Source: Halomarina rubra (GTDB lineage: Archaea; Halobacteriota; Halobacteria; Halobacteriales; Haloarculaceae). Taken from it: a stretch of DNA of 64,000 nucleotides. The notes beneath the pieces are model-generated. The model searched no databases. It was given only the letters and a program-made list of their open reading frames with translations, and was not told the origin of the DNA. This document shows, one piece after another, positions 1 to 64,000 of this stretch. The position numbers were made by a program, and so were the translations under genes. The stretch is taken from positions 390,925 through 454,924 of the forward strand of contig NZ_JALXFV010000005.1 in assembly GCF_023699475.1 (NCBI RefSeq), read 5' to 3'. Position 1 is the first letter of the stretch, and each line of letters opens with the position of its first letter.

Positions 1-78
1 CGCTCGAACTCGGCCTTTTTCGTCGAGGGGTTTCGAGGAGCGGTGCGCCTCCGGCGCACCCGACGAAGAAAACGGTCG
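1..78 (-). terminator. Gene-end hairpin after the iron-sulfur oxidoreductase
   Basis: Directly after the stop of the minus-strand gene lies a perfect inverted repeat, GGTGCGCC (42-49) and GGCGCACC (53-60), with a three-base loop. It is framed by CTTTTTCGTCG (15-25) and CGACGAAGAAAA (61-72), which also pair. On the minus strand the structure is followed by a T-rich stretch, so it probably marks the transcript 3' end. Its layout (A/T-rich arms around a GC stem) resembles the better conserved elements near 14.0, 30.17 and 31.1 kb. Confidence 0.5.
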
Positions 79-2277
79 TTAGTCGTCCGCGGGCGTCGCC
101 GACTCGGACGTCCCCGACGAACCGACGGAGATGCCCTTCGACTCGATGGCCTCGGCGAGGAGTTCGGAGAGACCGACGATCTCGATGTCCCCCTCGAAGC
201 CGCCGGTCTTGCGACCGTCCTCGTACATCGTCAGGCACATCGGGCAGGCGACGACGAACTTCTCGATGGCCGTGCCGGCCTCGGTGTCCTCCAGCGCCTC
301 GCGCAGGCGTTCCTCGCTGGGTTTCGGCTCCTCCTCGAAGTCCATCCAGAGCCCGCCGCCGCCGCCGCCACAGCAGAAGGAGTTGGCGCGGTTGCGCGGC
401 ATCTCGTGGAGGTCACAGCCGGTGGCGCGGACGAGGTTCCGGGGAGCCTCGTACTCGTCGTTGTACCGACCCAGGTGGCAGGGGTCGTGGTAGGTGACGG
501 TGTAGTCGAGTTCGGTGCCGTCGAGGGGGAGACTGCCCGACTGGACGAGGTCCTGGACGACCTGCGTGTAGTGGAGCACCTCGACCTCGTCGCGGCGGTT
601 CCAGAACCCCTCGACGTCGAACTCCATCATCGGGTCGTCGGCGAACTCCTCGAAGTCGATCTCCGGGTACTCGTTCTTGAACGTGTTGTACGAGTGAGGG
701 TCCGTACAGACGAGCGTGTCGAACTCGCAGGCCTCGAACGACTCGACGAGCGTGCCGGCCTGTTCGAGGAACAGGAACTCCTCGCCGACGCGGCGCACGT
801 CGTTGCCGTCGTACACCTCGTCGTCGTAGAGGATGCCCACGGAGACGTCGCTGGCCTCGAAGATGGTCGCCAGCGAACGGGCGACGGCCTTGTTGCGGTC
901 GTCGAAGCTCGGGTAGTCGCCGACGTACCAGAGGTAGTCGACGGGTTCCTCGCGGGCGTCGGTGACCTCGAAATCGAGGTCTTCGGTCCAGTCCGCACGT
1001 TTGCGGTTGGGGTCGCCGAACGTGTTGCCCTTCTGCATCACGTTCTGGAACATGTCCTGGATGGAGGGGGCGAGCTCCCCTTCGTCGGTGAGCTGACGGT
1101 TCATCTTCGTGAACGACGAGAGGTGCTCGATGTCGACCGGGCAGGCGTCCATGCAGGCCATACACGCCATGCAGGACTCCATCGTCTCGGCCTCGATGAC
1201 GCCGCCGCCGTCGGCGACGATGGGTTTCGACTCGGTCTCGCCGGCGTCGAGGTCCTCGCGGTAGCTCTTCAGGTCGAGGATGACGTTCCGCGGGTCGAGC
1301 GGGCGACCCGACGCTTTGGCGGGACAGACCGACGAACAGCGACCGCACTTCGTACAGGCGTCCTGGTCGAGGATCTCCTTCCAGGAGAAGTCGTCGATGT
1401 CCTCGGCGTTCGTGTGGTCGAGGTCCATCGGGATACCGGGCAGGCGCTTGCCCGCCTTGTCGTCGTTCGTGACGACGTTGGCGAAACTGGATATCATGTG
1501 GAACGGCTTGGCGTACGGGACGGCGACGATGAACCCGAACGCGAGCAGCGCGTGGGACCACCAGGCGAACGGGTAGACCGCCCCCGCCATGCTCTGGTCC
1601 ACCCCGCCGGTCTCGAAGACGAGCGCGACGAACCAGCCGACGAACGACACCGTCTCGTGAGGTGGGTAGTCGTTCCCGAGGATGCGCAGGCCCTCGACGA
1701 CGTAGCCGCCGACGCCGAGCAAGAACAGCGACCAGACGAGGAAGGCGTCCTCCCAGCTGTTGTGCTTGTCCCACAGGCGCTCCATGCGGAGACCGTAGCG
1801 ACGGTAGATAGCGACGCCGACGCCGACGACGAACAGCAGACCCATCGCGTCCATCACCAGCGAGTACGAGCGGTAGAAGTCACCGACGAAGAAGGAGGGC
1901 TGGCCGAGCGCCTTCGTCCAGATGTCCATGTCGATGGCGAGGATGGTCGTTCCGATGAGCAGCGTCAGGAACCCCCAGAGGATGAACGCGTGCATCACGC
2001 CGCCGACGAAGTCGCGGTTGAACTGCTTCTCGTTGGTCAACACCACCTTCGCGGCCCGCCCGATGCGTGCCGGCAGGTCGTCGAGTCGGGCAGCGTGGTC
2101 GGCCGTCCCGTCGCTGTAGCGAGCGAACCGGTCGTAGACCCCCCACAGGAACCAGACGACGGTGACGGCGGCGAGGAAGTAGAACATCACCTCCCCGACC
2201 GGGCTGATACGCCAGAACGTCTCCCGTGTGACGGGTTCCTGTTGCATCACCCCCAGTGCGTACCCGAAGTTTGTCAT
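79..2277 (-). CDS. HdrD/FadF-like membrane-bound iron-sulfur oxidoreductase
   Basis: The 732-residue protein has an N-terminal membrane part (about six helices between residues 28 and 256, NarI-like) followed by two classical 4Fe-4S motifs (C308, C311, C314, C318 and C369, C372, C375, C379). The C-terminal half carries cysteine-rich CCG domains typical of heterodisulfide reductase subunit D, with DPCHLGRY and SFCCGGGGGG visible. Fusions of this kind (FadF-like) are thought to pass electrons between the quinone pool and soluble carriers such as electron-transfer flavoprotein; that role is inferred. The start at 2277 is an ATG; a second ATG ten codons in is possible. No partner subunit is next to it. 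A hairpin follows the stop. Confidence 0.85.
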   Translation of the reverse strand: MTNFGYALGVMQQEPVTRETFWRISPVGEVMFYFLAAVTVVWFLWGVYDRFARYSDGTADHAARLDDLPARIGRAAKVVLTNEKQFNRDFVGGVMHAFILWGFLTLLIGTTILAIDMDIWTKALGQPSFFVGDFYRSYSLVMDAMGLLFVVGVGVAIYRRYGLRMERLWDKHNSWEDAFLVWSLFLLGVGGYVVEGLRILGNDYPPHETVSFVGWFVALVFETGGVDQSMAGAVYPFAWWSHALLAFGFIVAVPYAKPFHMISSFANVVTNDDKAGKRLPGIPMDLDHTNAEDIDDFSWKEILDQDACTKCGRCSSVCPAKASGRPLDPRNVILDLKSYREDLDAGETESKPIVADGGGVIEAETMESCMACMACMDACPVDIEHLSSFTKMNRQLTDEGELAPSIQDMFQNVMQKGNTFGDPNRKRADWTEDLDFEVTDAREEPVDYLWYVGDYPSFDDRNKAVARSLATIFEASDVSVGILYDDEVYDGNDVRRVGEEFLFLEQAGTLVESFEACEFDTLVCTDPHSYNTFKNEYPEIDFEEFADDPMMEFDVEGFWNRRDEVEVLHYTQVVQDLVQSGSLPLDGTELDYTVTYHDPCHLGRYNDEYEAPRNLVRATGCDLHEMPRNRANSFCCGGGGGGLWMDFEEEPKPSEERLREALEDTEAGTAIEKFVVACPMCLTMYEDGRKTGGFEGDIEIVGLSELLAEAIESKGISVGSSGTSESATPADD

Positions 2278-2344
2278 GGTTTACCAGCGACGCGACTCCG
2301 GGTTAAGTCTTATCAACGGGTAGTCCGCCGTTTCGCGTTTTCTG

Positions 2345-3085
2345 TCAGGCCAGCGGCCACACGAGGGGGCCCGTCGACGCCACGAGCGGCGCGACCGCCC
2401 ACGCCAGCAACGCCGTCGCGAGCGCCAGCGCCACCGCGTCCGCTCGTCCGAGCCGGAGTCGCGGGAGCGTGGGGTTCCACGAGAGACAGCGCGCTCGCAT
2501 CGCCAGCGCGAGGCGGTCCGACCGGTCGAACACTCGTCCGAGGCCCGTGACGGCGACGATACGCATCCGCTCGCGGACCGGTAACTGGTCGCCCAGTCGC
2601 GCCCGCATCGCGGTCCGCGTTCGGCGGAGGTCCGCGCGCAGGACGGTGAGGTACCGCGCGACGAGGCCGACACAGAGACCGAGCGCCCGACCGGGCTTGC
2701 CGGGGACGAACCACTGGAGCGCCGCCTGTGACTCGCGAGTCGGCGTCGTCCGGACGTACGCCGCCGCGACGAGCACGACGAGCAGCGTCCGGTAGCTGGC
2801 GAGTGCGGGTGCGACGGCCTGCTCGGGAGCGAGCCAGGGCGGGCCGAGAACGACCGTCTCGACCAGCGGGCCGGCGAGGAGGAACGGGACCAGCAGGCGG
2901 AGTTCGTCGAGCGCCTCCCACGGCGGCGTCCGGGCGGCCCACAGACACGCGGCGACGACGCCCGTCGCGACGACCAGTCCGCGCGGGGTCGTGTGGGCGA
3001 ACGCCGCGAGCGCGAACGCGACCTGCACGGCGAGTTTCGCTCGCGGGTCGAGGCGGTGAGCGGGCGTGGAACCGGGGACGTACAC
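2345..3085 (-). CDS. bioN: ECF transporter T component (BioN/EcfT-like)
   Basis: This 246-residue membrane protein has several hydrophobic segments and belongs to the CbiQ/EcfT family, the scaffold that couples the ATPase to the substrate-binding S component in energy-coupling-factor importers. The conserved cytoplasmic arginine region is visible as AMRARCLSW near residue 200. It starts with GTG 15 bases after the ATPase stop and is the last gene of the bioY-ATPase-T operon, so biotin import is the likely job. The binding site before bioY supports this. The T component could also serve other S subunits. Confidence 0.85.
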   Translation of the reverse strand: MYVPGSTPAHRLDPRAKLAVQVAFALAAFAHTTPRGLVVATGVVAACLWAARTPPWEALDELRLLVPFLLAGPLVETVVLGPPWLAPEQAVAPALASYRTLLVVLVAAAYVRTTPTRESQAALQWFVPGKPGRALGLCVGLVARYLTVLRADLRRTRTAMRARLGDQLPVRERMRIVAVTGLGRVFDRSDRLALAMRARCLSWNPTLPRLRLGRADAVALALATALLAWAVAPLVASTGPLVWPLA

Positions 3086-3100
3086 CGGGTCAGCCCCCCC

Positions 3101-3799
3101 TCACGGTGGTCGGACGCCGAACTCGGCGAGGCGGTCCTCGACAGCGTCGAGCGGGCCGTCCAGCGCGATTCGCCCGTCGGAGAGGACGACGATGCGGTCG
3201 GCGCTCGCCGCCACGTCCCGCAGGTCGTGGGTGACGACGACGACGCCCGTCCCGCGCTCGTGGAGTGCCTGGAGGTGGTCGAGCACCGCCTCCCGGGCCG
3301 GCCAGTCGAGGCCCGCGAACGGTTCGTCCAGCACGAGGTGGGTCGGGTCCATCGCCAGCGCGCCGGCGATGGCGACGCGGGCCTGTTCACCCCCGGAGAG
3401 TTCGTCGATGCGCTCGTCCTCACGGCCGTCCATCCGGACCGCCCGCAAGGCGCGCTCACGGCGCTCCTCGATAGCGTCGTGGGTGAGGCCGAGATTGGCC
3501 GGGCCGAACGCCACGTCCGCGCCGACCGTGGCAGCGACGAAACACTCCCGCGGGTCCTGAAACACCATCGCGACCGACGACCGCGCCGTCACCGGGTGGT
3601 CGGTCACGTCGTGGCCGTCGACGAGGACGCTCCCCTCGTCGGGCGTCGACAGCCCGTTGAAGTGGCGGACGAGCGTCGTCTTGCCCGACCCGTTCGGGCC
3701 GGCGACGACGACGAACTCGCCGTCGGCGAGCGTCAGCGACACGCCGTCGACCGCCCGGGCGTCGCCGTAGCGGTGGACGAGGTTCCGAACCTCTATCAT
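3101..3799 (-). CDS. bioM: ECF transporter ATPase (BioM-like)
   Basis: The 232-residue protein is a complete ABC ATPase. Walker A is GPNGSGKTT (about residues 34-42), the signature is LSGGEQARVAIAGAL, and Walker B is LVLDEPFAGLD, followed by an H-loop in VVVTHDL. It lies 12 bases after bioY and 15 bases before the T component, as expected for a three-gene biotin ECF importer. There is a single ATPase gene, so it presumably forms a homodimer. It powers uptake at the cytoplasmic face of the membrane. Confidence 0.9.
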   Translation of the reverse strand: MIEVRNLVHRYGDARAVDGVSLTLADGEFVVVAGPNGSGKTTLVRHFNGLSTPDEGSVLVDGHDVTDHPVTARSSVAMVFQDPRECFVAATVGADVAFGPANLGLTHDAIEERRERALRAVRMDGREDERIDELSGGEQARVAIAGALAMDPTHLVLDEPFAGLDWPAREAVLDHLQALHERGTGVVVVTHDLRDVAASADRIVVLSDGRIALDGPLDAVEDRLAEFGVRPP

Positions 3800-3811
3800 C
3801 GCGAGACGACC

Positions 3812-4396
3812 TCAGGCGTCCATGGCGACGTCGTCGCTCCGGGCGATACCGACCGCCGCCGCCAGTTTCACGGCCTCGGCCGGGAGGAACACGACCGCAC
3901 CGCCGACGACGGCCGCCTCGAGGCCCAGTCCGCCGAACGCCATCAGGCCCGCGGCACCGAGCGTGTAGATGACGACGACGCCCGCGACGAGTGCCGCGAC
4001 GAGTCGGGGGACACCCACCTCGTCGAGCGAGCGCACCTCCGGGCCGCCGTGGGCGACGTAGCCGATGACGCCCGCTGCCAGCGGGTACGACAGCAGGTAG
4101 CCGCCGGTCGGACCGAACAGCACACCGACGCCGGCCGTCGCGTTGGCGAACACGGGCAACCCGACCGCACCCGCGACGAGGTAGACGCCCATCGACACCG
4201 CCCCCCAGACAGGCCCGAGGAAGAGACCCGCGAGGAACACTGCCAGCACCTGCAGCGTCACCGGGGCGGGTGAGAGGGGGTACTCGAACGAGACGAACGC
4301 GAACGCGCCGGCCAGCGCGGCGAACAGTGCGACGCGGGCGAGTGCGAGCGCGGTGCTCGCGTCCACGAGGTCGACCGACTGCTCCTGTGTGCTCAT
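3812..4396 (-). CDS. bioY: Biotin transporter S component BioY
   Basis: The 194-residue protein is a BioY family substrate-binding membrane subunit with about six helices. Characteristic stretches are ALAGAFAFVSFEYPL, PVTLQVLAVFLAGLFLGP and GPTGGYLLSYPLAAGVIGY. It binds biotin at the outer face and works with the two genes that follow it. It is the first gene of the operon, and a BirA-type operator lies 10-41 bases before its ATG, so it is probably repressed when biotin is plentiful. No biotin synthesis genes are in the window. Confidence 0.93.
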   Translation of the reverse strand: MSTQEQSVDLVDASTALALARVALFAALAGAFAFVSFEYPLSPAPVTLQVLAVFLAGLFLGPVWGAVSMGVYLVAGAVGLPVFANATAGVGVLFGPTGGYLLSYPLAAGVIGYVAHGGPEVRSLDEVGVPRLVAALVAGVVVIYTLGAAGLMAFGGLGLEAAVVGGAVVFLPAEAVKLAAAVGIARSDDVAMDA

Positions 4397-4405
4397 GGTC
4401 GGGCG

Positions 4406-4437
4406 TCGTCGTCAACCACCGAGTAGGCTACGGTTGA
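4406..4437. promoter_or_regulatory. BirA-type biotin operator before bioY
   Basis: TCGTCAACC (4406-4414) and GGTTGACGA (4429-4437) form a perfect nine-base inverted repeat with a 14-base spacer. The established BirA site in bacteria and archaea is TTGTAAACC-N14/15-GGTTTACAA, so half-site length, spacer and the GT and AACC positions agree. It is placed immediately before the bioY start codon, where a bound repressor would block transcription of the minus-strand operon. Confidence 0.75.
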
Positions 4438-4558
4438 CGAGCGTCGTCGTTCACGCCGGCCGTCAGCTCTCGGCGGTCAGCACGCGGAATCGGGGGGGAG
4501 TACCAACTGTTTGGGAGGTAGATTGAAATACGTATAACGCATTCCGTTTTCACCACTG

Positions 4559-5161
4559 ATGGACGAGAAGACGGCGGAGCTACGCGACATCTTCATCGAC
4601 GTGACCGATGGCGAGACAGTCACCGAGCGCCAGGAAGACGGGCGTGGCTCGCTCACCGAGGACGAGGACCGCATCGACGAACGACTCAACGACATCGTCG
4701 CCCGCATGCGCGAGCAGTTCGAGTTCGCCAGCGACCGCTCGCCCGCCGACCTTCGCCGGGTCGTCCGGGGGTACTACGACGGCGAGGACGACACCACCAT
4801 CGCCGACGCACTGGGTGTCGAGCGACGAGTGGTCGTGCAGGCACGCCACGACCTGCACCTGCTGCGCGACCGGGAGACCGACTCCCCCTTCGAGTTCGAC
4901 CGCCTGCGCGAACTCCGGAACGACGAGCGCGACCGGTCGGCCGGCGAGATGGCCGACGAACTCGGCGTCTCGGAGTCGACGCTGCGCAAGTACAGCGCGG
5001 TCGTCGACACCCAGAACGCCAAACGAAGCGTCAACGGGCGGTTCACCGACGAGTTCGCCGAACTGCTGACCGACGCCGACCTCCAGGACCACACCGAGAG
5101 CGTCGAGGACGACGGTCTGGAGGAGGCCACCGAGGGGATGGAGACGGACGTTAGCTTCTAG
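4559..5161 (+). CDS. cmi4: Double helix-turn-helix protein, conditioned-medium-induced protein 4-like
   Basis: The 200-residue acidic protein has two helix-turn-helix-like segments, around residues 65-95 (TIADALGVERRVVVQARHDL) and 120-150 (EMADELGVSESTLRKYSAVV). It matches from memory a conserved haloarchaeal family named for Cmi4 of Natrialba, first seen as induced by conditioned medium; its target genes are not known. The promoter region has a TATA-like stretch (AAATACGTATAAC) about 30 bases before the ATG. It is transcribed away from the biotin operon and is followed by a palindrome cluster. The family call is from recall, not a search. Confidence 0.7.
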   Translation: MDEKTAELRDIFIDVTDGETVTERQEDGRGSLTEDEDRIDERLNDIVARMREQFEFASDRSPADLRRVVRGYYDGEDDTTIADALGVERRVVVQARHDLHLLRDRETDSPFEFDRLRELRNDERDRSAGEMADELGVSESTLRKYSAVVDTQNAKRSVNGRFTDEFAELLTDADLQDHTESVEDDGLEEATEGMETDVSF

Positions 5162-5166
5162 ACCAC

Positions 5167-5340
5167 GTTTTGCTGCACTCGCGCGCCGTCGGCGCGCTCG
5201 CTGGCAAAACCTGGGCTAAAAACCAGCGCCATCACCAGAACGGCGGAGCCGTTCTGGTTAGCAACCAGAAATCTCCGATTTCTGGTGACACCCGTTCGCG
5301 TTGCTCACGGGTTCCTCGGCCCGCTCGCTCGCGGTACGTC
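5167..5340. repeat. Cluster of four extragenic palindromes
   Basis: Four inverted repeats lie end to end between two plus-strand genes. The first runs 5167-5210, with outer arms GTTTTGC and GCAAAAC around GCGCGCC-GTC-GGCGCGC. The second runs 5234-5258, ACCAGAACGGC paired with GCCGTTCTGGT. The third runs 5264-5286, ACCAGAAATC paired with GATTTCTGGT. The last is around 5289-5312, ACCCGT paired with ACGGGT. The second and third share the ACCAGAA arm, so one may be a changed copy of the other. They could end the cmi4-like transcript or be REP-like elements. No gene is seen in 5162-5416. Confidence 0.6.
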
Positions 5341-5416
5341 GGACGGACGACCTCCGCAACCGCACCGCGACTGCCCCGCCACGATTTCAAGTACGAACAC
5401 GCGACCAGCGTGAGCC

Positions 5417-6073
5417 ATGCACGCCGTCTCGGACCTCGCGGTAGCCGCCTACTGCCCGCGAAAGCTCTACTACCGGAAGCGCGACGACGACCCGTACGGC
5501 GAGCGCGACGACCGCCACGAACTGCCGTTTCGCTACGACGAGCTACTCGACCCCGAGACGGACCTCCACGAGGAACCAATCGCGGTGTCGCCCGTCGAGT
5601 ACCGCTCGGCGCTGGGCCAGTCCCGAGCACGGGTCGGCCCCACGGCGTTCGAGGCGCTCTGTGCCCCGGCCGACCGCGACGCGCTCCTGGAGGGACGGCG
5701 GGTGCGAGGCATCGCGCACAAGGTGCTAGAGGAACCGCTCGCGCCGTCGCTCGTCGTCGGGGGCGAGCCACCCGAGGAAGGCGTCTGGGAGCCACACACC
5801 GTCCGAGCGGTCGCCCTCGCCCGTGCGTTGGAGTGGGACCGCCAGACCGAGGTCGAGCGGGCGTACGTCGAGTACGGCGCTCACGGCGTGATTCGAGAAC
5901 TGGAACTCACCGCCCGACGGACCGGCGCGTTCCGGCGCGCGCTCCGGACGGCCGCGAGCATCGACGGCCCGCCGGCCCGGACCCGGAACCGCTCGAAGTG
6001 CGAGTCCTGCGAGTACCGGAGCGACTGCGGGGTCAGGACGCGCTCGTTCCGGTCGCTGCTCGGGTTGGGGTGA
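5417..6073 (+). CDS. Cas4-like iron-sulfur protein with a degenerate nuclease core
   Basis: The 218-residue protein has the Cas4/Dna2 cysteine layout: one N-terminal cysteine in AAYCPRKLYYR (C13) and three at the C-terminus (C195, C198, C204), which in this family bind a 4Fe-4S cluster. The middle is less typical. Where Cas4 normally has G-x-x-D and later E-x-K, this protein shows RGIAHKVLEE and VVGGEPPEEG, so I cannot identify a convincing catalytic set. No CRISPR array or other cas gene is nearby. It may be a DNA-binding or repair protein derived from Cas4 rather than a spacer-acquisition nuclease. Confidence 0.7.
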   Translation: MHAVSDLAVAAYCPRKLYYRKRDDDPYGERDDRHELPFRYDELLDPETDLHEEPIAVSPVEYRSALGQSRARVGPTAFEALCAPADRDALLEGRRVRGIAHKVLEEPLAPSLVVGGEPPEEGVWEPHTVRAVALARALEWDRQTEVERAYVEYGAHGVIRELELTARRTGAFRRALRTAASIDGPPARTRNRSKCESCEYRSDCGVRTRSFRSLLGLG

Positions 6074-6113
6074 GCGGACCGAGCAGCGACGAGCGGGGAG
6101 CGAGGAGCGGCCG

Positions 6114-6728
6114 TCAGTGCTCGGCCAGCCACCGCTCGACCGACTCGGCGTTCGGGCCGCGGCGGTGGATCGTGTCCGTCGCCACGTCGACAACCGTCGA
6201 GCCACCGCCGGGCGTCTCGCCGGCGTCGAGGACGACACACGCCTCGCGGATGCTGGCCGCGACGTCGTCGACGGTGCGGGCGCTGCCCGCTCCCGAGCGG
6301 TTGGCGCTCGTCGCCGTCACCGGCGTCCCCGCGCGCTCGACCAGCGCACGGGCGACCGCGTGGTCGGGGACGCGGACGCCGACGCGCTCGCGACCGCCGG
6401 TCAGCGCGTCCGGAACCACGTCACGACGCGCCGCGACGAGCGTGACGGGACCGGGGAGGAACGCCTCGGCGAACGCTCGCTCGCGCTCCCCGAGGTTGAC
6501 GTACGCGCCGAGGTCGGTGACGGTCGCGACGGCCAAGGAGACGGGCTTCTCGCGGTCTCGGCCCTTCAACTCGAACACGCGGTCGACCGCCGTGGAGTCG
6601 AGTGCGTCCGCGCCGAGACCGTACACCGTCTCGGTCGGGTAGACGACGCAGTCACCCCGTTCGATGGCGCTGGCGGCGCGGTCGAGGTCGGCGTCGGGGA
6701 CGGGGAGGTCGGGAGCGGAGTCGGTCAT
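6114..6728 (-). CDS. Threonylcarbamoyl-AMP synthase (Sua5/YrdC family)
   Basis: This 204-residue protein is the short YrdC/TsaC type without the extra Sua5 domain. It uses threonine, bicarbonate and ATP to make threonylcarbamoyl-AMP for the t6A modification of tRNAs that read ANN codons. Family motifs are GDCVVYPTETVYGLGADA near the N-terminus, the lysine-arginine motif in KGRDREKPVSLAV, and PVTATSANRSG. It is the last gene of a minus-strand operon with two thioredoxin-fold proteins; the start lies nine bases after the redoxin stop. Confidence 0.9.
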   Translation of the reverse strand: MTDSAPDLPVPDADLDRAASAIERGDCVVYPTETVYGLGADALDSTAVDRVFELKGRDREKPVSLAVATVTDLGAYVNLGERERAFAEAFLPGPVTLVAARRDVVPDALTGGRERVGVRVPDHAVARALVERAGTPVTATSANRSGAGSARTVDDVAASIREACVVLDAGETPGGGSTVVDVATDTIHRRGPNAESVERWLAEH

Positions 6729-6737
6729 GCTCGACGG

Positions 6738-7247
6738 TCAGGCGTGGTCGGCGATGGCGGCTTCGACCTCGTCGTACTCGGGGAAGTCGGGCCACTCGCT
6801 GGCGACCCAGGAGTACCGAATCGTCCCTTCGGTGTCGAGGAGGAACACCGCGGGTCGCGGTTCGCGGACGCCCGCCATCCCGTCGAGTTCGTGGTCGATG
6901 CCGTACAGTTCGGCGACACCCGCGTCGGGGTCGGAGTAGAGTCGCGAGTCGATGCCCCGCTCGGGGATGAACGTCTTGTGTTCGTACGGCGAGGAGACCG
7001 AGACGCCGACGACCTCCAGACGCTCTTGCCAGCCACGGTCGCGGATCTCGTTCCAGATGTACGTCGCGGGGAACGCGCCGTCCATCGGGTGGAACACGAG
7101 GAGGACGGGTCCGTCGGCGTACAGCTCGGAGAGTGCGACGTTCTCCCAGTACTCGTCGTCGACGAGCGGGCGGGTGAAGTCGGGCGCGGTGTCACCGACG
7201 GCCGGGGCGTCCGCCGCCGGGAGTTCGACCACGTCGAAGTCGACCAT
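6738..7247 (-). CDS. Redoxin (AhpC/TSA fold) lacking any cysteine
   Basis: The 169-residue protein has the peroxiredoxin-like AhpC/TSA fold, seen in VGDTAPDFTRPLVDD, VLLVFHPMDGAFPATYIWNE and GIDHELDGMAGVREPRPAVFLLD. In true peroxiredoxins the segment after the FHP-like strand carries the peroxidatic cysteine. Here that place reads AFPATYI and the whole protein contains no cysteine. It therefore cannot be a thiol peroxidase by the usual mechanism. It starts right after the stop of the glutaredoxin-like gene (TAGATG), which suggests the two act together. Confidence 0.8.
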   Translation of the reverse strand: MVDFDVVELPAADAPAVGDTAPDFTRPLVDDEYWENVALSELYADGPVLLVFHPMDGAFPATYIWNEIRDRGWQERLEVVGVSVSSPYEHKTFIPERGIDSRLYSDPDAGVAELYGIDHELDGMAGVREPRPAVFLLDTEGTIRYSWVASEWPDFPEYDEVEAAIADHA

Positions 7248-7511
7248 CTACGCACTCACCCCGTCGACGTACGTCGCTTCGAGGTACTCGACGATGTTGG
7301 CGCTCTCGGACATCGTGACGCCGGTGTTCTCGTCGACGATGGCCGGAACGGTGCGTTTCCCGGAGATGCGTTTGACGACGTTGCGGTCGGCGTGCATCGG
7401 TTCGACGAACCGCGAGCGGTACGGGATGTCGTTGTCCTGGAGCACACGGACGACGCGTTCGCAGTACGGACACGCTTGCAACCGGTAGAGCGTGATCGCC
7501 GGGTCACTCAT
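7248..7511 (-). CDS. Glutaredoxin-like thioredoxin-fold protein with CPYC
   Basis: From the ATG at 7511 the protein is 87 residues long, a normal glutaredoxin size. A redox motif CPYC follows the first strand (LYRLQACPYCERVV), and the cis-proline region is KRTVPAIVDENTGVTMSESANIVEYL, which also resembles the N-terminal domain of glutathione transferases. I chose 7511 because the longer reading frame to 7586 would run through the promoter region between two divergent genes. It is the first gene of the operon with the cysteine-less redoxin and the Sua5-like gene. Confidence 0.8.
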   Translation of the reverse strand: MSDPAITLYRLQACPYCERVVRVLQDNDIPYRSRFVEPMHADRNVVKRISGKRTVPAIVDENTGVTMSESANIVEYLEATYVDGVSA

Positions 7512-7621
7512 GGGTCGATTGACGGCCGAATCCACCCTAAGCGTGTCGCCGCTGTGCGCGGCACGACGGAGAGCGTACCATGACAACGTTTAATCTACCT
7601 CCCACGAAAATTTCCCCGTTA

Positions 7622-9046
7622 ATGGGCCATAGTCTTCCGCCAGTGCGCTCTCTCCCCATGCCTCGTTCACTAGACGAACCGCCCGATATCGCCACGCTGG
7701 TCGTACAGACCAACAGCGTCGACCTGTTCGGTGTCGTCGAACTCACACCGACGATGGTCGCGGTACTCGGTGCCGGTCTCATCGCCGTCCTCATCGCGCT
7801 CTCGGGCTTCTTCTCCTCGTCGGAGATCGCCATGTTCTCGCTGGCCTCCCACCGCGTCGAGAAACTCGCCGACTCCGGCTCGACTGCCGGACTGACACTC
7901 AAGAGCCTCAAGGACGACCCCCACCGCCTGCTCGTCACCATCCTCGTCGGGAACAACCTCGTCAACATCGCGATGTCCTCTATCACGACCGGACTGCTCG
8001 CGTACTTCGGATTCGGTGGCGCGGCGGGCGTCGCCATCTCGACGTTCGGCATCACCGCGCTCGTCCTCCTGTTCGGCGAGAGCGCCCCCAAATCGTACGC
8101 CATCGAGAACACCGAGAGCTGGGCGATGCGCGTCGCTCGACCGCTGAAACTCGCCGAGTACGTTCTCCTCCCACTGGTCGTCACCTTCGACTTCTTGACG
8201 CGGACCGTCAACCGCGTCACCGGCGGCCAGAGCGCCATCGAGACCTCCTACGTCACGCGACAGGAGATACAGGACATCATCGAGACCGGCGAGCGCGAGG
8301 GAGTGCTCGACGAGGAGGAACGCGAGATGCTCCAGCGCACGCTGCGGTTCAACGACACCATCGCCAAGGAGGTGATGACGCCGCGCCTGGATATGACCGC
8401 CATCGACAAGGACGACAGCATCGACGACGCCATCAGCCAGTGCATCCAGTCGGGCCACGCCCGCCTGCCCGTCTACGAGGGCAGTCTCGACAACGTCATC
8501 GGGACGGTCCACATCCGGGACCTGGTCCGTGACCTCAACTACGGCGAGCACGAGGAACTCGAACTCGACGACCTCGTCGAACCGACGCTCCACGTCCCCG
8601 AGTCGAAGAACGTCGACGAACTGCTCCGCGAGATGCGCGACAACCGCGTCCACCTCGTCATCGTCATCGACGAGTTCGGCACGACCGAGGGTCTCGTGAC
8701 GATGGAGGACCTCACCGAGGAGATCGTCGGCGAGATTCTGGAGGGAGAAGAGGACGAACCCATCGACTTCGTCGACGAGGACACCGTCATCGTCCGCGGC
8801 GAGGTGAACATCGACGAGGTCAACGAGGCGCTCGACATCGACCTCCCCGAGGGCGAGGAGTTCGAGACCATCGCCGGGTTCATCTTCAACCGGGCGGGCC
8901 GCCTCGTCGAGGAGGGCGAGGAGATAACCTACGACGGCGTCGTCATCCGCGTCGAGCAGGTCGACAACACCCGCATCATGAAGGCGCGGCTGACGACCGA
9001 AGCCGTGCCCGACGACGAGACCGAAGCCGAAGCCCGGAACGACTGA
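7622..9046 (+). CDS. CNNM/CorC-type membrane protein (DUF21, CBS pair, CorC_HlyC)
   Basis: The protein of about 474 residues begins with a DUF21/CNNM membrane domain of about four helices, which includes GFFSSSEIAMFSLASHRVEKL. It is followed by two CBS domains (starting near EVMTPRLDMTAIDKDD) and a C-terminal CorC_HlyC domain. Related proteins are linked to magnesium or cobalt export, although many are annotated as hemolysins. A longer frame starts at 7580, but that ATG lies inside the TATA-like GTTTAAT (7588-7594), which would place the transcript start near 7617. I therefore prefer ATG 7622, or 7658 (462 residues). Confidence 0.87.
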   Translation: MGHSLPPVRSLPMPRSLDEPPDIATLVVQTNSVDLFGVVELTPTMVAVLGAGLIAVLIALSGFFSSSEIAMFSLASHRVEKLADSGSTAGLTLKSLKDDPHRLLVTILVGNNLVNIAMSSITTGLLAYFGFGGAAGVAISTFGITALVLLFGESAPKSYAIENTESWAMRVARPLKLAEYVLLPLVVTFDFLTRTVNRVTGGQSAIETSYVTRQEIQDIIETGEREGVLDEEEREMLQRTLRFNDTIAKEVMTPRLDMTAIDKDDSIDDAISQCIQSGHARLPVYEGSLDNVIGTVHIRDLVRDLNYGEHEELELDDLVEPTLHVPESKNVDELLREMRDNRVHLVIVIDEFGTTEGLVTMEDLTEEIVGEILEGEEDEPIDFVDEDTVIVRGEVNIDEVNEALDIDLPEGEEFETIAGFIFNRAGRLVEEGEEITYDGVVIRVEQVDNTRIMKARLTTEAVPDDETEAEARND

Positions 9047-9087
9047 GCGCGACCGCTCGCCCGGGGTTCCGACTCTCGCTCGCAGAC

Positions 9088-10287
9088 TCAGACCATCCCG
9101 AGCGCCAGCGACGCGACGGTATAGAGCCCGTAGCCCAACCCGAGGGCGAGCGCGAGCGAGGCGATCCACGCCCCGACCGTCTTGAGCATCTTCTCGGCGC
9201 TGACGCCCGACCCACCCGCGGCGTAGCCGCTGCCGATGATGGCCGAGACGATGATCTCGTTGAACGAGACGGGGACGCCGAGGAACACCGCCGACTGCGC
9301 GATGGCGAACGAGGGGATGAGCGCGGCGATAGAGCGCCGTGGCCCGAGCGAGGAGTAGTCCTGGGCGAGCGTCTTGATCATCCGCGGCGCGCCGGTCCAC
9401 GACCCCGCGAGCAACCCGACCCCGCCGCCGAACAGGATGGCCCACAGCGGAATCGAGGTCGCGAGGTCGTCGAGCAACGGGAGCAGCGGACCGAGCGCGA
9501 GCCCCACCTGACTGCCGCCCGCCGAGAACGCGACCAGTCCGCCGAGGACGAGCAGGAAGTGACGCTGAGCGGCGACCGCCCCGTTCCGGAGGTCGAGCGC
9601 GAGCAGCCCCGCCGCGACGGCGGCGAACACCAGCGAGACGCCGGCCAGGACGACCGTTCGGCTCGCGATTTCCGACTGGAGGTAGACGGCGTCGGCGACG
9701 CTCGACGCCTGCCCGGCCGGGCCGAGCAGTGCGAAGTCGACGTTCGCCAGGATGACGCCGACGAGTGCCGCGAGCGCGAGGACGACGCCGCGCTCGGGGA
9801 CGCGGTCGCTCCGGAGCAGGCGTGCGGTGGCGTAGGCCGCCCCGCCGCCGACGAACGGCACGAGCACCCACAGCGTCGATATCTCTCGGTACTTCGCCCA
9901 CGCCGGGTCCCCGCCCATCGCGAGGCCGACGCCGACGACCGCACCGGTGACGGTGAACGCCGTGGCGATGGGGTAGCCCGCGAACACGCCGATAGCGACG
10001 AGCGCGGCGGCGAGCAGCAGGGCGACCACGGCCGCCAGCGGCGACAGCGTGACGCCGCCGATGAGCTCCCGACCGACCGCTTCGGTGACGTTCTCGCCCT
10101 GTAACAGCGCGCCGAGCAACCCGAGGATACCGACGTAGAACCCCGCCCGCATGACGGAGATGGCGTTCGCGCCGACGGCGGGGGCGAAGGGCGTCGAGCC
10201 CGAGGAGCCCGCGCCGATGGCCCACGCCATGAACAGACTGGCGAGTCCGGCGATGACCAACGTGACGACCAGCGCGAGCGCGACCAT
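9088..10287 (-). CDS. PiT-family inorganic phosphate transporter
   Basis: This 399-residue protein is almost wholly hydrophobic, with 10 to 12 likely helices. It carries the duplicated PiT signature: SSGSTPFAPAVGANAIS near the N-terminus and a second copy near residues 340-365 (GVPVSFNEIIVSAIIGSGYA). The family imports phosphate by cation symport. It stands alone, with no PhoU-like partner adjacent. A second PiT-family gene lies at 28.5 kb; the two differ clearly in sequence, so they are not a recent duplication. The start is ATG at 10287. Confidence 0.85.
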   Translation of the reverse strand: MVALALVVTLVIAGLASLFMAWAIGAGSSGSTPFAPAVGANAISVMRAGFYVGILGLLGALLQGENVTEAVGRELIGGVTLSPLAAVVALLLAAALVAIGVFAGYPIATAFTVTGAVVGVGLAMGGDPAWAKYREISTLWVLVPFVGGGAAYATARLLRSDRVPERGVVLALAALVGVILANVDFALLGPAGQASSVADAVYLQSEIASRTVVLAGVSLVFAAVAAGLLALDLRNGAVAAQRHFLLVLGGLVAFSAGGSQVGLALGPLLPLLDDLATSIPLWAILFGGGVGLLAGSWTGAPRMIKTLAQDYSSLGPRRSIAALIPSFAIAQSAVFLGVPVSFNEIIVSAIIGSGYAAGGSGVSAEKMLKTVGAWIASLALALGLGYGLYTVASLALGMV

Positions 10288-10378
10288 TCAGCTAAGCCGT
10301 TCGACGGACCGACACAAGAAGCTGTAGCCTTCTGGGACGCGATTCACTGTGATTTTGGAGCGGAGTGTGCGGACGGGG

Positions 10379-10395
10379 CCGTCCGAAGCGGACGG
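10379..10395. terminator. Short perfect hairpin between two minus-strand genes
   Basis: CCGTCCG and CGGACGG form a perfect seven-base stem with the loop AAG, just after the stop of the DUF5828-like gene and upstream of the phosphate transporter start. It could end the first transcript. No run of T follows directly on the minus strand. Confidence 0.35.
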
Positions 10396-10412
10396 TGGGG
10401 CGAGGGGCCGAC

Positions 10413-11108
10413 TCAGTTCGCGGTGGGGCGCGCGTCGTCGTTGTCCTCGGGGACGTCGACGCCGTCGCCGCCTTCGACCGCCTCCAGCACCTCGGTGTCT
10501 TTCTCGGTGTCGATGTGCCAGCGCTCGACGCTCTGTTCGTAGTCCGCGAGACGGTTCGACACCCGAATCTTCAGGTCGTCGTCGTTGACGTTGACCTCGA
10601 GTTCGTACTCGGGGCTGCTCCGTTCGGCACGCTGGAGGTTCGCACTGACCAGGTCGTTGTCGAAGTAGTACGGCGACATCTGCGTCATCACGTTGCGGTA
10701 CACCGCGCCCTCGACCTTCCGGAGGGCGCGCCGACCCGCCGAGTCCGCCGCGCGGGCGACGTAGTCGATGGACTCGCTCCACTTGTCGACGGCCTCGTCG
10801 GTGTCCTCGTCGAGTTTCTCGTAGGACTCCGAGAGCTTCTCGCCGGCGGTCTTGAGGTCCTCGTCGGGGCTCTTGCCCGCGCGCTCGCCTTTCCCCTCGC
10901 CGACGGCGGCCTGTTCTGCGGTCTTCTCGTTGAGCGTGTCCATCCGCTCGTGGCTCTTCGGTCGCCACTCGTCCCACTCCTCGAACTCCTCGGTGTCGAC
11001 GTCGACCTCGTCGTCGAGGTCGAGGAGGGCACGGGTGATTCGTTCACCGTGTTCGACGACGTCGCCCCACGACCCGCGAACACTGAACCCGGAGACGGTC
11101 TCTTCCAT
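10413..11108 (-). CDS. Conserved haloarchaeal protein resembling DUF5828
   Basis: The 231-residue protein is very acidic and mostly helical, with a charged middle (residues 45-150) that may form a coiled coil. The C-terminal part holds SPYYFDNDLVSANLQRAER and VNVNDDDLKIRVSNRLADYEQSVERWHIDTE, which looks like a folded domain. It has no signal peptide or membrane helix. From recall it fits the haloarchaeal family DUF5828; no function is known for it. It is a single gene, and the TnpB element is inserted just upstream of it. Confidence 0.65.
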   Translation of the reverse strand: MEETVSGFSVRGSWGDVVEHGERITRALLDLDDEVDVDTEEFEEWDEWRPKSHERMDTLNEKTAEQAAVGEGKGERAGKSPDEDLKTAGEKLSESYEKLDEDTDEAVDKWSESIDYVARAADSAGRRALRKVEGAVYRNVMTQMSPYYFDNDLVSANLQRAERSSPEYELEVNVNDDDLKIRVSNRLADYEQSVERWHIDTEKDTEVLEAVEGGDGVDVPEDNDDARPTAN

Positions 11109-11140
11109 GCGCTACTCGAGAGTAGGTGACCACACGGCAA

Positions 11141-11300
11141 AAACCTCACCGGCTACGGTGAACTACCCTATCCTACTTCTCGCCAGACAGTTTGTGCTTG
11201 TGGGTGTCGCCAGAACTCGGAATGTTCTGGTTGCTGTCCGCAAGTAGTCGACTTCTGATGGTAGAGCTTCCTGCTTCCACGACGCGCTGTGCAGACACGA
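11141..11300 (-). ncRNA. Probable omega-RNA region at the tnpB 3' end
   Basis: In TnpB systems the guide (omega) RNA comes from the end of tnpB and the element's right end, with the guide reading into flanking DNA. Here the 3' end of tnpB is followed on the minus strand by TCACCG-TAGC-CGGTGA and then GGTTTTT. The hairpin is seen; calling the region a guide RNA is inference from the family. The exact 5' and 3' ends cannot be set from sequence alone, and the T run could instead be a terminator. Confidence 0.35.
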
Positions 11301-12453
11301 CAGTGTCCACAGGGAGTGCAGTCTCCACAGGCGTTAATTCGGAGCGTCCCGCTCCTAACCGCTTCTCGATACCACGAGACAGAATGTTCCACGCCGCGTT
11401 CGCGTCTCTATCCGCCTCGAACCCACACGCCGGACAGGCGTGTTCACGGACCCACAACGGCTTGTCCGTCGAAACGCCGCACGACGCACACTCCTTGGTC
11501 GTTCCCTTCGGATTGACCGCGACGAAGTGCGTTCCTTCCCGCTCGCACTTGTAGTCGAGCATCTGTAGGAACGTCCCCCACGCCGCACTTGCGCGGTTCC
11601 GAGAGTTCCCCTGTAGTTCGACTAACCCCTTCGCGTTCAAGTCTTCGACGGCTACGAGGTCGTACTCGGTGGCGTAGTAGTTCGACAGCTTGTGGAGGAA
11701 GTCACGGCGTTTCTGTTTCAGGTCGGCGTGCCGTTCGGCCACAACGCGACGTTGTTTCACCCAGTTCGCAGAGCCATGTTTTTTCCGCGAGAGGTCGCGC
11801 TGTGCGCGTTCAAGTCGTTCGCGTTCGGCGGACAGGTCAAGCGATTCGACTGCCGTGCCATCGGTGTCGTGAGTGTACTTTCGAATCCCTACGTCGATGC
11901 CGACGCACCATTCCGGATGTTCGGGTTTCGCGGGTGGGTTGTCGTGTGTCTCAATGCCAAGAATGGCGTACCACTTCCCGGTGGGTTCCTGTTTGACCGT
12001 GACTGTCTTCACGTCGGCGTCGTCGGGGAGGTCGCGGTGGAAGGTAAGGGGAATGTCTCCAAGTTTCGAGAGCCACAGTCGCGTCCGACCGCTCGTGTTC
12101 TTGAGCTCAAAGCCGGATTGGCTGTAGGTGAAACTGCGGTACTCGTCTGGTGCCTTCCACCCGAGGTGGCCGACCTTTCGACCGGCGTTCTTGGCGTCAC
12201 CCAGCCGAGAGAGGTTGTCATACAACCGTTGAATGACTTTCTGGAGCACCTTTGAGTGAACGTCTTTCAGATCACTCCACCACGTCTTGAGACTCGGCAA
12301 GTGCTTCTGTTCAGAGTACGCCGAGGTACTGTCGCTCCGGTTGAGCCGGTGAAGGAAGTGGTTGTAGACCTGTCTACAAGTATCGGCCGTCCACACCAAC
12401 CGTTCTTCTAGAGTGTCGGACGGTCGGAGACGATACCGGTAGTTGTAGTTCAT
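11173..12453 (-). CDS. tnpB: RNA-guided endonuclease TnpB
   Basis: The 426-residue protein has an intact RuvC nuclease: D187 in CVGIDVGIRKY, E270 in YDLVAVEDLNAKG, and D350 in EADRDANAAWNIL. A zinc ribbon sits between the last two motifs (C322, C325, C340, C343). TnpB cuts DNA next to a short adjacent motif, guided by an RNA from the element's right end, and helps the element persist. About 65 residues follow the last RuvC motif, and their coding sequence overlaps the expected guide-RNA region. The start ATG immediately follows the stop of the 40-residue gene. All catalytic residues are present, so the protein is probably active. Confidence 0.93.
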   Translation of the reverse strand: MNYNYRYRLRPSDTLEERLVWTADTCRQVYNHFLHRLNRSDSTSAYSEQKHLPSLKTWWSDLKDVHSKVLQKVIQRLYDNLSRLGDAKNAGRKVGHLGWKAPDEYRSFTYSQSGFELKNTSGRTRLWLSKLGDIPLTFHRDLPDDADVKTVTVKQEPTGKWYAILGIETHDNPPAKPEHPEWCVGIDVGIRKYTHDTDGTAVESLDLSAERERLERAQRDLSRKKHGSANWVKQRRVVAERHADLKQKRRDFLHKLSNYYATEYDLVAVEDLNAKGLVELQGNSRNRASAAWGTFLQMLDYKCEREGTHFVAVNPKGTTKECASCGVSTDKPLWVREHACPACGFEADRDANAAWNILSRGIEKRLGAGRSELTPVETALPVDTVVSAQRVVEAGSSTIRSRLLADSNQNIPSSGDTHKHKLSGEK

Positions 12454-12576
12454 CTACGACCGTTCTTCGATGAGTTCGTCAAGTTTCTCTTGGACGAACG
12501 AAGAAAGACTCAGATGATTCTCCTGAACCCACTCCTCTTGGTCATCGCGGATAGAGATGGTCTTGCGCGTCGCCAC
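12454..12576 (-). CDS. Small ribbon-helix-helix-like protein coupled to tnpB
   Basis: A GTG-started reading frame encodes 40 residues beginning VATRKTISIRDDQEEWVQEN and ending in KLDELIEERS. The pattern, a short strand followed by two helices, is like the ribbon-helix-helix DNA-binding fold. Its TAG stop directly abuts the tnpB ATG, so the two are translated from one message. A TATA-like ATAAGATAT lies just upstream. Small proteins of this kind commonly precede tnpB in haloarchaea; a role as a repressor of the element is inferred. Confidence 0.7.
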   Translation of the reverse strand: MATRKTISIRDDQEEWVQENHLSLSSFVQEKLDELIEERS

Positions 12577-12819
12577 ACCATATCTTATGCAAACAACGTA
12601 CAAAGCGGTTGCGACTGCGTGGACCTTAGGACTGAGTGTCGAGTCTGTCTGGAGACCGTGTGGCGTTGACGGACCGTGGATTGCCCGGTCCGTCTATCAG
12701 AACGCAAAGCGCTCTAAAGACGTTGCATCGCCTTCTCACTCCTTTGCGTTTCTCGCTCGTTGAGGAAGAAGCCATAGCGTTTCGAATTCAAGTAATCGTC
12801 CGACAGTCTCCGTGACCGG
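12577..12819. other. Non-coding stretch upstream of the tnpB element
   Basis: This 243-base stretch is less GC-rich than the surroundings and should contain the element's left end and the adjacent target motif. No convincing gene is seen on either strand. It also contains the region just downstream of the small CxxC gene that ends at 12820. GCGTTT and similar short words recur, but I see no clear inverted repeat marking the end. Confidence 0.4.
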
Positions 12820-13041
12820 TCAACGTCCGTAGACGAACCGCGTCGCCGCGGCGTCGAGTCGGTCGCGAACCCCCGAGAGCCACGCCGAGGGCGACGCCGC
12901 CCGCAGCGACCGCTCGTCCAGTTCGATGCGCCCCTGCTCGAACGGGTCCTCGGCGTGTTCGAACGTGCCGGTCACGGAGGTCATCGCACACCGACCGCAC
13001 TTCTCGGTGTCCCCGCCGGCGTTCGTCTCCTCTCCCGTCAT
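12820..13041 (-). CDS. Small CxxC protein, 73 residues
   Basis: The predicted protein has one CxxC pair near its start (EKCGRCAMTSV) and an acidic, mostly helical remainder that ends RDRLDAAATRFVYGR. It is not recognised. Support for a real gene is the promoter: the minus strand has ACGTTTAACC centred about 27 bases before the ATG at 13041, the spacing of a leaderless haloarchaeal transcript. A longer in-frame start (13290) would overlap the divergent gene, so the short form is preferred. A single CxxC could bind metal as a dimer; this is speculative. Confidence 0.55.
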   Translation of the reverse strand: MTGEETNAGGDTEKCGRCAMTSVTGTFEHAEDPFEQGRIELDERSLRAASPSAWLSGVRDRLDAAATRFVYGR

Positions 13042-13156
13042 GGCCCCACGTTCGGACGCGATTTGGTTAAACGTTGGCACGGGGCAGCCAGCGACGGTGG
13101 CGACGGCGGCCGGCCCAGCCCTCTCGTGTGTCGCAACTGCTATGCGACTGCTCACC

Positions 13157-13780
13157 ATGAGCCACGACCAGATGACCACCGAGCGCGCATCCGACCGTCC
13201 GGCGGGCACGCCCGACGAGGAGGCGGTCGGCGACTGCCCGACGTGGGACGACCCGTACCTCGACCGGGTCGCCGCCAGCCTCCAGTTCAACTACGACCTC
13301 GCGAGCGACGAACGGGTCCACGGGACGACGTTCGACCTGTACGGCCTACTGGAGATAGACAGCCACAAGCAGTTCCTCCACCCCGCCATCTCCTTCGGCC
13401 ACCAGTACAGCTACGAGCACCTCTACGTCGACCGGCGGCCCCGCGTCACCGTCGCGGACCTGGAGGCGCTGGTCGAACTCGGCCACGACCTCGCCGAGGA
13501 CCTCGACCACGACGAAGAGCACTACGCGACGGAGTTCACGTTCGTCGTCGTCGTCGACGACCTGCCCGACGACGCCGCGTCGTTCGTCGCCGGCCACCAG
13601 GAGCGAACGATGCTGAAGTACGGCTACCACGGCCACTACGAGGTCAACCTGGTCGCCGTCGTTCCCGACGACCACCGGGTCGTCGCCGCGGACGTCCCCG
13701 TCGCCGACGCGTTCGACGTCTGGGACGACACCACCACCGAGGGCGGCGGCGTCCTCGACCGACTCAAAGGACTGTTCTGA
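13157..13780 (+). CDS. Conserved haloarchaeal protein of unknown function, 207 residues
   Basis: The protein is acidic and soluble. It contains LDRVAASLQFNYDLASDERV, HPAISFGHQYSYEHLYVDRR and a run of hydrophobic strand (TEFTFVVVVDDLPDD) that suggest an alpha/beta domain. Many histidines sit between residues 75 and 155, but no known metal motif is evident. I do not recognise the family. The start at 13157 (MSHDQM) is chosen over ATG 13142 and 13172 without strong evidence. It is divergent from the small CxxC gene, and the TTTGGTTAAACG between them may serve both. Confidence 0.65.
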   Translation: MSHDQMTTERASDRPAGTPDEEAVGDCPTWDDPYLDRVAASLQFNYDLASDERVHGTTFDLYGLLEIDSHKQFLHPAISFGHQYSYEHLYVDRRPRVTVADLEALVELGHDLAEDLDHDEEHYATEFTFVVVVDDLPDDAASFVAGHQERTMLKYGYHGHYEVNLVAVVPDDHRVVAADVPVADAFDVWDDTTTEGGGVLDRLKGLF

Positions 13781-13852
13781 GGCGGTGGCGGCGCTGTGCG
13801 GAGGCGGTGTAGTGTGGTGATGGGGCGGTAGCGAAGCTGTAGAAGTTCTCGG

Positions 13853-14004
13853 TTGTACCGCGAGCGAGTGAGCGCCAGCGAACGAGCGAGCGGGGTGACG
13901 ACTGAACGGAGCCACGGCTCTGCCGTGGCGAAGCGAAGGAGGAATCCTTTTGTTCGAGCTTTTACCCCCCGGGGTCGCTCCGCGACCCCGGTCGTGGATA
14001 AAAG
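13853..14004 (-). repeat. Gene-end palindromic element A, after cstA
   Basis: The core (13959-14004) has CTTTTA and TAAAAG arms around GGGGTCGC-TCC-GCGACCCC. It starts eight bases after the cstA stop. On the minus strand it reads CGACCTTTTAT, stem, TAAAAGCTCGA, then CAAAAGGATTCC. The distal part (13853-13950) matches the element after prf1 in blocks such as GAGCGGGGTGAC and GAATCCTTTTG. It is one of three clear copies in the window. A role in 3'-end formation is possible, as is a REP-like repeat. No gene is seen in 13781-14011. Confidence 0.7.
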
Positions 14005-14011
14005 GTCGTTG

Positions 14012-15850
14012 TTAGTCGTCGCTCGGTGCCGTGCCGGTGTAGCTGTCTCTGACCCGGCTGATGTTCTTGTACCCCATCCAGGAGATGGCGGCGGCCAGTC
14101 CCGCGAGCGCGAGGGCGATGACGCTCTGGAGTGCCGAGGAGACGAACGACACCGTCTCACCTGCGTTGAGCGCCTCCAGTGCGGCCGTCGGCGCGCGGTA
14201 CGCACCGATCCAGACGAGCGCCGTGAGCGTGACGACGAGCATCAGCGCCATCGGCAGCCCCGTCGAGAGCAACTGCTTGGAGTCGTCCCAGTTCGCCAAC
14301 CAGAGCGTGGCGGCGAGCAGGGCGAGCGCGGCGAGCGTCTGGTTCGCACCGCCGAACAGCGGCCAGAGCGTCGACCACGACCCGCTGCCGACCAGCAGGT
14401 ACGCCGGGAAGCAGAGCAGCAGCCCCGAGGAGACGTAGCGGTTCGTCGCGAAGCGCTGGGTCGACGTCTCGGGGACGCCGACGATCTCGTCCATCATGTA
14501 GCGGCCGAGTCGGACGGCGGTGTCGGTACTCGTGAGCAGGAAGCTGACGAACACCAGTCCGATGAACGCCGCGCCGAAGGTGACGCCGAGGCCGAAGATG
14601 GAGAGCATCGCGGCCCCGCCCGCCGGGAAGTTGTTGAGCGCGCCGGCGACGCCCGAGGAGAAGTCGGCGAAGCCGATGAGCGCGAACGCGCCGACCGCGG
14701 TGGTCGCGAGCAGGCCCTCGCCGAGCATCGCGCCGTAGCCGATAGCGCGGGCGTCGCTCTCCTTGTTGAGCTGTTTCGCGGTCGTCCCCGAGGAGACCAG
14801 CGAGTGAAAGCCGCTGATGGTCCCACACGCGATGGTGACGAACAGGAACGGGAAGATGGGTCCGAGGTCGCTGTTGAACCCGAGGAACATGTCGTACTGC
14901 GTCGTCAGTGAGCTGACGGTCGCCGTCTCGCCCGCGACGGTGACGTCGACCGGCTGGAACGGGACGACGAGCGCGAGCAGCGCGGCGAGCAGCATCGCAC
15001 CGACACCGGTGTAGAGCAGGCTCGACGTGAGGAAGTCACGCGGTTGGAGCAGGACCCACACCGGGAGGACGCTGGCGAGGAACCCGTAGAGCACGATGAC
15101 GGGGACCCACGCGGCGGCGTTCGCCCCGTACTGGCCAGCGAGCGGGAGCCACTCGAACGCCGAGGCGTCACCGAGCAGGACGATGACGTTCGAAGCGGTG
15201 TCGGCGGTGCCGACCAGCGCGATGGGGTACTGGACGCCGACCCAGACGCCGGCGAACACCATCGCGACGAACGCGACGGCACCGGGCAGGAACGGGAGGT
15301 TCAACTGGTAGAGGTAGACCCCGAACACGAGCGCCAGCGCGATGTAGATGAGGCTCGCGGTGGCCGAGGAGGGGTAGGCGTTGAACACGACCCCGACGAC
15401 CAGCGCGAACACGGCGATGACGAGGATGATAGTGAGGAAAGCGAACCACAACAGCATGTCCTTCCCCCGCTTGCCGACGTACTCGCCGATGATGTAGCCG
15501 ATGGACTTCCCGTCGTGACGGACGCTTGCTGACAGCGACATGAAGTCGTGGACCGCCCCGAACAGCGGGTTCCCGATGGCGATCCAGAGGATGGCCGGCA
15601 GCCACCCGAACGCCGCACTGGCCGTAATCGGCCCGACGATGGGTGCCCCCCCGGCGATGCTCGAATAGTGATGCCCCAACAGCACCGACCGCTGTGACGG
15701 CACGTACTCCTGGCCGTCTTCCATCCTGTGTGCTGGCGTCTCCCGTCCGTCGTCCAACTCGACGAACTGCGCCAGGTACCGCGAGTACGCGAGATACCCG
15801 ACGGTGAACGTGACGAGTGAGAGCGCCACCAGCACGGCAATTTGTACCAT
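14012..15850 (-). CDS. cstA: Carbon starvation protein CstA family transporter
   Basis: The 612-residue protein has about 15 or more hydrophobic segments and the CstA signature region HHYSSIAGGAPIVGPITASA followed by FGWLPAILWIAIGNPLFGAVHDF. The family imports peptides or pyruvate in bacteria; the substrate in haloarchaea is not set by the sequence. It stands alone, without the small YbdD-like partner found in some bacteria. A TATA-like CGCTTATTGG lies about 28-37 bases before the ATG on the minus strand, so the message is nearly or fully leaderless. The 3' end carries palindromic element A. Confidence 0.92.
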   Translation of the reverse strand: MVQIAVLVALSLVTFTVGYLAYSRYLAQFVELDDGRETPAHRMEDGQEYVPSQRSVLLGHHYSSIAGGAPIVGPITASAAFGWLPAILWIAIGNPLFGAVHDFMSLSASVRHDGKSIGYIIGEYVGKRGKDMLLWFAFLTIILVIAVFALVVGVVFNAYPSSATASLIYIALALVFGVYLYQLNLPFLPGAVAFVAMVFAGVWVGVQYPIALVGTADTASNVIVLLGDASAFEWLPLAGQYGANAAAWVPVIVLYGFLASVLPVWVLLQPRDFLTSSLLYTGVGAMLLAALLALVVPFQPVDVTVAGETATVSSLTTQYDMFLGFNSDLGPIFPFLFVTIACGTISGFHSLVSSGTTAKQLNKESDARAIGYGAMLGEGLLATTAVGAFALIGFADFSSGVAGALNNFPAGGAAMLSIFGLGVTFGAAFIGLVFVSFLLTSTDTAVRLGRYMMDEIVGVPETSTQRFATNRYVSSGLLLCFPAYLLVGSGSWSTLWPLFGGANQTLAALALLAATLWLANWDDSKQLLSTGLPMALMLVVTLTALVWIGAYRAPTAALEALNAGETVSFVSSALQSVIALALAGLAAAISWMGYKNISRVRDSYTGTAPSDD

Positions 15851-15975
15851 GGTTCGTTGTTACCCATGAACAACCTGCCAATAAGCGTTACCATCCGATT
15901 CAACTCGAACAGTGTTCAACCAGTGAGAGGAGTCCGTGAACGGGCGTTCCGTGATTCGGACGTCTCGTCGTTTAT

Positions 15976-16935
15976 TTAAACCGAGACGTCGAGTTCGTCC
16001 GCGACGTCGGCTAGCAAATCGCCACGAACCTCGGCGATTCGTGTCTCGATGGCCGCCACGAGCGGCGGGTCGAACGTCGTCTCGACGGTCTCGACGTGTG
16101 CGCGTTCGGTCTCGACGCGCTGGCGGAGGAATCGCGCGCCGCGGCCCTCTTCCTCCGGGTCGGGTTCGGGCGTCAGGCGGTTCATGATGAGGCCCCCAAC
16201 CGGCAGGTCGCGCTCGTCGTAGCTGTCGATAGCACGCTCGGTCTCGCGCAGGGAGAGTTCGTCGGGGTTGCACACGAGGAAGAACTGGGCGCGGTTCCGA
16301 AGCGTCTCACCGGCGAACTCGAAGTTCTCCTTCCGTTCGCGGAGGCGAGCGATGATGGGGTCGCCCATCGCCGAGCGGCGTGGCTCCATGTCGCCGATGG
16401 CGGCCTTCTCGTAGAGGTCGACGCTCTGTTCGCGCTTGCTGAGCAGGCGGTCGATCCACCCCTCGAGGTACGACGGGAGCGACAGCAGTCTGAGCGTCCC
16501 GCCCGTGGGCGAGGTGTCGAAGACCACGCGGTCGTACTCGTCGGCGGTCCGCATCACCTCGATGAACCGGTCGAACAGCGCCGCCTCGTGAGCGCCGGGC
16601 GTCTGGTGGGCGAGTTCCACCTGTCGGTCGATCTCGTTGACGATGCTCGGACTCACCTGGTCGCCCAGCGCCCGCTTGATCTCCATGAGGTGTTCTGCGA
16701 CCTCCTGTTCGGGGTCGATCTCCATCGCCCACAGCGAGTCGTAGCCGTCGACGCGCTGTGGGTCGTCGTCGAAGCGCTGGTCGAAGACGTCGGCCGTCGA
16801 GTGGGCGGGGTCCGTCGAGACGAGCAGGGTGTCGAGACCCGCCCTCGCGCACTTGTGGGCGTACGCCGAGGAGACGGTGGTCTTGCCGACGCCACCTTTC
16901 CCGCCGAAGAAGACGAACTGCTGCATCGCGGCCAT
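15976..16935 (-). CDS. ArsA/Get3-type ATPase
   Basis: The 319-residue protein has a deviant Walker A (FFGGKGGVGKTTVSSAYA, near the N-terminus), the switch region VSTDPAHSTADVF and FDTSPTGGTLRLL. These identify the ArsA/Get3 branch of the MinD superfamily. Members guide tail-anchored membrane proteins or, in ars operons, drive arsenite export. There is no arsenic gene nearby and only one ATPase domain, so a Get3-like targeting role is more likely. The ATG overlaps the stop of the upstream 98-residue gene (TGATG). It could also start three codons later. Confidence 0.87.
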   Translation of the reverse strand: MAAMQQFVFFGGKGGVGKTTVSSAYAHKCARAGLDTLLVSTDPAHSTADVFDQRFDDDPQRVDGYDSLWAMEIDPEQEVAEHLMEIKRALGDQVSPSIVNEIDRQVELAHQTPGAHEAALFDRFIEVMRTADEYDRVVFDTSPTGGTLRLLSLPSYLEGWIDRLLSKREQSVDLYEKAAIGDMEPRRSAMGDPIIARLRERKENFEFAGETLRNRAQFFLVCNPDELSLRETERAIDSYDERDLPVGGLIMNRLTPEPDPEEEGRGARFLRQRVETERAHVETVETTFDPPLVAAIETRIAEVRGDLLADVADELDVSV

Positions 16936-17231
16936 CAGAAGTGGTACTGCTGGCCCTTGCGTTCGAGCATCGAGTCGCGGTCCCACATACGCCGCTCCCA
17001 CTGGTCGAACTCGTCGCCGAGGTACGGCAGCAGTTCGGCGGTGTAGTAGGAGACCGGCGAGGGGATGCCGAAGGCGTCGGGGAAACACGCCAGCAGGAAG
17101 GCGTCCTCCTGGTCTTCGGCCTCCTTCTCGACGAGTTCGTACGCCGGGTGCGAAATCATCCCGTGATACAGCCCGCGTGCGATTTCGGCGATGCGTTCGC
17201 GGAACGCCGCGATACGCTCCCAGAGGTCCAT
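16935..17231 (-). CDS. Conserved small protein in operon with the Get3-like ATPase
   Basis: This 98-residue protein begins MDLWERIAAFRERIAEIARGL and contains EDAFLLACFPDAFGIPSPVSYYTAELLPYL. It looks helical and soluble, with possible amphipathic segments. I do not recognise a named family. Its stop overlaps the start of the ArsA/Get3-like ATPase (TGATG), so the two are translationally coupled and probably act together. The minus strand has CGCTTTTCG about 25 bases before the ATG, a plausible promoter for the pair. Confidence 0.7.
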   Translation of the reverse strand: MDLWERIAAFRERIAEIARGLYHGMISHPAYELVEKEAEDQEDAFLLACFPDAFGIPSPVSYYTAELLPYLGDEFDQWERRMWDRDSMLERKGQQYHF

Positions 17232-17388
17232 GGTGGGTGGTGACAACCGCCGACGAAAAGCGTGTCGGGGCTGTGTGGAGCGGTTGGACGACGGTGAGTC
17301 GGACGACGGTCGGGCGGTGGCGTGCGCCGCACCGAGGCGCTCGACCGGCCGCGACGGAGCTAAGTCCGGGGCGTCCGAGACACGGCCC

Positions 17389-18576
17389 ATGAACGACAGC
17401 GGGGGGACGCCGGTGACGGTCCTCAGCGGGGCACTGGGTGCGGGGAAGACGACGACGCTCAACCACCTGCTGACGAACGCCGACCGGAAGCTGGCGGTGC
17501 TCGTCAACGACATGGGCGCGGTGAACATCGACGCCGAACTCGTCGCCAACCGCGACGGCAACGTCACCGAACTGTCGAACGGCTGTATCTGCTGTGACCT
17601 GCGCGACGACCTGGAGGTCGAGGTGAGTCGCCTCGCACGCGAACGGGAGTTCGAGCACCTCGTCGTCGAGTCCTCTGGCATCTCCGAACCCGCGCCCGTC
17701 GCCTCGCTGTTCACGACCGGGGCGGCGAGCGCCCCTTACGAGTTGGACACGCTGGCGACCGTCGTCGACGTCTCGACGTTCCGCGAGACGGTCGAGAGCA
17801 GCGAGACCGTCGAGACCGACGCCGTCGCCCGCGACCGACCGGGCCGCGTCGAACGCGAGGGCGAGACCCGCCCGCTCGGGGAACTGCTCGTCGCACAGGT
17901 CGAGACCGCAGACGTCGTCCTCCTCAACAAGTGCGACCTCGTCGAGGCGGCCGAGGTCGAGGCCGTCGCCGAACTCGTCCGCTCGCTCAACCCCCGTGCC
18001 GACCTCGTCCGAATCGAGCACGGACGGGTCGACCCCCCCGAACTGCTCGACTCCGGACGGTTCGACCTCGACACCGTCAGCGAGACCGACGCCTGGAAGC
18101 ACGCCGTCGCCCACGCCGAGGGCGACGGGGACCACGACCACGCCGACCCCGCGACGACCTACGGCGTCGAGTCGTTCGTCGTCCGCGCTCGCCGCCCGCT
18201 CGACCCCGCGTCGTTCGCCGAGTTCCTCAGGGCGTTTCCCGAGGGCGTGATTCGCGCGAAGGGTATCGTCTGGTTGGCCGGCGAGGACGAACGCTCGTAC
18301 CACGTCGCGCAGGCCGGCCCCTCACGGCGCGTCGAGGTCCACGGCCAGTGGATAGCCGGTCTCGACCCCTCCAGACAGGAGATGCAACGCCGGATGCACC
18401 CGGACCTGGAGTGGGACGAGACGGTGGGCGACCGCCGGGTCGAACTCGTGTTCATCGGGAAGGGGATGGACGAAGCGGCCATCCGCGAACGCGTCGAGTC
18501 GTGTCTGGTCGCCCCCGGCACCACCGTCGAGCGCCACGAGTTCCCGACCGACGCCGACGGAACGTTCGTGGCGTAG
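17389..18576 (+). CDS. COG0523 (CobW/ZNG1-like) metallochaperone GTPase
   Basis: The protein is 395 residues from ATG 17389. It has Walker A GALGAGKTT, the zinc-binding motif NGCICCDLRDD (CxCC), the guanine motif NKCD, and a CobW C-terminal domain after residue 260. A histidine-rich GDGDHDHADP lies between the domains. COG0523 GTPases insert or deliver zinc or other metals into client enzymes. It is divergent from the Get3-like operon. The frame extends upstream to 17191, but that part has no family features. Confidence 0.88.
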   Translation: MNDSGGTPVTVLSGALGAGKTTTLNHLLTNADRKLAVLVNDMGAVNIDAELVANRDGNVTELSNGCICCDLRDDLEVEVSRLAREREFEHLVVESSGISEPAPVASLFTTGAASAPYELDTLATVVDVSTFRETVESSETVETDAVARDRPGRVEREGETRPLGELLVAQVETADVVLLNKCDLVEAAEVEAVAELVRSLNPRADLVRIEHGRVDPPELLDSGRFDLDTVSETDAWKHAVAHAEGDGDHDHADPATTYGVESFVVRARRPLDPASFAEFLRAFPEGVIRAKGIVWLAGEDERSYHVAQAGPSRRVEVHGQWIAGLDPSRQEMQRRMHPDLEWDETVGDRRVELVFIGKGMDEAAIRERVESCLVAPGTTVERHEFPTDADGTFVA

Positions 18577-18609
18577 CCGCGCGATAGCGCACGTGGTCGA
18601 ACGGTTGCC

Positions 18610-19017
18610 TCAGCACTGCCGGTCGAGGTTCCGGAGCGCCCGCTTCAACTCGCCGCGACGCTTCCACGCCGCCAGTCGCTCCATCGGGCCGATTCCGGCT
18701 TCGAGGTCGGAGGTGGCGGTCAGTCTCGTCCCTTCGTTCTCGGCGCTGTAGCTGACGGTCGTCGTCAGCGTCTCCAGCGGACCGTCGAGCTGGTCGTAGA
18801 ACAGCCCGTCCGCGCGCTCCTCGAACGCGAAGACGATGGAGAGTCCCGTCTTGCTGGCCCGGACGAGCGTCTGGTCGGTCTCGCTCGCTTCGTCCGCCTC
18901 GGCGACCTCCTGGACGTCGAAACTCCCCTCGGCTTCGATGACCGCCCGCGGCGTCACCACGCGGGCGACGACGGAGGGCGGCGCGGCGACGAACCGCGAC
19001 ACCTCGACTGTTCGCAT
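18610..19017 (-). CDS. SRPBCC/polyketide-cyclase-like protein
   Basis: The 135-residue protein begins MRTVEVSRFVAAPPSVVARVVTP, the usual first strand and helix of the START/SRPBCC fold, and continues with alternating strands up to EGTRLTATSDLEAGIGPMERL and a long last helix. Proteins of this fold bind hydrophobic ligands in a cavity; the ligand is unknown. It lies 15 bases after a small membrane protein gene on the same strand, so the two probably form an operon. Confidence 0.75.
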   Translation of the reverse strand: MRTVEVSRFVAAPPSVVARVVTPRAVIEAEGSFDVQEVAEADEASETDQTLVRASKTGLSIVFAFEERADGLFYDQLDGPLETLTTTVSYSAENEGTRLTATSDLEAGIGPMERLAAWKRRGELKRALRNLDRQC

Positions 19018-19032
19018 AGGCGAGCCTCGGGG

Positions 19033-19353
19033 TCAAGGGACGTAAAACGGCAGGGAGGCGAGCAGGAGCAGGCCGACGACGACCAGCGCGACGTAGAACA
19101 GCGTCCGCAGGCGTTCGCTGGCGGGCACCTCCGCGCGGAACTCTGGGCGGACCGTCCAGACCAGACGGTAGAACGAGAGCGCGGTGACGGCGACGAACAG
19201 CACCGTCGCGAGCGCCAGCCCCTCCGCTACCGACAGGCCGAACGCGAGGCAGTACGGCGGGACGAACGAGTAACACCCGAGCGCCGTCATCCCTGCCGCG
19301 ACGAAGAACGGGACGGGGTCGACGGGCTGTCCCTCGCGGTTCCGGACGCGCAC
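19033..19353 (-). CDS. Small membrane protein, about three helices
   Basis: The 106-residue protein has three likely membrane helices (about residues 14-35, 36-63 and 84-104) and a short charged loop (VRPEFRAEVPASERLR). I do not recognise a family. It precedes the SRPBCC gene by 15 bases and is probably co-transcribed with it. An ATG at 19353 starts the frame. Function unknown. Confidence 0.6.
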   Translation of the reverse strand: MRVRNREGQPVDPVPFFVAAGMTALGCYSFVPPYCLAFGLSVAEGLALATVLFVAVTALSFYRLVWTVRPEFRAEVPASERLRTLFYVALVVVGLLLLASLPFYVP

Positions 19354-19462
19354 GTTCGAGCGCTAGGGAAGCGCCGTGATGTAGCTACGGCAGGGCCAGC
19401 GAGACTGTCTCGCCGGCGACGAGGTCCCACACAGCTATGTCGCGGGCGACGAACACCCGGAC

Positions 19463-19639
19463 ATGGCCGACGGTGACATCCGCGTGTTGCTCGTCCTCGA
19501 CCTCGTGCTGTCGGCGCTGTTCGCGAGCCTCGTCCTCTTTCTGGGCGAGTTCGGAGGGCTCGTCGCGTTCACGCCGACGAACTTCGTCGTCGGGACGCTC
19601 GTCCTCGCGGTGTTGACGTACGTCGTCGTGCTTCGTTGA
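19463..19639 (+). CDS. Very small two-helix membrane protein
   Basis: A 58-residue reading frame begins [16 protein letters not shown] and has two hydrophobic helices (about 7-29 and 40-57) joined by [13 protein letters not shown]. The codon pattern fits a coding region (C or G at third positions), and the stop is 55 bases before upp on the same strand. It is not recognised by name. It may be co-transcribed with upp, which would hint at uracil or nucleobase transport, but that is only context. Confidence 0.55.
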
Positions 19640-19694
19640 GGAGTTCGAGAACGTTTCCACAGCGTTATACACGCCGGCATCCAGCGTTCGGCAA

Positions 19695-20387
19695 ATGACC
19701 ATCGAGGACCGCGGGGACGCTTCGCTGCTGACCCACGCGCTGGCCCGGGACACGCTCTCGCGCATCCGCGACGTCTCGACGTCGCAGGTGTCGTTCCGCA
19801 AGGGGCTGGTGAAGCTCGGTCGTATCGCCGGCTACGAGATCATCGACGGCGCGATGGACGTCGAGTACGTCCCCGTCGAGACGCCGATGACCGAGATGAC
19901 CGGCGAGCGCGTCACCGGCATGGACGACGTCGTCATCATCAACGTGCTTCGCGCGGCGACGCCGTTCGTCGAGGGCCTGCTCAAGGCGTTCCCCCGCGCC
20001 CGGCAGGGCGTCATCTCGGCGGGCCGCGACGAGGAGGCCGGGATGAACGACGGCGGGGAGTTCCCCATCACCATCGACTACGTCAAACTCCCCACCATCC
20101 GCGAGGAGGACACCGTCATCGTCGCCGACCCGATGCTCGCCACCGGGTCGACGATGTGCGTCGTCCTCGACCACGTGCTGAACGACCAGCCGGAGCCGGC
20201 GGACCTGTTCGTCCTCTCTGCGGTCTCCGCGCCGGACGGTCTCATCCGCGTCGGCGAGCAGTTCCCCGAGGCCGACCTGCTGACGGTCGCCATCGACGAC
20301 CACCTCGACGAGGACGGGTTCATCGTCCCCGGTCTCGGCGACGCCGGCGACCGGGCGTTCGGGACGGGCGGTCGCGGCGAGGACTGA
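19695..20387 (+). CDS. upp: Uracil phosphoribosyltransferase
   Basis: The 230-residue enzyme joins uracil to PRPP to give UMP in pyrimidine salvage. The PRPP loop is [19 protein letters not shown], and the uracil-contact end is [37 protein letters not shown] and [12 protein letters not shown] are other conserved blocks. The length is a little over the bacterial 208-210 because of an archaeal N-terminal extension. A 58-residue membrane protein gene lies just upstream. A TATA-like TTATAC lies about 30 bases before the ATG. Confidence 0.95.
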
Positions 20388-20707
20388 CCGGACCGACCCG
20401 GACCCGACCGCTTCTCGACCCACGCACCGCGAGCGGACCGACCCGCCACCGAACCCCCTCTCTTCGACTGTAGACGGCCCTCTAGTCGTGTGGTTTCGCC
20501 CCGGAGCGACCGCTGTCGAAGCGGACGCCCGTCCGTCGACGGTTCACGGGGGAGACCTCCGGAGCGCTCCGAACCGGGGCGACGAAACGTTTATTGTCAC
20601 TGAATAGAGAGGAAGACTGGTTCCGTCAGGGACGGACCGCGGACGCAGCGGGCGTCGGCCGGTGGGGAGCGGTGGGGACCTCCCCGACCTCGTTCTCGCG
20701 TTTCCAC
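20388..20707. other. Gene-free stretch with an isolated TATA-like site
   Basis: This 320-base stretch between convergent upp and the IMPACT gene holds no clear gene. The AT-rich AACGTTTATTGTCACTGAAT (20585-20604) stands out as a promoter-like site. On the minus strand it is followed, about 40 bases on, by a GTG-started 21-codon frame (20482-20547) ending in AKPHD. On the plus strand it could start an RNA that runs antisense to the 3' end of the IMPACT gene. Confidence 0.35.
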
Positions 20708-21349
20708 TCAGGAGAGGTCGACACGACCGCTGGTCGCGCTTCGCAGACGGTCCCGGAGCGCCTCGCTCTCGGCGACGGGGACTCGCACCTCGAAGCGGAC
20801 GCGCTCGTCGTAGTTCGCCTCGAACTCGACGCCTACGCTCTCCAGGATGCCCCGGACCGTCCCGGAGTCGTCGTAACCGGTGTCGACGACCATCGACTCG
20901 TGGGGCACCTCCTCGACGACGCCGGCCGCCTCGACGCTCTCCTTGACCGCCTGCGAGTACGCCCGGACGAGGCCGCCGACGCCGAGGTTCGTCCCGCCGT
21001 AGTAGCGCGTGACGACCACGACGACGTTCTCCAACTCCTGGCCCTGCAGGACGTTGAGCATCGGCTTCCCGGCGCTCCCCGACGGTTCGCCGTCGTCGGT
21101 GGAGTACTCCCTGAGCATCCCCTCGCCGAGCGTGGCGTCTCCCTCGCGGACCCTGTACGCGGGGACGTTGTGGGTCGCGTCGTCGTACTCCGCGCGCACC
21201 TCGGCGACGAACGCCTCGGCCGCTCCGACGTCGGCGACAGGCCGGGCGTGGCCGACGAACTCCGAACCACGGACCTCGAAGGCGGCTTCGCCGGGGCCGG
21301 CGAGCGTGCGGTACGACTCTGTCACGGTCGGAGTTCGGCGAGGAGTCAC
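20708..21349 (-). CDS. IMPACT/YigZ family protein
   Basis: The 213-residue protein has the IMPACT N-terminal fold: EFVGHARPVADVGAAEAFVAEVRAEYDDATHNVPAYR, then DGEPSGSAGKPMLNVLQ and VVVVTRYYGGTNLGVGGLVRAYSQAV. The second half is the ferredoxin-like YigZ C-terminal domain. Family members bind nucleic acid or ribosome-associated partners; the precise role is unclear. The start may be the ATG at 21349 or the GTG at 21325, which begins VTESYRTL. Confidence 0.88.
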   Translation of the reverse strand: MTPRRTPTVTESYRTLAGPGEAAFEVRGSEFVGHARPVADVGAAEAFVAEVRAEYDDATHNVPAYRVREGDATLGEGMLREYSTDDGEPSGSAGKPMLNVLQGQELENVVVVVTRYYGGTNLGVGGLVRAYSQAVKESVEAAGVVEEVPHESMVVDTGYDDSGTVRGILESVGVEFEANYDERVRFEVRVPVAESEALRDRLRSATSGRVDLS

Positions 21350-21394
21350 AAACGGGTTTCGCGTCGTGGTGGGCGGCCCAGGTACGGGCCGTCG

Positions 21395-21898
21395 TCACTC
21401 CAGTTCTATCTTCCGGACGAACGGGAGGGCGCGAATCTCGTTGATGAGGTCACCCGGGAGTTCGGCGTCCGTGATGACCGACAGCCGTGGCTCGTCGGTG
21501 AACTCGGGGTCCTCGCTGACGGTCTGGCGGATGGAGATGCCCGCGTCGGCGAGCGTGCCCGTGACGGTGGCGACGATGCCCGACGCCTCGGCGTCGTCGA
21601 CGTAGACGGTGAGCACGGTCAGGTCGAGGACGGGCGCGAGGTCACGCAGACTCGGAATCGCGGAGATGTTCTGGAAGATGCGACGGAGTTCCGGGTCCTC
21701 GAGGATGGCGTCGGTCGTCGCGTCCACCACTCGCCGGTCGACGTCGATTTCGCGGGCGATGCCCGTGTTGGGAATCTCGATACCCCCCGAGACGACCCGG
21801 CCCTCGTCGTTGACCGAGAACCCGCGTTCGAGCAACAGGCGGATGACCGCCTGCTGGCTCGGACTGTTCGCGAACTTCTCCATTATCTCGTCGAACAT
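21395..21898 (-). CDS. ACT-domain amino-acid-binding regulator
   Basis: The 167-residue protein begins with a helical region that may be a winged helix (SPSQQAVIRLLLERGFSVND), followed by a C-terminal ACT domain (LTVLTVYVDDAEASGIVATVTGTLADAGISI). ACT domains bind small ligands, usually amino acids. The layout suggests an amino-acid-responsive regulator, but no target can be named. It is a single gene with its own start, 45 bases from the IMPACT gene start on the same strand. Confidence 0.8.
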   Translation of the reverse strand: MFDEIMEKFANSPSQQAVIRLLLERGFSVNDEGRVVSGGIEIPNTGIAREIDVDRRVVDATTDAILEDPELRRIFQNISAIPSLRDLAPVLDLTVLTVYVDDAEASGIVATVTGTLADAGISIRQTVSEDPEFTDEPRLSVITDAELPGDLINEIRALPFVRKIELE

Positions 21899-22053
21899 CG
21901 CTGTTGAGACCCTGTTGGCGGAGGTGCGTTTAGTGGTTTCCGTCGCGTCGCCGAGGACCGGTCGCGACGAACTGGTAGTGATCCCCTCCGAACGCCGGAC
22001 AGACCGTAAATCGGTCAGTGCAGTATATCTCGACGAACGGTGCCAGTTCTGTC

Positions 22054-22905
22054 ATGTCATACGTGGAGACTGAAGACGGTGCCGAACTTCACTACGACGA
22101 GCGGGGTGACGGCGACACCGTCCTCCTCGTCCACGGGTGGACGATGGACGCCGAGTACTGGTGGCAGAAGAACGTCGACGTGCTTGCGGCCGACCACCAC
22201 GTCGTCAGCTACGACCTTCGAGGACACGGCCGCTCCGAGGCGGGCGACGGTGAACACACGCTGGCCCGGTACGCCGCCGACCTCGACCACCTCGTCGGGG
22301 CACTCGACCTCGACGACGTCACGCTGGTCGGGTGGTCGATGGGCGCGGCCGTCGTACTGACCTACGTCGACCGGTACGGGACCGACGCGCTCCGAGCGCT
22401 GGTCCTCGCCGACCAGAGCCCCCACTTCTACTCCGAGGAGGGCTGGGAGTACCCGCTGTTCGGCGAGTTCTCCGCGGAGGCACTCGACGGCGTCGTCGCC
22501 GGGATGCACGCCGCTCGGGCAGAGACGGTCAAACCGTTGCTCGGGACGTTCTTCGCCGTGCCGCCCGAGGCCGAGACGGTCGACGAGATGTACGAGCGAA
22601 CTGCACGGACGCCGACGGAAGCCGCGACGGCGGTGCTGACCGACATGGCGAGGACCGACCTCCGACCCGCTCTCGCAGCTATCGACGTACCGACGCTGCT
22701 CTGCTACGGCGAACGCAGCGCCGTGTTCCCGGGCGACGTCGGCGGGTGGCTCGAAGCGACGATTCCGGACGCCGAACTCGTCCGGTTCGAGGAGAGCGGC
22801 CACTGCCCGCAGTGGGAGGAACCAGAGAAGTTCAACGCGGAACTGACGGCGTTCGTCGACCGAACGCGCGACAGAGACACCAGAGTCGCGGGACCGAGCG
22901 CGTAG
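22054..22905 (+). CDS. Alpha/beta hydrolase
   Basis: The 283-residue protein has the alpha/beta hydrolase fold with the nucleophile elbow LVGWSMGAAVVLTYV (serine in GWSMG), the oxyanion region LLVHGWTMDAEYW, YDLRGHGRSEAG, and a late histidine in ESGHCPQWEEPEKF. It resembles the esterase/haloperoxidase group; the substrate is unknown. ATG 22054 is preferred over the frame start at 22018, because CAGTATATCT (22021-22030) is a TATA-like site at the right distance for a leaderless message. Confidence 0.85.
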   Translation: MSYVETEDGAELHYDERGDGDTVLLVHGWTMDAEYWWQKNVDVLAADHHVVSYDLRGHGRSEAGDGEHTLARYAADLDHLVGALDLDDVTLVGWSMGAAVVLTYVDRYGTDALRALVLADQSPHFYSEEGWEYPLFGEFSAEALDGVVAGMHAARAETVKPLLGTFFAVPPEAETVDEMYERTARTPTEAATAVLTDMARTDLRPALAAIDVPTLLCYGERSAVFPGDVGGWLEATIPDAELVRFEESGHCPQWEEPEKFNAELTAFVDRTRDRDTRVAGPSA

Positions 22906-22926
22906 TCGTCTCCGACGGTCCCCTCT

Positions 22927-23514
22927 CTACAACTCGCCTTTCGTGCTGGGCGTCCCCTGCCGGCGCTCGTCCATCCGGGTCGCGTCGTCGAGGGTGCGAG
23001 CGAGACACTTGAACAGCGCCTCTATCTCGTGGTGGGCGTTCTCACCCTCGACTTCCGCGTGCAGTGTCAGGCCGGCCGTCGTCGACAGCGACCGCGCGAA
23101 GTGACCCGCCATGTGGCTGGTGAACTCCCCGACCGTCGCCTGCGAGAACTCGCCGTCGAAGCGAAACAGGGGGCGGCCCGACACGTCGACGACGCACCCG
23201 GCGACGGCCTCGTCCAGTGGGACCCGACGGTCGGCGAACCGGACGATGCCAGAGCGGTCGCCGAGCGCCTCGTCGAACGCCTCGCCGAGTGCGAGCGCCA
23301 CGTCCTCGACGGTGTGGTGGTCGTCGACGTGGAGGTCGCCGTCGCACGCGACCCGGAGGTCGAACAGACCGTGGCTGGCGAACGCGGTCAGCATGTGGTC
23401 GAAGAAGCCGATGCCCGTCTCGACGTCGGCCTCGCCCGACCCGTCGACGACGAGTTCGAGGTCGATGTCCGTCTCGCTCGTGGTGCGCGTCACCGTCGCG
23501 CTCCGCGTGGTCAT
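22927..23514 (-). CDS. hisB: Imidazoleglycerol-phosphate dehydratase
   Basis: The 195-residue enzyme carries out the sixth step of histidine synthesis. It holds the paired metal-binding motifs [19 protein letters not shown] and [18 protein letters not shown], plus [14 protein letters not shown] near the start. The length is normal for a single-function HisB. hisA lies 2.2 kb away on the same strand, with a GYD gene and tnaA between, so the his genes are close but not in one tight operon. Start is ATG 23514. Confidence 0.95.
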
Positions 23515-23604
23515 ACCCGAGAGAGCGGGGCCGTGGGCTAAGCCGTTTCCCTCAGCACTCGCCGCCGGCGTGTCGTTTTTCCGTCGGGAGTCCCCCGTTC
23601 GGCC

Positions 23605-23733
23605 GTGACCCGAGTCAGCGAGCGACTGCTCCGAACGGCGACGCGGTCGGTGCCCGAACTCGCGAGCACGAGTCCGACGCTGTCGGCGGCGAGCGCCGGC
23701 GTCGCGTATCTCGGGTACCGCGCCCGTCGATGA
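23605..23733 (+). CDS. Possible 42-residue protein
   Basis: A GTG-started frame begins [20 protein letters not shown] and ends [10 protein letters not shown]. It has an amphipathic basic start and a short hydrophobic end. Third codon positions are GC-rich as in real genes here, and GTTTTTCC lies about 30 bases upstream. It sits between divergent hisB and the GYD gene. No family is recognised, and it could be chance. Confidence 0.3.
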
Positions 23734-23798
23734 GTCGTACCGAGTCGACAGTCACCCCGACGAACGCGTCCACCACTGGACGAATCGTGACAAACTAG

Positions 23799-23804
23799 TT
23801 ATAG
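23799..23804 (+). promoter_or_regulatory. TATA box of the GYD gene
   Basis: TTATAG lies 24-29 bases before the ATG at 23828, within AAACTAGTTATAGTTT. This is the spacing for a leaderless transcript. Confidence 0.6.
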
Positions 23805-23827
23805 TTTCGCCGACTAGGTCGCCCGCT

Positions 23828-24121
23828 ATGCCGACGTACATCGTGCTCGCAGACTGGACGGAACAGGGGATGGCCGCCATCGACGAGAGTCCGAGCAGAC
23901 TGGACGACGCCCGCGACCTCGCCGAGTCCCTCGGCGGGGAGTTCCGGGAGTTCTACATGACGATGGGCGACCACGACATGGTCGCGATGATGGAGATGCC
24001 CGACGACGACGCGATGGCGAAGATGGCGCTCGCGCTGGGCAGGAGCGGCAACGTCACCACGGAGACGCTGAAGGCGTTCGCGGAGGACGAGTACCGCGAC
24101 GTGATGTCGAACCTGCCCTGA
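23828..24121 (+). CDS. GYD domain protein
   Basis: The 97-residue protein belongs to the GYD family of small ferredoxin-fold proteins. It shows MPTYIVLADWTEQGMAAIDE, GGEFREFYMTMGDHDMVAMMEMPDDDAMAKMALALG and SGNVTTETLKAF. The biochemical role is not established. It appears to be a single gene with a clear TATA box at leaderless distance. Its end lies 25 bases from the convergent tnaA stop. Confidence 0.85.
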   Translation: MPTYIVLADWTEQGMAAIDESPSRLDDARDLAESLGGEFREFYMTMGDHDMVAMMEMPDDDAMAKMALALGRSGNVTTETLKAFAEDEYRDVMSNLP

Positions 24122-24145
24122 GCGGGTTCGTCGTCGGTTGTCCCC

Positions 24146-25492
24146 TCAGTTCTCGACCGATTCGAGGCGCGCCGAGAAGTGCCGAAGCTCCTTCATCGGT
24201 GGCTCCTCGACGATCTCGAGGCCGACGTACTCCTCTCGTCTCTCGCGGACCGCGGCGGCCGTCTCCGCGACGTGTTCGAGGTGTTCGCGCCAGTAGGTAC
24301 GCCGGGGGACCGCGAGGCGGACGTAGTCGGGACGGTCCGCGCCGGGGAACGCGAACGAGCCGAGTTCGACGCCCCGAACCGCGCCCTCGCGGTACAGTTC
24401 GCAGACGAGGCGCTGGCCGGGGAACTGCTCGGTTGGGATGTGGTCGAGCAGTTCCCCGGCGTCGACGTACACCGCGTGCCCGCCCGTCGGGGTGACGATG
24501 GGAATCTCCGCCTCCGTGAGCAGTTCACCGAGGGTCGCCACCTGTTCGACGCGCTCGGCGACGTACGGCGGTTCGACGGCCTCCCTGAGTCCCACGGCCA
24601 TCGCCTCGATGTCCCGGCCGGCGAGGCCGCCGTAGGTCGGGAACCCCTCGTAGAGGATGGCGCGCTGTTTGGCGTGCTCGAACAGCTCCTCGTCGCGCAT
24701 CGCCGCGAACCCGCCGATGTTGACGATGGCGTCTTTCTTCCCGCTCATCGTGATGGCGTCGGCGTACGAGAGCTGTTCGCGGGCGATGGCGGCGAGGTCA
24801 CGGTCGCCCTGGCCCGCCTCACGCTCCTTGACGAAGTGGGCGTTCTCGGCGAAGCGGCAGGCGTCGACGACGAACCAGGCGTCGAGCTCCTCGGCGAGTT
24901 CTGCGGTCTCGCGGATGTTCGCCAGGCTCACCGGCTGTCCGGCCGCCGAGTTGTTCGTGATGGTGGTGACGACGACCGGTACGTTCTCCGCTCCGACCTC
25001 GTCGGCGATGGCGCGGCCCTTCTCCACGTCGAAGTTGCCGAGGAACTCGCCCTCGACGGTACGGTCCCACGCACCCTCGACGGGGCAGTCGACCGCTTCC
25101 GCGCCCTGATTGGCGACGTGCGCGCGAGTCGTGTCGAAGTGGGTGTTGTTCAGGACGACGTCGCCCTCCTCCAACAGCGAGCCGTAGACGACGTTCTCCG
25201 CGCCGCGGCCCTGGTGGGTCGGGATGACGTGCTCGAAGCCCATCACGTCGGCGACGGCCGACTGGAGGCGGTCGAAGCTCGACGAACCGGCGTACGCCTC
25301 GTCGCCGCGCATCAACGCGGCCCACTGCTCGTCGCTCATCGTTCCGGTTCCGGAGTCGGTGAGGAGGTCGACGTACACCGCGTCCGAGTCGAGATTGAAG
25401 ACGTTGTGACCGGCCGCGTCGAGCGCCTCGGTGCGCCCTTCACGGTCGGGGAGGCGAATCGGCGTGACTGCCTTCGCCTTGTACGAACGCAT
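24146..25492 (-). CDS. tnaA: Tryptophanase
   Basis: The 448-residue enzyme is a PLP-dependent beta-eliminating lyase of the tryptophanase/tyrosine phenol-lyase group. It splits tryptophan to indole, pyruvate and ammonia. The PLP lysine is in ITMSGKKDAIVN (K253), with VVDACRFAEN (D210) binding the pyridine nitrogen and PTHQGRGAEN near residue 95. The related tyrosine phenol-lyase cannot be fully excluded from motifs alone. No tryptophan permease or TnaC-like leader is seen. Start is ATG 25492. Confidence 0.9.
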   Translation of the reverse strand: MRSYKAKAVTPIRLPDREGRTEALDAAGHNVFNLDSDAVYVDLLTDSGTGTMSDEQWAALMRGDEAYAGSSSFDRLQSAVADVMGFEHVIPTHQGRGAENVVYGSLLEEGDVVLNNTHFDTTRAHVANQGAEAVDCPVEGAWDRTVEGEFLGNFDVEKGRAIADEVGAENVPVVVTTITNNSAAGQPVSLANIRETAELAEELDAWFVVDACRFAENAHFVKEREAGQGDRDLAAIAREQLSYADAITMSGKKDAIVNIGGFAAMRDEELFEHAKQRAILYEGFPTYGGLAGRDIEAMAVGLREAVEPPYVAERVEQVATLGELLTEAEIPIVTPTGGHAVYVDAGELLDHIPTEQFPGQRLVCELYREGAVRGVELGSFAFPGADRPDYVRLAVPRRTYWREHLEHVAETAAAVRERREEYVGLEIVEEPPMKELRHFSARLESVEN

Positions 25493-25669
25493 ACCGGAGC
25501 GTTCGGGCCGGCCGTGATAACTCCCGCCAGAACAGCCGTGTGCGTCCCCGAGCGACGCTGGCCGACGGTGCCCGGTCGTGGGTATCGACGGACGCGGGCG
25601 TCCATCGCGGTGGTGGCTCGTCGCACCCGACCCCGTCGCGCCCGGTCCCGTCGCGCCTGGTCTCCCCCC

Positions 25670-26386
25670 TCAGACCGCCATCGCTTCGGGGAGGGTGAAC
25701 CGTCCCTCGTACAGCGCCGTACCGACGACGACGGCGGCCGCACCCGTCTCACGGAGTGCGCGCACGTCGTCGAGCGTGGCGACGCCACCGCTGGCGACGA
25801 CGGGAATCGAAGTGGCCTCGACCAGTCGCCGGACCGGGTCGGTCCGGACGCCCTCCAACTGTCCCTCGACGTCGACGTCGGTGAAGAGGATGCCCGCCGC
25901 TCCGAGGTCCGCGTAGCGCTCGGCGGCCTCGGCGGGGTCGAGACCCGTCCCCTCGGTCCACCCCGAGACGACCACCTCCCCGCCCTTCGCGTCGAGACTG
26001 ACCAGCACGCCTTCGGGGTAGTCGGCGCTCACCTCGCGGACGATGTCGGGGTTCTCGACGGCCGCCGTCCCGAGGATGACGCGGTCGACGCCGGCGTCGA
26101 GGAGCGCGCGGGCGTCCGCGGCGGTGCGGATGCCACCGCCCATCTGGACGGGGACGTCGACGCTCTCGACGACCGCCGCGATGGCGTCGGCGTTGGCTCG
26201 CTCGCCCTCGAACGCCCCGTCGAGGTCGACGAGGTGGAGCGTCCGTGCACCCCCCTCGACCCACCGCTCGGCGGCCTCGACCGGGTCGCCGTACTCCGTG
26301 CCGGTGCCGCGCTCGCCACCGACCAACTGGACGACCTGTCCGCCCTGCACGTCCACCGCGGGGACGACCTCGAACTCGGAGAACAT
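25670..26386 (-). CDS. hisA: Phosphoribosyl-formimino-AICAR ribotide isomerase
   Basis: The 238-residue TIM-barrel enzyme carries out the fourth step of histidine synthesis. It has the catalytic aspartates in EVVPAVDVQGGQVV and ILFTDVDVEGQLEGV, and the phosphate-binding loops VQMGGGIRTA and VVASGGVATLDD. The start at 26386 (MFSEFEVVPAVD) is preferred over the longer frame to 26452, since family members begin close to the first strand. The 177 bases between it and tnaA hold only a short tandem repeat of CCCGTCGCGCC. Confidence 0.95.
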   Translation of the reverse strand: MFSEFEVVPAVDVQGGQVVQLVGGERGTGTEYGDPVEAAERWVEGGARTLHLVDLDGAFEGERANADAIAAVVESVDVPVQMGGGIRTAADARALLDAGVDRVILGTAAVENPDIVREVSADYPEGVLVSLDAKGGEVVVSGWTEGTGLDPAEAAERYADLGAAGILFTDVDVEGQLEGVRTDPVRRLVEATSIPVVASGGVATLDDVRALRETGAAAVVVGTALYEGRFTLPEAMAV

Positions 26387-26528
26387 GGTCGAACTCTCGG
26401 GCGACGCGGGCGTAAAGTCACCGAGACGCCGTGCGGGGGCGTCGACCGCCACCGTCCGCCTCCTCGGACGGACACGCCCGCGAGGGCGTCGGCGGAGTCC
26501 TTACCTCCACACGTGACGACTGGGTTAC

Positions 26529-28373
26529 GTGATGCCAGCAGCGACGCTCCAGGTCGCCCCCGCTCCGGAGTTCACGGCCGGGATACTGGTCGTGTTCGCG
26601 GTCGTCGTGTTGGCGCTGGCGCTGTTCGTCACCGAGGCGCTGCCCGTCGACGTCACCGCCATCCTGGTGATGGTGGTGCTCATCGTGCTCGAACCGTACA
26701 CCCGCATCACGCCCGAACTCGGGGTCTCGGGGTTCTCGAACCCGGCGACGCTGACGGTGCTGGCGATGCTCATCCTGTCGGCGGGCATCTCGAAGACCGG
26801 GCTGGTCCAGATTCTCGGCCGCCGCATGGCGCAGTTCGCGGGCACCGACCGGCGAAAGCAGTTGGCGGCGACCATCGGCGTCACCAGCCTCCCCTCGGGG
26901 TTCATCAACAACACGCCGGTCGTCGCCATCCTCGTCCCCGTCATCACCGACCTGGCGCACAAGGGCCGGACGTCGCCCTCGAAACTGCTCATTCCCCTGT
27001 CGTACGCTTCGGTGCTGGGCGGGACGCTCACGCTCATCGGCACCTCGACGAACATCCTCGCGAGCGACGTCGCTCGGCGACTCTCGGTGCAGTACCCCGG
27101 TACCGACCTCCACCCGCTGTCGATGTTCGAGTTCACCCACCTCGGGGTGGTCGTGCTCGTCGTGGGCGTCACGTACCTGTTGCTGTTCGCCGACCGGTTG
27201 CTCCCCGAACGCGTCCCTCCCGAGGAGGACTACGTCGAGGAGTACGGCATCGCGACGTACCTCACGGACGTCGTCGTCCCGGAGGGGTCGACGCTCGTCG
27301 GCCGGCCCGTCGAGACCGCGCTCGCAGCGTTCGACGCAGACGTGTTGCAGGTCCACCGGGGAGGGACCTGGCTCTACGGCCCGTTCGCCCACGAGACGGT
27401 CGACACGGGGGACACGCTCCGCCTGCGAGCGGACAGCGCCACCGTCCGCCGACTCGTCGTCCTCGACGGCCTCCGACCGGCGGGTGGTCCCGACAGCGAC
27501 GCCGCGCTGGCCGACGACGAGGCCGTCGTCGCCGAGGTGGTCGTCCCCCGCGGGTCGTTCCTCGTCGGCGAGACCCTCGGGAGTTCGACGTTCCGCCAGC
27601 GCTACGACGCGACCGTCCTCGCGTTCCGTTCGCGCGGGGAGGTCATCCGCAACCGTCTCGAGAACACCCCTATCCGGTCGGGCGACACCCTGCTGGTGAG
27701 CACGACTCGGAAGTCGCTCGACCGCCTCGCTCGGGGCCGGGAGTTCATCGTCGCCCGCGAACCCGACGAACCCGACTACCGCACCGGGAAGATACCGTAC
27801 GCGGTCGCCATCATCGTCGCCGTCGTCGCCGTCGCCGCCATCGGCGTGGTCGACATCCTCGTCAGCGCGCTCGCAGGCGTCGTCGCGATGGTGCTCGCGG
27901 GCGTCATCCGCCCCAACGAACTGTACGACACCGTCGAGTGGAACGTCGTCTTCCTGCTCGCGGGCGTCATCCCGCTGGGTATCGCCCTCCAGCGGACCGG
28001 CGGGGCGGCACTGCTCGGGCACTACGTCGCCGCCACCGCCGAGTTCCTCCCCATCGTCGGCGTGCTGTGGGTGTTCTACATGGTGACCGGTCTGCTGACC
28101 GAACTCGTCAGCAACAACGCGAGCGTCGTCCTCATGCTCCCGGTCGCGGTGACCGCCGCCATCGAACTGGGCGCGAGTCCGTTCGCGTTCGTCCTCGCGG
28201 TGATGTTCGCCGCCTCGACGTCGTTCATGACGCCCATCGGCTACCAGACGAACCTGTTCGTCTACGGCCCCGGCGGCTACACGTTCGGCGACTACCTCCG
28301 CATCGGCGCGCCGCTCCAGGTGTTGCTGTCGGTCGTCACCGTCACCGGAATCGTCGTGTTCTGGGGGCTCTGA
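26529..28373 (+). CDS. DASS (SLC13) family permease with TrkA-C domains
   Basis: The 614-residue protein has two membrane halves separated by a soluble middle (about residues 235-410) that contains two TrkA-C-like domains. The DASS signatures are GFINNTPVVAILVPVI in the first half and ELVSNNASVVLMLPVA in the second. Relatives carry di- or tricarboxylates, sulfate or related anions, and the substrate here is not clear. The frame begins GTGATG; the ATG at 26532 is an equal start. It stands alone, followed by a PiT-family gene. Confidence 0.88.
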   Translation: MMPAATLQVAPAPEFTAGILVVFAVVVLALALFVTEALPVDVTAILVMVVLIVLEPYTRITPELGVSGFSNPATLTVLAMLILSAGISKTGLVQILGRRMAQFAGTDRRKQLAATIGVTSLPSGFINNTPVVAILVPVITDLAHKGRTSPSKLLIPLSYASVLGGTLTLIGTSTNILASDVARRLSVQYPGTDLHPLSMFEFTHLGVVVLVVGVTYLLLFADRLLPERVPPEEDYVEEYGIATYLTDVVVPEGSTLVGRPVETALAAFDADVLQVHRGGTWLYGPFAHETVDTGDTLRLRADSATVRRLVVLDGLRPAGGPDSDAALADDEAVVAEVVVPRGSFLVGETLGSSTFRQRYDATVLAFRSRGEVIRNRLENTPIRSGDTLLVSTTRKSLDRLARGREFIVAREPDEPDYRTGKIPYAVAIIVAVVAVAAIGVVDILVSALAGVVAMVLAGVIRPNELYDTVEWNVVFLLAGVIPLGIALQRTGGAALLGHYVAATAEFLPIVGVLWVFYMVTGLLTELVSNNASVVLMLPVAVTAAIELGASPFAFVLAVMFAASTSFMTPIGYQTNLFVYGPGGYTFGDYLRIGAPLQVLLSVVTVTGIVVFWGL

Positions 28374-28435
28374 TCGGCCGAACCTGGCGGCCGAGCGGAC
28401 GGTCAGGCCGGCTATCGGTTTCGGCGACACCATGA

Positions 28436-28441
28436 TTTAAA
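28436..28441 (+). promoter_or_regulatory. TATA box of the second PiT transporter
   Basis: TTTAAA in ATGATTTAAACCC lies 25-30 bases before the GTG start at 28466. It supports that start and a leaderless message. Confidence 0.6.
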
Positions 28442-28465
28442 CCCGACCACGAACAACGGTCAGGT

Positions 28466-29662
28466 GTGGTCGAGGTTCTCCTACTCGTTGGATTAGCCGT
28501 CGCGGTGTTCGTCGGGTTCAACATCGGTGGCTCGTCGACGGGCGTCGCCTTCGGCCCCGCCGTGGGGAGCGGCACGCTCGGCAAACTCACCGCCGGCGCG
28601 CTGATGACCGGGTTCGCCCTGCTCGGCGGGGGGACCGTCGGCGTCAACGTCATCGACACGATGGGCGGCGACATCGTCCCGAGCGACCAGTTCACGCTCG
28701 CGGCGAGCGTCGCCGTCCTCTTCTTCGTCGGGATGGCGCTGCTCGTCTCGAACCTGTTCGGCGTCCCCGCCTCCACCTCGATGACCGCGGTGGGGGCCAT
28801 CGCCGGTCTCGGCGTCGCGACGAACACCATCAACTGGGAGACGATGGGTCGCATCGTCACCTGGTGGCTCGTCGCCCCCATCCTCGCGTTCTGGGTCTGT
28901 GGCGTCATCGGGCGCTACCTCTACCCCTACCTCGACGCCTGGCTCGACCTCGACTCCGCGGACGACCCCGCGTTCGTCGTCGGCCACGTCGGACCGCTCC
29001 CCGTCCCGCGTCGCCACCCGAACGCCCGAACTCGCGACGTGGTCGGCACCGTCCTCGTCGTCGCCATCGCCTGTTACATGGCGTTCTCGGCGGGCGCGTC
29101 GAACGTCGCCAACGCCGTCGCGCCGCTGGTCGGTGCGGGAGCTATCTCCGTCGAGTTCGGTGTCCTCGTCGCGGGTGGGGCCATCGGCCTCGGTGCGTTC
29201 ACCATCGCCCGCCGGACGCTCGACACCGTCGGCAGCGGGCTGACCGACCTGCCGCTGACCGCGGCGCTCATCGTCGAGACCATCTCGGCGAGTCTCATCA
29301 CGTTCCTCTCGCTCATCGGCATCCCCGCCAGCCTCGCCGTCAGCGCGACGATGTGCATCGTCGGTCTGGGGTGGGGTCGGGCCACGCGCACGACGACGCT
29401 CTCGGACGCCGCGAAGGCCGCCCGTAGCGGGAAGGCCCCCTCGGTCAGCGTCGACGCCCTCGCCGCCGACGGCCACGGCGGTGGCCAGGTCAAGAGCGTC
29501 AAGGAGGTGCCGAGCATCGGCGAGGAGGACCCCACCACGCTGAAGGCCGGCGACCTGTTCGACCCGGCAGCGACGGCCCGCGTCGTCGTCCTCTGGGTGC
29601 TGACGCCCACGATTTCGGCGGTCGCCGCCTACCTCGTCTTCCGGTTCGTCCCCGTCTTCTGA
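28466..29662 (+). CDS. PiT-family anion permease
   Basis: The 398-residue membrane protein has the PiT repeat motifs VGFNIGGSSTGVAFGPAVG at the start and FSAGASNVANAVAPLVGAG in the second half, with about ten helices. The family carries phosphate, and some members carry sulfate. It follows the DASS permease by 92 bases and has its own TATA box, so it is probably a separate unit. The start is GTG. A soluble loop of about 35 residues (WLDLDSADDPAFVVGHVGPL) lies between the halves. Confidence 0.88.
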   Translation: MVEVLLLVGLAVAVFVGFNIGGSSTGVAFGPAVGSGTLGKLTAGALMTGFALLGGGTVGVNVIDTMGGDIVPSDQFTLAASVAVLFFVGMALLVSNLFGVPASTSMTAVGAIAGLGVATNTINWETMGRIVTWWLVAPILAFWVCGVIGRYLYPYLDAWLDLDSADDPAFVVGHVGPLPVPRRHPNARTRDVVGTVLVVAIACYMAFSAGASNVANAVAPLVGAGAISVEFGVLVAGGAIGLGAFTIARRTLDTVGSGLTDLPLTAALIVETISASLITFLSLIGIPASLAVSATMCIVGLGWGRATRTTTLSDAAKAARSGKAPSVSVDALAADGHGGGQVKSVKEVPSIGEEDPTTLKAGDLFDPAATARVVVLWVLTPTISAVAAYLVFRFVPVF

Positions 29663-29697
29663 ACGGGTCGCGACCGGAAATCGCCGCGAACAGCGTC

Positions 29698-29711
29698 TTA
29701 GGCCCGCCTAA
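29698..29711 (+). promoter_or_regulatory. Inverted repeat over the fdx promoter
   Basis: TTAGG-CCCG-CCTAA forms a five-base inverted repeat around the TATA-like CCTAAAC, about 50-60 bases before the ferredoxin start. It could bind a regulator or be part of the basal promoter. Confidence 0.35.
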
Positions 29712-29758
29712 ACCTGTAACAGCAACATCTAACAGGGCGGCCGGAGTAGCCCCGTGTG

Positions 29759-30148
29759 ATGCCTACAGTCGAATACCTCAACTACGAAGTCCTGGACGAC
29801 AACGGCTGGGACCTCGACGACGACGACCTCTTTGAGACCGCCGCCGACGCCGGCCTCGACGCCGAGGACTACGGCACGCTCGACGTCAACGAGGGCGAGT
29901 ACATCCTTGAGGCCGCAGAGGCCCAGGGCTACGACTGGCCGTTCTCGTGTCGCGCCGGCGCGTGTGCGAACTGCGCAGCCATCCTCAAGGAGGGCGGCAT
30001 CGAGATGGACATGCAGCAGATCCTCTCGGACGAAGAGGTCGACGACAAGAACGTCCGCCTGACCTGCATCGGCTCGCCGACGGCCGACGAGGTCAAGATC
30101 GTCTACAACGCGAAACACCTGGACTACCTCCAGAACCGCGTCATCTAA
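29759..30148 (+). CDS. fdx: Halobacterial 2Fe-2S ferredoxin
   Basis: The 129-residue protein is nearly identical in type to the classical Halobacterium ferredoxin. It has an acidic N-terminal insertion ([20 protein letters not shown]) and the 2Fe-2S ligands in [15 protein letters not shown] and LTCIGSP. It carries electrons in the cytoplasm, chiefly for the 2-oxoacid ferredoxin oxidoreductases of haloarchaea. ATG 29759 ([10 protein letters not shown]) matches the known mature N-terminus; the frame extends one GTG codon further. A palindromic element follows the stop by six bases. Confidence 0.96.
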
Positions 30149-30154
30149 ACCGAC

Positions 30155-30191
30155 CTTTTATAACGGGCGGGCTTCGCCTGCCCGATAAAAG
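30155..30191 (+). repeat. Gene-end palindromic element C, after fdx
   Basis: CTTTTAT (30155-30161) pairs with the TAAAAG end (30186-30191), around CGGGCGGGC-TTC-GCCTGCCCG. It is followed by CTCGACCAAAATCACTCC, which matches the flank of the elements after cstA and prf1 on their own coding strand. The remaining bases to 30373 contain GCTCG-rich palindromes and no gene. Confidence 0.7.
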
Positions 30192-30373
30192 CTCGACCAA
30201 AATCACTCCTCGCTCGCTTCACGCTCTTCGAGCGCTCCGCTCGCTCGTCAGCCCGCTCGTCCGCTATCGCTCACTCTCGGTGGACCGCGCTCACTTCGTT
30301 CGCGCGGATGCTGTGAAGGTTTCTTCAAGCCCGTCCCAGCTGATTCAGCTGTTAGACAGAGAGCGTGAGTCTA

Positions 30374-30892
30374 TCACGAGCGGTTCGTGGCGGGTATCCG
30401 AGAGAGGTGAGAAATCGAGAGCTCATTGGGACGTGGGTCCGTTCCGTGGAGTCGGAAGTACGTTGAACCTTCTTCAGTCGTGTACTGGCTCACCGTCGCC
30501 TTCCCACCGACCCGCATCTCATTGAACTCGGGACGATGTAATTCCCGAATCGGACCCTGCTCTTTACCGTCGGGAATGAGACCGGCTATATAACTGCTCC
30601 CGATGAAATCGCGGTCCAGTCGGTCTCGCTGCTCATCTGTGATGGTCATCTCAACGGCATCGGTGTCGACGGAGACGTACTCGGGGTCGTAGTGAATCAG
30701 CACGTCTCGGTCGTCCACACCACCGACAATCACAGCTAAACTCGTCCAGACGGGACCACGCTGAGTCTGAACGGCCACGCTAGCGTTCTTTCTGAACACA
30801 GTCCCGGTCGTTCGGTCGAAGTAGCCCGAACATCCAGCGAGGCTCGCTGCGGCACACACGCCGAGCGATGAGAGGAGGGCACGGCGATTCAT
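30374..30892 (-). CDS. Putative Tat-exported lipoprotein of unknown function
   Basis: The 172-residue protein has a lipoprotein signal with a twin-arginine start (MNRRALLSSLGVCAAASLAGC) and a lipobox LAGC, so it is likely anchored outside the membrane through cysteine 21. The rest is a beta-rich domain with no recognised motif. The gene is less GC-rich than its neighbours, which hints at recent arrival. It lies between two palindromic elements and is not clearly in an operon. Confidence 0.65.
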   Translation of the reverse strand: MNRRALLSSLGVCAAASLAGCSGYFDRTTGTVFRKNASVAVQTQRGPVWTSLAVIVGGVDDRDVLIHYDPEYVSVDTDAVEMTITDEQRDRLDRDFIGSSYIAGLIPDGKEQGPIRELHRPEFNEMRVGGKATVSQYTTEEGSTYFRLHGTDPRPNELSISHLSRIPATNRS

Positions 30893-30985
30893 ACAACCAG
30901 TCAGTCAATGAGTGGTAAATATCTTCTGCGGAGAATGATACATTCGCGGCACGTGTCCATCAATACCGGCAATCTGTGCAGTGCG

Positions 30986-31150
30986 GTTGTCTCGGGTACT
31001 AGACCGCGAACGAGTGAAGCGAGAGAGCGGGGTGACTGAACCCCTCGAAGGAGCGTAGCGACTGAGGGGGTGAGGGAATCCTTTTGCTCCAGCTTTTACC
31101 CTCCGGGGGTGAGTGAGCGTAGCGAACGAACCCCCGGTCGTGGATAAAAG
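30986..31150 (-). repeat. Gene-end palindromic element B, after prf1
   Basis: The core (31093-31150) has CTTTTA and TAAAAG arms around CCGGGGGT and ACCCCCGG. It lies about 24 bases after the prf1 stop, in the same orientation to the gene as the elements after cstA and fdx. The distal part, 30986-31092, shares blocks with element A: ACCGCGA, GAGCGGGGTGACTGAAC and GAATCCTTTTG. No gene is seen in 30893-31173. Confidence 0.7.
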
Positions 31151-31173
31151 GTGGTGGCTGAACGGTGGTATCC

Positions 31174-32433
31174 CTAGATACCGGTCTCGTACCGGAGAAT
31201 CCCGGCGACGCCACCGAAGGCGTTCATCAGCTGTTCGCCCTCTTCGAAGTCGGTGGAGATGAACTTCGTGTCGGTGCCGCGCTGGTCGGCAATCTCCATC
31301 AGGTGCTCGATGAGGTCCTCGCGCTCGCTCTCGTCGGCGGGGACGCTCTCGGCGCACTCCGAGCAGTCGTGGTCGGGCGTGTTCTTGCGCTGGTCGACGA
31401 CCTCGCGCTCCTCGTGGCCGTTCTCGCAGGTGTAGGTGACGACGTCCTGACGCAGGTCCTCGGAGATGAGCAGGCGGTCGACGGAGCCCATGATGAGGTT
31501 CTTGCGGGTGGCCTCGAACCCGTAGGTGGCGCGGTCGCCGTCGTGGAGTTCCTTGAAGAACTCGTCCATCTGCTGTTTGTCCTTCATCACCTCCGTCTCG
31601 GCGAGGAGGTCCTCCGCGGAGTCGACCAGTTCCTTCAGGCCCGACTCGTCGGTGTAGGAGACGTCGACCTTCCCGATGACGATGTCCTGGAGTTCGTGGT
31701 GGAGGTAGCTGCCGTCGAGGAACTCGTCTTTCGTCGGCGAGGGGCCACCGACGAGGACGCCGTCGATGTCGTGCCGTTTCGGGACCATCAGGTCGTTGGC
31801 CATCCCCGCGACCTTCTGGTAGAAGTTGTCGATGGCCTCCAGACGAAGCCGGGCGAACCGCTGTGCGGACTGACCCCCCTTGCGCTGCTTGCCGGGGACG
31901 AGCGAGGAGGCGGACTTGACGGCCTCGATGCGTTTGCCCTTCAACCAGCCGACGGTCGCCTCACGTCGGTCGAGGACGACCAGGCCGTACAGCCCCTTGT
32001 CGCCGAACATCTCCTCCAGTGGCTCGGTGAGGAACGCCGAGTCACAGTGATAGCGGAACGACTGGACGGGTTCGGGCGGGTTCTCCAAGACGCGCGTGAC
32101 CATGTCGGTCTGGCCGCCACCGCTGTCGATAGCGCCCGAGAACAGCACCATCCCGTTTTCGGGCGGGGACTTGTAGTAGCGCAGGCGGTCTTTGAGCGAC
32201 GTCAGTGCGTCCTGGACCGACGTTCGCGTGTCCTTCGATTTGATGTTCGCCGCTTCGCTGTGCTCCTGGGTGACGTGGGCGACGACGTCCGAAATCATCC
32301 GGTCCGGCGGGACGTAGATGGTGACGAGCTGCGTTCCTGATCCCGAGTACTCCTTGAGCTCCTCGATGACCTTCTGGAACTCGTACTTCTGGCGGTCGGA
32401 CTGTTCCGACGAGTCGTCCGCTGGGCTACTCAT
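31174..32433 (-). CDS. prf1: Peptide chain release factor aRF1
   Basis: The 419-residue protein is the archaeal/eukaryal class I release factor that reads all three stop codons. It has the NIKS motif (residues 63-66), the YxCxxxF motif (Y128 to F134) and the GGQ motif (186-188, in KQRKGGQSAQRF). The C-terminal domain carries a zinc-like cysteine set (YTCENGHEE and HDCSECAES). ATG 32433 is chosen because it gives the normal length and has a TATA-like GTACTTACC about 27 bases upstream. The divergent neighbour is a MinD-like gene. Confidence 0.96.
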   Translation of the reverse strand: MSSPADDSSEQSDRQKYEFQKVIEELKEYSGSGTQLVTIYVPPDRMISDVVAHVTQEHSEAANIKSKDTRTSVQDALTSLKDRLRYYKSPPENGMVLFSGAIDSGGGQTDMVTRVLENPPEPVQSFRYHCDSAFLTEPLEEMFGDKGLYGLVVLDRREATVGWLKGKRIEAVKSASSLVPGKQRKGGQSAQRFARLRLEAIDNFYQKVAGMANDLMVPKRHDIDGVLVGGPSPTKDEFLDGSYLHHELQDIVIGKVDVSYTDESGLKELVDSAEDLLAETEVMKDKQQMDEFFKELHDGDRATYGFEATRKNLIMGSVDRLLISEDLRQDVVTYTCENGHEEREVVDQRKNTPDHDCSECAESVPADESEREDLIEHLMEIADQRGTDTKFISTDFEEGEQLMNAFGGVAGILRYETGI

Positions 32434-32523
32434 TACCCCCACTACAGGAATGGCAGGTAAGTACCCTTTGACCCTCAGAGAACGAAGCAATCGTTTTGTG
32501 CCCGTCGTCCCCAGTAGCTCACA

Positions 32524-33561
32524 ATGGGGCAGGTGTTCGCCATCGCCGGTGGAAAGGGTGGCGTCGGTAAGACGACGACGACGGTGAACCTCGCGACCGC
32601 GTTCGCCGCGGCGGGCTACGAGACGGTCGCCGTCGACGCGGACCTCGGGATGGCGAACCTCGGCGAAGCGCTCGGTATCGACCACGAGCCGGCGCTCCAC
32701 GACGTCCTCGCCGGCGAGGCGGCCGTCGAGAACGCGACCGTCACGACCGACCACGGCTTCGACGTCGTCCCCGGCACACAGTCGCTCGACGCGTTCGCCG
32801 CCGCGGACCCCGCGAACCTCCGGGGGGTCCTCACCACGCTCCGCGAGCGCTACGACGTCGTCCTCGTCGACACGAGCGCGGGGCTCTCTCACGAGGTGAC
32901 GGTCCCGCTCGGACTCGCCGACCGGACCGTCCTCGTCACTTCGCCGGACATCGTCGCCATCAAGGACGCCGCCAAGACCGGCCAACTCGCCAAACGCGTC
33001 GACGGCGAGGTCGCGGGCGTGCTCGTCACCCGCGGGCGCGACGACGCCTACACGAAGCAGGTCGTCACCGAACTCGGCGACGACCTGCTCACCGTCGTCC
33101 CGACCGACGACCGCCTCGTCACCGACGACACCGTCGCGACCCCCGGCAGTCCGGTCGCGGAGGCGTACAACACACTCGCGGCCGCGCTGCTGGGCACCGA
33201 CGACCTCCCCGAACCGGCGGGCGTCTACGCACACGTCGCTCCCGACCCGCCGACGGTTCCCGGAGGACTGACACCCGCCGTCGTGCGCGTCGACGGCGGG
33301 ACGGACGCCGACGGGTCGAGCGACGAGGACGCGGAGACGGCCACGACCACCGGCGAGACCGACGAGGACTCCGCGGAGTCCGCCGCGGAGGACACCGACG
33401 AGACGCCGGGGAGCATCATCGAGAGCGCCGCCGCCGAGGCGGGCGTGGAGATACCCGACGACGCGGACCGCGAGTCGACGGACGACGACGCGGCCCAGAG
33501 CGCCGAGTCCACCGAGGAGCGAAAGAGCGCACTCGGGCGGCTCCGTGGGCTGTTCGACTGA
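32524..33561 (+). CDS. MinD-like ATPase with an acidic C-terminal tail
   Basis: The protein has a ParA/MinD ATPase domain (residues 1-235) with a deviant Walker A (AIAGGKGGVGKTTTTVNLA), AVDADLGMANL and VLVDTSAGLSHE. A disordered acidic tail (about 260-330) follows and ends in a short basic amphipathic segment, ERKSALGRLRGLFD, which resembles a MinD membrane-targeting helix. Haloarchaea have several MinD homologues that position cell-surface machinery rather than the division ring. Which of these it is cannot be told here. It is divergent from prf1 with its own promoter. Confidence 0.85.
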   Translation: MGQVFAIAGGKGGVGKTTTTVNLATAFAAAGYETVAVDADLGMANLGEALGIDHEPALHDVLAGEAAVENATVTTDHGFDVVPGTQSLDAFAAADPANLRGVLTTLRERYDVVLVDTSAGLSHEVTVPLGLADRTVLVTSPDIVAIKDAAKTGQLAKRVDGEVAGVLVTRGRDDAYTKQVVTELGDDLLTVVPTDDRLVTDDTVATPGSPVAEAYNTLAAALLGTDDLPEPAGVYAHVAPDPPTVPGGLTPAVVRVDGGTDADGSSDEDAETATTTGETDEDSAESAAEDTDETPGSIIESAAAEAGVEIPDDADRESTDDDAAQSAESTEERKSALGRLRGLFD

Positions 33562-33606
33562 CGCGTCGTGTGAGCGTTCTCCCGCACGTGACGGCCGTCG
33601 AGCCGT

Positions 33607-34008
33607 TCACCACTCCATCCAGCCCGGCTGGTCGACGAGCGTCACGGTCGCTGCGACGCGTTCGTCGGGGTCGCCATCGAGCGTGTGCCAGCTCTCGACG
33701 ACGACGGTTCGGGTGCCGAGTGCGACGTCGCCGGCCGACCGGAGTTCGACCGTCACGTCGACGCGGTCGTGTCGACGCCCGGCTCGCCAGCGATACAGCG
33801 GTGGTTCGACCTGGAGCGACGTCGGGTACACCGGTGCCACGCTGACGAGACGCCACTGCAGTCCCGACGTGCTCGCGTCTCCCCCTCGTGACTCCACCCA
33901 CAGACGAAACTGGGCGACGTCGAAGAGCGTGACGTCGAAGCGCTGTGGGTACCCGCGATACAGTTCCACGTCGTCGATAGCGATCGCCGGCGGTGAGTCG
34001 GATTTCAT
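33607..34008 (-). CDS. Hypothetical protein, 133 residues
   Basis: From ATG 34008 the protein begins MKSDSPPAIAIDDVELYRGY and is beta-rich (RFDVTLFDVAQFRLWVES, DRVDVTVELRSAGDVALG). It lacks a signal peptide or membrane helix. The frame extends to 34176, but CTTACAAATC around 34050 looks like a promoter that favours the shorter form. No family is recognised. It is the last of several small minus-strand genes between minD and argS. Confidence 0.5.
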   Translation of the reverse strand: MKSDSPPAIAIDDVELYRGYPQRFDVTLFDVAQFRLWVESRGGDASTSGLQWRLVSVAPVYPTSLQVEPPLYRWRAGRRHDRVDVTVELRSAGDVALGTRTVVVESWHTLDGDPDERVAATVTLVDQPGWMEW

Positions 34009-34157
34009 GGCTGTCACCCGAAGGGCACGAGTAGAGACGTCAGCGATTTGTAAGTATCTCTCGCCCGGTGTGGCGAGCGCGAGACGGCCTGGAGCGTCGA
34101 GGCGAAGAGGAGCGAGGGAGTTCCTCGTGGCGGCTTCGCGGCCAGTTCGACTGATAG

Positions 34158-34670
34158 CTACGTGTCGGCTGCGCACTCACCGCTTGCCGACCGTCGGTCG
34201 CGCGTCCGCCGCCAGGGGAGCCAGCCGTACGCGCCGAGTGTGAGCGCCACGACTCCGAAAAGCATCGAGAGGCGGTGGGGGTGGACCAGCGACGGCGGCG
34301 TCCCTCCGGGGTTCGTCTGTCCGTATCGGAGCGTGTTGCTCGCCCAGTCGTATCGGAAGGCGTGGTACGTCTCCGGGCCGAGTATCGGGCCGGCCGGTGC
34401 TACAGCACTCGATCCGACGAGCCCCACCACCGACGTGACGGTCCCCAACACGAGCAACGCGACGACGGTCCGCGAGTCCCATCGGCCTCGGGTCGCCGTG
34501 AGCATCAACGCCACCGGCACCGCGAGGAGACCCAGCAGCCAGAACTCGTGGTTCGACACCGGGCCGTAGTTCACCCAGAACAAACTGAACTCGTAGCCCA
34601 GCACACTGCAGACGGCGACCGCGCCTCCACCGAGTTGGCGACGGGTCGGCCGGACCGGTGTCGGGACCAT
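34158..34670 (-). CDS. Four-helix membrane protein, tandem paralogue 1
   Basis: The 170-residue protein has about four membrane helices (near residues 12-30, 42-60, 66-86 and 136-152). It shares the block ATRGRWDSRTVVALLVLG, the region ETYHAFRYDWASNTL and the end LGAYGWLPWR with the next gene upstream, so the two are paralogues. An extracytoplasmic loop lies between helices three and four. No named family is recognised. Confidence 0.7.
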   Translation of the reverse strand: MVPTPVRPTRRQLGGGAVAVCSVLGYEFSLFWVNYGPVSNHEFWLLGLLAVPVALMLTATRGRWDSRTVVALLVLGTVTSVVGLVGSSAVAPAGPILGPETYHAFRYDWASNTLRYGQTNPGGTPPSLVHPHRLSMLFGVVALTLGAYGWLPWRRTRDRRSASGECAADT

Positions 34671-34732
34671 TCACCCGAGTGTCAGCTTCGAGGAGTATAG
34701 CCCTTCGGGACAGGTCGAAGGTGGCGACGCGG

Positions 34733-35254
34733 TCAGCGGGTCGACTTCACGCCTCCCTCCGACGAGACGCAGTCGTCGCTAGACCGTGTCGACACTTGCC
34801 GTGGGAGCCAGCCGTACACACCGAGCGCGAGCGCGACGGCTCCGAGCACTGCCGAGAGGCGGTTCGGCCGTGCACTGCCGACCGGCGTCCCGCCCGGCGC
34901 GGTCTCCCCGAACAGCAGGGTGTTGCTCTGCCAGTCGTACTCGAGTGCGTAGTACGTCTCGCCGGTGAGCGCGGGCTCGACGACGGTCGCGGTCGATTCG
35001 AGGAACCCGACGGCCGACGCGACGACGCCGAGTACGAGCAACGCGACGACGGTCCGCGAATCCCATCGGCCTCGGGTCGCCGTGAGCATCAACACCACCG
35101 GCATCGCGAGGAGACCGAGCGACCACGGAGACCCCACCGACACCGGCCCGTACCGCGACCACAGGAGAGCAAACTCGTAGGCGAGCACGCCACAGACCGC
35201 GAACAGCACGGCGACGAGTCGGGAGGGAGGCGGGCGGAAGCGAGTCGGGACCAT
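34733..35254 (-). CDS. Four-helix membrane protein, tandem paralogue 2
   Basis: From ATG 35254 the protein has 173 residues and the same layout as its neighbour: four helices, ATRGRWDSRTVVALLVLG, ETYYALEYDWQSNTLLFGE, and LGVYGWLPRQ near the end. The two genes are 62 bases apart on one strand and clearly come from a tandem duplication that has since diverged. The frame extends upstream to 35362, but the paralogue's start supports 35254. Function unknown. Confidence 0.7.
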   Translation of the reverse strand: MVPTRFRPPPSRLVAVLFAVCGVLAYEFALLWSRYGPVSVGSPWSLGLLAMPVVLMLTATRGRWDSRTVVALLVLGVVASAVGFLESTATVVEPALTGETYYALEYDWQSNTLLFGETAPGGTPVGSARPNRLSAVLGAVALALGVYGWLPRQVSTRSSDDCVSSEGGVKSTR

Positions 35255-35318
35255 TCGTCTTCGTGTCACCGAGCGAGTGGATAACCCTTCGGGGCGGGGG
35301 GTCAGGGCGACAAGTCCA

Positions 35319-35858
35319 TCAGCGGAGGCTGACCAGCGCGAGACACGAGAGCCAGTCGTCACCGTCCGGGTCGGGGACGCCGATTTCGGCGGTGTAGGTT
35401 CCCGAGTCGAGTGGTACCGTCTCGTTTATCTTCCGGACGGCTCCCTCGAACGTCCACGTGTGTGTCTCGCCGGGGGCGACGGTGAGGGCACCGTTGCCCT
35501 GCGACTGCTGTTCGATTTCGACCCATCCGGTCGTCCGTTCGACGTGAATCATCCACGTGTGGGGGTTGAACCCGAGGTCGGTGTCGGAGTCGTTGTGGAG
35601 CGTCAGGTCGATGGCGGCCGCGCTGTCGGCGACCGGTCGTGACGGGAGGAGGTACACCGAGGCCGACTCCGGGTCGACCGTCTGTGAGCAGACCGCTCGC
35701 TCGCGACTCGTCCCGTGGGGCGGGCAGTCGTAGGAGGCGAGGTCGTCGGCCGACGCGGGGTCCGCCGTCGGAGCGACCGACCCGAGCGTGTCCGCGCACC
35801 CGGCGAAGAGCGCGAGCGTGCCGGTGCTGGCGGCGAGGAGCGCACGACGGGAGGGCAT
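35319..35858 (-). CDS. Putative lipoprotein with an immunoglobulin-like domain
   Basis: The 179-residue protein has a twin-arginine lipoprotein signal (MPSRRALLAASTGTLALFAGC), then a short linker and a beta-sandwich-like domain: AAIDLTLHNDSDTDLGFNPHTWMIHVERTTGWVEIEQ and APGETHTWTFEGAV. Such domains occur in haloarchaeal lipoproteins and BsuPI-like inhibitors. It is likely fixed to the outer face of the membrane. It is near the two paralogous membrane proteins, but a link is not shown. Confidence 0.7.
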   Translation of the reverse strand: MPSRRALLAASTGTLALFAGCADTLGSVAPTADPASADDLASYDCPPHGTSRERAVCSQTVDPESASVYLLPSRPVADSAAAIDLTLHNDSDTDLGFNPHTWMIHVERTTGWVEIEQQSQGNGALTVAPGETHTWTFEGAVRKINETVPLDSGTYTAEIGVPDPDGDDWLSCLALVSLR

Positions 35859-35924
35859 GACGACTCGACGGTTCGTGAACGACCGACAAAAACGTTCGTC
35901 CGAGCGGACAGGTCGCGACCGGGC

Positions 35925-37685
35925 CTACATCGACTCGGGGGCGGCGACCCCGAGGATGTCGAGCGCGTTGGCGACGGCGTGTTTCGAGGCGGCGACGAGC
36001 GCGAGGCGGGCGGCAGCCACGTCGTCGTCCTCGGCGTTGAGCACCGAACACTCGCGGTAGAAGGCGTTGAACGCCTCGGCGAACTCGCGGGTGTAGGTGG
36101 CTATCTGGTGGGGTTCGAGCGAGTCGGCGGCCTCCTCGACGACCGCGGGGAGTCGTGCGATGTGACGCAGGAGGTCGCGTTCCTCGGGCGTGTCGAGCAG
36201 GGCGACGTCGAGGGAGGCGTCGGCCTCGATGCCGGCGTCGCTCGCCTCGTTGAGGATGCCACAGGCACGGGCGTGGACGTACTGCACGTAGGGGGCGGAC
36301 TGGGCCTCGAAGTCGAGCGCCTGGTCCCACTCGAAGGTGATGGCCTTCGTCGGCTGTTTCGAGACGATGTCGTAGCGGACCGCGCCGATGCCGACCTGGT
36401 GGGCGATGCGCTCGACGTCGTGGTCGTCCAGGTCGTCGTCGCGGATGCGGTCGTCGAGGCGGTCGGTCACCTCGTCGCGGGCGCGGTCGATGGCCTCGTC
36501 GAGCAGGTCGTCGAGGTCGACGCCGGTGCCCGCGCGGGTCGACATCTTCCCCTCGGGGAGGTTGACGTACGAGTAGATGACCGACTCCAGTTTGTCGGTG
36601 TCGTTGCCCAGCAGGTCGAGCGTCGTCCTGAGCTGGTCGGCCTGGAGTTTGTGGTCCTCGCCGAGCACCGTGACGGCGCGGTCGTAGTTCTCGAACTTCC
36701 ACTCGTGGTGGGCGAGGTCGCGCGTGGTGTACAGCGACGTGCCGTCCGAGCGCAGGAAGACGAGGTTCTTCTCGATGCCGTGTGGCGAGAGGTCGAGTTG
36801 CCACGCCTCCTCCTCGTAGACGGCCTCGTCGAACTCCTTGAGGCGGGCGACGACGTCGTCGGTCGAACCGTCGCGCATGAACTGGGTCTCGCGGACGAAC
36901 TCGTCGAACTCGGCGGGCAGGCGTTCGAGACACTCGCGCATCCCCGAGAGCACCTGGTCGACGACCTCGCGGACGCGGTCGAACGTCTCCTCGTCGCCCT
37001 CTTCGAGTCCCTGCAGGATGGCCTCGATCTCGGTCTCGGCCTCGGCGACGTCGGCGGCGTCGCCCTCCTCCAGGAACTCGTTGCCCGCACGGTAGTAGCG
37101 CACGAGGTCGTACTCGATGCGGTCGCGCTCCGGTTCCGGTAGTTCGGACTCGTCGAACGTCTCGTAGGCCCAGGTGAAGACGGCCATCTGGCGACCCGCG
37201 TCGTTGACGTAGTAGTGGCGTTCGACGTCGTTGCCGGCGTACTCGAGGAGGTTGGCGACGGCGTCGCCGACGATGGGGTTGCGTGCACGGCCGACGTGGA
37301 CTGGTCCCGTCGGGTTCGCGGACGTGTGTTCGACGACGACGCTGTCGCCGGTCGGTGCGAGGCGACCGAACGTCTCGGTCTGGGCCGCGTCGAGCGTGCC
37401 CGAGAAGTACGCCTCGTCGGGGTAGAAGTTGAGATACGGCCCCTGGGTCTCACAGCGGTCGACGTACTTCGCGTCCGTCAGGTCGACGGCCTTGGCCAAC
37501 TCGCCGGCGACCTGTGGCGGTGGTGCGCCGGCCTCGCTCGCCAGACGGAACGCGACGCTGGAGGCGAGCACGGAGCCCATCCCTTCCGGTGGTTCTTCGA
37601 TACCGAGGTCCTCGGTGCCGTACCCGAGGTCGTCGAGGGCGGCGGTCAGCGCCGCCGTCACCTCGTCGCGAAACGGTAGGAACAT
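35925..37685 (-). CDS. argS: Arginine-tRNA ligase
   Basis: The 586-residue class I synthetase charges tRNA-Arg. It has the N-terminal additional domain (residues 1-100), the HIGH-type motif in [12 protein letters not shown], a KMSKS-type motif in [16 protein letters not shown], and the anticodon-binding helical domain from about residue 460. The length is normal. A TATA-like CCTTTACC lies about 25 bases before the ATG at 37685. It is divergent from the riboflavin operon. Confidence 0.96.
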
Positions 37686-37798
37686 ACCGCTCGCTTGCCC
37701 GCCACCCGGTAAAGGGGTTTCTTTACCCCGGCACGTGTAGCCACAGTATCGAGGCAGTGGCCCGCCGTCGTGCGGTCCGTGTCACCACGCGCCACTCC

Positions 37799-37832
37799 GT
37801 AACGAATCTGTTATGCGTACCGCGTTCGTTAC
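37799..37832 (+). promoter_or_regulatory. Probable RbkR operator before rbkR-ribB
   Basis: GTAACGAA (37799-37806) and TTCGTTAC (37825-37832) form a perfect eight-base inverted repeat with an 18-base spacer, ending at the TATA-like CGCTTATGC. A direct repeat, TTATGCGTACC (37811-37821) and TTATGCCTACC (37836-37846), overlaps it. The next gene encodes an HTH-riboflavin kinase of the type shown to regulate riboflavin genes in other archaea. Autoregulation here is inference. Confidence 0.55.
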
Positions 37833-37862
37833 GCTTATGCCTACCAGGTTCTCAGTTCGTAC

Positions 37863-38561
37863 ATGGCAGAATCGACACTCGCGGTCGGGGCCGACGCCCG
37901 CGAGACGCTGAAGCGCCTCGCCCTCGACGGTGCGCTCGACGGGCGAGCGCAGGTCTCCTGTTCCGGACTCGCCGCCCACCTCGACGTCTCGACCCAGACC
38001 GTCTCCCGACGCCTCCGTGAACTCGACGAGGCCGGCCTCGTCGACCGCGAGATGGTCGCCGACGGCCAACTCGTCGCGACGACGGACGAGGGCCGCCGCG
38101 TCCTCGAACGCGAGTACGCCGACTACCGCCGCCTGTTCGAGGCCGAACGCGGCGTCGACCTCCACGGCACCGTCACCGGCGGGATGGGCGAGGGTCGCCA
38201 CTACATCTCGTTACCGGGGTACAACCGGCAGTTCGTCGAGCGGCTGGGCTACGAGCCGTTCCCGGGGACGCTGAACGTCGACCTCGACGCCGAGAGCACC
38301 CGCGCCCGCGCGGCGCTCGACGGCCTCGAACCCATCCGCATCGACGGCTGGGAGGACGACGAGCGCACCTACGGGCCGGCGTTCTGCTGGCCCGCGACGC
38401 TCGCGACGGACGACGGCCGCCACGAGACGGTCCACGTCGTCGCCCCCGAGCGGACCCACCACGGCCAGGACAAGGTCGAACTCATCGCCCCCGACCGACT
38501 GCGCGACGACCTCGACCTCGACGACGGCGACGCGGTCACCGTCACCGTGGAGGGCCAGTGA
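37863..38561 (+). CDS. rbkR: HTH-fused CTP-dependent riboflavin kinase (RbkR type)
   Basis: The 232-residue protein joins a winged HTH (about residues 15-90, with [21 protein letters not shown]) to an archaeal riboflavin kinase domain (from about 98: [20 protein letters not shown], then FPGTLNVDL). The kinase makes FMN using CTP. The HTH form, RbkR, is a known bifunctional regulator of riboflavin genes in archaea. Its stop overlaps the ribB ATG (TGATG), so the two form an operon. The inverted repeat at the promoter suggests it controls itself. Confidence 0.9.
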
Positions 38562-39214
38562 TGCAGCGGACCGACGGCGTCGAACGGACCGTCGCCGCCT
38601 TCGAGCGCGGCGAACCCGTCCTCGTCCACGACGCGGCCGACCGCGAGGGCGAGACCGACCTGATCTACCCCGCCGGCAGCGTCACCGCCGAGGCGGTCGC
38701 CCGGATGCGTAACGACGCGGGCGGACTGGTCTGCGTCGCGCTCTCGGACGCCGTCTGTGAGACGTTCGACCTCCCGTTCGCCCAGGAGGTCATCGACCAC
38801 CCCGTCGGCGCGGACCACGACCTCGGCTACGACGAGCGGTCGTCGTTCTCGCTGACGGTCAACCACCGCGACACCTTCACCGGCATCACCGACGCGGACC
38901 GCTCGCGCACCATCACCGAACTGGCTCGCGCCGCCACCGACCCCGACGGCGTCGACTTCGCCGAGGAGTTCCGCGCTCCCGGCCACGTCCACCTGCTCCG
39001 GGCCGCCCCGAACCTCGTCGCCGACCGCGAGGGCCACACCGAACTCGGCCTCGTCCTCGCCGAGGCCGCCGACCTCCCCCCGGCCGTCGTCGTCTGTGAG
39101 ATGCTCGACGACCGCAGCGGACGGGCGCTCTCACCCGCCGACGCCCGCGCCTACGCCGAGCGTAACGGGTTCGCGTACGTCGAAGGGGCGGACGTCGTCC
39201 GCCAGTTCGACTGA
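38561..39214 (+). CDS. ribB: 3,4-dihydroxy-2-butanone-4-phosphate synthase
   Basis: The 217-residue enzyme converts ribulose 5-phosphate to the four-carbon unit of riboflavin. It has ADREGETDLIYPAGSVT (metal and substrate binding), MRNDAGGLVCVALSD and ADREGHTELGLVLAEAA. It is the single-function archaeal form without a RibA domain. The ATG at 38561 shares a base with the rbkR stop, so translation is coupled. This pairs the FMN-forming step with an early step of the pathway. Confidence 0.93.
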   Translation: MQRTDGVERTVAAFERGEPVLVHDAADREGETDLIYPAGSVTAEAVARMRNDAGGLVCVALSDAVCETFDLPFAQEVIDHPVGADHDLGYDERSSFSLTVNHRDTFTGITDADRSRTITELARAATDPDGVDFAEEFRAPGHVHLLRAAPNLVADREGHTELGLVLAEAADLPPAVVVCEMLDDRSGRALSPADARAYAERNGFAYVEGADVVRQFD

Positions 39215-39535
39215 CCCGTTCGGGGAGTCGGACAGGTCCCCGGCGACCGCTGGAGGTCGTTGTGCTTCCGATGTGTAGCTACACACTCACGACAGCGGAG
39301 CCCGTAGTTCGGTCCGCCACCACCCGCCGTACACACCCCCGAGACAGGTGGAGTGCGTTCCCGTACGGCACCGGGTGGTGGTTCGACGACCCGGTATGCG
39401 ACGGCCGTCGACGGCGGACGGAGTCGGAGGCGGTTGGGGCGGCCGCCGCTTCGCCCTCGCTCGGTGGCACACGATTCTCACACGGCCGACGCGGGACCCA
39501 CCACTGCTTTGCCCGGAGCGGTCCGACTCGGAGCC
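39215..39535. other. Gene-free stretch with a perfect 14-base palindrome
   Basis: This 321-base stretch lies between ribB and the NikR-like gene and holds no convincing gene. The notable item is TGTGTAGCTACACA at 39272-39285, a perfect palindrome, located about 250 bases before the regulator. A weak TATA-like GCTTTGCCC lies about 27 bases before the regulator's ATG. Confidence 0.4.
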
Positions 39536-39937
39536 ATGCGAACCACGGTCAACCTCCCCGAGGAGGACCTCGCGGCGTTCGACGCGGTGTGGCAGGCCGA
39601 GGCCATCGACTCGCGCTCGCGGGCCGTCCGCGAGGCGGTCAAGGAGTACACCGAGGCCCACGCCCGCCTCGAGTCGCTCACCGGCGAGGTGACGGCGGTG
39701 CTCGCGTTCGACTACGCCCACCACGAGGTCATCGGCGACCTCCACGACGTGCAACACGACTACCAGGACGTCATCCAGTCGACCAGCCACGCCCACCAGG
39801 GCGAGTGGTGTCTGGAGACCGTCTTCTGTCGCGGCGACGCCGAACGCGTCAGAGAACTCGTCTACGAGTTGCGCGACTTCGATGCAGTCGGGCGCGTGAA
39901 GACACTCTCGCTGAGTGACGGCGGCGTGGAGTCCTGA
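39536..39937 (+). CDS. NikR-like ribbon-helix-helix metal regulator
   Basis: The 133-residue protein has a ribbon-helix-helix domain (MRTTVNLPEEDLAAFDAVW, residues 1-45) and a NikR-type ACT-like C-terminal domain. The nickel ligands known from E. coli NikR have likely counterparts: H74 in DVQHDY, H85 and H87 in SHAHQ, and C92 in EWCLE. It is therefore probably a nickel-responsive repressor. No nickel transporter is beside it. ATG 39536 is chosen because the fold begins at that methionine. Confidence 0.82.
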   Translation: MRTTVNLPEEDLAAFDAVWQAEAIDSRSRAVREAVKEYTEAHARLESLTGEVTAVLAFDYAHHEVIGDLHDVQHDYQDVIQSTSHAHQGEWCLETVFCRGDAERVRELVYELRDFDAVGRVKTLSLSDGGVES

Positions 39938-40012
39938 GCCGTCGACACGTCTCCTGACGGGCGGCAGGCAAGAATCGCCAACACTCAAGAGGCCCGGTGC
40001 GGAGGGTCAGGT

Positions 40013-40054
40013 ATGGGATTTGCCGACATGGACGTCGACACCATCTGTGTCTGA
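40013..40054 (+). pseudogene. ilvE: Remnant of the original ilvE 5' end
   Basis: The frame reads MGFADMDVDTIC and then V and a stop. It matches the start of the intact aminotransferase at 43154 (MAFSDMDNISTIWMDGEF) up to ACCATCTG (40040-40047), after which the sequence becomes island DNA. So the native ilvE began here and was split by an insertion, which left these codons behind. Confidence 0.75.
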
Positions 40055-40214
40055 AGATGATGACGTTTAGAGTTTAGCAATTAATTAAAATCGGCCTCAA
40101 AACCCAATGTTGTCATTTTCTGAGGTTAGAATTCGATAATTAAACAATCAAGCGATGACTCTGAGTCTTTGTCCAATAGAAACTCTGAAAGCCAGTAAGC
40201 AGTAGCTGAATCTG
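40055..40214. other. AT-rich left end of the island, no gene seen
   Basis: The first 160 bases of the island are strongly AT-rich (GCAATTAATTAAAATCGG near 40080) and have no reading frame of note. GACAC-CATCT-GTGTC (40037-40051) is an inverted repeat lying across the left junction. Confidence 0.4.
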
Positions 40215-40658
40215 CTACAATTCCTTGCCGTATGGGTTGTCTTTGTCCTCTTGCACGTCTTCGTCTTGGACTATATCACGCGCACTTCTGCCACCATGCT
40301 TATCGACCACATCGGCGACAAACTCCTTCGTACGAGCGAATTTAGAGTCGAGTCTCGACTTCGTGCGCTCAAAGCCACTCATGTAGCGTTCCCCTTTCTC
40401 GGTTTCACCGATTTTGTGCGGCTCGTCGGATTCATCCACCTCGACGATACCGAGATCGACGTAGCGTTGCATCGCTTTAGATAGGCCCGGGTCGAACGGG
40501 CCTCTCTCCTCTCGAATTTGTTCAATTGATGAACGGCCATCTTCCTCGCCCCTGTACTTATACAGGAGTTTGTGGAATTTGGCTCGGCCTTCGATATGCC
40601 CTCCAGATTCATGCAGAACCATCAATCGAGGATGGTGCGATTTGTCTTCGTCAGTCAT
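40215..40658 (-). CDS. Small YwgA-like winged-helix protein of the island operon
   Basis: The 147-residue protein contains GGHIEGRAKFHKLLYKYRGEE, RGPFDPGLSKAMQRYVDLGI and a basic, helical C-terminus. The order of helices with a late strand pair (GIVEVDE, HKIGETEKGERY) resembles the winged-helix YwgA-like proteins, which sit beside ATPases in several conflict systems. Its ATG overlaps the ATPase stop by four bases (ATGA), so it is translated with it. It may sense or recruit for the ATPase, as the small middle component does in ABC-3C systems; that is inference. Confidence 0.65.
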   Translation of the reverse strand: MTDEDKSHHPRLMVLHESGGHIEGRAKFHKLLYKYRGEEDGRSSIEQIREERGPFDPGLSKAMQRYVDLGIVEVDESDEPHKIGETEKGERYMSGFERTKSRLDSKFARTKEFVADVVDKHGGRSARDIVQDEDVQEDKDNPYGKEL

Positions 40659-42370
40659 GCGAACGCATCGAGTTTCATTTGTTCAAGTTCAATTCGGTCC
40701 AGAGAGACAATCTGGTTCACTGTGAACGGCTCTTTCAACCGTTCTGCGGGAGTAGTCATGATAACCTGAACACTCGACCCAATCAAGAATTCCAACGCGC
40801 TCTCCTGAACGTCGTCTTCAAGATTGGTCAGTGGCTCGTCCATCACCAGTGTTTCAAAACTATGTTCGGTGTCTCCTTGTTGAGCGAACTGCGCCAGTGT
40901 GAACACGAAAGACAAGTTCATCAACCGCTTCTCCCCACCACTGACTCGGCTATAATCTCGTGGCCCTTCCGAGTCCGTACCAGGGATACGGATGTCCCCT
41001 TGCGTAGTTAATCTGATTTCAGTACCAAGTTCAGGAGCCATACTGGAGTAGTTATCTGACCACCTCTCACGGAACGTGTCGATGACCTCGTCGAAGCTTT
41101 GCTCAGAAAGTTTCTCAGCCAGCTCGTTTGCATGCTCCTGAGAATCAGACAACACCTCAATGGTGTCTTCCTTGGTGCTAATTTCTTCCTCAAGCTCGGC
41201 CTTTCTGTTCTCTAATTCCTCAACCGACTCCTGATACTGAGTCAAGTAATCGTCGGTATTGGAGATGAGAGTGTTGATGTTGTAGTCAGCCTCCTTAATC
41301 GCAGTCCTGACCAGACTATTCAATTCAGAGAGGTCCGGTTCTTGCTCCTTGAGGGAAGAGATCTCTTCTTCGATTTCTTCCTCACGGCTTTCAAGTTCCT
41401 CAATTTCGTCCTCAAGAGATTCGATTCGACCGTCCGCAGACTCCACCCTCTCGCCAATATCCTCCTTCAAATCAGAAAGTGAACGAGGACGCCCACATTG
41501 AGGACACTGTCCTCTTTTGAGTCGGTGCTTTGCAGTGCTTTCCTCAACGAGTCGGTCACAGACTGGACAAGCGAACTCGCTGATGGCATCAATGATGATG
41601 TCGTTGATCTTGTCTGTGTACCGTTTTTCTTCTCTTAGTTGACGCTGGAGCTTGCGAAGTTGCTGTTCAATGTGGCGTTTTTCGTCGTAGAGGTCTTCAA
41701 TTCTTGATGAGATTTCATCTTCGCGTTGGAGTCGCTCAATGATTGACTCAACCTTGCCGGACTCAATTAGAGATTCAAGGTGTTTGACTTTCTCCAGACG
41801 GGACCGTTTTGACTCTAATCCGAGTCCGTTGTATTCCTCGTTGAGTTCGCGTAGACTCGTCCCCTTCTCTCCTCGTCGAGCCATCTCAACAGCATTTTTG
41901 AGATGAGTGGACGCCAAGCGGTGTCGTTCGATCTCTTGCTGAAGTTCCGAATTGAGCGCCCGACGGATGTGCTGAACCAGCTCATCTCCATCATATACAG
42001 ATAATGGCTGTTCGCCGACTTCTGAGTGAAGGAACTGAAGTGAGACTAGTTCTTGCCGCCCAACGAATCTCCGGACACCGTTTTTAGCAACGTAGACTTC
42101 GCCCTCATTACGGAACTCGTGGGGACTACCAGACCGGTCGATCGCAGACCCATCGTCAAAGTGAATTTTGACATCACTATTGCGACCGGGTGAAATCCCA
42201 TAAGTTGCGTCTGCACCGTATAAGCCGTACAAGAGTGCATTGAAGCTCAAGGATTTACCAGACCGATTTCCACCGAAGATTAGGAGATCATCTCCCTCAA
42301 CGCTCTCTTCTTCTATGGTCGGGAATTCATCGATACCGAAGTTACTCGCATGGATTCTACTGATTTTCAT
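40655..42370 (-). CDS. SMC/Rad50-like ABC ATPase with a zinc module
   Basis: The 571-residue protein has a split ABC ATPase head: Walker A GGNRSGKS (33-40) at the N-terminus, the signature VSGGEKR (476-482) and Walker B LVMDEP (508-513) at the C-terminus. Between them are two long charged coiled-coil segments (about 135-260 and 300-425). At the tip are four cysteines, C268, C271, C289 and C292, in one chain. That is a full zinc module, unlike the single CxxC of the Rad50 hook. It is too short for true SMC and has no Mre11 neighbour. It overlaps both neighbouring genes, so all three act together, probably on DNA. Confidence 0.85.
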   Translation of the reverse strand: MKISRIHASNFGIDEFPTIEEESVEGDDLLIFGGNRSGKSLSFNALLYGLYGADATYGISPGRNSDVKIHFDDGSAIDRSGSPHEFRNEGEVYVAKNGVRRFVGRQELVSLQFLHSEVGEQPLSVYDGDELVQHIRRALNSELQQEIERHRLASTHLKNAVEMARRGEKGTSLRELNEEYNGLGLESKRSRLEKVKHLESLIESGKVESIIERLQREDEISSRIEDLYDEKRHIEQQLRKLQRQLREEKRYTDKINDIIIDAISEFACPVCDRLVEESTAKHRLKRGQCPQCGRPRSLSDLKEDIGERVESADGRIESLEDEIEELESREEEIEEEISSLKEQEPDLSELNSLVRTAIKEADYNINTLISNTDDYLTQYQESVEELENRKAELEEEISTKEDTIEVLSDSQEHANELAEKLSEQSFDEVIDTFRERWSDNYSSMAPELGTEIRLTTQGDIRIPGTDSEGPRDYSRVSGGEKRLMNLSFVFTLAQFAQQGDTEHSFETLVMDEPLTNLEDDVQESALEFLIGSSVQVIMTTPAERLKEPFTVNQIVSLDRIELEQMKLDAFA

Positions 42371-42875
42371 AATGTGCTTCGTAAATTTTCGGCTTTTTCA
42401 GCGCCTGTTGATTCAGACCTTGTATCGCCCAGCGGCTGAACGCGACAGCAACGGCACACACAGGGATTGCCGCTACGAAACCAACCCAGTCCAGGTGGAG
42501 GAACCCGACTACTGGTGCGCTCACCGCAACGAGCAACCCCGACAGTATAGACACGTTTTTGCCGTACGATAGGTCATCAACGTAGTCAATCTGCTCCTGC
42601 ACCTCTGGAGGAGCAGAGAAGTACAAATCATCGGGTTCTCCGAATCTCGAAAGTCGTCTCGTCGATTGCTTAAGATTACCACCAGCCCAGTAGTCGTTCA
42701 AACGGCTACTGAAAACATCCACAAAGAGCATCAACAGGAGAACTGGGAATGCGGCAATAGTGAAAGTGACCCAACCAGTGTCTGAATAGCCTGCACTGAT
42801 CAAAAGCCCCACAGCACAGAAGTAGAGCATTATTGCACCTACTCCCCCACTTTCAATCCTGTCTTGGAAGCTCAT
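42357..42875 (-). CDS. Four-helix membrane protein, first gene of the island operon
   Basis: The 172-residue protein has two hydrophobic hairpins, about residues 12-32 and 36-56 and then 108-128 and 130-150. A soluble loop of about 45 residues between them (SRLNDYWAGGNLKQSTRRLS, then PPEVQEQIDYVDDL) is probably cytoplasmic. No family is recognised. The stop lies 14 bases inside the ATPase gene. In a defence reading it would be the membrane-acting effector. A TATA-like GATTTATGG lies about 35-43 bases before the ATG. Confidence 0.7.
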   Translation of the reverse strand: MSFQDRIESGGVGAIMLYFCAVGLLISAGYSDTGWVTFTIAAFPVLLLMLFVDVFSSRLNDYWAGGNLKQSTRRLSRFGEPDDLYFSAPPEVQEQIDYVDDLSYGKNVSILSGLLVAVSAPVVGFLHLDWVGFVAAIPVCAVAVAFSRWAIQGLNQQALKKPKIYEAHYENQ

Positions 42876-42909
42876 CTGGCAGTACTAATTGTCGCTCAGA
42901 TATGACCAG

Positions 42910-42918
42910 CCATAAATC
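42910..42918 (-). promoter_or_regulatory. TATA-like site of the island operon
   Basis: On the minus strand GATTTATGG lies 35-43 bases before the ATG at 42875, which would give a short leader of about 13 bases. The rest of the gap to 43153 is AT-rich, with the likely ilvE promoter CGCATAATAG at 43109-43118, and has no supported gene. Confidence 0.5.
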
Positions 42919-43153
42919 ATTCGCCAAAATTAGAATTTCGCCGCGGCAACTAGTATTCAGGAAGGCACTGGCGTATAGTGACTGACAGTATGCTTGCACT
43001 GTTTGACAACACTCAGGCATATGGCCCCGCGATTTATGGTTGCGGCAAATAACCGTCAACCAGACGGTGTGGATTCCGAACTTATCCATACCATTCGCCG
43101 ATTAGGAACGCATAATAGACAACCGATGCGACTACAATACAGGTAAAATACGT

Positions 43154-44095
43154 ATGGCATTCTCTGACATGGACAATATCAGCACCATCTGGATGGATGG
43201 CGAGTTCGTCGACTGGGAGGACGCACAGGTCCACGTGCTCACCCACGGACTCCACTACGGAACCGGCGTCTTCGAGGGCGTGCGCTGTTACGACACCGAA
43301 CGCGGCCCCGCCATCTTCCGGTGGGAGGAACACCTCGACCGCCTGTACGCCTCGGCGAAGCCGTACGACATGGAGATCGCCCACGACCGCGAGGAGCTGA
43401 CCGAGGCGACGCTCGACCTCATCCGCCGACAGGACCTCGAGTCGTGTTACATCCGCCCGCTCGTCTACTACGGCTACAACTCGCTGGGCGTCTCGCCGGG
43501 TGACTGCCCGACGAAGACGATGATCGCTTGCTGGCCCTGGGGCGCGTACCTCGGCGAGGACGCCCTGGAGAACGGCATCGAGGTGATGGTCTCCTCGTGG
43601 CGCAAACACGCCTCCAGCCAGATTCCGACGAACGCCAAGACGACGGGGCTGTACGTCAACAGCCTCCTCGCCGGCGAGGAGGCCCGCCGCAACGGGTTCC
43701 GCGAGGCCATCGTCCTCAACAAGGAGGGCAACGTCGCTGAAGGCCCCGGCGAGAACATCTTCGTCGTCCGCGACGGCGAGATTTACACGCCCGGGCTGGC
43801 CCAGTCCATCCTCGACGGCATCACCCGCGACACCGTCATCCAGTTGGCCCGCGAGCGCGGCTACACCGTCCACGACGAGGCCGTCGTCTCGCGTGGCGAA
43901 CTCCACACCGCCGACGAACTGTTCTTCACGGGGTCGGCCGCGGAAGTCACACCCATCAAGAGCGTCGGCAACGTCACCGTCGGCGAGGGCGGGCGCGGTC
44001 CCGTCACCGAGGAGCTCCAGAAGGCGTTCTTCGACCTCGTCGAGCGCCGCACGGACGACCACGACGAGTGGTTCACGTACATCGACGAGCAGTAG
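43154..44095 (+). CDS. ilvE: Branched-chain amino acid aminotransferase
   Basis: The 313-residue enzyme is a class IV PLP aminotransferase that makes leucine, isoleucine and valine from their keto acids. It has VLTHGLHYGTGVFEGVRCY, the PLP lysine in NAKTTGLYVNSLLA (K162) and NKEGNVAEGPGENIFVV. The gene is intact, but its first 13 codons come from the island end. They encode MAFSDMDNISTIW in place of the original MGFADMDVDTIW-like start at 40013. Its promoter now also lies in island DNA, which may have changed its regulation. Confidence 0.94.
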   Translation: MAFSDMDNISTIWMDGEFVDWEDAQVHVLTHGLHYGTGVFEGVRCYDTERGPAIFRWEEHLDRLYASAKPYDMEIAHDREELTEATLDLIRRQDLESCYIRPLVYYGYNSLGVSPGDCPTKTMIACWPWGAYLGEDALENGIEVMVSSWRKHASSQIPTNAKTTGLYVNSLLAGEEARRNGFREAIVLNKEGNVAEGPGENIFVVRDGEIYTPGLAQSILDGITRDTVIQLARERGYTVHDEAVVSRGELHTADELFFTGSAAEVTPIKSVGNVTVGEGGRGPVTEELQKAFFDLVERRTDDHDEWFTYIDEQ

Positions 44096-44168
44096 GGCCG
44101 GTCACGACCCACCGTCGCCGCCGACACATCCGCCATCTCTTTCGACCCACGCCCGGTAGCGACGGCCA

Positions 44169-44204
44169 ATGACGACACACGACACGCTGGAGGCTCGACC
44201 GTGA
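44169..44204 (+). other. Possible 11-codon leader frame before hyuA
   Basis: ATG 44169 opens MTTHDTLEARP and stops at TGA 44202-44204, overlapping the GTG start of hyuA (GTGA). It could couple translation into hyuA. CATCTCTTTCG, about 27 bases before, is a weak promoter-like site. It may be chance. Confidence 0.3.
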
Positions 44205-46237
44205 GCAGGCCGCGACTCGGCGTGGACGTCGGCGGGACGTTCACGGACGTGGTGCTCCACACGGCCGACGGCCTGACGACGGCGAAGGTGCCCTCCACGC
44301 CCGACCAGAGCGAGGGCGTCCTCGCGGGCATCGAGAAGGCCTGTGCGGAGGCCAGCGTCGACCCCGGCGATGTCGACGCGTTCGACCACGCGATGACCGT
44401 CTCGACGAACGCGCTCCTCGAAGGCCGCGGCGCGCGAACGGCGCTCGTCACGACGGCGGGCTTCCGCGACGTGCTGGAGATTCGCCGTCAGAATCGCCCG
44501 TCGCTGTACGACCTCGACGCGACCCTCCCCGACCCGCTCGTCCCCCGAAACAGGCGCTTCGAGGTCGACGAGCGGACGACGCCCGACGGCGTCGAACGCG
44601 CGGTCACCGACGAGGCGGTCGACCGCGTCGCCGCCGAACTGCGCGACTGTCGCGCCGAGAGCGTCGCGGTCTGTCTCCTCCACGCGTACGCCCACCCCGA
44701 GAACGAACGTCGGGTCGCCGCGGGCCTGCGCGAACGCCTCGACGTGCCCGTCTCGGTCTCCCACGAGGTGCTCGCGGAGTTCCGCGAGTACGAGCGCACC
44801 GCGACGACGGTGGCGAACGCCGCCGTCACGCCGGCCATCGACGCGTACCTCTCGCGACTCGAATCGGCGGCGCTCGACCGCGGCCTGCCCGCCCCGCGGG
44901 TGATGCAGTCGAACGGCGGCGTCGCGGACGTGCGGGCGGTCCGCCGACGGGCGGTGACGACCGCGCTGTCGGGACCGGCGGCGGGCGTCGTCGGCGCGGA
45001 CGCGACCGACGACGGCGACGTCGTCACGTTCGACATGGGTGGCACCTCCAGCGACGTCGGTCTCGTCCGCGACGGGACGGTCGAGCGCACCACCGAGGGC
45101 GCGGTCGGCGAGCGCCCCATCCGCGTTCCGATGGTCGACGTGACGACCGTCGGCGCGGGCGGTGGCTCCGTCGCGTGGGTCGACGCTGGCGGTGCGCTCC
45201 GCGTCGGCCCGCGGTCCGCGGGCGCGACGCCCGGACCCGCCTGCTACGGCAACGGCGGTACCGACGCCACCGTCACCGACGCGACGCTCGCACTGGGCTA
45301 CCTCGGGGCGGACGCCGCGCTGGGCGGCGAACTGACGCTGGACGCCGACGCCGCCGAGTCCGTCCTCGCCGACCTCGCCGACGAGGCGGGACTGGACGGC
45401 CCGCTCGCGGCCGCACAGGGCGTCCTTCGGGTCGTGACGGCGACGATGACGCGGGCGGTTCGGGCCGTGACGGTCGAACGCGGCGACGACCCCCGCGAGT
45501 TCTCGCTGGTCGGCTTCGGCGGCGCGGGGCCGATGTGCGCCGCCGCGCTGGCCGACGAACTCGGTATCGAACGCGTGCTGGTGCCGACGGCGTGTGGCGT
45601 CCTCTCGGCGTACGGGTTGCTCGTCGCCGACGAGCGCCACGACGCCGCCCGGACCGCACCGCGGCGGCTGACCGACGCCGACCCCGCGAGCGTCGAGGCG
45701 ACGCTCGACGAACTCGCCGAGACGGTCCGCGAGGAGAGCGCCGACCTCGACGAACTGGCCGTCTCGTTCGCCGCGGACTGTCGCTACGCGGGCCAGAGCT
45801 TCGAACTCACGGTCGACCTCCCGCGCCCGTTCGACGCCGACACCGCCCGCGAACGGTTCGACGCGGCACACGAGCGGACCGCCGGCTACCGCCTCGACGA
45901 CCCGGTCGACCTCGTGACGCTCCGCGCCGAGGGCGTCGCCGAACGCGACCCGGTCGCCGTCGGCTACGAGGGTGGGGCGAGCGTCGCCGACGCGCGAGTC
46001 AGGAGCCGCGAAGCGTGGTTCGACGGCGAGGCCCACGAGACGGCCGTCTACGACCGCGAGCGACTCCCCGTCGACGGGACGGTCGCTGGGCCGGCCGTCT
46101 GCGAGCAGGCCGAGAGCACCGTCGTCGTGCCCCCGGCGTGGACGGCGACGGTGCGGGCGGACGGCACGCTCGTCCTCGACCGGGGAGTGGCCGGCGATGC
46201 CAGCGACAGCTCCGAGGAGAGCGGAGGGGTCCGCTGA
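44201..46237 (+). CDS. hyuA: Hydantoinase/oxoprolinase subunit A
   Basis: The 678-residue protein is the HyuA/OplA ATP-dependent subunit. It has the N-terminal actin-like domain (RPRLGVDVGGTFTDVVLHTADG), the hydantoinase A domain (ALSGPAAGVVGADATDDGDVVTFDMGGTSSDVGLV) and VGFGGAGPMCAAALADELG. With HyuB it hydrolyses 5-oxoproline, hydantoins or a related cyclic amide; the substrate is not set by sequence. The start is GTG. The stop overlaps the hyuB ATG (TGATG). Confidence 0.92.
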   Translation: MSRPRLGVDVGGTFTDVVLHTADGLTTAKVPSTPDQSEGVLAGIEKACAEASVDPGDVDAFDHAMTVSTNALLEGRGARTALVTTAGFRDVLEIRRQNRPSLYDLDATLPDPLVPRNRRFEVDERTTPDGVERAVTDEAVDRVAAELRDCRAESVAVCLLHAYAHPENERRVAAGLRERLDVPVSVSHEVLAEFREYERTATTVANAAVTPAIDAYLSRLESAALDRGLPAPRVMQSNGGVADVRAVRRRAVTTALSGPAAGVVGADATDDGDVVTFDMGGTSSDVGLVRDGTVERTTEGAVGERPIRVPMVDVTTVGAGGGSVAWVDAGGALRVGPRSAGATPGPACYGNGGTDATVTDATLALGYLGADAALGGELTLDADAAESVLADLADEAGLDGPLAAAQGVLRVVTATMTRAVRAVTVERGDDPREFSLVGFGGAGPMCAAALADELGIERVLVPTACGVLSAYGLLVADERHDAARTAPRRLTDADPASVEATLDELAETVREESADLDELAVSFAADCRYAGQSFELTVDLPRPFDADTARERFDAAHERTAGYRLDDPVDLVTLRAEGVAERDPVAVGYEGGASVADARVRSREAWFDGEAHETAVYDRERLPVDGTVAGPAVCEQAESTVVVPPAWTATVRADGTLVLDRGVAGDASDSSEESGGVR

Positions 46238-47919
46238 TGGACCCCGTCACCCTCGAAGTGCTGCGGAACCGCCTCGAAGGCGTCGCCGAGGAGATGGGCC
46301 GCGTGCTGATTCGCGGGGCGTACTCGCCGAACATCAAGGAGCGGCGGGACTGCTCGACGGCGCTGTTCGACGCGGACGGTCGCCTCGTCGCGCAGGCCGA
46401 GCACATCCCGGTCCACCTCGGGGCGATGCCCGCCGCCGTCGACGCGGTGCTCGCGAAGGACCCCCGTCCCGGCGACGTCTGGGTGCTCAACGACCCGTTC
46501 GCGGGCGGCACCCACCTCCCGGACGTGACGATGGTCTCGCCCATCGCGGCCGGGGACGAGGACGACCACGGCAGCGACACCGAAGCCGACGTCCTCGGCT
46601 ACGCCGTCTCGCGTGCACACCACGCCGACGTGGGCGGGGCGACGCCCGGAAGCATGCCCGCCGGAGCCGAGGCCATCTACGAGGAGGGCCTGCGTCTCCC
46701 ACCCGTCCGACTCCAGCGTGGGAGCGAACGCGTCGACGACGTGTTCGACCTCCTGCTGGCGAACGTCCGCGACCCCGACGAGCGCCGCGCGGACCTCCGG
46801 GCGCAGGTGGCCGCGAACGAACGTGGAGCCGAGCGACTACGCGAACTCGCCGACGAACGGGGCCCCGACGGACTCGTCGAGGCGTTCGACGCCGTCGTCG
46901 ACTACTCCCGAGAGCGAACGCGGAGCGCGCTCGCTGACCTCCCCGACGGCACCTTCGAGGCCCGGGACGTCCTGGAGGGTGACGGCCGGACCGACGCGGA
47001 CGTCCCTATCACCGTCTCGGTGACCGTCGAGGGCGACTCGCTCGTCGTCGACTTCGCGGGGACGGCAGCGCAGGTCGCGGGCAACTGCAACGCGCCGCGG
47101 GCGGTCGCCGAGAGTGCGGTGTACTTCGCCGTCCGGTGTGTCACCGACCCCGAGGTACCGCCCAACCAGGGCTGTTACGACCCCGTCGACGTCCGGATTC
47201 CCGGTGGGAGTCTGCTCGACCCGAACCCACCCGCGGCCGTCGTGGGCGGGAACGTCGAGACCAGCCAGCGCGTCGCCGACGTGGTGTTCGAGGCGCTCGC
47301 CGGGGCCGTGCCCGAACGCGTCCCCGCACAGGGCCAGGGGACGATGAACAACCTCACCGTCGGCGGCCGGGACGGTTCGTTCGCCTACTACGAGACCGTC
47401 GGCGGCGGGTTCGGCGCGCGCGCCGACCGCGACGGGATGGACGGCGTCCAGGTCGGGATGACGAACACGCTCAACACGCCCGTCGAGGCGCTGGAACTGG
47501 CCTACCCGCTGCGCGTCGAACGCTACGGGTTCCGCCCCGAAAGCGGCGGTGACGGCGAGTTCCGGGGCGGACTCGGCCTCGAACGTGCCGTCCGGGTGAC
47601 GGTGCCGGCGACCGTCTCGCTACTGACCGAGCGGCGTCGTCACGCGCCGCGGGGCCGGGCCGGCGGCGAGTCGGGCGCGACCGGCGAGAACCTGCTCGTC
47701 GACCCCGACGGCGAGACGGAACGACTGCCCGCGAAGGTGACGCGGGACGTCCCCGCCGGGACGACCGTCGTCGTCCGGACGCCGGGCGGGGGCGGCTACG
47801 GAGACCCGCGTCGTCGGAGCGACGCCGCCCGCGAGCGCGACCGGGCGAACGGCGTCGGCGGCGACGCGACCGACGCCCACGAGCGCGAGGCCGAGTCGAG
47901 CGACCGAGACGGGTCGTAG
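46237..47919 (+). CDS. hyuB: Hydantoinase/oxoprolinase subunit B
   Basis: From ATG 46237 the protein has 560 residues and spans the whole hydantoinase B family. It begins MDPVTLEVLRNRLEGVAEEM and holds EHIPVHLGAMPAAV, DVWVLNDPFAGGTHLPDV, and later QGTMNNLTVGG and a glycine-rich GGGFGARADRDG. The frame extends upstream inside hyuA, but the ATG that overlaps the hyuA stop is the natural start. The acidic last 30 residues are probably disordered. It forms a complex with HyuA. Confidence 0.93.
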   Translation: MDPVTLEVLRNRLEGVAEEMGRVLIRGAYSPNIKERRDCSTALFDADGRLVAQAEHIPVHLGAMPAAVDAVLAKDPRPGDVWVLNDPFAGGTHLPDVTMVSPIAAGDEDDHGSDTEADVLGYAVSRAHHADVGGATPGSMPAGAEAIYEEGLRLPPVRLQRGSERVDDVFDLLLANVRDPDERRADLRAQVAANERGAERLRELADERGPDGLVEAFDAVVDYSRERTRSALADLPDGTFEARDVLEGDGRTDADVPITVSVTVEGDSLVVDFAGTAAQVAGNCNAPRAVAESAVYFAVRCVTDPEVPPNQGCYDPVDVRIPGGSLLDPNPPAAVVGGNVETSQRVADVVFEALAGAVPERVPAQGQGTMNNLTVGGRDGSFAYYETVGGGFGARADRDGMDGVQVGMTNTLNTPVEALELAYPLRVERYGFRPESGGDGEFRGGLGLERAVRVTVPATVSLLTERRRHAPRGRAGGESGATGENLLVDPDGETERLPAKVTRDVPAGTTVVVRTPGGGGYGDPRRRSDAARERDRANGVGGDATDAHEREAESSDRDGS

Positions 47920-47922
47920 CCC

Positions 47923-48267
47923 TCACTCGGTCGTCGTGTAGAAGGTGACGTGGTCCCAGTCGGCCGGATACGGTTCGTCGCCGAGGCGGGCGGTCGGGAC
48001 GTTGCGCGCCTCGACGTGGCCCTCTCTGACGAGTTCGTCCAGTTGGTCGTGGAGGAACTGCGTGTCGACGAGGTCGCGGAGCGCGTCGGTGGTCGTCACG
48101 TCGCCGTGACCGCGCTCGGCCCACGCCGTTCCCATCACGGCGTCGGCGAGTTCCCGGTCGTGGTAGGCGACCCCCGCGTGGTCGCGGAGGAACTGTCGGG
48201 CCTCATCGCGGTGGGTCGACGCGTCGGCGGCGGTTCGCCACGCCTCCTCGCTGGTGTCGAGCGACAT
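47923..48267 (-). CDS. Small conserved haloarchaeal protein, 114 residues
   Basis: From ATG 48267 the protein begins MSLDTSEEAWRTAADASTHR. The order of helices (FLRDHAGVAYHDRELADAV, DALRDLVDTQFLHDQLDELVREGHVEAR, then a short strand pair) resembles a winged helix. No family name is recalled. Its stop lies three bases from the hyuB stop on the other strand, so the two converge. The frame continues to 48615 but without support. Confidence 0.6.
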   Translation of the reverse strand: MSLDTSEEAWRTAADASTHRDEARQFLRDHAGVAYHDRELADAVMGTAWAERGHGDVTTTDALRDLVDTQFLHDQLDELVREGHVEARNVPTARLGDEPYPADWDHVTFYTTTE

Positions 48268-48408
48268 GGCGACGTGTTCACCGACCGCGAACAAAGGCGT
48301 TGGTGCGGGCGTGCCGATCGATGGAGCCGTCGCGAGTAGTGGCCAGCGACCCCGCCCCTGCCACGGGGTCGCTGGCGGAGACGCCGTGACGAGCCACCGT
48401 GAGCAACG

Positions 48409-48418
48409 TTTAAATTTA
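48409..48418 (+). promoter_or_regulatory. TATA box of the 48.4-kb membrane protein gene
   Basis: TTTAAATTTA lies 25-34 bases before ATG 48443 and is one of the clearest promoters in the window. It supports that start. Confidence 0.65.
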
Positions 48419-48442
48419 GCCACACTTGAGAGGCGGTCGTCG

Positions 48443-49057
48443 ATGATTCGTTCAGAAGTTAGAGAGTTACTCGAAGAACAGACGGGAGTGCTCCTGCTGG
48501 TCGCGGGAGGGCTGCTGGTGCCCGACGTCGCGGGCAGGACCCTCCGAAGGTTCGTCGACCTCTCGGTTCCGGCGCTCCTGCCGGGATGGGCCGGGGCTGT
48601 TCTCTCGCTCGCCACGGTCGGATTCGCACTCGCGTTCGTCGCACTGCTCGGTCTCTACTACCGTCTCGCCGACGACACGCCGCGAGTAGCCGTCGCCGGT
48701 GGCGCGCTGATGGTACTCACGCCCGTGCTCTTCGTGAGTGGTCTCCTCAGCCTTCAGGTCGGGCCACTCCCCGACGTGCCGAATCTCGCGTTTCTGAGTC
48801 TGTTGCCGTACGTAGCGGGTGTCGGGCTGTTCGGACTGGCGTACCTCCGGAAACCCGGACCTGTCCGGTTCACCGGGGTCCCGCTGCTGGTGTTCGCGGG
48901 GACGTGGGCGCTGCCCTACGCCGACGGCCTGACGGGAGGAGTCCTCCCGACCGGGTTCCCGTTCGTCGAACTCCTCGCCGCCTCGTTGCTCGCGATGGGG
49001 TACCTCCTCGCCACGGACTCGACACGCCACGAACACGGTGTGGCCGCCGGGAGTTAG
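48443..49057 (+). CDS. Six-helix membrane protein of unknown function
   Basis: From ATG 48443 the protein has 204 residues and about six hydrophobic helices spread along its length. It opens with a charged MIRSEVRELLEEQTG. No transport or enzyme motif is visible. The strong TATA box about 30 bases before supports a leaderless or nearly leaderless message and this start. It is a single gene. The 114 bases after it contain no clear gene. Confidence 0.7.
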   Translation: MIRSEVRELLEEQTGVLLLVAGGLLVPDVAGRTLRRFVDLSVPALLPGWAGAVLSLATVGFALAFVALLGLYYRLADDTPRVAVAGGALMVLTPVLFVSGLLSLQVGPLPDVPNLAFLSLLPYVAGVGLFGLAYLRKPGPVRFTGVPLLVFAGTWALPYADGLTGGVLPTGFPFVELLAASLLAMGYLLATDSTRHEHGVAAGS

Positions 49058-49171
49058 CGCTCACGGACGCGAAGTTCGGTGACTCTCCGATTCGGACGGA
49101 CGACCTCGAGAGGAGACGGTCGATCGTCGCCCGGCGAGACCGCCGCCACGCCACCCTCGGTAGCGGCCCCG

Positions 49172-50257
49172 TCAGACCGTCGTCTCCGACACCCGGGAGA
49201 GGCGGGCCTCCGCGACGGCGAACACGAGCGTGCTCGCGACGCCGAGGAGCGTTCCGACGGTGAGCGCCCCCGCGAGGTACGGCGCGCCCTGTTCGGCGAG
49301 GAAGTAGGCGCTGACGCCCTCCAGGACGGCCGCGATTGCGAGCACGTAGAACGGCGCGTTGCAGTAGCGCCACTTGAACCGCTCGTGGAGGTACTCGTCG
49401 GTGATACGCCCGAGACTGGCGACGACGCCGGCGGCGGTGACCCACAGCACAGCGCCGTTGACGAGCGCGGCCCCGCCCTCGAGGACGCCGACGTCGCCGC
49501 TCGCCGAGCGCAGCGCCTCCAACTCCTCGACGCCGCCGGCACCGCCGATGAACAGCAGCGCCGCGGCGACGATGTACGTCACGAGGGTGACTCGCCCGGC
49601 GTACAGCCCCGAGCGCGCCCGGTCGACGACGCGGTCGACGAGGCGCTCGACGCCGAACCCGCGGAACAGCAGGTACAGCCCCAGCAGTCCCGAGACGACG
49701 CCGAAGGTGACGCCGGGCAACTGGAAGTACTCGGCGACGACGAACAGCGGGTAGATGAGCAACAGGATACCCAGCGGGACGAGGATGGTTCCGCGCGTCT
49801 CGGGGTCGTCGAGCACCTGCTTGATGGTGTAGTACATCGACTCGAGGTCCTGTGCCTGCCGGACGACGACCCGGCGGACCCCGTCGATGGGGACCCGCGA
49901 GCGGATGACGGGGATGACCGACTCGTCCTGTGCGCCGTCGGTGACGACGACCGCCTGGACGTCCTCGCCGGTCGTCAGCCGCGCGAGGACGGTGTCGACC
50001 TCCTCGCCCACCTTCCGGTTGGCGGCGACGTCCGACCCGTTCGTCCCGGTGACGACCGCCACCTCCCGCTCCTCGCCGTCGAACTGGTCGTAGAGGTGGA
50101 CGCCCTCGAACAGCACGTTGACGTCGGAGTCCTCGGGGTCGGCCGTCGCGAGCGCGACCGCCGCCTCCTCGACGGCGTCCCGGCCGACGACCGGCGTCTT
50201 GAACCCGGTCTTCCGTCCGAGGTCGTCGTCGAGGTCGACACAGAGGACCAACAGCAT
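49172..50257 (-). CDS. DUF373 membrane protein
   Basis: The 361-residue protein has an N-terminal soluble domain (MLLVLCVDLDDDLGRKTGFKT, then VTGTNGSDVAANRKVGEEVD) and a C-terminal membrane domain of about six helices from residue 140. This is the archaeal DUF373 layout. The first domain resembles an alpha/beta ligand-binding fold. Function is unknown. The frame begins with GTG directly before the ATG; I use the ATG at 50257. It is a single gene, with a lipoprotein gene downstream of a 65-base gap. Confidence 0.85.
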   Translation of the reverse strand: MLLVLCVDLDDDLGRKTGFKTPVVGRDAVEEAAVALATADPEDSDVNVLFEGVHLYDQFDGEEREVAVVTGTNGSDVAANRKVGEEVDTVLARLTTGEDVQAVVVTDGAQDESVIPVIRSRVPIDGVRRVVVRQAQDLESMYYTIKQVLDDPETRGTILVPLGILLLIYPLFVVAEYFQLPGVTFGVVSGLLGLYLLFRGFGVERLVDRVVDRARSGLYAGRVTLVTYIVAAALLFIGGAGGVEELEALRSASGDVGVLEGGAALVNGAVLWVTAAGVVASLGRITDEYLHERFKWRYCNAPFYVLAIAAVLEGVSAYFLAEQGAPYLAGALTVGTLLGVASTLVFAVAEARLSRVSETTV

Positions 50258-50322
50258 CACCAGTCGATAGGCAGTCCGGTGGTAATGAGTTTCGGGGTTG
50301 CTGCCAGCAGGCCGACCGGTGG

Positions 50323-51006
50323 TCAGTGCGTCACCGCCTGCACCATCGCCGTCACCTCGTCGCGGTCGTCGAGCACCTGCGGGTAGGCGGCGACGCCGAG
50401 GACGAAGTCCCCGTCCGCCGCGACGGCTTCGGTGACGGTGAGGTAGACGTCGACGCGGACCTCGCCCGCCAGCAACAGCGCGGTCCCGGCGTAGCGGGTG
50501 GCGCGCGTCTCCTCGCCGAGGACGGTCACGCGCCGCTCGCTCTCTCTCCGGAGGTCCCTGATGGTGTCGTAGCGCTGCTGGACCATCGCCACCAGTTCGT
50601 CGGTGGACATCTCGCCGACGGGGTTGAACGACCGGCCGAGGACCTCGACCTGTGGCGTCGCCAGCACGGCGAACAATGCCGCCCGAAACCGACCGACGAC
50701 CGGAATCTCGACCGCCCGTTCGTACTCCGCGACGACGTTCACCGCCTCGACGTCACGAGACTGCCCGCCGACCTCGTACGTTCGCGTGACGGGGACCTCC
50801 TCGGTTCGCTGGTGACCGTAGCCCGTCTCGTCGACCGTCGCGTCGGGGACCGTCGCCGCACTGGCGCTGAACCGGGCCGGTTCGTCGCCCGTCAGTACAC
50901 CGAGACACCCCGAGAGCGCGCCGACGCCGACGGTGGCGACACCGCCGAGCAGTCGTCGCCGCCCGAGCGCCCTCGGCCGTCGGGTGTCGTCACGTGGTCC
51001 GTCCAT
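50323..51006 (-). CDS. Tat lipoprotein resembling DUF6517
   Basis: The 227-residue protein has a twin-arginine lipoprotein signal: LGRRRLLGGVATVGVGALSG is followed by cysteine 34. The mature part contains YGHQRTEEVPVTRTYEVGG and ends with a helical AMVQAVTH. From recall it fits the haloarchaeal family DUF6517; no function is known. It is divergent from the PEBP-like lipoprotein gene, with only 91 bases between the starts, so they may share regulation. Confidence 0.7.
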   Translation of the reverse strand: MDGPRDDTRRPRALGRRRLLGGVATVGVGALSGCLGVLTGDEPARFSASAATVPDATVDETGYGHQRTEEVPVTRTYEVGGQSRDVEAVNVVAEYERAVEIPVVGRFRAALFAVLATPQVEVLGRSFNPVGEMSTDELVAMVQQRYDTIRDLRRESERRVTVLGEETRATRYAGTALLLAGEVRVDVYLTVTEAVAADGDFVLGVAAYPQVLDDRDEVTAMVQAVTH

Positions 51007-51097
51007 GCCTCCGGAACGGCGCAGGTCGGCAAACGTCCAGCGGTTACCGGTGGCCGGGACCGCCTCCCTTCAAGAGTCGTCGCGTCGAACGACCCGT

Positions 51098-51694
51098 ATG
51101 AAGCGACGGGCCTTCCTCGCGGCCACGGGCGGTACGGTCGCGGCGCTGTCGGGGTGTACGCAGACGCAGGCCGGCGGGAGCGCCGCGAACGCGGGTGGGC
51201 CGGAGGCGACGGTCACCTTCGACGTCCCCGCCATCGACGTCAATCGGTTCCGGACGCGCTACACGCAGGACGGCGAGAACGTCTCGCCGGAGCTCATCGT
51301 CGTCGGGACGGCCGCGTCCATCCAGCACCTCACGGTCGTGATGGAGGACGCCGACACCGGCGACGTCCACTGGACGATGTGGGACGTCCCGGTCGGCATC
51401 GAGTCGATTCCCGAGGACGTCCGCAAGGAACCACAGGTGCGGCTCACGGAGGTCGACGGCGAGGGCGAACCGCCGACCGTCTCCCAGGGCCAGAACTACA
51501 CCGGCGACGTCGGCTACGCGGGGCCGAACCCACCCGAGGGCGAGGAGCACGTCTACCGTATCCGGATGGCCGGGACCGAACAGTCCCTCGGCGTCGAACC
51601 GGGCGCGGCCCCGAGCGCCGTCCGCGAGGCGCTCTCGGGGCGCGTCGTCGGCGAGTCATCGCTCACCGGCACCTACGGCGGTGGAGAGGAGTAG
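51098..51694 (+). CDS. PEBP/YbhB-like lipoprotein
   Basis: From ATG 51098 the protein has 198 residues. A Tat lipoprotein signal (MKRRAFLAATGGTVAALSGC) precedes a phosphatidylethanolamine-binding-protein domain of the YbhB/YbcL type: RYTQDGENVSPELIVVG, LTVVMEDADTGDVHWTMWDV, then GYAGPNPPEGEEHVYRIRM. The fold binds small anionic ligands. It is probably outside the membrane. The partner is unknown. Confidence 0.87.
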   Translation: MKRRAFLAATGGTVAALSGCTQTQAGGSAANAGGPEATVTFDVPAIDVNRFRTRYTQDGENVSPELIVVGTAASIQHLTVVMEDADTGDVHWTMWDVPVGIESIPEDVRKEPQVRLTEVDGEGEPPTVSQGQNYTGDVGYAGPNPPEGEEHVYRIRMAGTEQSLGVEPGAAPSAVREALSGRVVGESSLTGTYGGGEE

Positions 51695-51865
51695 TCGGCC
51701 CACCGGAACGGGCCACCGCCGTGACACGCTCCGGAACCGGGGTATCAGGGACAAGCCCCACCGTTTTCCGCGACCCTGACGCACAGTCGGTATGTCTCGG
51801 CACCGACCTCGTGACGACGAAGCGGCCGTACCGTCCGCTCGGCGCTCCAGCGAGCGTCGCCGCCG

Positions 51866-52981
51866 ATGAAGGGAGTCGCCTCCGACGTCGACCAGTCACG
51901 ACTGGCGTGGTGGCTCCTCGGTGTCGTCCTCGCCGGAATCCTGTTCGTCGCCGTCCGCCCGTTTCTCGGGGCGCTCGTCTTCGGGCTGTTCGTCTACTAC
52001 GCGGTGCGGCCGGTCGACAGGCGCGTCGAGCGACGGGTGGACTCACACGGACTCGCCGCGACGGCGACGCTGTTACTGGTCGCGCTCCCGCTCGTCGCTC
52101 TGGTCGGGTACCTCGCCGTCCGTGTCGCACTCGAACTCGGGGCGGTGTCGACGGAGCAGGTGAGGAGCCTCCTCCAGCCGTACGTCGACGTCTCGTCGCT
52201 CCTGAGCGACCCCCAGCGGCTGCTCTCGACGCTCCGCGAACAAGGGGCGCTCCGTATCGGGGGAGCGGCCTTCGCGGTCCTGTCGTCCGTCCTCGTCCGA
52301 CTGTTCCTCGCGCTCGCGTTCGTCTTCTTCCTGTTGCGCGACGACCACCGCCTCGCCGGGTGGTTCCGTTCGTCGGTCGGCGGGACGCGGTCGGCCGTCT
52401 ACGGCTACCTCTCGGCGGTCGACCGCGACCTCGAGTCGGTCTACCTCGGGAACACGCTGACGGCACTCGCCATCGGCATCCTCTCGGTGGTCGTCTACAA
52501 CGGGTTCAACGTCGTCGCACCCGCCGGGCTGACGATTCCGTTCCCGACGGCGCTGGCGTTGCTCACCGGCGTCGCCAGTTTCGTCCCGCTCGTCGTCGGC
52601 AAGCTGGTGTACGTCCCGATTACGGCCTACCTCGTCTGGGTGGCCACGCAGGGCGGTGGCTCGCTCGTCTACCCAGCCGGGTTCTTCGTGGTGTCGTTGC
52701 TGGTGTTGGACCTCGTCCCGCAGACGTTCGTCCAACCGTACGTCGCCGGCCGGACCATCCACGTCGGCCTCACCGTGTTCGCGTACATCCTCGGGACGAC
52801 GCTGTTCGGCTGGTACGGGCTGTTCCTCGGACCGCTGTTGATGGTCCTCATGGTCCAGTTCGTCCGTATCGTGTTCACCGAACTGATACACGACGAGCGT
52901 ATCACCCCTCACGTCACTGCTGCAGAGGGGCTCGGGTCGAGTCCTCGGACCGGGACCGGCGGGACGAGCGACGAGGGGTGA
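51866..52981 (+). CDS. AI-2E family transporter (TerC-unrelated permease)
   Basis: The 371-residue protein has about eight membrane helices: two near the start (LLGVVLAGILFVAVRPFLGA), a soluble stretch (about 95-145), then VFFLLRDDHRLAGWFR and several more. The C-terminal LFGWYGLFLGPLLMVLMVQ is typical of the AI-2E/YdiK family. Members are proposed exporters, some linked to sodium-proton exchange; the substrate is unknown. The start is the ATG at 51866. Confidence 0.85.
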   Translation: MKGVASDVDQSRLAWWLLGVVLAGILFVAVRPFLGALVFGLFVYYAVRPVDRRVERRVDSHGLAATATLLLVALPLVALVGYLAVRVALELGAVSTEQVRSLLQPYVDVSSLLSDPQRLLSTLREQGALRIGGAAFAVLSSVLVRLFLALAFVFFLLRDDHRLAGWFRSSVGGTRSAVYGYLSAVDRDLESVYLGNTLTALAIGILSVVVYNGFNVVAPAGLTIPFPTALALLTGVASFVPLVVGKLVYVPITAYLVWVATQGGGSLVYPAGFFVVSLLVLDLVPQTFVQPYVAGRTIHVGLTVFAYILGTTLFGWYGLFLGPLLMVLMVQFVRIVFTELIHDERITPHVTAAEGLGSSPRTGTGGTSDEG

Positions 52982-53060
52982 GCGGGCACCGACAGTGAGC
53001 GCGGTCGGCTCCACCGAGACAACGGAACGATAATCTCTCGGAGACGTCGAGTACGAGCGT

Positions 53061-53714
53061 ATGCGACCGCCCTCCCCGTTCGTCCTCCTCGTCCTGCTCG
53101 TCGTCCTCGCCGGCTGTGGCGGGACCACACCGACCGTCGACACGCCGACACCCGCGGTGGTCCCGACCGACGACCGCCCCGCGACGACCACGGCGACGGC
53201 CACCGCGCGGCCGGTCAGCGAGACCACCACCACGACGAGCGGTGCCGAGCGCGACACCGCGATGCCCGACATCGAGACCACGCTCTCGGTCGACAACACG
53301 CAGAACACGTCCTACGAGGTGCGCGTCTACCTCCTCGACCGACCGCTCTCGGCGGTCGACGTAGTGGGCACGAACGGGACGGTCCGACGGGAACTGGCCG
53401 CCGACCGGTCGGTCGCCGCGCAGTTGGCGGCCGTCGTCGACGGCTCGACGTCTCTCGTCACCCCGCCGCGCCCGGACGAACCCCGCGTGTTCGACCTGCC
53501 GCCGCGGTCGAACACCAGCACCCGCCTCGACGGCTCCGACGCGGGACCGCGGACGGCGTTCGCCGTCGTCCGGACGACCGGCGACGACCCGCGCGTCGTC
53601 GCGGTCAACGCGCACAGGTGTGACTCCTCACACGTCGTCACCCGAGTTCGCTTCGTGTTCAGCCCCGAGAACAGGGGCTGGCTAGCCACCGAGGGGGCCT
53701 GTCTGGCGGTCTGA
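53061..53714 (+). CDS. Putative secreted lipoprotein of unknown function
   Basis: The 217-residue protein has a Sec-type lipoprotein signal (MRPPSPFVLLVLLVVLAGCGG). A low-complexity threonine-rich linker (about residues 20-70) follows, and then a beta-rich domain that includes TTLSVDNTQNTSYEVRVYLLD. A similar linker is common in haloarchaeal surface lipoproteins. No family is recognised. It is a single gene between the AI-2E permease and a radical SAM gene. Confidence 0.6.
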   Translation: MRPPSPFVLLVLLVVLAGCGGTTPTVDTPTPAVVPTDDRPATTTATATARPVSETTTTTSGAERDTAMPDIETTLSVDNTQNTSYEVRVYLLDRPLSAVDVVGTNGTVRRELAADRSVAAQLAAVVDGSTSLVTPPRPDEPRVFDLPPRSNTSTRLDGSDAGPRTAFAVVRTTGDDPRVVAVNAHRCDSSHVVTRVRFVFSPENRGWLATEGACLAV

Positions 53715-53797
53715 ACCGACGGGCGCACGATACACTCACCCACACCGCCCCCTGGAACGCACGGTTTTTCCCGCTCGGACTCGCATTCGAGAACAGA

Positions 53798-54790
53798 ATG
53801 CTGTCCAAGGGCTGTGAACAGTGCGCGAAAGGCGGCAAGATGGTACTGTTCGTCTACGGCTACTGCGACCAGCGCGACTGTTTCTACTGCCCGCTGGGTG
53901 AGAACCGCAAGAACGTCACCCAGACCTACGCCAACGAGCGACCCATCGAGAACGACGAGGAGATCATCACCGAGGCCAAGCGCATGAGCGCGCTTGGCAC
54001 CTCCATCACCGGCGGCGAACCCCAGGAGGCGATGGAGAAGACCTGTCGCTATCTGCGCCTGCTGAAAGACGAGTTCGGCGAGGACCACCACACCCACCTC
54101 TACACGGGCATCACGGGCGGCCGCGAGAACATGCGCCGTCTCTCGGAGGCCGGCCTCGACGAGATTCGCTTCCACCCGCCCTACGAGCAGTGGGGTGACC
54201 TCCACGGCACCGAGTGGGAGGACATCCTCTACATCGCCCGCGAGGAGGGGCTCACCCCCGCCTTCGAGATACCGGGTATCCGCGGCGAGACGGAGTTCCT
54301 CGACTTCCTCGACGAGGGCGCGGCCGACTTCTGTAACGTCAACGAGTTCGAGATGTCCGACGGGAACTACGAGCGGATGCAACAGGAGGGGTTCGAACTC
54401 CGCGAGGGTCACATGAGCGCCGTCGAGGGCTCCCACGGCGTCTTAGAGGAGATGGGCGACCACCCGAAGGTGTACTTCTGTACGAGCGTGTTCAAAGACG
54501 CCGCCCAGCACCGCTCGCGATTGAAGCGGATGGCCCGGAACATCCGTCGGGAGTTCGACGAGGTGACCGACGACGGCACGCTCGTCTACGGCAAGACGTG
54601 GCTCACCGAGGCCGAGTTGGAGGCGATGGGCGTCCCCGAGGAGTTCTACGTCGTCAAGGAGAGCCACGTCGAGTTGGCGTGGTGGCTGCTCGAGGAGATG
54701 GTCCAGGACGGCGACGCCGAGAAGGGCGAGATCGTCGAGCAGTACCCGACCTACGACGGGACGGTCGTCGAACGCACGCCGCTGGCGTAG
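53798..54790 (+). CDS. Radical SAM protein (COG2108-like)
   Basis: The 330-residue protein has the radical SAM cysteines in CDQRDCFYC (CxxxxxCxxC rather than the usual CxxxCxxC, as in some divergent families) and SITGGEPQEAMEKT as the SAM-binding GGE motif. An additional CEQCAKGGK at the start could hold another metal. It fits COG2108, related to pyruvate-formate-lyase activating enzymes; the substrate is unknown. GGTTTTTCCC, about 30 bases before the ATG, may be the promoter. Confidence 0.83.
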   Translation: MLSKGCEQCAKGGKMVLFVYGYCDQRDCFYCPLGENRKNVTQTYANERPIENDEEIITEAKRMSALGTSITGGEPQEAMEKTCRYLRLLKDEFGEDHHTHLYTGITGGRENMRRLSEAGLDEIRFHPPYEQWGDLHGTEWEDILYIAREEGLTPAFEIPGIRGETEFLDFLDEGAADFCNVNEFEMSDGNYERMQQEGFELREGHMSAVEGSHGVLEEMGDHPKVYFCTSVFKDAAQHRSRLKRMARNIRREFDEVTDDGTLVYGKTWLTEAELEAMGVPEEFYVVKESHVELAWWLLEEMVQDGDAEKGEIVEQYPTYDGTVVERTPLA

Positions 54791-54877
54791 GCGTCCGCGA
54801 AGCGTGCACCGCACACCGAGTCGTTCACCGGGGCGAACGAGCGACAGCGAGTGAGTCTCCGGCGGTTTTCGTCCCAT

Positions 54878-54900
54878 CGTGCGACGCTTCTCGTCGCACG
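54878..54900. terminator. Perfect hairpin between convergent genes
   Basis: CGTGCGACG and CGTCGCACG form a nine-base stem with the loop CTTCT. It lies between the radical SAM stop (54790) and the lipoprotein stop (54981), which converge, and could serve as a bidirectional 3' end. Nothing else is seen in 54791-54980. Confidence 0.5.
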
Positions 54901-54980
54901 GACACCCAGAAGGTTCGTCACCGGACCCTTCGGTTTCGGCAGCCAGCGGGACGTCGTCCCGGCGCTCGCTTGTGGGGTTC

Positions 54981-55859
54981 TCACAGAGCGGCGCGTGCCG
55001 TCTTCCGGCGCGCGTCGTCGACCCACCCCGGTCGCTCGACGGTCGTAGTCCCGACGCCGTCGAACGACACCGTCCGGACGACCCGGACGGTCTCGCCGTC
55101 GCGGTCGGTGGTGTACGCCATCCGCCACCAGGTCACCAGTCCCTCGTCGGTCACCGTCGCCATGAACGAGACGTCCTGGGCGCGTTCGTCGGCGAGGCCG
55201 GCGAGCGCCCCTCGCTCCGGGTCGGTCGTCGACCGGAGACGGTAGCGCGACTCGGCCCACGCGCCGGCGTGCGGGGCGACGTCGAACACGAACGCCGCGA
55301 ACGCCGTGGCGAGCGACGGCCCCGTCGAGATGTTCGAGACGAGCGCCGACCCAGTGGTCGCGTAGGGGTCGCGCGCGCTGCTGGCGAACCGTTCGGTGCC
55401 GTTCGAGACGGTGCGCGCGAACACCGTCTCGCCGGCGACGTACTGCTGGACGCGCTCGTCGTCCATCCCGAACCCGGCGGGCGGACCGGCGACCCGATGG
55501 TCGACGAACGCGCGCCGACGGTCCGCGCCGACGAACGCTCGGGTCTGAGCCGACGACCGCACCCGACCGTCGACGCCGTAGACGACCGTCCGGCGCGTCG
55601 TCGCGACCGAGCGGCCGCGAACGTGCTCGACGTGGGCGGCGACGAGCCGACCCGAGTCGACCACGCCAGCGTTCGTCACGCCGGGGGCGACCTCCTCGGT
55701 CGCCTCCGTGTCCGCCGGCGCTGGCCGGTCCCCGGGGACGGGAGCGGGCGTCACCGGCGCTGCGGGGGTGCCGAGGCCGCCTCGCTCGCCGACCCCGTCG
55801 GTGCCACAGCCTGCGAGGACGAGGAGACACGCGACCACCGCCACGACCGCCCGGTGCAT
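54981..55859 (-). CDS. Large haloarchaeal lipoprotein, DUF7537-like
   Basis: From ATG 55859 the protein has 292 residues. A lipoprotein signal (MHRAVVAVVACLLVLAGC) is followed by a proline-rich linker and a beta-rich domain containing VVYGVDGRVRSSAQTRAFVG and a second half with VTDEGLVTWWRMAYTTDRDG. It resembles from memory the DUF7537 group of haloarchaeal surface lipoproteins, whose role is unknown. The longer frame upstream crosses the start of a divergent gene and is rejected. Confidence 0.6.
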   Translation of the reverse strand: MHRAVVAVVACLLVLAGCGTDGVGERGGLGTPAAPVTPAPVPGDRPAPADTEATEEVAPGVTNAGVVDSGRLVAAHVEHVRGRSVATTRRTVVYGVDGRVRSSAQTRAFVGADRRRAFVDHRVAGPPAGFGMDDERVQQYVAGETVFARTVSNGTERFASSARDPYATTGSALVSNISTGPSLATAFAAFVFDVAPHAGAWAESRYRLRSTTDPERGALAGLADERAQDVSFMATVTDEGLVTWWRMAYTTDRDGETVRVVRTVSFDGVGTTTVERPGWVDDARRKTARAAL

Positions 55860-55982
55860 ACGACGGCTGGGCGACGGGTGTGCTAATCGGTGTCGTTCGG
55901 CGTGAGAGTCCGCCCCCCACATGAACACCTGTCCAGTGCAGGCCTCGCGGCGAAACACATCGGTCGTCTTCAGTCGGACGCA

Positions 55983-56228
55983 ATGTCGACCAGAACTGAC
56001 ATCGGCGACGACGACGAGGGGAAGAAGGTCATCGGGCCGAACGGCGAGGAGGTCGGCCGAATCGTGGCAGTCGAACACGGGACTGCACACGTCGACCCGG
56101 ACCCCGGCATCACCGACACCGTCATGTCGAAACTCGGGTGGGGTGACCGCGACGAGGACACCTACCCGCTCCAGGAGGCGTCGGTCAGCCAGATCACCGA
56201 CGACGAGGTCCACCTGCGCGAACTCTGA
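55983..56228 (+). CDS. PRC-barrel-like small protein
   Basis: From ATG 55983 the protein has 81 residues. IGPNGEEVGRIVAVEHGTAHVDPDPG has the small beta-barrel pattern of PRC domains, and the C-terminal ASVSQITDDEVHLREL completes it. PRC-barrel proteins take part in RNA maturation, cell division or photosynthetic assembly; here the role is unknown. Its stop overlaps the ATG of the next small gene (TGATG), so the two are coupled. Confidence 0.75.
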   Translation: MSTRTDIGDDDEGKKVIGPNGEEVGRIVAVEHGTAHVDPDPGITDTVMSKLGWGDRDEDTYPLQEASVSQITDDEVHLREL

Positions 56229-56479
56229 TGGAGGCGGACGTCGGCACCGCGCGGGTGGTCTACGAGACCCCCGACGGCGTCGAGCGCATCGAGGTGGACA
56301 ACGAACGCCTCGCGTTCGTCGACGACCACTGGGTCGTCGTCGAACCGAGCGGCGAGGACGACGAGGGGACGGTCACCCGCATTCCACGGGGCCGGGTGTA
56401 CCACGTCGAACGGTCGGTCGACGAACTCGAATCGCGGGCGAGCGACCTCGTCGAGAAAGCGAAGTCGAAACTCGGCTGA
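56228..56479 (+). CDS. Small protein coupled to the PRC-barrel gene
   Basis: The 83-residue protein is acidic, with a beta-rich part (TARVVYETPDGVERIEVDNE, DDHWVVVEP) and a helical end (SRASDLVEKAKSKLG) that may be amphipathic. The strands look like another small barrel, so the pair may be related folds. Its ATG shares a base with the PRC gene's stop. No family name is recalled. It ends 36 bases from the helicase stop on the other strand. Confidence 0.65.
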   Translation: MEADVGTARVVYETPDGVERIEVDNERLAFVDDHWVVVEPSGEDDEGTVTRIPRGRVYHVERSVDELESRASDLVEKAKSKLG

Positions 56480-56515
56480 GACCGTCGTCGACCGGCGCGT
56501 GGGCGAGTCCGCCGG

Positions 56516-58552
56516 TCAGCGACGCTCGTTCTCCAGCAGTTCCAGGTCGCCGACGATGTCGTACGGGTCGTCGCCCGACCGGATGCCTTCGAGCATCACG
56601 AACGCGCGTTTCGGCGAGAGGAAGTGCCGACAGACGACGTGGCCGAGCGGCGTCGCCGTCGCCCCGTCGATGAAGTCGTACTCCAGCAGGCGACCGAGCG
56701 CGTGTTTCGTCGGCACCTGTCCGATCATCCGCTCGTTGAGTCGCTTCGCGCCCGCGCCGGCGACGACGATGTTGGCGAGCGTCTCCTCGACGGCCGCGCC
56801 CTCGTCGTAGGGCGTGGCGACCGACTCCATCTCGCCTTTGAGGAGTTTGAACGCCACCTCGTCCTCGCTCATCTCCATGGAGTTGTGGTAGACGCCGTCG
56901 GGTTCGACGAGGACGTACACCGTCCCTTTGTCGTGGAAGTCCGGCCGGCCGGCACGGCCGAGCATCTGGTGGAACTCCTGGACCGAGAGCCACTCGATAC
57001 CCATCGCTAGCGAGTCGAAGATGACCTGCGAGGCCGGGAAGTCGACCCCCGCGGCGAGCGCTGCGGTGGTGACGACCGCCGAGAGGTCCTGGTTCGCGAA
57101 CATCCGTTCGACCTTCTTCCGGCGGCCGTAGTCCAACCCGGCGTGGTACGGCGCGCTGTCGTAGCTGAGCTTTCTGGAGATTTCGTGACAGCGCCGCCGG
57201 GAGTTGGTGAAGATGATGGTCTGGCCGCGATACCCCTTCGAGGACTTCTCGTCGAATGCCCGTTTGACGAGTTTGTTCTCGATGTCGAGTTTCTCGCGCG
57301 ACTCGGCGAACGTGACGTGGCGTTCGATGGGTACCGGCCGCTCTTCGAACTCGACGAGGCGGGCACGGAGCCCGCGTGCGAGCTGTTTGGGGTTGCCGAC
57401 GGTCGCCGAGAGGTACACCCACTGCGTGTCGTCGTCGTTGACTCTGGTGTACTCCTTCAGCCGCGAGATGAGACCGTCGAGGCGGTGACCGCGTTCCTCC
57501 TCGCCGAGGGTGTGGACCTCGTCGATGACGACGGTGCCGATGTCGCCGAGGTCCTTGCCCGTCCGCAGCGCGTGGTCGATGCCCTCGTAGGTGCCGACGA
57601 TGACGTCGGCGTTCGGGTCGAAGCGATTGCCGTCGTCCCGAATCCGAGAGGCCCCGACGCGGATGGTGACGTTCGCGAGGTGGCCGTACTTCTCCTCGAA
57701 CTGCTCGTGTTTCTGGTTGGCGAGGGCGACGAGGGGGACGAGGAAGAGCATCTTCCCCTCGCCCTTCAACACGCGGTCGAGACCGGTGAGTTCGCCGACG
57801 AGCGTCTTCCCGGTCGCCGTCGCGCTGACGACGAGCTGGTCCTGACCCTCCAGCAGGTCGTTCTCGACCGAGAGGCTCTGGACCGGCAGGAGGGTGTCGA
57901 ACTGGTCGGTGATGAGGGACTTGAGGTTCGGGTGGACGTCGAGCGAGGAGGTCGGGACGGGGTCGACGTCCTCGACGGTCGAGGAGATCTCGTCGAACTT
58001 CGTGAGGTCGGGGTCGAGGCGACCTTTCAGGAGGTTGGCGATGCGTTCGAGGTCCTGGACCTCCAGCAGGAGGTCTTCGAGGCGGTCGCGCGCCCCCGCC
58101 TGGAGGTTCCGGTAGTTCATCTCCCGTTCGAGTTCCCGCTTGGCACACGAGGGACAGATGTGTTCGTCGTCGGCGCGGATGGCGGTATCGCTGGTCAGCG
58201 GCGAGTAGCGACCCGCGTTCGCACAGTACCGACACGTCCGGACGACCTTCGCCTCCAACTGGTAGCCCGAGAGCATCTCGCGGAGGCGGTCGCGTTTCTC
58301 GGGGGCGGTCTGCTCGGAGATGCGGATGCGCTCGGCGCGGCGGGCGAGTTCGACGAACTGGTCGGGCGAACGGAGGTCCTCGTCGGTGTCGCGTTTCACC
58401 CGAAGCCGGGCCGGTCGCGGGCCCGCAGCGGTGTCTTTCAGTTCGAGGACGCCGTGGAGCGCGCGCTGGCCGTCCGCGCGAACCGCGACGGTGTAGTCGT
58501 CCTTTCGCTCGTGGAGGAACAGCGTATCGACCTGTGCGACCTGCTGGGACAC
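56516..58552 (-). CDS. DEAD/DEAH-box helicase with an N-terminal zinc finger
   Basis: The 678-residue protein has an N-terminal region with a four-cysteine zinc finger (C107, C110, C133, C136), then a superfamily 2 helicase core. Walker A is SATATGKTLVGEL (about 243-255), the DEAD-box motif is DEVH (about 348), motif III is LSATVG, and motif VI is QMLGRAGRPD. A helical C-terminal part follows. It resembles Hel308/Ski2-like helicases but with its own N-terminal domain. The start is GTG 58552. The substrate, DNA or RNA, is not determined. Confidence 0.88.
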   Translation of the reverse strand: MSQQVAQVDTLFLHERKDDYTVAVRADGQRALHGVLELKDTAAGPRPARLRVKRDTDEDLRSPDQFVELARRAERIRISEQTAPEKRDRLREMLSGYQLEAKVVRTCRYCANAGRYSPLTSDTAIRADDEHICPSCAKRELEREMNYRNLQAGARDRLEDLLLEVQDLERIANLLKGRLDPDLTKFDEISSTVEDVDPVPTSSLDVHPNLKSLITDQFDTLLPVQSLSVENDLLEGQDQLVVSATATGKTLVGELTGLDRVLKGEGKMLFLVPLVALANQKHEQFEEKYGHLANVTIRVGASRIRDDGNRFDPNADVIVGTYEGIDHALRTGKDLGDIGTVVIDEVHTLGEEERGHRLDGLISRLKEYTRVNDDDTQWVYLSATVGNPKQLARGLRARLVEFEERPVPIERHVTFAESREKLDIENKLVKRAFDEKSSKGYRGQTIIFTNSRRRCHEISRKLSYDSAPYHAGLDYGRRKKVERMFANQDLSAVVTTAALAAGVDFPASQVIFDSLAMGIEWLSVQEFHQMLGRAGRPDFHDKGTVYVLVEPDGVYHNSMEMSEDEVAFKLLKGEMESVATPYDEGAAVEETLANIVVAGAGAKRLNERMIGQVPTKHALGRLLEYDFIDGATATPLGHVVCRHFLSPKRAFVMLEGIRSGDDPYDIVGDLELLENERR

Positions 58553-58729
58553 GTCTGGCCCGGAGTAGTTCGTCGAGCTACTTGACTCGCCCGGATGACG
58601 ACACCGGCGGCCCGAACGTGTGGCGTGTCACCGAGACATCCATCCCCGGAACAATTAGCCCCGGTGCTGTATCTCAGCGCAGGTTGAGGCTCGAACAACG
58701 CTTATCCCGACTGCCGCTCGCTTCGGTTC

Positions 58730-58852
58730 ATGGGGGGACCAGCACGAGACAGCAGAGTGGACGGTGTTCGACGCGAGACGGCTTGTTTCCGGCGACCGGA
58801 GCGGTTCCGGGCGTCGAGAGACGCCTATCGGTGGACGGTGGACGGCGGATGA
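58730..58852 (+). CDS. Possible 40-residue leader frame coupled to the HalOD1 gene
   Basis: ATG 58730 opens a frame beginning MGGPARDSRVDGVRRETACF and stopping at TGA 58850-58852, which overlaps the HalOD1 ATG (ATGA). A TATA-like CGCTTATCCC is centred about 27 bases before 58730, which fits a leaderless message starting at this ATG. The HalOD1 ATG has no promoter at such a distance. So it is likely translated, although its sequence is not recognised. The rest of 58553-58729 holds no gene. Confidence 0.45.
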   Translation: MGGPARDSRVDGVRRETACFRRPERFRASRDAYRWTVDGG

Positions 58853-59208
58853 CGACGAGCGACGACGGGGGGCGGTCGTCCAGCGACGACCTGACCCCCG
58901 ACGCGGGCGCGGACTGGATGCGGGTCGCTCGGCGCTTCTACGACCCGGACCTGGACGAGGAACTGACGACGGCCATCACGTTCGCCGTCGCGGCGGCGAG
59001 CGACCGACCGCCGAGCGAGATGGCCCTGCCGCCGCTGTACGACTGTGTCGACGTCTCCGCACTGGAGCAGACGCTGTTCGGAGCGGGCCAACACTCGCGC
59101 GAGACGGTCGGCATCGTCGAGTTCCGGTACACCGACTACCTCGTGACGGTCAGCAGCGAGGGCTGGGTCACGGTGTACGAACCGACCGGGGTCGGCGACC
59201 GACCGTGA
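58849..59208 (+). CDS. HalOD1 output-domain protein
   Basis: From ATG 58849 the protein has 119 residues. The HalOD1 domain (about 25-112) includes DLDEELTTAITFAVAAASDRPPSEM, LPPLYDCVDVSALEQTLFG and FRYTDYLVTVSSEGWVTVYE. HalOD1 domains are haloarchaea-specific and often found as output modules of signalling proteins; their function is unknown. Its start overlaps the end of a 40-codon leader frame, and the two probably share a message. Confidence 0.82.
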   Translation: MTTSDDGGRSSSDDLTPDAGADWMRVARRFYDPDLDEELTTAITFAVAAASDRPPSEMALPPLYDCVDVSALEQTLFGAGQHSRETVGIVEFRYTDYLVTVSSEGWVTVYEPTGVGDRP

Positions 59209-59269
59209 ACGGGGCACCCGAGAACCGACCGCGAGCGGCGGCCGGGGACGCCACTCGGCGACGCGCACC

Positions 59270-61375
59270 TCACGGCTCGACGTCGAGCGCGTCGTAGAGG
59301 AACGTCCACGTGTCGAGCTGTTCCTCGACGACCATCGAGGTGGGCTTGCCGACGCCGTGGCCGGTGTCGGTGCGCTCGCGGAGTAAGAACGGGCCGCCCT
59401 CCGCCTCCGCCTGCATCCGGGCGGCCATCTTCCGGGCGTGGGTCGGGTGGACGCGAGTGTCACCGGCCGCCGTGGTGAACAGCGTCGGCGGGTACGGGCG
59501 GGCCTCGACGTTGTGGTACGGCGAGTACTCGCTGAGGTAGCCGAACGCCGCTTCGTCCTCGGGGTGGCCGTACTCGGTGGTCCAGGACTCGCCGAGCAGG
59601 AACCGGTGGAATCGAAGCATGTCGAGCAGCGGCACCGCCGACAGCGCCGCGCCGAACAGGTCCGGGCGTTGTGTGAGGACCGCCCCGACCGAGAGGCCGC
59701 CGTTCGACCCGCCCATCACCGCGAGACGCTCGGGGGCGGTGTAGCCCGTCTCCTGGAGGTGGACTGCCGCCGCGAGGAAGTCGTCGAACGTGTGCTGTTT
59801 CTCCGCGAGCATCCCCGCTTCGTGCCAGGACTCGCCGAACTCGTAGCCGCCGCGCGCACAGACGAAGGCGAAGACGCCGCCGTCGTCGAGGAACGGTCCG
59901 CGGAACCGGCCGAACGACGGCGTGACGCTGATTCGGAAGCCGCCGTAGCCGTAGAGGATGGCGGGGTTGTCGCCGTCGCGGTCGATGCCCCCGCGGTGAC
60001 AGACGAACAGCGGGACCCGCGCCCCGTCGGTCGAGTCGACCCACTCCTGGCGGACCACGAGGTCGTCGGGGACCGCCACGTCGACGCCGGCGAGGTCGGT
60101 CGTGGCCTCGTCGCCAGCAGCGGTGAGGTCGGTGTGGCGCACCGTCGGCGGGTGGTCGAACGACTGGACGACGGAGAACACCTCGGCGACGTCGCGGTTG
60201 CCCGACAGCGCCCCGACGGTGCTGTACTCCGGCAACGAGAGCGACTGGCCGGCCGCGTCCGCGACGCCCGTCTCGACGGCGTCGACGAGCGGGTAGTGCC
60301 GCACCTGCGAGTGCGCCTCGTGGTGGTGGTGGACGACGAGACGGTCGCCGGCGACGGCGAACCCCTCCAGTGGCGCGTCGCGTTCGGGGACGACCTCGGT
60401 CAGGTCGTCGGGAGCGAGGTCGCCCGCACGGACGGCGTCGAGCGAGCACGCCAGCACGCGACGGTTCGGCGCGTCGAAGTCCGTCTCGAACAGCACCGTC
60501 CCGTCGTGGAACGTCGGGACGAACTCCGCCTCGGAGTCGACGAGGACGGGCCGGAACACGTCCGCGATGGCGTCGCCGGTCTCGTACGCCCCGGGGTCGT
60601 CGGGGAGGACGTACACCTCGGTCCCGCCGGACATCTCCGAGCGCAGACAGCAGAGCGTCCCGGTCTCGCGGTCGGTCGCGAGACCCGGCCAGACGTGGGG
60701 GTCGGTCTCGGTCGCGAGCAGCGTCGAGGCGTCCGCGCCGAGTTCGTGGTAGTGGACGGTCTTCTCCAGTTGGCCACCGTCTGCGGCACTCCCCGTCGCC
60801 ATGTGGTAGAACCCGTCGCCGTCAGGAGTCCAGGCGAACGACTGGGGGCCACACCGGCCGACGTCGTCGAGTCGGTCGAGTTCCGCGCCGTCGGTGTCGA
60901 CGACGACCACGTCGTACTGCTCGTCGCCGCCCTCGGTGAGCCCGTAGGCGATTCGCTCGCCGTCGGGCGAGGGGACGTACCAGACGAGCGAGCGCGCGCC
61001 GTCCCACTCGTTGGGGTCGACCAGCGGGTCGCGGTCGTCGTAGTCGACCGCACCCGCCCGGAGGTCGACGAGGTCGCCCGTGTAGAGCGCGGCGTGGTCC
61101 TCGCTGGCGGCCTCGACGCGCTGGAAGAACCGCTCTTCGCGGACGACGACGGGGTGGTAGCTCGCCACCGCGGCGAGCGGTTCGATACGCGGGCGCAACG
61201 CCTCGCGGGTGTCAGTGTGGAGGTGGGAGTCGGTGTACTCGTCCTGGGCGGCCAGCCACTCGGCGACGCGCTCGTCGTCGCCGTCGGCTTCCAGCCAGCG
61301 GTACGGGTCCTCGACCGCGTGACCGTGGAGGGTCTCCGTGACCGGTTCACGGGGCGTCTCGGGGGGCTGTGACAT
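59270..61375 (-). CDS. Prolyl oligopeptidase family serine peptidase (S9)
   Basis: From ATG 61375 the protein has 701 residues: an N-terminal seven-bladed propeller (about 70-420) and a C-terminal alpha/beta hydrolase domain. The serine is in AVMGGSNGGLSVGAVL, the aspartate in AAGDTRVHPTHA, and the histidine in ERTDTGHGVGKPTS. GRSFAL-type family features are present in YGYGGFRISVTPSF. It cuts short peptides after proline and is cytoplasmic, as no signal is seen. The long frame to 61525 is rejected because it opens upstream of the normal start. Confidence 0.92.
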   Translation of the reverse strand: MSQPPETPREPVTETLHGHAVEDPYRWLEADGDDERVAEWLAAQDEYTDSHLHTDTREALRPRIEPLAAVASYHPVVVREERFFQRVEAASEDHAALYTGDLVDLRAGAVDYDDRDPLVDPNEWDGARSLVWYVPSPDGERIAYGLTEGGDEQYDVVVVDTDGAELDRLDDVGRCGPQSFAWTPDGDGFYHMATGSAADGGQLEKTVHYHELGADASTLLATETDPHVWPGLATDRETGTLCCLRSEMSGGTEVYVLPDDPGAYETGDAIADVFRPVLVDSEAEFVPTFHDGTVLFETDFDAPNRRVLACSLDAVRAGDLAPDDLTEVVPERDAPLEGFAVAGDRLVVHHHHEAHSQVRHYPLVDAVETGVADAAGQSLSLPEYSTVGALSGNRDVAEVFSVVQSFDHPPTVRHTDLTAAGDEATTDLAGVDVAVPDDLVVRQEWVDSTDGARVPLFVCHRGGIDRDGDNPAILYGYGGFRISVTPSFGRFRGPFLDDGGVFAFVCARGGYEFGESWHEAGMLAEKQHTFDDFLAAAVHLQETGYTAPERLAVMGGSNGGLSVGAVLTQRPDLFGAALSAVPLLDMLRFHRFLLGESWTTEYGHPEDEAAFGYLSEYSPYHNVEARPYPPTLFTTAAGDTRVHPTHARKMAARMQAEAEGGPFLLRERTDTGHGVGKPTSMVVEEQLDTWTFLYDALDVEP

Positions 61376-61637
61376 ACCCACACGAGGCGGAATCCACTGA
61401 TAAACCCGGGTGGTACGGTGGCGGACGGTGCCACGGCGCACGAGCGATGGTCGCTCGACGGCCGCTCCTGCCCGTGGTTCGGGCCGTCGGACTGCCACCG
61501 GCAAGCCGACGGCCGAGACAGGCACAACGCTCTTTCGTGTTCCGCGAGTCGTGAGTGTGCTACTTCGGTGGCAGCGAGGTCGACCTGGCGACGAGAACGA
61601 CGGCCAGTGGCGACGCTCGCACGGTTCAACACATCCA

Positions 61638-62912
61638 ATGAGTTCGAGAACAGTTTCGAGTGTCGTACGGGGTTTTTCGATTAGACGGTTCTTCGACCAG
61701 TACGGGCTGGCGTTCGTGATGGTGGCCAGCTACTTCGGGTCTGGCTCGGTGTTCATCGCCAGTTCCGCGGGCGTGCAGTTCGGCTACGGGCTGTTGTGGG
61801 CGGCCGCCGGTGCGGTGTTGCTCGGCTTCATGGCACAGGACATGAGTGCACGACTCGGCATCTTCGGTGACTCGCTGGCGTCGTTCACTCGGGAGAAGAT
61901 AGGCGCACCGGGCGCGACGGCGCTCATGGTGTTGCTGTCGGTGGGGTGTGTCGCGTGGGCGCTCGCGTTGACCGCCGCCGTCGGCCAGGGTATCGTCGTC
62001 CTGTTCGGCCTCCAGAGCATCGGCTGGCAGCCGTTCGCGGTGGCGACCGGCCTGCTGGCGATGGTCATCGGCATCCTCAGCTACGACTTCGTCGAGCGGG
62101 TGATGGTCACGATGATGTTCGGCCTCCTCATCGCGTACCTCGTCGTCCTGAGCGGGAGCAGCCCCGACGTCGGGGCGGTCGTCTCGGGGTTCGTCCCCGG
62201 CGTCAGTGAGGCCGGGTCGATGGCGCTGGCGGTCAGCATCCTCGGGACGACGGCGCTCTGGCCGAACTTCTTCCTCGAGTCGAAGCTGGTCGCGCAGAAG
62301 GGCTGGAACTCGGCCGCCGACGTCCCCATCATGCGCCGCGACCTCTCCATCGGCTACTTCATCGGGGGGCTCACCACCGTCGCGATTCTCATCGTGGCGG
62401 CGGCGGTCCTCCGCCCGGCGGGGTACACGCAACTCGACACGTTCCTGACACCCGGTCGGGCGCTGTCGGCCGTCCTCGGCGACTGGGCGATGACGCTGTT
62501 CCTCGTCGGGACGGTCGCCGCCGCGTTCAACAGCATCGTCCCCATCATGTGGGCACCGGCGTACATGATTCCCGACGCGATGGGCGAGCGGTTCGACGGC
62601 AACTCTCGGCTGTTCACCGCCATCTACGTCGGTGGCGTTGGTCTGGGCTGTCTCTCGCCGCTCGTCCAGCAGGTGCTCCAGCTGAGCGTCGTCGACATGA
62701 TCGTCCTCTTCCCGGCGTACAACGGCGTCGTCGGACTGCCGGTCACCGCCCTCTTGTTGTTCTGGGCGGTCAACGATAGCGAGACGATGGGCGACCGGAC
62801 CAACGGCTGGAAACTGAACGTCGTCAACAGCCTCCTCATCCTGCTGGCGGTCTACTCGGCGTGGACCGGGGGACAGGCCGTGTTCGACGCCATCTTCTCG
62901 GGCGGTTTCTGA
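61638..62912 (+). CDS. NRAMP-like transporter lacking the metal-site motifs
   Basis: From ATG 61638 the protein has 424 residues and about 11 helices with the NRAMP/LeuT-type arrangement. In canonical NRAMP proteins helix 1 carries DPGN and helix 6 carries MPH. Here the matching places read GSGSVFIASSAGVQFGYGL and GTTALWPNFFLESKL, so the metal ligands are missing. It may move something other than a divalent metal. It starts just before a TauE-type gene (stop to start four bases), so the two are probably co-transcribed. Confidence 0.78.
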   Translation: MSSRTVSSVVRGFSIRRFFDQYGLAFVMVASYFGSGSVFIASSAGVQFGYGLLWAAAGAVLLGFMAQDMSARLGIFGDSLASFTREKIGAPGATALMVLLSVGCVAWALALTAAVGQGIVVLFGLQSIGWQPFAVATGLLAMVIGILSYDFVERVMVTMMFGLLIAYLVVLSGSSPDVGAVVSGFVPGVSEAGSMALAVSILGTTALWPNFFLESKLVAQKGWNSAADVPIMRRDLSIGYFIGGLTTVAILIVAAAVLRPAGYTQLDTFLTPGRALSAVLGDWAMTLFLVGTVAAAFNSIVPIMWAPAYMIPDAMGERFDGNSRLFTAIYVGGVGLGCLSPLVQQVLQLSVVDMIVLFPAYNGVVGLPVTALLLFWAVNDSETMGDRTNGWKLNVVNSLLILLAVYSAWTGGQAVFDAIFSGGF

Positions 62913-62916
62913 GCCG

Positions 62917-63696
62917 ATGGTCGCCGGGGTCCCCGTCGAGATGTTGGTCGTGCTGGTCGTCGTCGCCGCGGTGGCCGGCGTCGGCATCACGGCCGTCGGA
63001 CCCGGCGGCATCTTCCTCACCGTCGCGCTGTACGCGCTGACGGACCTGCCGTCGGCGACGGTCGTCGGGACCGTCAGCGCGACGTTCGTCGCGACCGGCC
63101 TGCTCGGGTCGCTGAGCTACTACCGCTCGGGCGAACTCGGGAGCGACGGCGGTCGGGAGGCGGCGGCGGTGTTGAGCGTCACGGGACTGCTCGGCGCGTT
63201 GCTGGGGGTGCGACTCAACGCGGTCGTCTCGGAGGCCGCCTTCGGCGTGTTGCTCGGCGCGCTCGTCCTCGTGACGGGCGTGCTCGTGTTCTACCGGACC
63301 CGACGAGGAGTCGGGACCCGACCGGCCGGCGAGGACGCCACGACGCCCGGACTCGTGCTCGTCGGCGTAATCGGCGGGTTCGTCGGCGTCTCGGGCGGAC
63401 TGCTCGGCGTCGGCGGTCCCGTGCTGGCGGTGCCGCTGCTCGTCGTCGTCGGGATGCCGTTGCTGCTCGCGGTCGGCATCGCGCAGGTCCAGTCGGTGTT
63501 CATCGCGCTGTTCACGACGGTCGGCTACGTCACGCAGGGAGCGGTGTCGTGGCCGCTCGCGCTCGTCGTCGGCGTCCCGGAACTGCTCGGCGTGGTCGCC
63601 GGCTGGTACGTCGCGCAGTCGGTCGACTCCGAACGGCTGACCCGCGTGCTCGCCGGGATGATGGTCGGTCTCGGCCCCGCCATCGTACTGTTCTGA
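62917..63696 (+). CDS. TauE/SafE family permease
   Basis: The 259-residue protein has about eight membrane helices and the family motif in GFVGVSGGLLGVGGPVLAVPLL, repeated more weakly in GVGITAVGPGGIFLTVALYAL. Members export sulfite, sulfoacetate or similar organic anions. It is four bases after the NRAMP-like gene and probably in one operon with it. ATG 62917 is the start. Which anion it carries cannot be told. Confidence 0.87.
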   Translation: MVAGVPVEMLVVLVVVAAVAGVGITAVGPGGIFLTVALYALTDLPSATVVGTVSATFVATGLLGSLSYYRSGELGSDGGREAAAVLSVTGLLGALLGVRLNAVVSEAAFGVLLGALVLVTGVLVFYRTRRGVGTRPAGEDATTPGLVLVGVIGGFVGVSGGLLGVGGPVLAVPLLVVVGMPLLLAVGIAQVQSVFIALFTTVGYVTQGAVSWPLALVVGVPELLGVVAGWYVAQSVDSERLTRVLAGMMVGLGPAIVLF

Positions 63697-63720
63697 GGGC
63701 GTCGCGCCCGGCGGCCGGCC

Positions 63721-64000
63721 TCACTCCTCGACGAGTTCGATGGTGTCGTCACCGGTCGGCACGGCACAGATGAACGCCCCCTCCTCGCTCCCCTCGTTGC
63801 GGTACCAGTGGACGACGCCCGCGGGGATGAACAGCGAGTCGCCCTCGCGGACGACGTGTTCCTCCTCGCCCAGGCCCACCGTGTACTCCCCGTCGAGGAC
63901 GTACTGCTCGTGCTCGACGGCGTTGGTGTGCGGGGGCACCTCCGCGCCGGGGGCGAGCGTGAACCGACGGATAGCGAGGTTCGGCGCGCCGTCGTCGGGG
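63721..64000 (-). CDS. Cupin-domain protein, 5' end beyond the window
   Basis: The visible part is the C-terminal 92 codons of a minus-strand gene, open to the window edge. Read from the edge it goes through LAIRRFTLAPGAEVPPHTN, then HEQYVLDGEYTVGLGEEEHVVREGDSLFIPAGVVHWYRNEG, the two cupin motifs with histidines typical of a metal-binding small barrel. The GTG inside (PPHTN) is not the true start, because the frame is open before it. Function unknown. Confidence 0.8.
   Translation of the reverse strand, partial: PDDGAPNLAIRRFTLAPGAEVPPHTNAVEHEQYVLDGEYTVGLGEEEHVVREGDSLFIPAGVVHWYRNEGSEEGAFICAVPTGDDTIELVEE

Follow-up and report, generated by a model that had tools for sequence, protein, structure and literature searches.

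A predicted RbkR operator of four alternating half-sites upstream of rbkR-ribB in Halomarina rubra and other haloarchaea

The rbkR-ribB operon and its promoter

The window, the 64-kb stretch of Halomarina rubra DNA that was analysed, carries rbkR and ribB on the plus strand behind a TATA box, with argS read divergently (Table 1). The RbkR protein contains a kinase domain (PF01982, E 6.2e-42, residues 104-229) and an N-terminal winged HTH, for which HTH_20 and MarR_2 pass their cut-offs. It aligns over nearly its full length, HTH included, with the T. acidophilum riboflavin kinase of 3cta/5trd (E 1e-34, residues 16-229), which we take to be TA1064. The PF01982 match and this alignment bear out the original prediction that the first gene encodes an HTH-riboflavin kinase, and the one-base overlap of the two genes agrees with its placing of ribB in the operon. 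The closest named relatives are from Halomarina oriensis (86%) and Halomarina halobia (75%). The stretch QTvSRRL was nearly invariant across 56 proteins, and from the HTH alignment we infer that it is the recognition helix. In the excerpted text of PMC8305020, the Hfx. volcanii genes HVO_0326 and HVO_0327 are filed by homology as rbkR (bifunctional) and ribB, respectively.

The rbkR transcript is probably leaderless, since the TATA box lies so close to the ATG. For Hfx. volcanii, the excerpted text of PMC4983044 gives a TTWT consensus and 72% leaderless protein-coding transcripts.

Two other genes were noted in passing. A NikR-like nickel regulator (RHH_1 + NikR_C) is encoded 3' of the rbkR-ribB operon (window 39533-39937, plus strand). 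Three Halomarina genomes (loci L090, L091 and L092) encode a second riboflavin-kinase-like protein, 43-44% identical across no more than the kinase domain; the frame preceding this gene resembles an alpha/beta hydrolase by eye.

Table 1. Genes and sequence features at the rbkR-ribB locus (window coordinates).
Feature	Position	Strand	Description
argS	35925..37685	-	Divergent neighbour; not thought to be under control of the site
Left arm of inverted repeat, CGTAACGAA	37798..37806		Holds half-site 1 (TAACG, 37800-37804); skeleton in 79/84 upstreams
Predicted RbkR operator	37800..37831	+	Four YGNNA half-sites, alternating orientation, 9-bp period, common dyad 37815/37816
Half-site 2 (TGTTA)	37809..37813		YGNNA fit in 82/84 upstreams
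Half-site 3 (TACCG)	37818..37822		Skeleton fit in 80/84 upstreams
Right arm of inverted repeat, TTCGTTACG	37825..37833		Holds half-site 4 (CGTTA, 37827-37831), BRE region; skeleton in 82/84 upstreams
TATA box CTTAT	37834..37838	+	Contains haloarchaeal TTWT; about 25-28 nt 5' of ATG
Direct-repeat copy 2, TTATGCCTACC	37835..37845	+	TATA box and unconserved bases; outside the operator
rbkR	37863..38561	+	Winged HTH and CTP-dependent riboflavin kinase, 232 aa
ribB	38561..39214	+	ATG shares one base with rbkR stop

A conserved array of four half-sites

An inverted repeat had been predicted just 5' of the TATA-like site. Its two 9-nt arms, CGTAACGAA and TTCGTTACG, are 100% complementary and separated by an 18-nt spacer. 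Of 1000 dinucleotide shuffles of the 177-nt argS-rbkR gap, 1.6% contained some perfect 9-nt inverted repeat with at most 30 nt between its arms. The inverted repeat by itself is modest evidence, because 74 pairs of comparable quality, all perfect 9-nt inverted repeats, occur across the 64-kb window. The combination GTAACGAA-N18-TTCGTTAC was found once by pattern search in the 4.07-Mb genome.

Conservation was examined in an alignment of rbkR upstream sequences from 80 named haloarchaeal loci and eight Halomarina genomes, which gave 84 distinct sequences after loci with rbkR identity below 50%, L082 (a duplicate of L001) and repeats of an identical upstream were left out. Conserved columns read TNNCR-N4-YGNNA-YGCR-TNNCR-N4-YGNTA, followed by YGCTTAT, and information content fell off outside the array and the promoter. 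In the window, the corresponding 32 bp are TAACG-AATC-TGTTA-TGCG-TACCG-CGTT-CGTTA, directly 5' of the rbkR-ribB TATA box. All four half-sites fitted in 71 of the 84 upstreams (singly, 79, 82, 80 and 82 for half-sites 1 to 4). At the TATA position TT was present in 84 of 84, the next base being A or T, and CTT was nearly invariant.

Conservation of the repeats in relatives had been proposed as the check on the prediction, and it held for the half-site skeleton and failed for the exact letters of the left arm. The letters GTAACGAA occurred in a single upstream of the 84, that of the Halomarina rubra genome, to which they are unique, and the right-arm letters TTCGTTAC in 17, compared with 79-82 for the half-sites; thus it is the skeleton that is conserved and not the letters. 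Sequence comparison confirmed the inverted repeat as a real part of a conserved putative operator array spanning the Halobacteria sampled, its arms being half-sites 1 and 4.

The direct repeat that had been said to overlap the arms (TTATGCGTACC and TTATGCCTACC, at 37811 and 37835) fared unevenly. Copy 1 spans half-sites 2 and 3. Copy 2 was rejected as an operator element, as conservation stops at the TATA box; over the 84 sequences, the final five letters of copy 2 had a mean match of 1.24/5, versus 3.27/5 for those of copy 1. Covariation of the variable NN bases within the array was highest for half-sites 1/2 (z 3.5 against label shuffles) and nil for half-sites 2/3 (z 0.1); being weak and confounded by kinship, it was not used for dimer assignment.

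Specificity of the array and its recurrence at other riboflavin genes

A matrix was built from rbkR upstreams only, 76 sequences from outside Halomarina. The window site scored 37.7 on the plus and 29.5 on the minus strand, and no other place in the 64-kb window, on whichever strand, scored above 2.7. Over 943,902 positions in the flanks of rbkR loci, three scored at least 10 and none at least 15. A strict array pattern matched in 200 of 293 genomes of the order, and its reversed control in 21 of 293 (counted by hand). When two mismatches were allowed in a search of the genome, 30 strand matches were obtained versus 10 for the reversed control, with no convincing match beyond rbkR and the second ribE-arfA operon described below; locus L106 scored 10.2.

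Of 63 loci taken from the pattern searches (L302-L364), a hand count placed 42 at rbkR (one place counted twice, and L357 holding an additional site before arfA), seven at ribE, two at arfA and 12 elsewhere. Four of the latter, L303 1501-1532, L332 1501-1532, L344 1501-1532 and L359 1003-1034, had matrix scores of 18-24 and no recognised riboflavin gene; they are unexplained, either chance or unknown targets. The L335 match sits within the coding frame of an EF-Tu-like GTPase, and L336 looks alike by translation.

A lumazine-binding (ribE) match was present in 191 of 195 genomes of the order. We scored 99 distinct ribE upstreams (30 loci listed, 60 further loci and the genus loci, identical ones removed). 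The score was at least 10 in 23 of 99, versus 4 of 4950 shuffles, six of these 23 sites lying at -13 over the start codon, where conserved MFTGIVE coding letters add to the score; it was at least 20 in 10 of 99, versus 0 of 4950, and below 10 in 76 of 99. Several of the ribE sites start at -63/-64, like those of rbkR, and others are scattered between -56 and -13. The array also precedes arfA in L337 and L352, where the promoter CGCTTATG is shared with rbkR; in L357 it stands after ribB and before arfA.

The Halomarina rubra genome has a second ribE-arfA operon, with an array scoring 22.5 that spans -56 to -25 relative to the ribE ATG. The ribE product is a riboflavin synthase (PF00677 and PF05165 confirmed), and arfA-2 follows. 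This operon (L190 7626-9134; G000:C12:483625-485133) lies about 29 kb past the window, while the main ribE and main arfA of the same genome are on contigs C1 and C15, respectively. A family search of the other seven Halomarina genomes found no second arfA. Separately, L238 1312-2031 on the minus strand (G000:C14) encodes a third lumazine-binding protein, in which one domain is recognised, and has a weak site (12.2) upstream; a neighbouring frame resembles a P-type ATPase by eye, with the DKTGT motif of that family.

Family searches located the ribH, arfA, arfC, DUF447 and creatininase genes in the eight Halomarina genomes (DUF447 in seven of eight). No site scoring at least 9 was found at the ribH, main arfA, arfC, DUF447 and creatininase loci of these genomes, arfA-2 being the only exception, and the main ribE upstreams of Halomarina scored below zero. 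With these riboflavin loci lacking a site, the regulon in the genus seems small. A search for the same site at ribD, ribE and ribH had been suggested as a check; the site was found at ribE (in 23 of 99) and, in some species, at arfA, and it was not found at ribH in Halomarina.

Proposed autoregulation by RbkR and alternative explanations

The array is very probably the operator through which RbkR represses its own rbkR-ribB operon, as judged from sequence. The autoregulation put forward in the original prediction is supported by the retention of this candidate operator at the regulator's own gene (71 of 84 rbkR upstreams) and by its presence at other riboflavin genes (23 of 99 ribE upstreams and three arfA loci). 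We infer RbkR as the binder because of its HTH, the autogenous position of the array and the reappearance of the array at other genes of the pathway. RbkR would recognise 5-bp YGNNA half-sites, and the four alternating half-sites, which together would make one two-fold symmetric 32-bp array, would most simply accommodate a pair of adjacent RbkR dimers. With half-site 4 in the BRE region and two bases away from the TATA box, bound RbkR would exclude TFB and TBP, which makes repression of rbkR-ribB the likely sign. Flavin status would presumably alter occupancy via the kinase domain: CTP would tighten binding, and FMN, the product, would loosen it. In the work of Rodionova et al. 2017, CTP reportedly raises and FMN reportedly lowers DNA binding by RbkR proteins.

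A more specific reading, on which we are evenly divided, is that of a composite operator with one dyad and a fixed 9-bp spacing throughout the order, carried whole, at several positions, by ribE and arfA promoters. Two dimers would then bind obligately together and give a steep switch, and the array would change place among rib operons from lineage to lineage but be retained at rbkR-ribB.

The strongest alternative, itself improbable, is that another regulator of the riboflavin pathway binds the block and rbkR is merely a regulated gene. Conservation does not name the protein, and rbkR, ribE and arfA could answer to any flavin-responsive factor. However, the HTH stretch hardly varies among 56 relatives of RbkR, and in the excerpted text of PMC8305020 the T. 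acidophilum homologue TA1064 is the reference for HVO_0326 as both gene regulator and enzyme.

It is considerably less probable that the core promoter (BRE and TATA box) alone is conserved and the inverted repeat is chance. The overlap of the right arm with the BRE region, the near-invariant CTT, the abundance of perfect 9-nt inverted repeats in the window and the solitary occurrence of the exact left arm would all suit such a reading. It is largely refuted, however, by half-sites 1-3, which lie 5' of the BRE with conservation close to that of the TATA box, and by the reappearance of the array before ribE and arfA at distances from the start codon that differ from the one at rbkR. A role of the repeat in RNA, whether as leader hairpin or as riboswitch, was rejected as having next to no likelihood. 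It would suit the ability of inverted repeats to fold and the FMN riboswitches of bacterial rib genes, but Rfam gave 0 matches, FMN riboswitch included, up to E 1 over 37600-38000, no terminator-like site was found at the region, and the array, being upstream of the TATA box, is probably untranscribed.

Autoregulation by RbkR is already known in archaea, and RbkR operators vary between lineages. The archaeal regulon of RbkR, a bifunctional riboflavin kinase and regulator, is said to be the subject of Rodionova et al. 2017 (NAR 45:3785). The predicted system resembles that regulon in its HTH joined to a CTP-dependent riboflavin kinase, its operator at rbkR and riboflavin biosynthesis genes and its pathway logic; the control described here is of a known and expected kind, in unusual detail. 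The second ribE-arfA operon of Halomarina rubra may be unlisted in the published RbkR regulon. In the excerpted text of PMC10746257, the riboflavin operon of P. furiosus has RbkR as its predicted regulator, and the excerpts of the reviews PMC12542839 and PMC13028884, and of PMC3403918, make no mention of an archaeal riboflavin operator. Our search found no published account of an arrangement in four half-sites or of its siting at ribE, arfA and rbkR-ribB; both may well be in Rodionova et al. 2017, which lay outside that search.

The RbkR operator proposed here is a sharp, testable prediction on flavin control in the haloarchaea, among them Haloferax and other genetically tractable genera; its matrix is specific enough to find more members of the regulon. 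One predicted operator, placed differently among ribE, arfA and rbkR-ribB by lineage, would make a clean case for the study of regulon evolution.
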